This document shows positions 1-21,041 of a stretch of DNA of 21,041 bases, piece by piece. The stretch lies in the IMG/VR virus record IMGVR_UViG_3300037172_000018, positions 1-21,041 of that record. One strand, given 5' to 3'. This DNA comes from a virus. Position 1 is the stretch's first letter. Every line of letters starts with the position of its first letter. The notes under the pieces are model-generated. The model was not told the DNA's origin, did no database searches, and saw only the letters and a list, made by a program, of their open reading frames with translations. The position numbers and the translations under genes are program-made.

Positions 1-1678
1 CCGATCCTTGAGCGGCTACGATGACGGCACTGGCCGTTTTAACCTGAATTTTGATTGTGACACCATCAGCAGGGCCATTGGGAAGCGTAAGAGTTAGTGC
101 AGCAGTAGCGCGATAGCCATTTTCGGCAACGGCGTTTGTGTTGACAGCTATATTACTCCAAGTGAATCCGGCGCCGCTTGCCGCGATGGTTATAGAGTTA
201 TTACCATTCGTAATGGATATGCCAGCACCTGCCGTTAATGTAGCTGCTGCGGGTGTGCTTGTACCACCTATTACGACTTGTCCAGAAGTCAAAGATAATG
301 ACGTAAGAGCTGCAGTGGAACTTGTTCCGCTTATCACGACGCCATTGGTGTTAAAGCTGGTAGACCCTGTTCCCCCTCCAGCTACAACAGCCGTTCCGAA
401 AATAGGCTGTGCTGCGGCACCTTGAGAAACTAAAGGAACCCCCGATGTGGCCGATGGTGGAACGGAATTAGGAAGATTAGAGGCTCCTGCAGTGATGACG
501 TTATATTGCGTAATGGCCGTACCAGTGATAGATGTACCATTGCCAGTCAATAGACCTGTTTGCGTCGTGGTAAGTGTAATGGCTGGTGTTGTGGTTGCTG
601 TAGCTACCGTTCCTGCGAATCCATTGGCAGTAACAACAGAGACCGATGTTACTGTTCCCGATGTTGCAGGACTAGCCCAGGAAGGCGGTGATCCTGTCGT
701 AGCCGTTAATACCTGACCCGTGGTTCCGTCAGGTAATATGGAGGGAACTCCTGTCGCGCTAGTGATCAGAACACCGTTGTTGACCGTTGCTAGCCCTGAA
801 ACGACATTAGTCGCCGAAGAATAGAGAATTTGGTTAATTGTCGTTGTTGACGGGTAGGTAGCCGTGCTAAAAACTGGATCTGCCGATGCACCTGCACTTT
901 GTAAAACCTGTCCTGCTGTAGCTGTAGGACCAACCTTTGTGATGGTCGCCGTACCAGCCCCTACAAGAACAGCATGGTTGGTAAGCCCAGTTAGCTGAAC
1001 TGTCTCTGTGTTAGCCGATCCAGCGACGGTTATGCTTCCAGTTCCTAAAATATTAAAGTTCCCAGCCAGAGGAGATTCAGCACCTCCCGTATTGCCAGTA
1101 AACGTAGTTGTGGCGCCTAGGGAAGCTATTGTCTGGAATGATGGATCGGCCGCTGCGCCATTTGACGCTAACACAGCTCCTGTAGTGACTGAGGGGCCTA
1201 CTTGTGTGAGAGTAGTTGCTGAGCCACCGACTTGGACGGCGTGGTTTGTAAGACCGGATAGCTGTATCGTTAAAGTGCTTGCTGCACCCGACGTTGTGAT
1301 ACTTCCGGAACCTAAAATATTCCAGTTACCTGCCGTCGGCGATAAAGCGCCTCCTGAGTTTCCTGTAATTGTCTCTCCTGACCCTGTTCCAGACAATGTC
1401 ACGAACCCATTGGCGTCTACAGTGAAGAAAGTCGAGTTGAATGAAGCCATGCCAGCGTTTGTACCGACCGACGAACCTGCCGCAGAAGCATATTGAGTCA
1501 CGACCGTTACTGTGTTTCCTGATCCCGTTGTCTCTAATGGTATGCTGTGACTAGCAACTATCGTTCCCAGTATGTTGAGCGTGTTAGCTACAGGTACAGC
1601 GGTCCCAGAGTTCGTTACAAACGATGTCGGTACCTCGGGATGTGAGCCTTCAAAATTGATTATTCCGGCCTGTGACAT
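1..1678 (-). CDS. Tail-fibre-like repeat protein, 3' end beyond the left edge
   Basis: The frame is open for 559 codons from the ATG at 1678 and runs off the left edge with no stop. An AGGAG ribosome-binding site lies a few bases upstream of the ATG. The protein is very rich in Thr, Ser, Gly, Ala and Val with few charged residues, as expected for an elongated trimeric beta fibre. It has a tandem repeat of about 89 residues (106-194 and 195-283). Each unit starts GN(S/T)GGA.SP.AGN.NILG and has a central GLTNHAV segment. Short units such as GQVL.S.GA.ADP.F follow. The visible end (about 504-559) resembles a small C-terminal fibre domain. It lies in line with a 115-residue protein and a second fibre-like gene. 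By analogy it would act in host attachment; this is inferred from composition and context. Confidence 0.8.
   Translation of the reverse strand, partial: MSQAGIINFEGSHPEVPTSFVTNSGTAVPVANTLNILGTIVASHSIPLETTGSGNTVTVVTQYASAAGSSVGTNAGMASFNSTFFTVDANGFVTLSGTGSGETITGNSGGALSPTAGNWNILGSGSITTSGAASTLTIQLSGLTNHAVQVGGSATTLTQVGPSVTTGAVLASNGAAADPSFQTIASLGATTTFTGNTGGAESPLAGNFNILGTGSITVAGSANTETVQLTGLTNHAVLVGAGTATITKVGPTATAGQVLQSAGASADPVFSTATYPSTTTINQILYSSATNVVSGLATVNNGVLITSATGVPSILPDGTTGQVLTATTGSPPSWASPATSGTVTSVSVVTANGFAGTVATATTTPAITLTTTQTGLLTGNGTSITGTAITQYNVITAGASNLPNSVPPSATSGVPLVSQGAAAQPIFGTAVVAGGGTGSTSFNTNGVVISGTSSTAALTSLSLTSGQVVIGGTSTPAAATLTAGAGISITNGNNSITIAASGAGFTWSNIAVNTNAVAENGYRATAALTLTLPNGPADGVTIKIQVKTASAVIVAAQGS
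830..1363 (-). repeat. Two tandem 267-bp coding repeats in the fibre gene
   Basis: Two adjacent units of about 89 codons (about 1097-1363 and 830-1096) encode matching segments. Both contain GN.GGA.SP.AGN.NILG, SIT, GLTNHAV, VGP and a closing ADP.F motif. The DNA copies have diverged clearly, so the duplication is old or maintained by selection on the protein fold. Confidence 0.75.
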
Positions 1679-1723
1679 AGCTCTCCTCTTGTATTTAGTC
1701 TTTCCATTCCCAAAAGATATGGA

Positions 1724-2071
1724 TTAGATTGGCTGCGCATATACCACTTCTATGTACACAGACCCTGATGCTGGTGCGCCTCCTGGATACCTGACGTACC
1801 ATTGAGTACCTATTCCAAAGGTCAGGTCATCCATGTTAACCGGTCTGTGGTTCATAGTTACGTCGAACAGTTTGAAGCTTCCGGCAGGCACAATTATCCT
1901 GTCTGTAGTGTTATCCGTACTGAAAATCACATCTGCATTAGTGTTGTTGGTGAAACAGATAATTCTGGCTTGAAAGGCAAATGGAGGGCCAACGGCGGTA
2001 AATGTGGCCGCGACACTGGCGAATCCTAACGTCCTCAATACGTCAACTTGTGCTTTGGTTGTGAAAGACAT
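1724..2071 (-). CDS. Small conserved phage tail-region protein, 115 residues
   Basis: The protein begins MSFTTKAQVDVLRTLGFASV and has alternating beta-type segments, with no signal peptide or membrane segment. An AGAGG motif six bases before the ATG supports the start. It sits between two fibre-like genes on the same strand, 11 bases after the second fibre gene ends and about 45 bases before the first begins. This placement suggests a small virion protein, perhaps a fibre-associated or capping component. The family looks like a conserved hypothetical phage protein, but no function can be read from the residues. Confidence 0.75.
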   Translation of the reverse strand: MSFTTKAQVDVLRTLGFASVAATFTAVGPPFAFQARIICFTNNTNADVIFSTDNTTDRIIVPAGSFKLFDVTMNHRPVNMDDLTFGIGTQWYVRYPGGAPASGSVYIEVVYAQPI

Positions 2072-2082
2072 ACTTCGCCTCT

Positions 2083-3093
2083 TTAGTTAAGGACAATGAA
2101 GTTCAGAGTCAAAGAAGCTGTGTTCGTGGTCGCTCCTGTACCGTTTTGCAGTGTGATAACGGATTGACTTGCAGTGTTCGCATAGCTTTGGATGGTCAAA
2201 GCTGCGCCAGTCGTTCCCCCTGTAAGCGCATACATCACTTGAGTCGACGATCCTGTGATGGCACTGTTCGAAAGGGTAAAAGCGAATGTTGCTCCAGCCG
2301 CTATACTTGGTGTCGTGATTGTGATCTGACCAACCCGGGCATTTAATGTCCCCGTAGTCGTTCCAGATACTGTGCCTGCATTAAAGGTAATACCAGAACC
2401 TGCTGCTGTTGCTACAAACCCAGTTGCTGCTGTGATGTTACCGGTAACAGAAGGGGAAGCGGTATATGCAGGCACCACACCTACTCCACCGCTTGCAAGA
2501 AGCTGTCCTACGGCCACGTCAGCCAATGAACCGATAACGTTGGTGGCAGTCGCTAGAAGTAGGGCACCAGCTACTACCGTGTCTGGAAATGTATCTGTGG
2601 AGGCCACCCAGTTGGTACCATTTGATTTTAGAATTGTACCTGTGGCACCGGCCGTTGCGGGGAAAGTCGCAGTCGTCCATGTTGGATCTGCAGATGCACC
2701 TCCCGATGTTAACAACTGACCGGCCGTTCCTGCTGCTGTGGCAACAATGGAACTTGTGCCTTCACCGATTAGCACTCCATGAGCTGTATAGGTTGCTGGG
2801 GTATATGGACCGATTAGGGATAAGACCACATTACCGGCAGTTGTGACGGCTGATATTTGATTTGCGGTTCCGGTCACTGAAAGAATTGCGCCCGTACCAG
2901 TTGCAATCTCAACCCAATTGCCTCCTCCGCCATAAAGAAAAAAGGCAGTAGGAGATTTAGGAGGAGAAAACACGAGCTGACCAATCTCGTAGTTAGTCTG
3001 GTTACTTGTAGGTGGATTTTCGAAAGGAAGAGGAGGAGGCAAAACAGGTATAAGCGCCTGACCGATTCCATAGACCTGAAACATTTTGGACAT
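2083..3093 (-). CDS. Tail-fibre-like protein, 336 residues
   Basis: The start at 3093 (MSKMFQVYGIGQAL) is chosen because AGGAGT lies seven bases upstream. An alternative in-frame ATG at 3174 would add 27 residues but has no ribosome-binding site and crosses the presumed promoter region. Residues about 15-65 are Pro-rich with a short aromatic segment (GQLVFSPPKSPTAFFLYGG). The rest is Thr/Ala/Gly/Ser-rich and carries fibre units such as GQLLTSGGASADPTWTTA and GATGTILKSNGTNWVAST. The first of these is also found in the neighbouring fibre gene. The C-terminus (about 265-336) is a beta-rich domain. Likely a second tail fibre or fibre adaptor; this is inferred from composition and position. Confidence 0.8.
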   Translation of the reverse strand: MSKMFQVYGIGQALIPVLPPPLPFENPPTSNQTNYEIGQLVFSPPKSPTAFFLYGGGGNWVEIATGTGAILSVTGTANQISAVTTAGNVVLSLIGPYTPATYTAHGVLIGEGTSSIVATAAGTAGQLLTSGGASADPTWTTATFPATAGATGTILKSNGTNWVASTDTFPDTVVAGALLLATATNVIGSLADVAVGQLLASGGVGVVPAYTASPSVTGNITAATGFVATAAGSGITFNAGTVSGTTTGTLNARVGQITITTPSIAAGATFAFTLSNSAITGSSTQVMYALTGGTTGAALTIQSYANTASQSVITLQNGTGATTNTASLTLNFIVLN

Positions 3094-3149
3094 GATAGAT
3101 ACTCCTGCTACGGGTTTAAAATCGAAAATTGACGAATAAAATTCATAGA

Positions 3150-3173
3150 CGTCAACATATATATTTATTGACA
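3150..3173. promoter_or_regulatory. Inverted repeat in the divergent intergenic region, possible operator
   Basis: TGTCAA and TTGACG (read on the minus strand) face each other around a 12-base AT-only centre; on the plus strand this is cGTCAA then TTGACa. The element lies between the fibre gene read left and the helix-turn-helix gene read right, where a repressor site would be expected. The arms are only five perfect pairs, so chance is possible. Confidence 0.3.
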
Positions 3174-3182
3174 AATAGACTG

Positions 3183-3211
3183 TTGTGTTTTAATGAAGGA
3201 TATGTGATACT
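3183..3211 (+). promoter_or_regulatory. Candidate promoter for the HTH/membrane-protein cassette
   Basis: TTGTGT (3183-3188) and GATACT (3206-3211) are separated by 17 bases, with a TG extension just before the -10 hexamer. A TTGACA at 3168-3173 lies a little upstream but has no good -10 partner at the right distance. The predicted transcript would start about 30 bases before the ATG at 3249. Confidence 0.35.
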
Positions 3212-3248
3212 ATTGCTATATATGTCATGCAAACAAAGGAACGTAACA

Positions 3249-3443
3249 ATGGATATAGTTTTTTTGACCGTTGAGGAGTTCGCTCAACGCATTAAGATGC
3301 ATCCTGGCACGGTTAGAAAAGGAATCAAAGAAGGAAAAATATTTGCTAGCCGTCCTAGTATGGGTAAAAGAGCACCTTACAGGATCGCTGAGTCAGAACT
3401 GGAAAGACTCCATCTACAGGGTATGTGTGAACGAAACAAGTAA
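3249..3443 (+). CDS. Small excisionase-like helix-turn-helix DNA-binding protein, 64 residues
   Basis: The protein reads MDIVFLTVEEFAQRIKMHPG, followed by TVRKGIKEGKIFASRP, then PYRIAESELERL. This is the usual layout of the helix-turn-helix_17/excisionase family: a TVEEFA helix, a TVRKGI recognition helix, a short KIFASR wing and a YRI..SELERL tail. The length (64) is typical. The start at 3249 is chosen for AAGGA eight bases upstream; the longer frame from 3129 reads through the promoter-like region. It is the first gene of a plus-strand trio against the direction of the structural genes. It could regulate this cassette or the adjacent fibre genes, or be an excisionase. No integrase is in the window. 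Confidence 0.75.
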   Translation: MDIVFLTVEEFAQRIKMHPGTVRKGIKEGKIFASRPSMGKRAPYRIAESELERLHLQGMCERNK

Positions 3444-3455
3444 AGGAGAAAATAC

Positions 3456-3674
3456 ATGGAATATATGGGATTAATCGTCGCTTTTGGAGCGCTTAGTGTC
3501 ACAATGGTAGGAGTACTGATCTCCTGTATGTTTTGGATGCGCGGAGAGGCCAATAATTTACGCCTGGAAGCTCAGGCCGATCGCCGAGATATTTTGCAGC
3601 TCATCCGTGCGATTGATAAAGAGATACGGGACTTCCACACAAGATTATGCGCTATTGAAGAGAGAAGAAAGTAA
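3456..3674 (+). CDS. Single-pass membrane protein with coiled-coil tail, 72 residues
   Basis: Residues 4-28 form one hydrophobic segment (MGLIVAFGALSVTMVG onward, ending FWM). After it comes a charged helical tail (RRDILQLIRAIDKEIRDF) likely to form a coiled coil. AAGGAG seven bases before the ATG supports the start, and the stop overlaps the next start in TAATG. Size and topology fit phage lysis-type accessory proteins (holin- or spanin-like), but there is no diagnostic motif and no endolysin nearby, so the role is open. Confidence 0.65.
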   Translation: MEYMGLIVAFGALSVTMVGVLISCMFWMRGEANNLRLEAQADRRDILQLIRAIDKEIRDFHTRLCAIEERRK

Positions 3675-3943
3675 TGGGTACTGAATGGGCGCAAATAATC
3701 ACAATATGCGGGACGATCGTTGGCGGACTTGCATTCCTTTCCGGGATCATCATTTGGATGGTCGGTAAAGTCGATGCGGACGTTTCAACTGCGTGTGGGC
3801 GTATTGATGATCAAGGGAAAAGAATTGATAAATTGATTTACGCATTCATGGAGTTCCAGCGTGGAGTGAACGCAGATATTCGTGAAGTTGAAAAAGATAT
3901 TAATAAATTGGAAAAAATAATACCTGAATTTAAAAGGAAATGA
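3674..3943 (+). CDS. Single-pass membrane protein with coiled-coil tail, 89 residues
   Basis: A hydrophobic segment at about residues 7-31 (IITICGTIVGGLAFLSG then IIIWMVG) is followed by a charged helical region (about 33-85) containing IREVEKDINKLEKI. The architecture mirrors the preceding gene, and the shared start/stop base (TAATG) implies translational coupling. The two may work as a pair in the membrane, for example in lysis or in superinfection control. That is inference: neither resembles a named holin closely enough. The gene ends eight bases before the convergent ejection-protein gene. Confidence 0.65.
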   Translation: MGTEWAQIITICGTIVGGLAFLSGIIIWMVGKVDADVSTACGRIDDQGKRIDKLIYAFMEFQRGVNADIREVEKDINKLEKIIPEFKRK

Positions 3944-3951
3944 AATGATTG

Positions 3952-5751
3952 TTATTTTGCAGATTTTTGGAGCTGCTCTTCTTCTTCTCTGGCTTGAGGC
4001 GAATTGTTGATTAGTTCTTGCGCGAGAATCATGGCTTGTTGTGGCGAGTTATTTTTCGCCGCTACAATGAGTCTCTTCATGATATTCTGTTTTTCAGGAT
4101 CAGTCAAAAGTGATGTCGCCAGCTTTTTGGCTGCATGTAATGTGACAACAGCTCCCAGGGTTTTATAATCGCCAGTCAACAGTGCACGAACACCTTCCAA
4201 AATTTTAAGCGATTGAATTGTTTTATCGTTCTTGGGAATTTGTTTGAGCAGAGATTCAATGGCATCTGCGCCTTTGGTTATAGACTTGATGTTTTGCAGT
4301 TGCTCAGGTCCTAAGACCTTTTTAGATAGTTCGTGGTTCTTGGGATCATTAAGAATGGAAGCGAGTCTTTTAAAATTCATTCCATCGACGTTTTGAGCTT
4401 TCTCAATCGTTTGCATAAGATCCTTGGCATTTAGCCAATGCTTCCAAACATCATTGGTGATCTCGAAATACTTGCCGAATTTAGCTCCTTCAGGACCGGA
4501 CCCGGAAAACGTGTCTTTAATTCCCTGCTTTACCAGTCCAAGCAAGTGCTCTTTCTGCTTAGGATCTCCCCAATTGCCCGCCTTACCAAGATTGCGATAA
4601 AAGCCAGTGAAGAACTCAGCTGTATCCGCGTTGTCAAGCTTTGTCAGACCATCTTTCATGAACTCAATGAATTTCTTTTGCTCATCTAGCAGAGGATACT
4701 TCTCTAAGTAAGCAATCGCATTTTCGATAGCGTTTTTTACAGGTTCCTTATTTCTTATGGGCACGCTGGAGGCCAATTCTTCCATTGATTGATAAACGTT
4801 TGAAGCTTGTTTTTCAAGATACGGTATACCACCGTCGGCATATCCAGGAAGTCCCTTTTTAATCTGTTCTTTGAATAATTCTTCACTGTTTTTCACTCCC
4901 TGCTGAATGGAATTTTCGGCTTCAGGCGTGAGTGATGCATACTTTTTTAATATCTTTCTTTCTTCAAGAGCACTCTTAGCCAGCGTAATATCTTTTTCGG
5001 AATATCCTGCCTTTCTCAAATCCTTGAGTACTTTCTCAACTTCCTTAGTTTTCGACGTCACTGGTACATTGGTTTTAGGGCCAAATTTTAATGCGGCGAT
5101 GATTTCAGCAGCAGCTTGCGCCCATGGTGGCGCTCCCAATTCTTCGAGAGTCTGACCAGCTGCTCCCGCCACAATGGGGGCTATGATACCGCCTCCACCA
5201 AACGCTACGCCCCCGCCTCCAAGCCTCCCCATTCTTCGACCGTAACGTCCAGCAGCCGTTTTAGGTTCTGATACGAGGCCGAGTTGTTTACCATGTTCTT
5301 CTACTTGCCTAGACGATGCAAGACGTGAATATCTTGGGATGACATCTTCGTCTGAAAGCTCCATGAGTTCCCCAAAGGATGGCTTTTCCCCTTGATTCAT
5401 TTTCTCTAGAATATCGAAATCACGACCAATCTTGGCTTTTTCTCCTGGGAGCACGTCTGTGGCTTGTAGGCCTAATAAATCAAGCACATCGCCATAGGTG
5501 CCTAGAAGACCGATACCGAAACCTTGAGCCCCTTGCTTGCTGAAATCAGCGACATAATCACCTACTCCTAAGTCTTCTTTTTTACTAGGACCATTGAAAT
5601 AGTTAATCACTTCTTCTGGTGAATAGCCTGCTTCTTGTGCCTTGAGTACCTTGTCTTCAAAAGATGGATCTTTTGTGCCTAGATATTCCATGATCTCCTC
5701 ATCGGAATATCCCGCCTGCTTAGCTTGCTGATATTTTCCTTGATAGTTCAT
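3952..5751 (-). CDS. Putative DNA-ejection (internal virion) protein, P22 gp16 position, 599 residues
   Basis: This is the last of three coupled genes in the order seen for P22 7-20-16. Its start overlaps the preceding stop in ATGA. The N-terminus has two short repeats built on AGYSDEEI (13-20) and AGYSPEEV (41-48), and a related AGYSEKDI occurs near 248-255. A Gly/Ala-rich hydrophobic stretch at about 176-222 (GRLGGGGVAFGGGGIIAP, then VAGAAGQTLEEL) could enter a membrane. The C-terminal half is mostly charged helix. P22 gp16 is 609 residues long, close to this. By analogy the protein is packed in the capsid and leaves with the DNA to help cross the cell envelope. Assignment is by order, size and composition. 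Confidence 0.6.
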   Translation of the reverse strand: MNYQGKYQQAKQAGYSDEEIMEYLGTKDPSFEDKVLKAQEAGYSPEEVINYFNGPSKKEDLGVGDYVADFSKQGAQGFGIGLLGTYGDVLDLLGLQATDVLPGEKAKIGRDFDILEKMNQGEKPSFGELMELSDEDVIPRYSRLASSRQVEEHGKQLGLVSEPKTAAGRYGRRMGRLGGGGVAFGGGGIIAPIVAGAAGQTLEELGAPPWAQAAAEIIAALKFGPKTNVPVTSKTKEVEKVLKDLRKAGYSEKDITLAKSALEERKILKKYASLTPEAENSIQQGVKNSEELFKEQIKKGLPGYADGGIPYLEKQASNVYQSMEELASSVPIRNKEPVKNAIENAIAYLEKYPLLDEQKKFIEFMKDGLTKLDNADTAEFFTGFYRNLGKAGNWGDPKQKEHLLGLVKQGIKDTFSGSGPEGAKFGKYFEITNDVWKHWLNAKDLMQTIEKAQNVDGMNFKRLASILNDPKNHELSKKVLGPEQLQNIKSITKGADAIESLLKQIPKNDKTIQSLKILEGVRALLTGDYKTLGAVVTLHAAKKLATSLLTDPEKQNIMKRLIVAAKNNSPQQAMILAQELINNSPQAREEEEQLQKSAK

Positions 5752-7016
5752 CCAAAAATCTCATCTAAAGAAGGACGATTTTGTTTTTCTGTATCTTCTT
5801 CAACCATTGCTCTAGCCCTGCTATTAGTCTGCTTTAACTGATCTTCCAGTTGAGATTTCAATTTTCGATAATTTTCTGTGGCATATTTTTTTATCAGCAC
5901 AGGATCAGCGCCCGAACCGTAGTGATCCATGGCAGCTTTATATGTTTCATCTTTGAGGTAAGCAATGCGATTACCCAATGCCAACTGATGGGCTATGAGA
6001 TGGCGACCTTCTGGACTATTAGCAAGCGTAGGAAAGCCCTGTTTGAACTGATCTAAGTCAAAGTTTGTGACTCGACCTGGAAAGAAGTCCTTGGCCCTTC
6101 GCGCCATCCGCGCAATGGTTTTGGCATAGTCCTGAGCTTCCGGAGTCGCTAAAGCTTTAACCCGCGGATCTCCCGTATCCCAGTTAACGTTCCATTTTGC
6201 GATGCCAGTCGGAAGAACGCCAGGAATCTCGTTGAGATCCTGAAGATGTTTCACTTCCCGATATTCATCATCTAAGGCATTCAGCCTATCCACAGCTTCG
6301 GTGTAAGTCGGAATATTGGTTTTTTCTCTATATTCGTTTTGTTTAACGATATCAGCAGGAGTCATGCCAACGGGTTCTGGCAACTCTGGAAAATCTAATT
6401 CTAACGTTCCCAAGTTTGTCCCGGGAATATCAATATTGGGTTTGCTTTCTTCTCTCGTTTCTTGCTGTTGCCCAAGCCCTTTCCCAGATTTCGAGCGTCT
6501 GATTAAATCATTCACATTTTTAATTACATCAGATTGGCCTCCTGTTGGGGCATTTTCCATCTGATTTTGCCATATTTTTGCTGTTTCTTCGGGATATCCT
6601 GCTTTAATTAGCGAATCTAGTACACTTTTTCCAGCCTCTCTTCTCTTCTGTAGATCTCGAACTTTCAACTGGGTTTCGGGTTTCAGTTTGCTTAAATCTT
6701 TGGCTGATACCTTTTCACCAGACACTACACGGCCAAGAACGTCTTGCTCAGCTTCATTCATTTCTTGCTGTTCAATCTGCATGCGCTGCTTAAATATTTC
6801 CTGACCTTTCTCACCATAAGGGCTTAGGGCAGATCGTAATGCCTCTAATTTCTTGGATTGTGGAGCACCTTCGAGAGACTTATCATGGAGCACGCTTTCT
6901 AGGCTTCTGTTAGCGAAGAAGGTATTCAATCCGTTTCCAATCCCTTGGCCTAAACTCATGCCAAGCATGTCCGCGAGTTGTCCTTGAGGATTTCCTGTTT
7001 CAATCACTTGGACCAT
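5748..7016 (-). CDS. Putative DNA-ejection (internal virion) protein, P22 gp20 position, 422 residues
   Basis: The middle gene of the ejection-protein trio. It overlaps the upstream stop by one base (TGATG) and the downstream start by four (ATGA). The protein is Gln-, Lys- and Glu-rich and mainly helical, with coiled-coil-like stretches (about 60-135 and 345-415) and a Pro-rich linker near 190-235. It contains one AGYPEET segment near 140, resembling the repeats in the next protein. No enzymatic motif is seen. P22 gp20 is about 470 residues, a comparable size. The function is inferred from gene order and composition. Confidence 0.55.
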   Translation of the reverse strand: MVQVIETGNPQGQLADMLGMSLGQGIGNGLNTFFANRSLESVLHDKSLEGAPQSKKLEALRSALSPYGEKGQEIFKQRMQIEQQEMNEAEQDVLGRVVSGEKVSAKDLSKLKPETQLKVRDLQKRREAGKSVLDSLIKAGYPEETAKIWQNQMENAPTGGQSDVIKNVNDLIRRSKSGKGLGQQQETREESKPNIDIPGTNLGTLELDFPELPEPVGMTPADIVKQNEYREKTNIPTYTEAVDRLNALDDEYREVKHLQDLNEIPGVLPTGIAKWNVNWDTGDPRVKALATPEAQDYAKTIARMARRAKDFFPGRVTNFDLDQFKQGFPTLANSPEGRHLIAHQLALGNRIAYLKDETYKAAMDHYGSGADPVLIKKYATENYRKLKSQLEDQLKQTNSRARAMVEEDTEKQNRPSLDEIFG

Positions 7017-7606
7017 CAGTATATTCCTCCTCCGCTACGTTTGAACAGGCTGCTGATGCCTGATGAAAGACCCTGACCGAGAAGTCCTCCAATTGGGCCA
7101 CCCATAGATGTTCCGATGCCGCCTAATAAATTACCTAAGAAGCCGCTGGAACCTTGTTGCTTATTATAGGCAAAGGGCTGGTAATTGAGACCTGTATGGG
7201 TCAGCTGATTATATTGATTGTATTGTTGGTTAGCTGCTTGACCTTGAAGTTCGGAAAACAGTTGAGCAAGTTGTGCTTGCAACCCGGCGCCTGCTCCCCC
7301 TATAGCCTGCCCAAGACCGCTTGATGACAACGCTCCCATGCCTCCGAATCGTTCCATAATACGCGGCAATATCTGCTCTTCAAACTGCTGAAAATAGGGA
7401 GAAGAAAATTGATCGAGAGATTGCTGTTGATTGCCACCTAAAAAGTTGTTGAAGTAGTTCTGAGCCAGGTCATACCCTCCCCCTTGCTGCTGCATGCCCA
7501 TGGCTTGGCCGATAATGCTGTTATGCAAGCCCTGCATTTCTGGAGTGCCTGTCGGAATCTTTTTTAACTTATCGGGACTTCCGAAAAGAAAATCACTGAC
7601 TTTCAT
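7016..7606 (-). CDS. Putative DNA-ejection (internal virion) protein, P22 gp7 position, 196 residues
   Basis: The protein begins MKVSDFLFGSPDKLKKIPTG and is Gln/Gly-rich throughout (GMQQQGGGYDLAQNYF, QGQAANQQYNQYNQL). A glycine-zipper-like hydrophobic C-terminal segment (153-190, with GGIGTSMGGPIGGLLGQGL) is a candidate membrane-active region. AGGTG five bases before the ATG supports the start. It is first in the ejection trio and smallest, as gp7 is in P22 (229 residues). By analogy it would be an early-ejected pore component; the sequence itself shows only the composition and the glycine-rich tail. Confidence 0.6.
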   Translation of the reverse strand: MKVSDFLFGSPDKLKKIPTGTPEMQGLHNSIIGQAMGMQQQGGGYDLAQNYFNNFLGGNQQQSLDQFSSPYFQQFEEQILPRIMERFGGMGALSSSGLGQAIGGAGAGLQAQLAQLFSELQGQAANQQYNQYNQLTHTGLNYQPFAYNKQQGSSGFLGNLLGGIGTSMGGPIGGLLGQGLSSGISSLFKRSGGGIY

Positions 7607-7613
7607 AATTCAC

Positions 7614-8114
7614 CTAGTTTTTTAAATATTCCATAACCCAGACGCACCAGGTCAAAGCGTTACCCGAATTGTTTTGGATAATAATTGTATTTGTCGAGCT
7701 GTTGTAACGGACATAAATCGATGGATCGTTTAAAAAGTACGACAGTCCGACCGAGTCAAGAGCACCGCCAAAACCTTGTACTGGATAAAGATAGCCAAAA
7801 ATGTTCGTAGGCTGGGTGGATGAGGTTAAAACAAGACTCGTCGTTCCCGTCGGAATATTTCCCCCATTTAGGTTTACCAGGTCGGCTGTAATCCTATAGC
7901 CATTCCTATTTTGCCCAGGGTTAGTCGTCTGATACCATTGCTCAAAACTTGCATTTTCCTGGAGCAGAAAGAGGCCACTTTCCTTCGTATTCACCGCATT
8001 GGCTACCCGGCGCAGGTAAAGCAATAGAATATTTTCGAAATCCCTTTCCTGAGGATTTATATCCAGAGATATTGGAAGCTGATTTGTGTTGAGGGGATTG
8101 TCGCTAGAGTTCAT
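7614..8114 (-). CDS. Conserved phage tail-associated protein, 166 residues
   Basis: An N-terminal helical segment (PQERDFENILLLYLRRVANA, residues 21-40) ending in a NTKESG stretch is followed by a beta-rich domain ending WCVWVMEYLKN. This type of N-terminus recurs in short structural proteins near podovirus tail genes. The ribosome-binding site is weak, so the start is less certain than most. It sits between the nozzle gene with its small follower and the ejection genes, which suggests a tail or tail-tip component. No specific function can be assigned. Confidence 0.7.
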   Translation of the reverse strand: MNSSDNPLNTNQLPISLDINPQERDFENILLLYLRRVANAVNTKESGLFLLQENASFEQWYQTTNPGQNRNGYRITADLVNLNGGNIPTGTTSLVLTSSTQPTNIFGYLYPVQGFGGALDSVGLSYFLNDPSIYVRYNSSTNTIIIQNNSGNALTWCVWVMEYLKN

Positions 8115-8158
8115 TAATCCATCTTCACAGGGTTGGCTCCATCCATGAGATCTTCAAA

Positions 8159-8293
8159 CTATTTTTCAGTTTCTTCATCTGGAAAAGTGAACTCATACAC
8201 CTCATCTTTTTTTTGATCTTGCCATAATCCAGCAATCCGTTTTCTGAAATCCGTTTGACTGCTGAAGGTGATTTTAATAGTGCGTCTTTCCAT
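8159..8293 (-). CDS. Small hydrophilic protein, 44 residues
   Basis: The ORF reads MERRTIKITFSSQTDFRKRI, then AGLWQDQKKDEVYEFTFPDE and ETEK, then stops. Its ATG overlaps the nozzle gene's stop by one base (TGATG), a strong sign of coupled translation, and GGGAG lies about 11 bases upstream. It has a basic N-terminal half and an acidic C-terminal end. The pattern ITFSSQTDFRKRI suggests a small alpha/beta fold, but no family is recognised. It fills most of the gap between its neighbours. Confidence 0.6.
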   Translation of the reverse strand: MERRTIKITFSSQTDFRKRIAGLWQDQKKDEVYEFTFPDEETEK

Positions 8294-11082
8294 CAGTTGA
8301 TCAATCTCCCGCCTTCTCTAAACCAGATATTCATCGCGTTCAGCTCCATGGGGGATTGATGCGTAGCTAGCTGATTCATAAGGTCATCGTCATATGTTAT
8401 ACCTATACGCAGATATTGGCCAAATTGTGTGCTATAGAATCGATACCATGCATACTCTGACCCAGGAATGTACGTTTGGCCATTGATCGGCGATGTATTC
8501 CAAATTCCTCCAGACGTATATGTACTGAATCCAGTAGAATCCGTATTGTCCAGAGTGAAATTGTTCGAATCGACCACGGTTATGGAGTAAATGGCGGCAT
8601 TCAGCTGCGTCATGCCCTTGACATTGGCAATGTAAATCAAAGTTCCTGTGATCAGACTATGGCCTGGGCTCGTGATTTGACATGGGTTAGATTTCGTTGC
8701 TCCGATAATGAATCCGCAGCCTTGTGATGAATTAATAAGCTCCATGTTTGTGGCTAGGAGATTCGCTTGCTCTCCAAGGTAGGAATTGACAAAGAGCTGA
8801 ATCGTAGTCGCAGCAATTGCGGGAGAAAGAAGATTGGCATCCATTTGGAAGTCGATAAAGGAAAGCTTGAATTGCTTTCCATTGCTTTGAAACGGATTAA
8901 AGTCCTTCCCTTGGATGTTCATCTTAGGAAACAGCGTTACGCGGCCTCCACCTAGGTAAGTGGCGCTAGAAGTGATCTCGACGGTATCATAGTTTTCCCC
9001 ATTCCAGATACCCAATTGAACGACATTGGGATCTGGCATCGCTGGCATACCAGTTTCAGCTATAGTTACAGAATAGATTTGATTGTTTATTCCAGGATCA
9101 ATTCCGCTCCACAAAGCTCCTGTTATGTAAATGATTTCTCCATTGGTAAAATTGTGACTTGGGATTGTGAAGAGAGTAGGATTTCCAGGAGAAAACGTAA
9201 CGGCTGTGATAGCCATGGTATTAGCGTATAGCGTGTTCGATCCCTGGGGAGTTGCAGCATCAAAATTCTGATAGATATTTATGAATCCCTGCTGCGTTCC
9301 CAAGGTGACATAATCGACGTACTGCTGGTCATCGACACTATCCCAAGAGACATTACTTTCCCATAACGTGGTTAAACTATCCCAGGTAACCCCGAACTGA
9401 AACTGGGAAATCCCAAAACAGGTAATGGTATCGCGAAATTTAGCCCAGGTGTTGTTGCGATAGTTGAAGAGAAGAACAGTATTAGGATATGCCTGAGTGG
9501 TTGAGGAGTTGCTAGTGTCCAAATAATTCCAATAGACTAATTCTTTTTCGAAATCTCTGATTCCATGAACGAAGTTAGGCGCCTTATTTTGAATCTCGAA
9601 ACTGAATACCTGTTCAGGAATTTGTTCATCTAAACGCGTGACACCGTTTGCCGCTGCCTGGATAATTCCTCTGTCACTAACGGCCATTACACCCTGATCA
9701 AATACAACAGAACTATAAGTACTAACGGCGCCAAAATCGGAAGAAACTCGCTCCCAAATGAATGGAATTCCATACTCACCTATGTATCTCAATTGCCAAG
9801 TGGAATATTCGAAAAACACGATCAATGTATTTCTGAAGAACGCTGCACTAACAATAGCTTCGTTCGTAGGAGCATCTATAAAACCTCCTCTACCAAAAAT
9901 ATCTGTTCGCCATCCAAGGGTTTGATCTGTTGGATCTCCAAGTTGGCTAAATCTGGCTCTAGCAAAGAAATTCGTTGCACCTGTGTAGGTGCTTGCCGAC
10001 AACCCTTCCCAGGTGTTAAGAGCAAGTAAACGGCCATAGTAAGGAATTAAAATAAGAGCCTGCCAAAGGGTGACGGTAGCCATCATGGACCCGGGAGGTT
10101 TGGCAGAAATTAACGGCTGGAAGTCTACCCAGGTGGAGTTGTTGTAGTATCGAATTGGATCGTAGGAAGGTGATCCTGGACCACTCAAAAGGATATTGTC
10201 GTTTGTGACGAATAAATATCTTAAATCTGCCGTGGCTCCCTGGTAGTTAGCAGCCCAGAAGAAGTCCGTATTTGTTCCTGTCCATGTGGCTGTTCCTAAT
10301 TGTTGAAACCCATTGATGTACTGATAAGCGTATGTAGTATCAAAAAACACCGTCGAATCAATTCCTAAAGTCGCGACGTCTCTTTTTAATATTCCCATAA
10401 CAGGAAGCGATGGGTAGTAGCTAAATGAAGCTGTTGCGGCAGTACCACCGGCGACTGTTGTAGTGAGCGTGATTTGACCAGAAACATAGTTAATGACACC
10501 AGAGTTACCAGGCGTGATACTGGTTAAGGTCCCGTTTCCTTGATCAGTAAATGTCACACCACCCATGACGATAACAACAGAACCTGGAGCGATCTCTGCA
10601 TTTGGTTGGTTTACCCAAATCCCCCCAGAGGTATAAACACCGTCAGCGGTAGTATCGACGCCAATAGTGAAGTTATTGGGATCTACAACCGTCACCGTGT
10701 AGGTATTCCCGTTTAACTGTATAGTGCCACCAACACCATTGAACGTCACCTGCATACCATTGCTCAATCCGTGATGTGGGCTCGTTACCTGCCCAGGATT
10801 GGCATTAGTAATGGCGGTAACTGCTCCTCTGACACCGGTGCTGAAATAGTATAGGTTGAAAGTCCAAGGAGACGCCGAGCTGTTTCCGATCGAAGCACTG
10901 GAAAAGACGCGAGATAATCGACCCATGGGGACTTCGCCATCTCTTTTCTTCGTTCTTTCACGCCATACATAAGCATTTTCTAGGTCAGAATAAGCTTCAT
11001 CAGCAAGTAAAGCGGGTTTCTTATCCTGGGTAAGACCGCCGCTAGGATATCCTCCAATCAATACTTGATGAAATCCGGTCAT
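8293..11082 (-). CDS. Nozzle/packaged-DNA stabilisation-like tail protein (P22 gp10/T7 gp12-like), 929 residues
   Basis: The start region (TGFHQVLIGGYPSGGLTQD, then ALLADEAYSDLENAYVWRER) and a central stretch (GRGGFIDAPTNEAIVSAAFF, STWQLRYIGEYGIPFIWERV, then AVSDRGIIQAA) look like the beta-propeller tail-hub proteins of short-tailed phages. A C-terminal beta region follows. Inserted modules at about 88-157 and 795-864, and a weaker one at 625-714, resemble an FCCH-type beta-barrel domain, with HGLSNGMQVTF, G..QLN and TSGGIW elements. The length exceeds P22 gp10 (472), partly through these modules. Its ATG directly follows the upstream stop (TAAATG). Likely role: closing the portal channel and forming the distal tail tube. 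The propeller assignment is by impression of motifs. Confidence 0.6.
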   Translation of the reverse strand: MTGFHQVLIGGYPSGGLTQDKKPALLADEAYSDLENAYVWRERTKKRDGEVPMGRLSRVFSSASIGNSSASPWTFNLYYFSTGVRGAVTAITNANPGQVTSPHHGLSNGMQVTFNGVGGTIQLNGNTYTVTVVDPNNFTIGVDTTADGVYTSGGIWVNQPNAEIAPGSVVIVMGGVTFTDQGNGTLTSITPGNSGVINYVSGQITLTTTVAGGTAATASFSYYPSLPVMGILKRDVATLGIDSTVFFDTTYAYQYINGFQQLGTATWTGTNTDFFWAANYQGATADLRYLFVTNDNILLSGPGSPSYDPIRYYNNSTWVDFQPLISAKPPGSMMATVTLWQALILIPYYGRLLALNTWEGLSASTYTGATNFFARARFSQLGDPTDQTLGWRTDIFGRGGFIDAPTNEAIVSAAFFRNTLIVFFEYSTWQLRYIGEYGIPFIWERVSSDFGAVSTYSSVVFDQGVMAVSDRGIIQAAANGVTRLDEQIPEQVFSFEIQNKAPNFVHGIRDFEKELVYWNYLDTSNSSTTQAYPNTVLLFNYRNNTWAKFRDTITCFGISQFQFGVTWDSLTTLWESNVSWDSVDDQQYVDYVTLGTQQGFINIYQNFDAATPQGSNTLYANTMAITAVTFSPGNPTLFTIPSHNFTNGEIIYITGALWSGIDPGINNQIYSVTIAETGMPAMPDPNVVQLGIWNGENYDTVEITSSATYLGGGRVTLFPKMNIQGKDFNPFQSNGKQFKLSFIDFQMDANLLSPAIAATTIQLFVNSYLGEQANLLATNMELINSSQGCGFIIGATKSNPCQITSPGHSLITGTLIYIANVKGMTQLNAAIYSITVVDSNNFTLDNTDSTGFSTYTSGGIWNTSPINGQTYIPGSEYAWYRFYSTQFGQYLRIGITYDDDLMNQLATHQSPMELNAMNIWFREGGRLIN

Positions 11083-11718
11083 TTAGTTACCTATGGCCAA
11101 CCAATAGATAGCATTAGGTCCTGCACCACTACCCGTATAAGAAAATCCAGTTTTAAGAGGAGGGCCATTTAAGGACGTTTGTTGTGCAGAAGTTGTTCCA
11201 CCTCTGTCGGCCGTTATTTGAACCATATAGCAAGCAGTCGGAAAATTAATATTGGGAGATGAGAAAAGAACATTACCTGTAGCACCAGGAGAAAATTTCA
11301 CACCCCATTGAAATAAAAATCCACCAGCCCAGAAATACCCATTGTTTGCTGTAAAAGGTGTGTAAACATAAATAGATCCCGTTAACTGAGCCAGTTTGCC
11401 ACCACCGGTCAAGGAATATAGCTGTTCGTCACCACCCGGAGGAATCTCTGGAGTCGTCACACTATTTACACTCAGCGTGCCTGGAACGCCGGAGAAAAGC
11501 TGATTGTATCCGGCAATTGTCGATACGTTCGTTTGAGGCACCTCATGAATAATGGTATGGTAACCGGCTGGCTGCGAGCCTGGCTGCCCATTATTGTCCA
11601 CATGATCGATTGCTAGCGTTTCGAATGTCCCGTCCAGGTTGTTTCTGATCGTGGTCTTTGTTTGTCCTAGCGATGAACCATCTGGGGGATATCCTAATGT
11701 GTATGTCGGTATAGGCAT
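11083..11718 (-). CDS. Fibre-like protein with gp53-like C-terminal domain, 211 residues
   Basis: The N-terminus (PTYTLGYPPDGSSLGQTKTT) continues IRNNLDGTFETLAIDHVDNN, a segment common at the start of phage fibre or tail-tip proteins. The C-terminal half (about 130-211), FLFQWGVKFSPGATGNVLF then FPTACYMVQITADRGG and a final IYWLAIGN, matches the pattern of tail-fibre receptor-binding tips: W.G, then beta strands, FP..C, and an aromatic ending. GGGGAG six bases upstream supports the start. It precedes the nozzle gene, so it may be a short tail spike or fibre mounted on the tail. Assignment is from pattern, not alignment. Confidence 0.65.
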   Translation of the reverse strand: MPIPTYTLGYPPDGSSLGQTKTTIRNNLDGTFETLAIDHVDNNGQPGSQPAGYHTIIHEVPQTNVSTIAGYNQLFSGVPGTLSVNSVTTPEIPPGGDEQLYSLTGGGKLAQLTGSIYVYTPFTANNGYFWAGGFLFQWGVKFSPGATGNVLFSSPNINFPTACYMVQITADRGGTTSAQQTSLNGPPLKTGFSYTGSGAGPNAIYWLAIGN

Positions 11719-11728
11719 TTAAGCTCCC

Positions 11729-11866
11729 CTAACTAACTGCAACGGTTGGAATGGGCTGCACATTCTGTGGACTGCGCAATTTCTTCTTAGCTTTTTCACT
11801 GAATTTGGCTTTCGCAGGTGAAAGAGGCTTCTTCAGTATTTTTTCTTTTCCCTTGATGACGGCCAT
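11729..11866 (-). CDS. Very small basic protein, 45 residues
   Basis: The ORF reads MAVIKGKEKILKKPLSPAKA, then KFSEKAKKKLRSPQNVQPIP and TVAVS. It has 12 Lys/Arg and two Glu. AGGAT about eight bases before the ATG supports the start. It begins five bases after the next small ORF ends and runs almost to the fibre-like gene. Such lysine-rich miniproteins might bind DNA or act in assembly; no family is recognised. Confidence 0.55.
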   Translation of the reverse strand: MAVIKGKEKILKKPLSPAKAKFSEKAKKKLRSPQNVQPIPTVAVS

Positions 11867-11871
11867 AAAAA

Positions 11872-12006
11872 TTATCCTGTCGTATGACGCCCTACAAACG
11901 GACTCCCGCCCATGGGGATAGGTTTGTTCGGCAGTGATTTAACTTTCTTCTTTTTGTCGATATTCGGAATCCTCTGAGGCTTGCTCTTAGTTTGTTTGAC
12001 TTTCAT
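11872..12006 (-). CDS. Very small basic protein, 44 residues
   Basis: The ORF reads MKVKQTKSKPQRIPNIDKKK, then KVKSLPNKPIPMGGSPFVGR and HTTG. It has 12 Lys/Arg and a single Asp. Its ATG overlaps the stop of the adaptor-like gene in ATGA, a typical coupled junction. It pairs with the next 45-residue basic ORF. The PIPMGGSPFVGRH tail looks like a conserved terminal motif. No function is assigned. Confidence 0.6.
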   Translation of the reverse strand: MKVKQTKSKPQRIPNIDKKKKVKSLPNKPIPMGGSPFVGRHTTG

Positions 12007-13370
12007 ATCGACCCAAAGTTAGTTAATCCGCCGCCAGAGCCGTAGTTGTATGTGAGCTGATCGGTGTAAAGCGTTGAAATCCTTTCCTGACCTATCTGTG
12101 CATAGGTTCTCGTTTCGATCACATCATATCTTTCTTTCAGCATCTTGTCGATGAACATGACGCCATCAGAATCAAGTCTCTCTTCGAATATCTTCTTAGC
12201 GGCTCCTACGGATAGGATTTCCCACCATTCGGAAAGCTCAGGATTTCCAGCCATATCAGAGGCGAGGAGCGCTTGAATAGGCTGTCGGTAGCATGTGAGT
12301 TCGACGGTATAACCGGCATCTGGCACTGGAGCTAGAGTAAACTGGTTTTGATAGAACATGATCGCTAGAGGTATTGAGAACTGCTTGGGATTGTACTGAA
12401 TCTGTATTGGAGTGCCTTCAGGTATAGCCTCAGTAAAGGTTAATCCTGTAATTTGGCCAGTTTGATAATTAATTGTCGCATTACCCGGTAATGTAGGGGT
12501 AGAAGAAGCATATTGACGATAGTAAGTCCATCCATACTCTTGATTTCCATTGTTGCTTGTCTGGAAGATTTGAATGAGATTTCCCTGTCCATCGTCCGTG
12601 ACGTTTTGTGTCTGACCAACGCCGTTAGGACCTATCACGTTAGCCGTGATGAGGACGTTTTGAACCCTTCCCTGAGTGAAGAAAAGATTTCGGTTGGTTT
12701 GGGTTCCAGGATCATTGTTGACGCTAGCAATAAGGGGTGAGGCCGTTGTGAAACCATTGTAGGGCGATGAATACCAGTTACCGCCAGAAGTATAAGCGCC
12801 AAAACCCGTCGAGTTCACGTTCAAAGAGAAGTCATTGGCATCTATTACGGTAATGTTATAGGTATTTCCGTTAACCTGAATCATGCCTCCGACGTTATTG
12901 ATGATTACCGCTGTACCTGAGACGAGACCGTGATTGGGCGCTGTCACGACGGCGTTTACCGCGTTCGTGATGCCTGTAATCGTCCCGGTCTGAGAGCCAG
13001 TAGTTCCATCGCCCGTGGCAAATGTTGTGAACTGCTGCCAGTTGTAGTTAACCCCATAGAAATTCCAGGGATTGTGGAAGAGCTTGATTTCCCTTTTAGC
13101 GCAATAGCATGGCGCATTTACCGTGATGTAGAGTTCGCTGTTAAACGGATATACGTCTTGTCCGACGTTCGTTGTGAATGTGTAGACATCCTTTAGCTTT
13201 AATGATCGGAACTTAGCTGGCAAGTCGTAGGAATAGAAGCTATGCATCTGCTGTACGATATATTCATCCGTGACCTGAAATGCGTTACTAGAACCCGTAA
13301 GCTTCCTTGTCTTTGTGACCGCATTGGCCAGTGTCGGGTACAAAGGATATGTTGGTACAAACGTTGTCAT
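12003..13370 (-). CDS. Putative head-tail adaptor/neck protein, 455 residues
   Basis: The N-terminal part (PTYPLYPTLANAVTKTRKLT, then TDEYIVQQMHSFYSYDLPA) is mostly helical. The C-terminal part (NPELSEWWEILSVGAAKKIF, then EERLDSDGVMFIDKMLKERY) is also helical. Both fit the helical-bundle adaptors that sit under the portal in short-tailed phages. Between them, at about 131-200, is an FCCH-like beta-module (APNHGLVSGTAVIINNVGGM then IQVNGNTYNITV and YTSGGNW). The ATG overlaps the preceding stop by four bases. P22 gp4 or T7 gp11 are functional parallels; the size is larger because of the inserted module. Function is inferred from position and helix pattern. Confidence 0.5.
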   Translation of the reverse strand: MTTFVPTYPLYPTLANAVTKTRKLTGSSNAFQVTDEYIVQQMHSFYSYDLPAKFRSLKLKDVYTFTTNVGQDVYPFNSELYITVNAPCYCAKREIKLFHNPWNFYGVNYNWQQFTTFATGDGTTGSQTGTITGITNAVNAVVTAPNHGLVSGTAVIINNVGGMIQVNGNTYNITVIDANDFSLNVNSTGFGAYTSGGNWYSSPYNGFTTASPLIASVNNDPGTQTNRNLFFTQGRVQNVLITANVIGPNGVGQTQNVTDDGQGNLIQIFQTSNNGNQEYGWTYYRQYASSTPTLPGNATINYQTGQITGLTFTEAIPEGTPIQIQYNPKQFSIPLAIMFYQNQFTLAPVPDAGYTVELTCYRQPIQALLASDMAGNPELSEWWEILSVGAAKKIFEERLDSDGVMFIDKMLKERYDVIETRTYAQIGQERISTLYTDQLTYNYGSGGGLTNFGSI

Positions 13371-13750
13371 AATACCGGCTGGTTATCAAATGCATCTTCC
13401 AAGGTCACAGTCGTTGTCCCCTGAATAATTCCAGAACCTGCGGGAACAGCTACACAGGGAACTTGTGGGTCTTGTACATAGATAAACGGATAAAAATTCG
13501 TCGTGTCCACTGCTATTGTTACAGTCATCGGAGTGCTAGATAATATTTTTGCTTTCTGATTATTAAGCTGAATCATGCCATTGGGAGGCGGAACCCGAAA
13601 GCTTATCCATTCAGCCACAGTGAAACTGTGATCATCCAAGAACGTAACAATAGCAGGAGACGATTGCGTGATATTTGTTATGTATTGCAGGTTAGGAATA
13701 AAATCCGCGCCAAATGGAGGCCCAAAATTTGAGTTAAATGGTCCACTCAC
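13367..13750 (-). CDS. Neck/decoration protein, shortened paralogue of its upstream neighbour, 127 residues
   Basis: The start is GTG, overlapping the preceding stop (GTGA). Residues about 22-127 align with residues 196-330 of the 364-residue protein at 14163-15257. Both have a YIT.....AVVTF-type strand, a G.I/TQL element, VDTT.F, CMPAGSGVVP versus VAVPAGSGIIQG, and a final DAFDN. The residues before this are Pro/Gly-rich. The fold looks like a single FCCH-like beta-module plus tail. It likely sits in the capsid or neck with its larger paralogue, or occupies a similar site; this is inferred from homology and position. Confidence 0.65.
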   Translation of the reverse strand: MSGPFNSNFGPPFGADFIPNLQYITNITQSSPAIVTFLDDHSFTVAEWISFRVPPPNGMIQLNNQKAKILSSTPMTVTIAVDTTNFYPFIYVQDPQVPCVAVPAGSGIIQGTTTVTLEDAFDNQPVL

Positions 13751-14109
13751 AGAACAGCCGTAGGAGTAAATCTCACTCTTGATATTGTCTCGAAACTGCG
13801 TGGCGTTCTCTGACCACTGGCTGGCAGTTCCATGGAATATCGTCGCACTTTCTTCTTAGTGTTATTCAGATGCTTGACAATTCCCATGGGCAAGTCGCAG
13901 ATCTCACCGTGGATCATCTTGATCATCTGTATGGGTTCTCCTGGATACTTTCGATACGCAAAATCAAGCCATCCTCCCTGTGCATCGAGGAATTCAAACA
14001 TACCTGTGACGAGCTTATCGTCTTCCTTGCGCATCTTCTTAACAAGCTCGTCTCTCTCGGCAGGAGGAAGCGTATTCTTCTGCTTTTTATTCAGTTCTCT
14101 AATTTCCAT
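13747..14109 (-). CDS. Small conserved head/neck protein, 120 residues
   Basis: The protein starts with a basic, Glu-rich helical segment (MEIRELNKKQKNTLPPAERD). A more ordered domain follows with GMFEFLDAQGGWLDFAYRKY, then GEICDLPMGIVKHLNN. The C-terminus is basic (KKKVRRYSMEL). The EICDLPMGIVKHLNN stretch looks like the core of a conserved family found near capsid genes of podovirus-like phages. AAAGGA about eight bases upstream supports the start. There is no catalytic motif; a structural or assembly role is likely from context. Confidence 0.7.
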   Translation of the reverse strand: MEIRELNKKQKNTLPPAERDELVKKMRKEDDKLVTGMFEFLDAQGGWLDFAYRKYPGEPIQMIKMIHGEICDLPMGIVKHLNNTKKKVRRYSMELPASGQRTPRSFETISRVRFTPTAVL

Positions 14110-14131
14110 GGGTGAAAATCCTTTGATTAAG

Positions 14132-14156
14132 GGAGGGGGATATTTTGTCCCCCTCC
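14132..14156. repeat. Strong hairpin between two late genes
   Basis: GGAGGGGGA and TCCCCCTCC form nine perfect base pairs around a seven-base loop. On the minus strand the hairpin follows the stop of the 364-residue gene by a few bases and precedes the next ribosome-binding site. No U-run follows (CTTAATC), so it is not a standard terminator. It could stabilise the capsid-side mRNA, or attenuate or tune downstream expression. Confidence 0.7.
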
Positions 14157-14162
14157 ATGTGG

Positions 14163-15257
14163 TTATGCATTAGTGATTCCGTTGACGAAATCGGCTTTAA
14201 AAGCCATGACGACCATATTAGCGCTCGCCACGCCCACAGCGGACAAACCGATATTCATGACGTATTGCGCTCTATTGTCGAACGCGTCAACAAGGTTTGT
14301 TCCTGGAGGCGACGCTGGAATCGTTGCGCTTCCGCTAAGAGGCACCACCCCAGAACCTGCGGGCATGCACACGGCTGGAGAAGCGCCACCTGCAAAAGCC
14401 GCAGACGTGGGATACTGGAATGCAGTAAATCCGGTGGTGTCTACGTCGATTGTGATCGAAGAGACAGTAGCGGAATTCGTCACACTCAAGACCCGTGCAG
14501 CCCCGGCAGGATTGCTTGAGAAAGGTCCACTTCCCGACTTAGCTGTTAAGTTGCTCAGCTGAGTCATGCCGTAAGGCGTTGGGATTTGGAAATCTACAAG
14601 TTCCCCAGGTGTGTATGGGTTCTGTCTAAAGAAATACACGACTGCTTGAGTTGCCTGTGTAATGTAGGCAACTGGCAGTGTGTTAGGCAGAAACTGGGCG
14701 GGATATACCTTTTGGTAGAATCCAGTTGTCGCATTGCCGACAACTAATCCCGCACTAGCCGCAGAGGCTGCGTACCCCAGGGTGATGCTGGTGCTAGCAG
14801 AAACAGCGGTAACCTGATAAAGATTAGGACCACTGATTTGCTGGCCTCCGACAACGTTAATCAATCGTACGGTGTCTCCGACGTTAATTCCCGTTGTTGT
14901 ACCAGTTAACACCACAAAAGTCGTTCCATTGACCGCCGTGATCGCAACTTTTGTGAAAGTTGGAGGATTGGTTTGGTCAATGAAGGTGAAGCCGCCAGAT
15001 GTGCCTTGAGAGGCATATGTGGTGACCCCTGAGCCTGTGGAGCTTGGCTGCCCAAGCGCCAAATACGAGCCCTGAGCCATATTAGCACTGAACCACTCCG
15101 CATAAATCGGATTGGCCGCCGTGCTTTGTGCGCCCCAGTTCGTAGTATCCTTGACGAAAACCCAGTCTGGCTTTGCCGTCATCGGGATATTAACCGCAAC
15201 GGGCGTTGCTGGATTGGTGTAGGACCATTCTCCAATAAAAGACATTGGTAAAGACAT
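14163..15257 (-). CDS. Capsid decoration or neck-type beta protein, 364 residues
   Basis: It directly follows the major capsid gene. The start has GGGAGGTC seven bases upstream, the strongest ribosome-binding site in the window, in line with high expression. The protein is beta-rich and Gly/Thr/Ala-rich with few charged residues. Residues about 101-163 and 196-285 each look like a small beta-barrel module (TGINVGDTVRLINVVGG and TPGELVDFQIPTPYGMTQL). The part from 196 to 330, including PAVCMPAGSGVVP and DAFDNRAQY, is duplicated in the 127-residue protein at 13367-13750. It could be a decoration or head-closure protein. No function is proven by motif. Confidence 0.6.
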   Translation of the reverse strand: MSLPMSFIGEWSYTNPATPVAVNIPMTAKPDWVFVKDTTNWGAQSTAANPIYAEWFSANMAQGSYLALGQPSSTGSGVTTYASQGTSGGFTFIDQTNPPTFTKVAITAVNGTTFVVLTGTTTGINVGDTVRLINVVGGQQISGPNLYQVTAVSASTSITLGYAASAASAGLVVGNATTGFYQKVYPAQFLPNTLPVAYITQATQAVVYFFRQNPYTPGELVDFQIPTPYGMTQLSNLTAKSGSGPFSSNPAGAARVLSVTNSATVSSITIDVDTTGFTAFQYPTSAAFAGGASPAVCMPAGSGVVPLSGSATIPASPPGTNLVDAFDNRAQYVMNIGLSAVGVASANMVVMAFKADFVNGITNA

Positions 15258-15269
15258 TGTTGACCTCCC

Positions 15270-16217
15270 TTAAATACCTGTTGAACGTAGGTTTAGAATC
15301 CAGAGGTCATTTGTGATGCATTGCCCTTGGTAGAACGAGCAACCCGCGGTATGACGAAGCATACATGGGTCGTTGTTATATCCTGGGGGTAGATAGATAA
15401 AGCGAGCTTTACCACCTGCTTGCCACACAACTTTGTAAGCTTCTTTCGCTGCCACGAAGCAGTTAGCAATGTCATTGCCAAGCAAAGATGCATTGGGGTT
15501 GACAGAACCTTGCTCAGAGACAAAGAAGCGCACGTTATTCGCTCCGCCTATCTCAACGCTCAAAGTTTGAGATATGTTTGGATACTGGAATTTCTTGATG
15601 AATCCCGTCATGTTGTAGAAGACTGGAATCATGCGAGTAGTAGCCATACAGCCATAGGCATCACCGATGGGACTTGTGCCGAAGCGCAATTCCGCTTCTA
15701 CAATGTTGGTGATGTACTCTCCAGAGTTGTTTTGTAGCACCGTGAAGACGTCATCAACGTCTGATATTACCATTTCACTAGGAATATCGCCGTTACTGCC
15801 CCCGACACAGTTTATGATACTTGCAGAACTTTCCAAACTGTCTCTCTGGAGGGCGTCCTGAGTTTCTCTTAAACTTTGTCCTAAACGCGCTGCAGCACTA
15901 TTGAGAACGGGATCTTCGTTAGTGATCGTAACTTGACGAGTCAAAACGATATAAGTCGCATAGACACGTACACGGCAATCCACATCAACACGATTAAGTT
16001 GTTGGGGTGGTGGGTTGTTTTGGGCATCATCGAGAGGCACTTCGAATAGGTCAAGCCTATCGTAACGTGACTGACGATCAATAAAGCCCTGATTGTCTGG
16101 CAACTCGACTGGTGTAGCAAACAACTGGTGAATTAGGTTGTGCTCTGGAGTTGACATCAATTTAGCGTTGTACCGCGCCTGTATCTGCGATGGCAACGAA
16201 GCAATTGATACTGTCAT
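15270..16217 (-). CDS. Major capsid protein, N4-gp56-like HK97 fold, 315 residues
   Basis: The central region (RVRVYATYIVLTRQVTITNE, then DPVLNSAAARLGQSLRETQD and ALQRDSLESSAS) matches the pattern of the N4-gp56 capsid family: a beta segment, then DP.L..A...LG, then a D.L.R..L helix. This corresponds to the long spine-helix region of HK97-fold shells. Later parts (SPIGDAYGCMATTRMIPVFY, then KFQYPNI) correspond to the peripheral domain. The length is typical. It is flanked by a scaffold-like gene upstream and a decoration-like gene downstream, the classical capsid block. The Cys residues in the tail (DPCMLRH, GCSFYQGQC) could be structural. Confidence 0.75.
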   Translation of the reverse strand: MTVSIASLPSQIQARYNAKLMSTPEHNLIHQLFATPVELPDNQGFIDRQSRYDRLDLFEVPLDDAQNNPPPQQLNRVDVDCRVRVYATYIVLTRQVTITNEDPVLNSAAARLGQSLRETQDALQRDSLESSASIINCVGGSNGDIPSEMVISDVDDVFTVLQNNSGEYITNIVEAELRFGTSPIGDAYGCMATTRMIPVFYNMTGFIKKFQYPNISQTLSVEIGGANNVRFFVSEQGSVNPNASLLGNDIANCFVAAKEAYKVVWQAGGKARFIYLPPGYNNDPCMLRHTAGCSFYQGQCITNDLWILNLRSTGI

Positions 16218-16238
16218 GGTTTATTTTCCCTTTGACCG

Positions 16239-17003
16239 CTAGGTCATTTCGGGAACCGAGCCAACTAAAGCTGCATATCCATGCATCTCGCGATATAGGT
16301 CTTTCTTCATAGCATCTGTGAGCTGGAAAGCCTGGGCAATAGGCCGCTTATCGTAAGCCATGGGAGACGTGACCGCCTTCCCCGCCTTTTCGATAGCTTT
16401 GTCTACTTCCTTCTCTCTTCGCGCTTCAGTTGCTGACTTAGCAAGTCCCATCGCTTTGATGTATTTGTAGCTTTGCACGCCGATCTTATACGGGTCTTTT
16501 AGGTCCGCAATCGTCGCCGCCAACTCAGGTTCCTTCTCTTCCAAAATTGATAAAGTTTCCGGATTGACGATCTCTGAGAAATCTGAATACTGACGACTCA
16601 AGCGGTCCATGAATTGATCATCTTGCATCTTCTTGAGGCGTCTTTCGACGGCCCTGTCAACAAGATCCTCGGCATTTTTGAGCACCTTCTGAGAGCTTTT
16701 CTCAGTCAGTTCTTTCACCTTACCAAAGGGGATAAACTCTTCTGCGCCGATTTTATCAAACTCATCAACCTCTTGACGCACAGGGGCAGCATGGGCAAGC
16801 TGGGCTTGCATAATCTGCATCTGTGTCTCTCTCAGTTGTTTCAGTTCTCTCTCGAGTTCGGCATTCTTAAGACGCATCGCCTTCAAGTGCTGGTTAGTTA
16901 CCGGCTCTTGCAATTGCTGCGTCTCTTTCACTTCATTGACTTCGGTTTCTACCTGGGTTGCTACCCCTTGACTTTCGCTGTTTAGGGTTTCCGTCTCAGT
17001 CAT
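16239..17003 (-). CDS. Putative scaffolding protein, 254 residues
   Basis: The protein is acidic and almost wholly helical. The N-terminus is Glu/Gln/Thr-rich and disordered (1-38), and residues 40-72 form a coiled coil (LKAMRLKNAELERELKQLRE). The remainder is charged helix (KVLKNAEDLVDRAVERRLKK) with no membrane segment. Position immediately before the major capsid gene, size and composition fit an internal scaffold. An AGAGGA site five bases before the ATG supports the start. It may instead be a capsid-assembly cofactor, since no sequence-level scaffold signature is available. Confidence 0.65.
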   Translation of the reverse strand: MTETETLNSESQGVATQVETEVNEVKETQQLQEPVTNQHLKAMRLKNAELERELKQLRETQMQIMQAQLAHAAPVRQEVDEFDKIGAEEFIPFGKVKELTEKSSQKVLKNAEDLVDRAVERRLKKMQDDQFMDRLSRQYSDFSEIVNPETLSILEEKEPELAATIADLKDPYKIGVQSYKYIKAMGLAKSATEARREKEVDKAIEKAGKAVTSPMAYDKRPIAQAFQLTDAMKKDLYREMHGYAALVGSVPEMT

Positions 17004-17086
17004 GAATTCCTCTCTGTTAGGTGGTCGGCTAGGCCCACGATTTACGCCGTGACGGAGGGCTAATCCGCCTTTTTTGCGCCCTTACG

Positions 17087-17115
17087 TTGACTTTCTATAA
17101 TAGAAATAATATAAG
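17087..17115 (+). promoter_or_regulatory. Sigma70-type promoter with palindromic spacer
   Basis: TTGACT (17087-17092) and TATAAG (17110-17115) are exactly 17 bases apart. The predicted start is about 15 bases upstream of the ATG at 17136. The spacer holds TTTCTAT-A-ATAGAAA (17092-17106), two perfect seven-base arms around one base, as expected for a repressor operator that overlaps RNA polymerase contacts. Confidence 0.65.
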
Positions 17116-17135
17116 TCGAATAAAAAAAGGGTTAT

Positions 17136-17456
17136 ATGATTTGCCCTAATTGCAAAAAAGAAAGGTTAGATGAAGATTTTATAAATAATCAGAAATTTTG
17201 CTATCACTGCGTATTTCGGATGAAGACGCGAAAACCAACGACAAAGCGAACACAGAAACCAGCCGCTTGTCGCATGTGCGGAAAGGACATAATCAGGAAC
17301 GAATATCTGAAGAAACGCCAAAGAACCGTCTTTTGCTCGCCAGAATGCGCAGCGAAAGGACACGAAGAACAATTAAAAAACCATTGGACCAGGAAACTCT
17401 CGGTCCCGACTTTTTGCCCGGACACAGGACTAAACATATGGAGTTCAAATCGCTAA
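17136..17456 (+). CDS. Double zinc-finger protein, 106 residues
   Basis: Two Cys4 clusters are visible. The first has C3, C6, C22 and C25 (CPNC ... CYHC). The second has C45, C48, C67 and C71 (CRMC ... CSPEC). A basic linker (RMKTRKPTTKRTQKP) lies between. Such small two-finger proteins bind nucleic acid or partner proteins. AAGGG sits four to five bases before the ATG. It is the first gene behind a promoter with a palindromic spacer, and faces against the structural genes. It may be a regulator. The last 19 bases overlap the next gene in another frame. Confidence 0.7.
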   Translation: MICPNCKKERLDEDFINNQKFCYHCVFRMKTRKPTTKRTQKPAACRMCGKDIIRNEYLKKRQRTVFCSPECAAKGHEEQLKNHWTRKLSVPTFCPDTGLNIWSSNR

Positions 17457-17995
17457 TAGACCCTTCTCGAGGCACTGTAGGGTCAATTTACAGAGACGCA
17501 CAGATCAAGGGAGAAAGAGGCGTTGTAATTGGTGACGTTAATCATGAAATCCAAAAAGATTTGGTGAAAGACATCAATGAAGCCATCCAGAAAGGACGGA
17601 GTCATCCGGATTTTAAAGACAGGCCATTTTACTTGGCCTTTTACGAAAAGTATGACCTCATGCTGAAACGAGGTCTGGTCCGCATACCTAAAATCACCAG
17701 GTATAGACCCTATCCAGAACAGGACACAATGGTGTTTCATATCTTTCCTAATGACGACGTCTACTTCTGTTGGGAATTGCCACATAGGTCGCAGATGCGG
17801 AATATCTTGATGAATCCTGATCTATTTGACAACGACCGCGTCGATACACTTAGGCGATGGGAAAACCTTCAACTTGAATATTTCGGCTTTACAAAAGACT
17901 CGGAAGGCCATTGGGTAGAGAATGAGCTTTATCGAGGCGATAAGTTGCTTGGGTCGTCCGATGGTCAGAAGCCAGTTAAAATTCTGCGGACGTGA
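17438..17995 (+). CDS. Unknown protein of 185 residues in the zinc-finger cassette
   Basis: The start at 17438 (MEFKSLIDPSRGTVGSIYRD) is chosen for AGGA eight bases upstream. An in-frame start at 17198 would lie almost entirely inside the zinc-finger gene. The protein mixes charged helices (NHEIQKDLVKDINEAIQKG, then FYLAFYEKYDLMLKRGLVRI) with an aromatic stretch (DTMVFHIFPNDDVYFCWELP) and ends in WENLQLEYFGFTKDSEGHW. There is no signal peptide, membrane segment or known catalytic motif. The short overlap with the zinc-finger gene suggests coupled translation and a shared role. The family is not recognised. Confidence 0.75.
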   Translation: MEFKSLIDPSRGTVGSIYRDAQIKGERGVVIGDVNHEIQKDLVKDINEAIQKGRSHPDFKDRPFYLAFYEKYDLMLKRGLVRIPKITRYRPYPEQDTMVFHIFPNDDVYFCWELPHRSQMRNILMNPDLFDNDRVDTLRRWENLQLEYFGFTKDSEGHWVENELYRGDKLLGSSDGQKPVKILRT

Positions 17996-18091
17996 AGGAC
18001 AGATCAAGTATTAACAATGATAACAGTGTGATTCTAGCATATGTGTAGAACATGTTCCCGACGCCGGCAATATGTTTCACAGGTACACCAA

Positions 18092-18171
18092 AGGCACGTG
18101 TAAGACTTGCACTTACGACCTCATCTAATCTCGGGGGACTAGAGGCGCTCTACTACCTGAGCTAACATGCC
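18092..18171 (-). tRNA. tRNA-like element with irregular anticodon arm
   Basis: On the minus strand the sequence has a seven-pair acceptor stem (GGCATGT with ACGTGCC, one G-U pair) and T8 A9. The D arm is GCTC-AGGTAGTA-GAGC. A T arm follows with stem GTAAG/CTTAC and loop TGCAAGT (T54, C56, A57, A58 and T60 match; position 55 is G instead of T). The segment between the D and T arms is 29 nt where 22 is normal. With a five-base variable loop the anticodon stem is CCTCT/AGATG with one mismatch and the loop is 14 nt, so no anticodon can be assigned. CCA is not encoded. It begins seven bases after the preceding ORF stop. It may be a decayed tRNA, a tRNA mimic, or a split-loop form. Confidence 0.5.
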
Positions 18172-18178
18172 AAATTAC

Positions 18179-18358
18179 TTATTGCTGAGGAGTGTGCAAA
18201 GTTAACGTCATCTTATCCTGACGCATATGCAGGTGCTCCATGTCGCGCGAAGTATGTTCAGGCTCCCGACGCAGCTGCTCAGAATACTGCTCATCCATAC
18301 GAATCGGACCCTTTTGAACTTCTACCGCATAAGGCTTATGGTTTTCTTTCTTAGCCAT
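18179..18358 (-). CDS. Small hydrophilic phage protein, 59 residues
   Basis: The ORF starts MAKKENHKPYAVEVQKGPIR, continues MDEQYSEQLRREPEHTSRDM and ends in TLTLHTPQQ. AGGAG six bases before the ATG gives strong support. The composition is very polar and partly helical, with Met/His-rich stretches (MEHLHMRQDKM). It lies just after a similar small ORF and the portal gene. The role may be structural or regulatory; no family is recognised. Confidence 0.65.
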   Translation of the reverse strand: MAKKENHKPYAVEVQKGPIRMDEQYSEQLRREPEHTSRDMEHLHMRQDKMTLTLHTPQQ

Positions 18359-18370
18359 GGTCAGCTCCTA

Positions 18371-18568
18371 CTAAGAATATCTGCCTTGATAAGCTTGCTT
18401 GTTTAGCCCTTTGCACATACCAGACTGATGTTTATCCTGTCTTTCGACATATTCGGTGGTCTTGCTGAAGCCTCTCTCAGCGAAATCACCTTCAGGCTTC
18501 TGGTAATCTTCTACAGTAGGCTTCATATCCCCCTGTACGTAACCATGTTTTCCCATCTTCTCTTTCAT
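18371..18568 (-). CDS. Small hydrophilic phage protein, 65 residues
   Basis: The start at 18568 (MKEKMGKHGYVQGDMKPTVE) is chosen because GAGGTG lies five bases upstream. A longer in-frame start at 18631 would overlap the portal gene. The protein is polar with no membrane segment (DYQKPEGDFAERGFSKTTEY, then VERQDKHQSGMCKG). It follows the portal gene by 37 bases. A minor virion or assembly role is possible from position only. Confidence 0.6.
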   Translation of the reverse strand: MKEKMGKHGYVQGDMKPTVEDYQKPEGDFAERGFSKTTEYVERQDKHQSGMCKGLNKQAYQGRYS

Positions 18569-18605
18569 GATAACACCTCGTTTAAACGCGTTTATAACTT
18601 TACTT

Positions 18606-20621
18606 TCATGCAACATTTTGGTTATTTGCAACTACTTCTTTCTCTGGATTGGCGGCCGGGCTCAGTTCATTTAAGATTTGCACTTGAGTCATGAGGTGAT
18701 CGAGATCCATGCCTTTCAATTCCTTGAGAGCCTTAACAACGTTAAGAAGGCTTGCCGTATCCTCTTGATGGGCACGGCGCAACTTGTCCTGAGCCACGGC
18801 CGCATCAGTTTGGATCTTAGCCACGCGCTCGGATGCGAGACCTTCCTGACTATGCGCATAAGCCACTTTAGTCATGTTGTCAACCTGCATCTGCTGCATC
18901 TGAAGTTGTTCCATCTTTTGTTGTTGTTCCTGCATCGCTTGCTGTTTCGCCATGACTTTTTCAACGATCCTGTCTTTGTTTTGCAACGTCATGCACTCCA
19001 GGACTTCGTCCGGAGGAATCAAGTCAGGGTATAGTTGCTGAGCATGCAGAATTTGAGCTAACTCTAACTGCTGTTGCGTTTCAGTGAGGGCTGCCTGAAT
19101 GACCTTACAACCATACTTGAAGAATATTTTGCTGTCGAATTCTGCCGTAGGCTCTTCACCGATAATCTGGCGCACTTTTCCGTAAGTCCAGTTTTTCTGA
19201 ATATACTCAATCTCGATGTCAGCGCACAGCCGTTGCGATTCATCGGCCTGGTCAAAGAGCCTCTGTAAATTTCTTGCGGTAGCTGCCTGCCTCATCATGG
19301 TTATGATGCCAGCCTTGTCATCTATGTCCATGCCCATGGCATTAGGGTCGATGCCAGCTATGTTAAAGAAGATACCTTTAAGCATCTCTTCCATTTGGAG
19401 CATGACGGGAGACGGCGGCACAATAGGCATGGCCTGGACGTCATCCATTTGGAAATCTGGATCGATTGAAAGAACACGGCCATGACCGGAATTCAAAGCG
19501 TCTTCCGGAGTCACCAGAGCGCCTTTCTTAACCTTCAACCCCTGCTGCTGCGCATCGAGTATTTCTAAATTCGATACCTTAAGCCTGTTGAGAAGGTATT
19601 GACAATCACGCAGCATGGTCATGGGACTATTGAACTTGTATGAGTAGTAGGGAGTGTCTGCTGTAAAGAAGGCCAGCATAGGCACCACGGGGTATCTGTC
19701 CATGCCGTAGGGATTGGGTTCGTCTACAATGACGCGGTCATTCAAAATGATGCTTCTGCGTACCGTGGGAACCTGTTTTTTGAGCGTCCTTAACTTTCCC
19801 TTGAATGCTTGCATGATCTCTTTCAGCTGTTCGGGCGTGCCTTGAAATTCCTGGCACTCTTCCGTTTTTCTATCGACAAGGAAAGTAGCTTCTCGACTCG
19901 TCAGATACCAATATTCATCAAAGGCGATCAGGTTAGGGAATTGAATCTGATATACCTCGGGCATGTAGTAGAATTTGTCATCGCGGTACGTGCCTTTAGG
20001 AAGTGATAGGATCTCGTCTCCAAATTGGGGATACATGAGAGCGGCTTCTTGAGCATCAAAAAAGGTTCTTACCCACCAGAAGCGCGCGTCGCTCATGTCA
20101 TGTTTACGGAAATATGGATCAAAAAGGCATGACTTCATATCGACGTAACGCCAGCGGGGATCTGGACTCAGAGGATCTCTTGTAGAGTCCCCATACATGT
20201 ACATGAAGCCCAGACCTTGAATGATAGCGCCTAGCTGAAAGGCATCGCTGAACGTCGTGTGAAAGCCTTCCTTGTGATTGTGGTATAGGCATTTAGTCAG
20301 TTGATCAGCCGTTTTTTGCATGCCATTTCTCACGGGAATACAGGCAGAACTTTTCCTTGTCTGGCGCTGTTGACCGCTTATTGCCTCGCTGATTGGATTC
20401 ATAATGTTGAAATTCCAAATCTTCCGTCGGTATGTTGCGACGCCAGGGAAAATCAGGCCCCAAACTTCCTGGTCATTGATGGTGAAACGCTGGTTAAGGT
20501 CAGCCTGATACCATTGCGTCTGAAGGATATTAATGCTGTCGGAATAATTCTTTTCCATACCCTGGCGCAGCGAGACATTTAAAGACTCTTCTGGCCAAAA
20601 AATAGGGTCGTTATTTCGCAT
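18606..20621 (-). CDS. Portal protein, P22-like, 671 residues
   Basis: The N-terminal segment (NFNIMNPISEAISGQQRQTR at 71-90) and the region YVDMKSCLFDPYFRKHDMSD (159-178) followed by ARFWWVRTFFDAQEA fit the P22-type portal family. The C-terminal 118 residues (554-671) are Gln-rich coiled coil (QAMQEQQQKMEQLQMQQMQV and RVAKIQTDAAVAQDKLRRAH), like the helical barrel of P22 portals. The length is close to P22 gp1 (725). It would form the ring at the DNA-packaging vertex; terminase genes are not in the window and probably lie to the right. GGTG four bases before the ATG is a modest ribosome-binding site. Confidence 0.8.
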   Translation of the reverse strand: MRNNDPIFWPEESLNVSLRQGMEKNYSDSINILQTQWYQADLNQRFTINDQEVWGLIFPGVATYRRKIWNFNIMNPISEAISGQQRQTRKSSACIPVRNGMQKTADQLTKCLYHNHKEGFHTTFSDAFQLGAIIQGLGFMYMYGDSTRDPLSPDPRWRYVDMKSCLFDPYFRKHDMSDARFWWVRTFFDAQEAALMYPQFGDEILSLPKGTYRDDKFYYMPEVYQIQFPNLIAFDEYWYLTSREATFLVDRKTEECQEFQGTPEQLKEIMQAFKGKLRTLKKQVPTVRRSIILNDRVIVDEPNPYGMDRYPVVPMLAFFTADTPYYSYKFNSPMTMLRDCQYLLNRLKVSNLEILDAQQQGLKVKKGALVTPEDALNSGHGRVLSIDPDFQMDDVQAMPIVPPSPVMLQMEEMLKGIFFNIAGIDPNAMGMDIDDKAGIITMMRQAATARNLQRLFDQADESQRLCADIEIEYIQKNWTYGKVRQIIGEEPTAEFDSKIFFKYGCKVIQAALTETQQQLELAQILHAQQLYPDLIPPDEVLECMTLQNKDRIVEKVMAKQQAMQEQQQKMEQLQMQQMQVDNMTKVAYAHSQEGLASERVAKIQTDAAVAQDKLRRAHQEDTASLLNVVKALKELKGMDLDHLMTQVQILNELSPAANPEKEVVANNQNVA

Positions 20622-20656
20622 CTTTCACCGTGGATACTTAATAACTGAATCGTGTA

Positions 20657-20674
20657 GGATAAATTTTATTATCC
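20657..20674. promoter_or_regulatory. Inverted repeat in the divergent region, possible operator
   Basis: GGATAA and TTATCC flank a six-base AT centre. The element lies between the leftward portal gene and the rightward 84-residue gene. A TATTAT inside it (20667-20672) could be a -10 for the rightward gene, but no clear -35 is seen. It could be a repressor or activator site. Confidence 0.35.
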
Positions 20675-20692
20675 GCAAGGGCCTAAATACTC

Positions 20693-20947
20693 ATGGACGA
20701 TTCACCAATATCGCAAGACGACATTATTGATGTCGTGGAAATGACCCAGAAACTCGAGGACTACTTTGAACGTCTGTTTTATGATAATGAGCAGAATTTA
20801 GCCATGTCGGCGGTCATGAATGCATGCGCGAGTACTATCTTTAATCAAAGCAAAACCTTGAAAGAGGTGCTATTTTACATAGATATTTTCATGCAAATCT
20901 TGGATGACGGAATACACTCTGCGCACATTAGACGCAAGCCGGATTGA
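20693..20947 (+). CDS. Small acidic protein of unknown function, 84 residues
   Basis: The protein (MDDSPISQDDIIDVVEMTQK then LEDYFERLFYDNEQNLAMSA) is acidic and mostly helical, with no membrane segment and a basic last stretch (HIRRKPD). AAGGG lies about 11 bases before the ATG, rather far. It is divergent from the portal gene and shares a 70-base intergenic region with it. The helical pattern LKEVLFYIDIFMQILDDGI could be a small dimerisation module. The role is unknown. Confidence 0.6.
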   Translation: MDDSPISQDDIIDVVEMTQKLEDYFERLFYDNEQNLAMSAVMNACASTIFNQSKTLKEVLFYIDIFMQILDDGIHSAHIRRKPD

Positions 20948-21026
20948 CCTTCTCTGGGGCGCCTTTTTTTTTCTTGTTGACGGCCTTAAGAACTTGTTTT
21001 TTTTCGGATAATGCGCTTCTGGCCAT
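20928..21026 (-). CDS. Possible Lys-rich miniprotein, 32 residues
   Basis: The ORF reads MARSALSEKKQVLKAVNKKK, then KGAPEKVNPACV, and stops at 20928. AAAGG about ten bases before the ATG is a possible ribosome-binding site. It overlaps the end of the 84-residue gene on the other strand by 20 bases. The Lys content resembles the two tiny basic ORFs at 11.7-12.0 kb. Poly-A codons could also make this an accident. Confidence 0.3.
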   Translation of the reverse strand: MARSALSEKKQVLKAVNKKKKGAPEKVNPACV

Positions 21027-21041
21027 GGCTACACAGCCTTT

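Follow-up and report, generated by a model that had tools for sequence, protein, structure and literature searches.

A zinc-finger gene unit opposing the head genes is a core part of an uncultured phage family

Why would a phage keep two genes pointing against the head genes that surround them? In the 21,041-base IMG/VR virus record analysed here (the window, meaning this whole stretch of DNA), the structural genes adjoining a small plus-strand cassette all lie on the minus strand. The preliminary description had read the cassette as a regulated moron or as an early or lysogenic gene unit. The locus is laid out as follows:

15270-16217, minus strand: major head protein (phrog_1357, E 1.6e-17)
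16239-17003, minus strand: scaffold-like protein of 254 aa that opens the divergent head operon, with a function suggested by its position before the major head protein
17087-17115, plus strand: sigma70-like cassette promoter TTGACT-17-TATAAG (-35 TTGACT at 17087-17092, 17-nt spacer, -10 TATAAG at 17110-17115)
17136-17456, plus strand: ZF, a 106-aa protein (ATG at 17136) with an N-terminal zinc ribbon and a treble-clef/FCS-like finger
17438-17995, plus strand: P185, an uncharacterised alpha/beta protein of 185 aa (ATG at 17438) whose gene overlaps that of ZF by 19 nt
18606-20621, minus strand: portal protein (phrog_156, E 6.1e-47)

The flanking matches to phrog_156 and phrog_1357, both on the minus strand, bear out the placement of the cassette between the portal group and the scaffold. 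This order is fixed in the window's clade: scaffold (minus), promoter, ZF (plus), P185 (plus), a gap, g59 (minus), g86 (minus) and portal (minus). The coupling of the two plus-strand ORFs also held, as they overlap in the window and both are conserved in dozens of IMG/VR relatives. Among the relatives aligned first, P185 identity was 72-83% and most changes fell at third codon positions (e.g., 35/20/99); ZF was 47-61% identical among relatives with 8/8 cysteines invariant. These alignments show both ORFs to be coding. A second plus-strand cluster lies at 3129-3943 of the window. It encodes two small proteins and one that is HTH_17/excisionase-like (Pfam E 1e-7); the gene of the latter is conserved in near-complete relatives.

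The promoter reported in the preliminary description is present and is strongly conserved. Its 41 distinct copies in relatives are near-invariant, following TTGACTTT(G/C)T..AATA.AA...TATA(A/T)GTC with a spacer of 17 in 41/41. When whole records were scanned, the pattern TTGAC-N18-TATAWG was found exactly once in each of 22/22 close relatives, always as the cassette promoter, and the reversed control pattern had 0 occurrences in the same 22 records. The pattern was absent from five distant records scanned in the same way. The -10 box reads TATAAG or TATATG, with G where sigma70 prefers T, and a generic promoter scanner missed this promoter because it requires T as the final -10 base; the sigma70 consensus may not be that of the host. 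The cassette is thus predicted to be a separate transcription unit that opposes the structural genes from its own sigma70-like promoter, a property shared with morons.

In prophages, loci transcribed antisense to the lytic genes from a promoter of their own are as a rule active in lysogeny, and morons characteristically occupy such positions (PMC7067206). The cassette resembles these loci in its sigma70-like promoter, its antisense direction and its place between head genes. It might therefore be a classical moron, an autonomously transcribed pair of prophage cargo genes that alters the host, for instance by superinfection exclusion. ZF is far more variable than the neighbouring genes, which fits this idea. 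Composition points both ways: the G+C content of ZF is 3-10 points lower, in relatives 5-10 points below that of its genome, and the G+C content of P185 is close to its genome's. Morons, however, are sporadic. Scans with P185 had yielded 10, then 68, then 80 loci, and relatives for a test of universality were fetched by their head protein, which avoids the bias of a search by P185; 50 of them had enough sequence. P185 was found in 50/50, and 47/50 also carried a zinc protein whose gene diverges from that of the scaffold. The optional insertion that the word moron had implied was rejected on these counts, the unit being present in essentially every relative. The cassette differs from the moron loci of PMC7067206 also in that its second gene changes orientation and that no intrinsic terminator was found on the plus strand after P185 in a scan of the window (in one relative, L003, a hairpin there could terminate). 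We consider the moron reading improbable, and the ZF-P185 cassette is by its distribution a fixed core part of the phage family rather than a stray insertion.

Named phages gave no portal match, and their head protein was only ~20% identical. Three matches in MAGs came from bins of Deltaproteobacteria, Verrucomicrobia and Acidobacteria; two of them sit on contigs of about phage-genome size, which makes the bin assignments unreliable as pointers to a host.

The two genes of the cassette do not behave alike in the relatives. Wherever ZF is present it remains divergent from the scaffold gene; it is missing from that place in L205, L215 and L155 among the 50 capsid-selected relatives, and also in L145 and L094. 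P185 is antisense to the head genes in 27 of the 50 and shares their direction in 23. When mapped onto a quick tree of 72 portal proteins, which has some long branches, its orientation requires five changes by parsimony, with at least four forced by the starred branches. In L155 (669-1690), which is near the window by its head protein, P185 is reduced to a remnant of 112 residues that points the opposite way, and another CxxC protein stands in the place of ZF; this may be an inversion that happened recently. Because P185 keeps its interval while its gene has repeatedly been turned round in place, it seems tied to the locus rather than to the transcript of ZF or to one expression class. Where it lies along the late genes it cannot belong to an opposing operon, so that early or lysogenic timing may concern ZF only.

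These results could also be read in terms of the virion. P185 would be an accessory of head assembly or packaging, ZF would regulate the adjacent capsid operon through its promoter or its structured leader, and the reversed orientation would be incidental. The constancy of P185 within the portal-scaffold interval in either orientation agrees with this, as does its direction along the late genes in clades whose portal is ~77-85% identical. A virion protein, on the other hand, needs no strong separate promoter, and the predicted fold of P185 is unlike known head proteins. Overall, we regard this alternative as somewhat unlikely.

P185 was described initially as unrecognised, and so it stayed: no sequence homologue was found in Pfam, PHROGs or the PDB, and it was unmatched among 50,697 named phages. 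A first AlphaFold model from 9 sequences was poor (pLDDT 51) and was superseded by a model built with 73 sequences (mean pLDDT 83.7), in which two helices, a four-stranded sheet and two further helices follow one another. Foldseek searches with this model returned five uncharacterised phage proteins of uncultured Caudovirales (E 2e-8 to 2e-4). Four of these, BFVD entries A0A6J5QJK1, A0A6J5LM39, A0A6J5KIB6 and A0A6J5P3P2, share the fold with a probability of 1.0 (E 2e-8 to 8e-6) at ~20% identity. The PDB fold search gave nothing convincing, its best match (Z 4.8 over 70 residues) being taken as noise, and a missing PDB match is not proof that the fold is new.

The double Cys4 character attributed to ZF was confirmed. 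Finger 1 is a zinc ribbon, CX2C-X15-CX2C (C3, C6, C22, C25), finger 2 has the spacing CX2C-X18-CX3C (C45, C48, C67, C71), and all eight cysteines are kept in relatives. The second half, with its CX2C...FCSxxC finger, resembles the treble-clef fingers of zf-FCS (PF06467) and DUF2116 (PF09889), but ZF carries an additional N-terminal zinc ribbon and scores just under the cut-offs: 21.4 bits against a curated cut-off of 22.4 for zf-FCS, and, for its relatives, 25.9 against 26.8 for DUF2116. The C2H2 fingers that the ZF profile matched in the PDB look like composition matches and were discarded. The late activators P2 Ogr and P4 Delta have a single Cys4 site with the spacing CX2C-X22-CX4C. ZF does not have this spacing, its own two being invariant instead. 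One relative (L128, 1735-2103) encodes a ZF of 122 aa whose zinc-finger region seems to be partly duplicated internally. ZF may have a regulatory role.

If the cassette is regulated, where would a regulator bind? Two symmetric elements overlap the promoter:

17092-17106, strandless: 7-1-7 palindrome TTTCTATAATAGAAA, specific to the window
17087-17119, strandless: dyad T.GACTT ... AAGTC.A, a candidate operator that brackets the -35 and -10 boxes, with mirror matches across 56 distinct promoters

The palindrome, which the preliminary description had seen as an operator, is indeed exact in the spacer of the window's promoter. Its proposed role did not survive the comparison with relatives, on which that description had itself made the proposal depend: the palindrome is perfect in only 1/41 distinct promoters and was therefore rejected as the operator. 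A 7-1-7 palindrome turns up by chance in 0.9% of shuffled intergenic sequences, and 7-bp arms around any loop of 0-4 turn up in 3%; the window holds another such palindrome at 12479.

The dyad has the family-wide form T.GAC(T/A)T...A(A/T)GTC.A, and its arms covary between lineages. The GTC 3' of the -10 box is invariant and mirrors the GAC of the -35 box, and sigma70 does not require this GTC. With the arms in their true register, mirrored positions match in 56, 22, 54, 55, 56, 47 and 45 of the 56 distinct promoters, and this agreement collapses when the register is slid. At the fourth arm position the pairs are T-A in 36 promoters, A-T in 11, T-T in 8 and A-A in 1. In the next clade the dyad reads TTGACA...TATATGTC, and in L069 it reads GACAATAA...TTATTGTC. 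Because the counts are not corrected for kinship among the sequences, they are suggestive but not conclusive; the dyad is a plausible operator, which would be bound by a protein. No divergent minus-strand promoter was found by eye within the conserved dyad.

Two structured RNA elements adjoin the cassette:

17004-17086, minus strand: leader at the 5' end of the scaffold-MCP mRNA, in which two hairpin/pseudoknot units lie in tandem (copies at ~17081-17051 and 17049-17021), identified by covariation
18093-18171, minus strand: tRNA-like cloverleaf whose acceptor, D and T arms are canonical and whose anticodon arm is atypical, located in the gap that separates P185 from the next structural gene

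Each unit of the leader begins with a GGC segment, followed by a stem, a TAGCC-bearing loop and the closing stem. Its stem pairs covary (pair 23-42: A-U 20, G-C 18, G-U 13; pair 29-39: G-C 26, A-U 17, U-A 4), and so do the pseudoknot pairs that join the loop to upstream sequence (pair 8-37: A-U 20, G-C 19). RNAalifold cannot predict the pseudoknot pairs, so these were placed manually and compared with shuffles and slides; in 56 sequences the complete structure outscores 500/500 shuffles and all slides. The minimum-free-energy fold of the leader alone was no better than shuffles (z 0.26), so that the case for structure rests on covariation. In the window and three near-complete relatives the unit was located only in the scaffold leader, and never in shuffled genomes; the leader of the window had no Rfam match up to E 1. 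Units are also seen in the leaders of L002-L144. That the leader elements covary beside a ZF gene divergent from the scaffold in nearly all lineages would suit a ZF that regulates the capsid operon. Similar tandem hairpins, however, are visible by eye in the distant lineages L145 and L094, which have no ZF between P185 and the scaffold, and this speaks against that reading.

The tRNA-like element keeps its gap and strand in the window's clade (L008, L010, L030, L036, L126, L144 and others). Its acceptor, D and T arms covary over 22 sequences, with 99.4% of cells paired and 7 pairs changed on both sides; these pair counts lean toward the model, since the alignment was made to fit it. The three arms are those of a tRNA, and the anticodon arm is not: instead of a 5-bp stem with a 7-nt loop it is elongated, often to 7-10 bp, and hypervariable in length and sequence. 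Neither ARAGORN, also run with introns, nor Rfam (up to E 1, window) recognised the element. It is known that phage tRNAs can escape defences directed at tRNAs (PMC11555353), and one guess is that this element might act as a decoy against such defences. A hypervariable anticodon arm would suit a counter-defence locus, and the cassette could accordingly be imagined as an anti-defence or host-takeover operon that is expressed immediately after DNA entry and is unrelated to lysogeny. Its single strong consensus promoter and its fast-evolving small zinc protein would fit. Neither Pfam nor PHROGs matched it to a known anti-defence family, however, and the genes found in the same gap in relatives (below) suggest maintenance; we consider this reading very unlikely.

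In ~15 relatives the gap after P185 holds a ParA ATPase (phrog_164, E 1e-39; Pfam AAA_31, E 2e-14) accompanied by a small basic partner protein. Late-strand ParA and partner genes occupy the gap in L029 (6682-8503), L036, L046, L136, L144 and others. Beside ParA in L046 (7869-8474, equal to G018 12180-12785), a 201-aa protein has a weak C-terminal HTH like that of sigma-70 region 4. L089 carries at 4746-7201, all in one direction, ZF, a tyrosine integrase, P185, a small ORF and a ParE/YoeB-like toxin, the direction being that of the cassette. Three near-complete relatives read whole encode an ERF recombinase, a small HTH protein of the Cro/CI type and a DnaC-like helicase loader, along with a YqaJ-like nuclease recognised by eye; we noticed neither an integrase nor an RNA polymerase in their ORFs. 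Many relatives have no ParA in the gap, and the window, a 21-kb fragment, is without ParA, replication or repressor genes, so the partition and replication genes expected of a phage-plasmid are found in relatives only. A 42-kb phage-plasmid of Tritonibacter mobilis carries parAB and YoeB-YefM (PMC10090143). The family shares with it a ~40-kb genome, head genes with ParA and, in one relative's gap, a ParE/YoeB-like toxin; it differs in being another phage type and in the absence of ParA from the window fragment. The lineages with ParA in the gap likely form an uncultured phage-plasmid family, and we infer that the window's own phage would be temperate, probably living as a phage-plasmid.

Because ParA, integrase and a ParE-like toxin occupy the same gap in relatives, early or lysogenic expression of the cassette is plausible, and it is the best available reading, with the arguments for and against its truth about evenly balanced. 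The host's sigma70-type RNA polymerase would read the cassette from the genome's one strong consensus promoter of its type, early after infection and/or in lysogeny, while the opposite-strand head genes are silent; a regulator binding the T.GACTT/AAGTC.A dyad around the promoter would turn the unit off. ZF would be a small zinc-ribbon/treble-clef regulator that binds nucleic acid, and P185 a small soluble accessory protein. The timing of expression is suggested by gene content and layout. This overall reading, in which the cassette is a control operon at the core of a podovirus family that is temperate and probably lives as phage-plasmids, with such early and/or lysogenic expression, may equally be right or wrong. 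A more elaborate proposal, which we consider quite unlikely, is that the portal-scaffold interval is an undescribed decision locus, in which the dyad-controlled zinc protein would regulate the capsid operon through the leader pseudoknots, P185 would alternate by inversion between an early or lysogenic and a late transcript, and a tRNA mimic with a hypervariable anticodon arm would also be produced from this interval.

Our results replace the notion of an optional cargo with that of a core two-gene unit at a fixed site, in an uncultured phage family for which no cultured relative was found. The P185 gene, turned round in place several times, would constitute a natural experiment in early versus late expression. 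Finally, the two structured RNAs that adjoin the cassette are new to Rfam and are open to direct testing.
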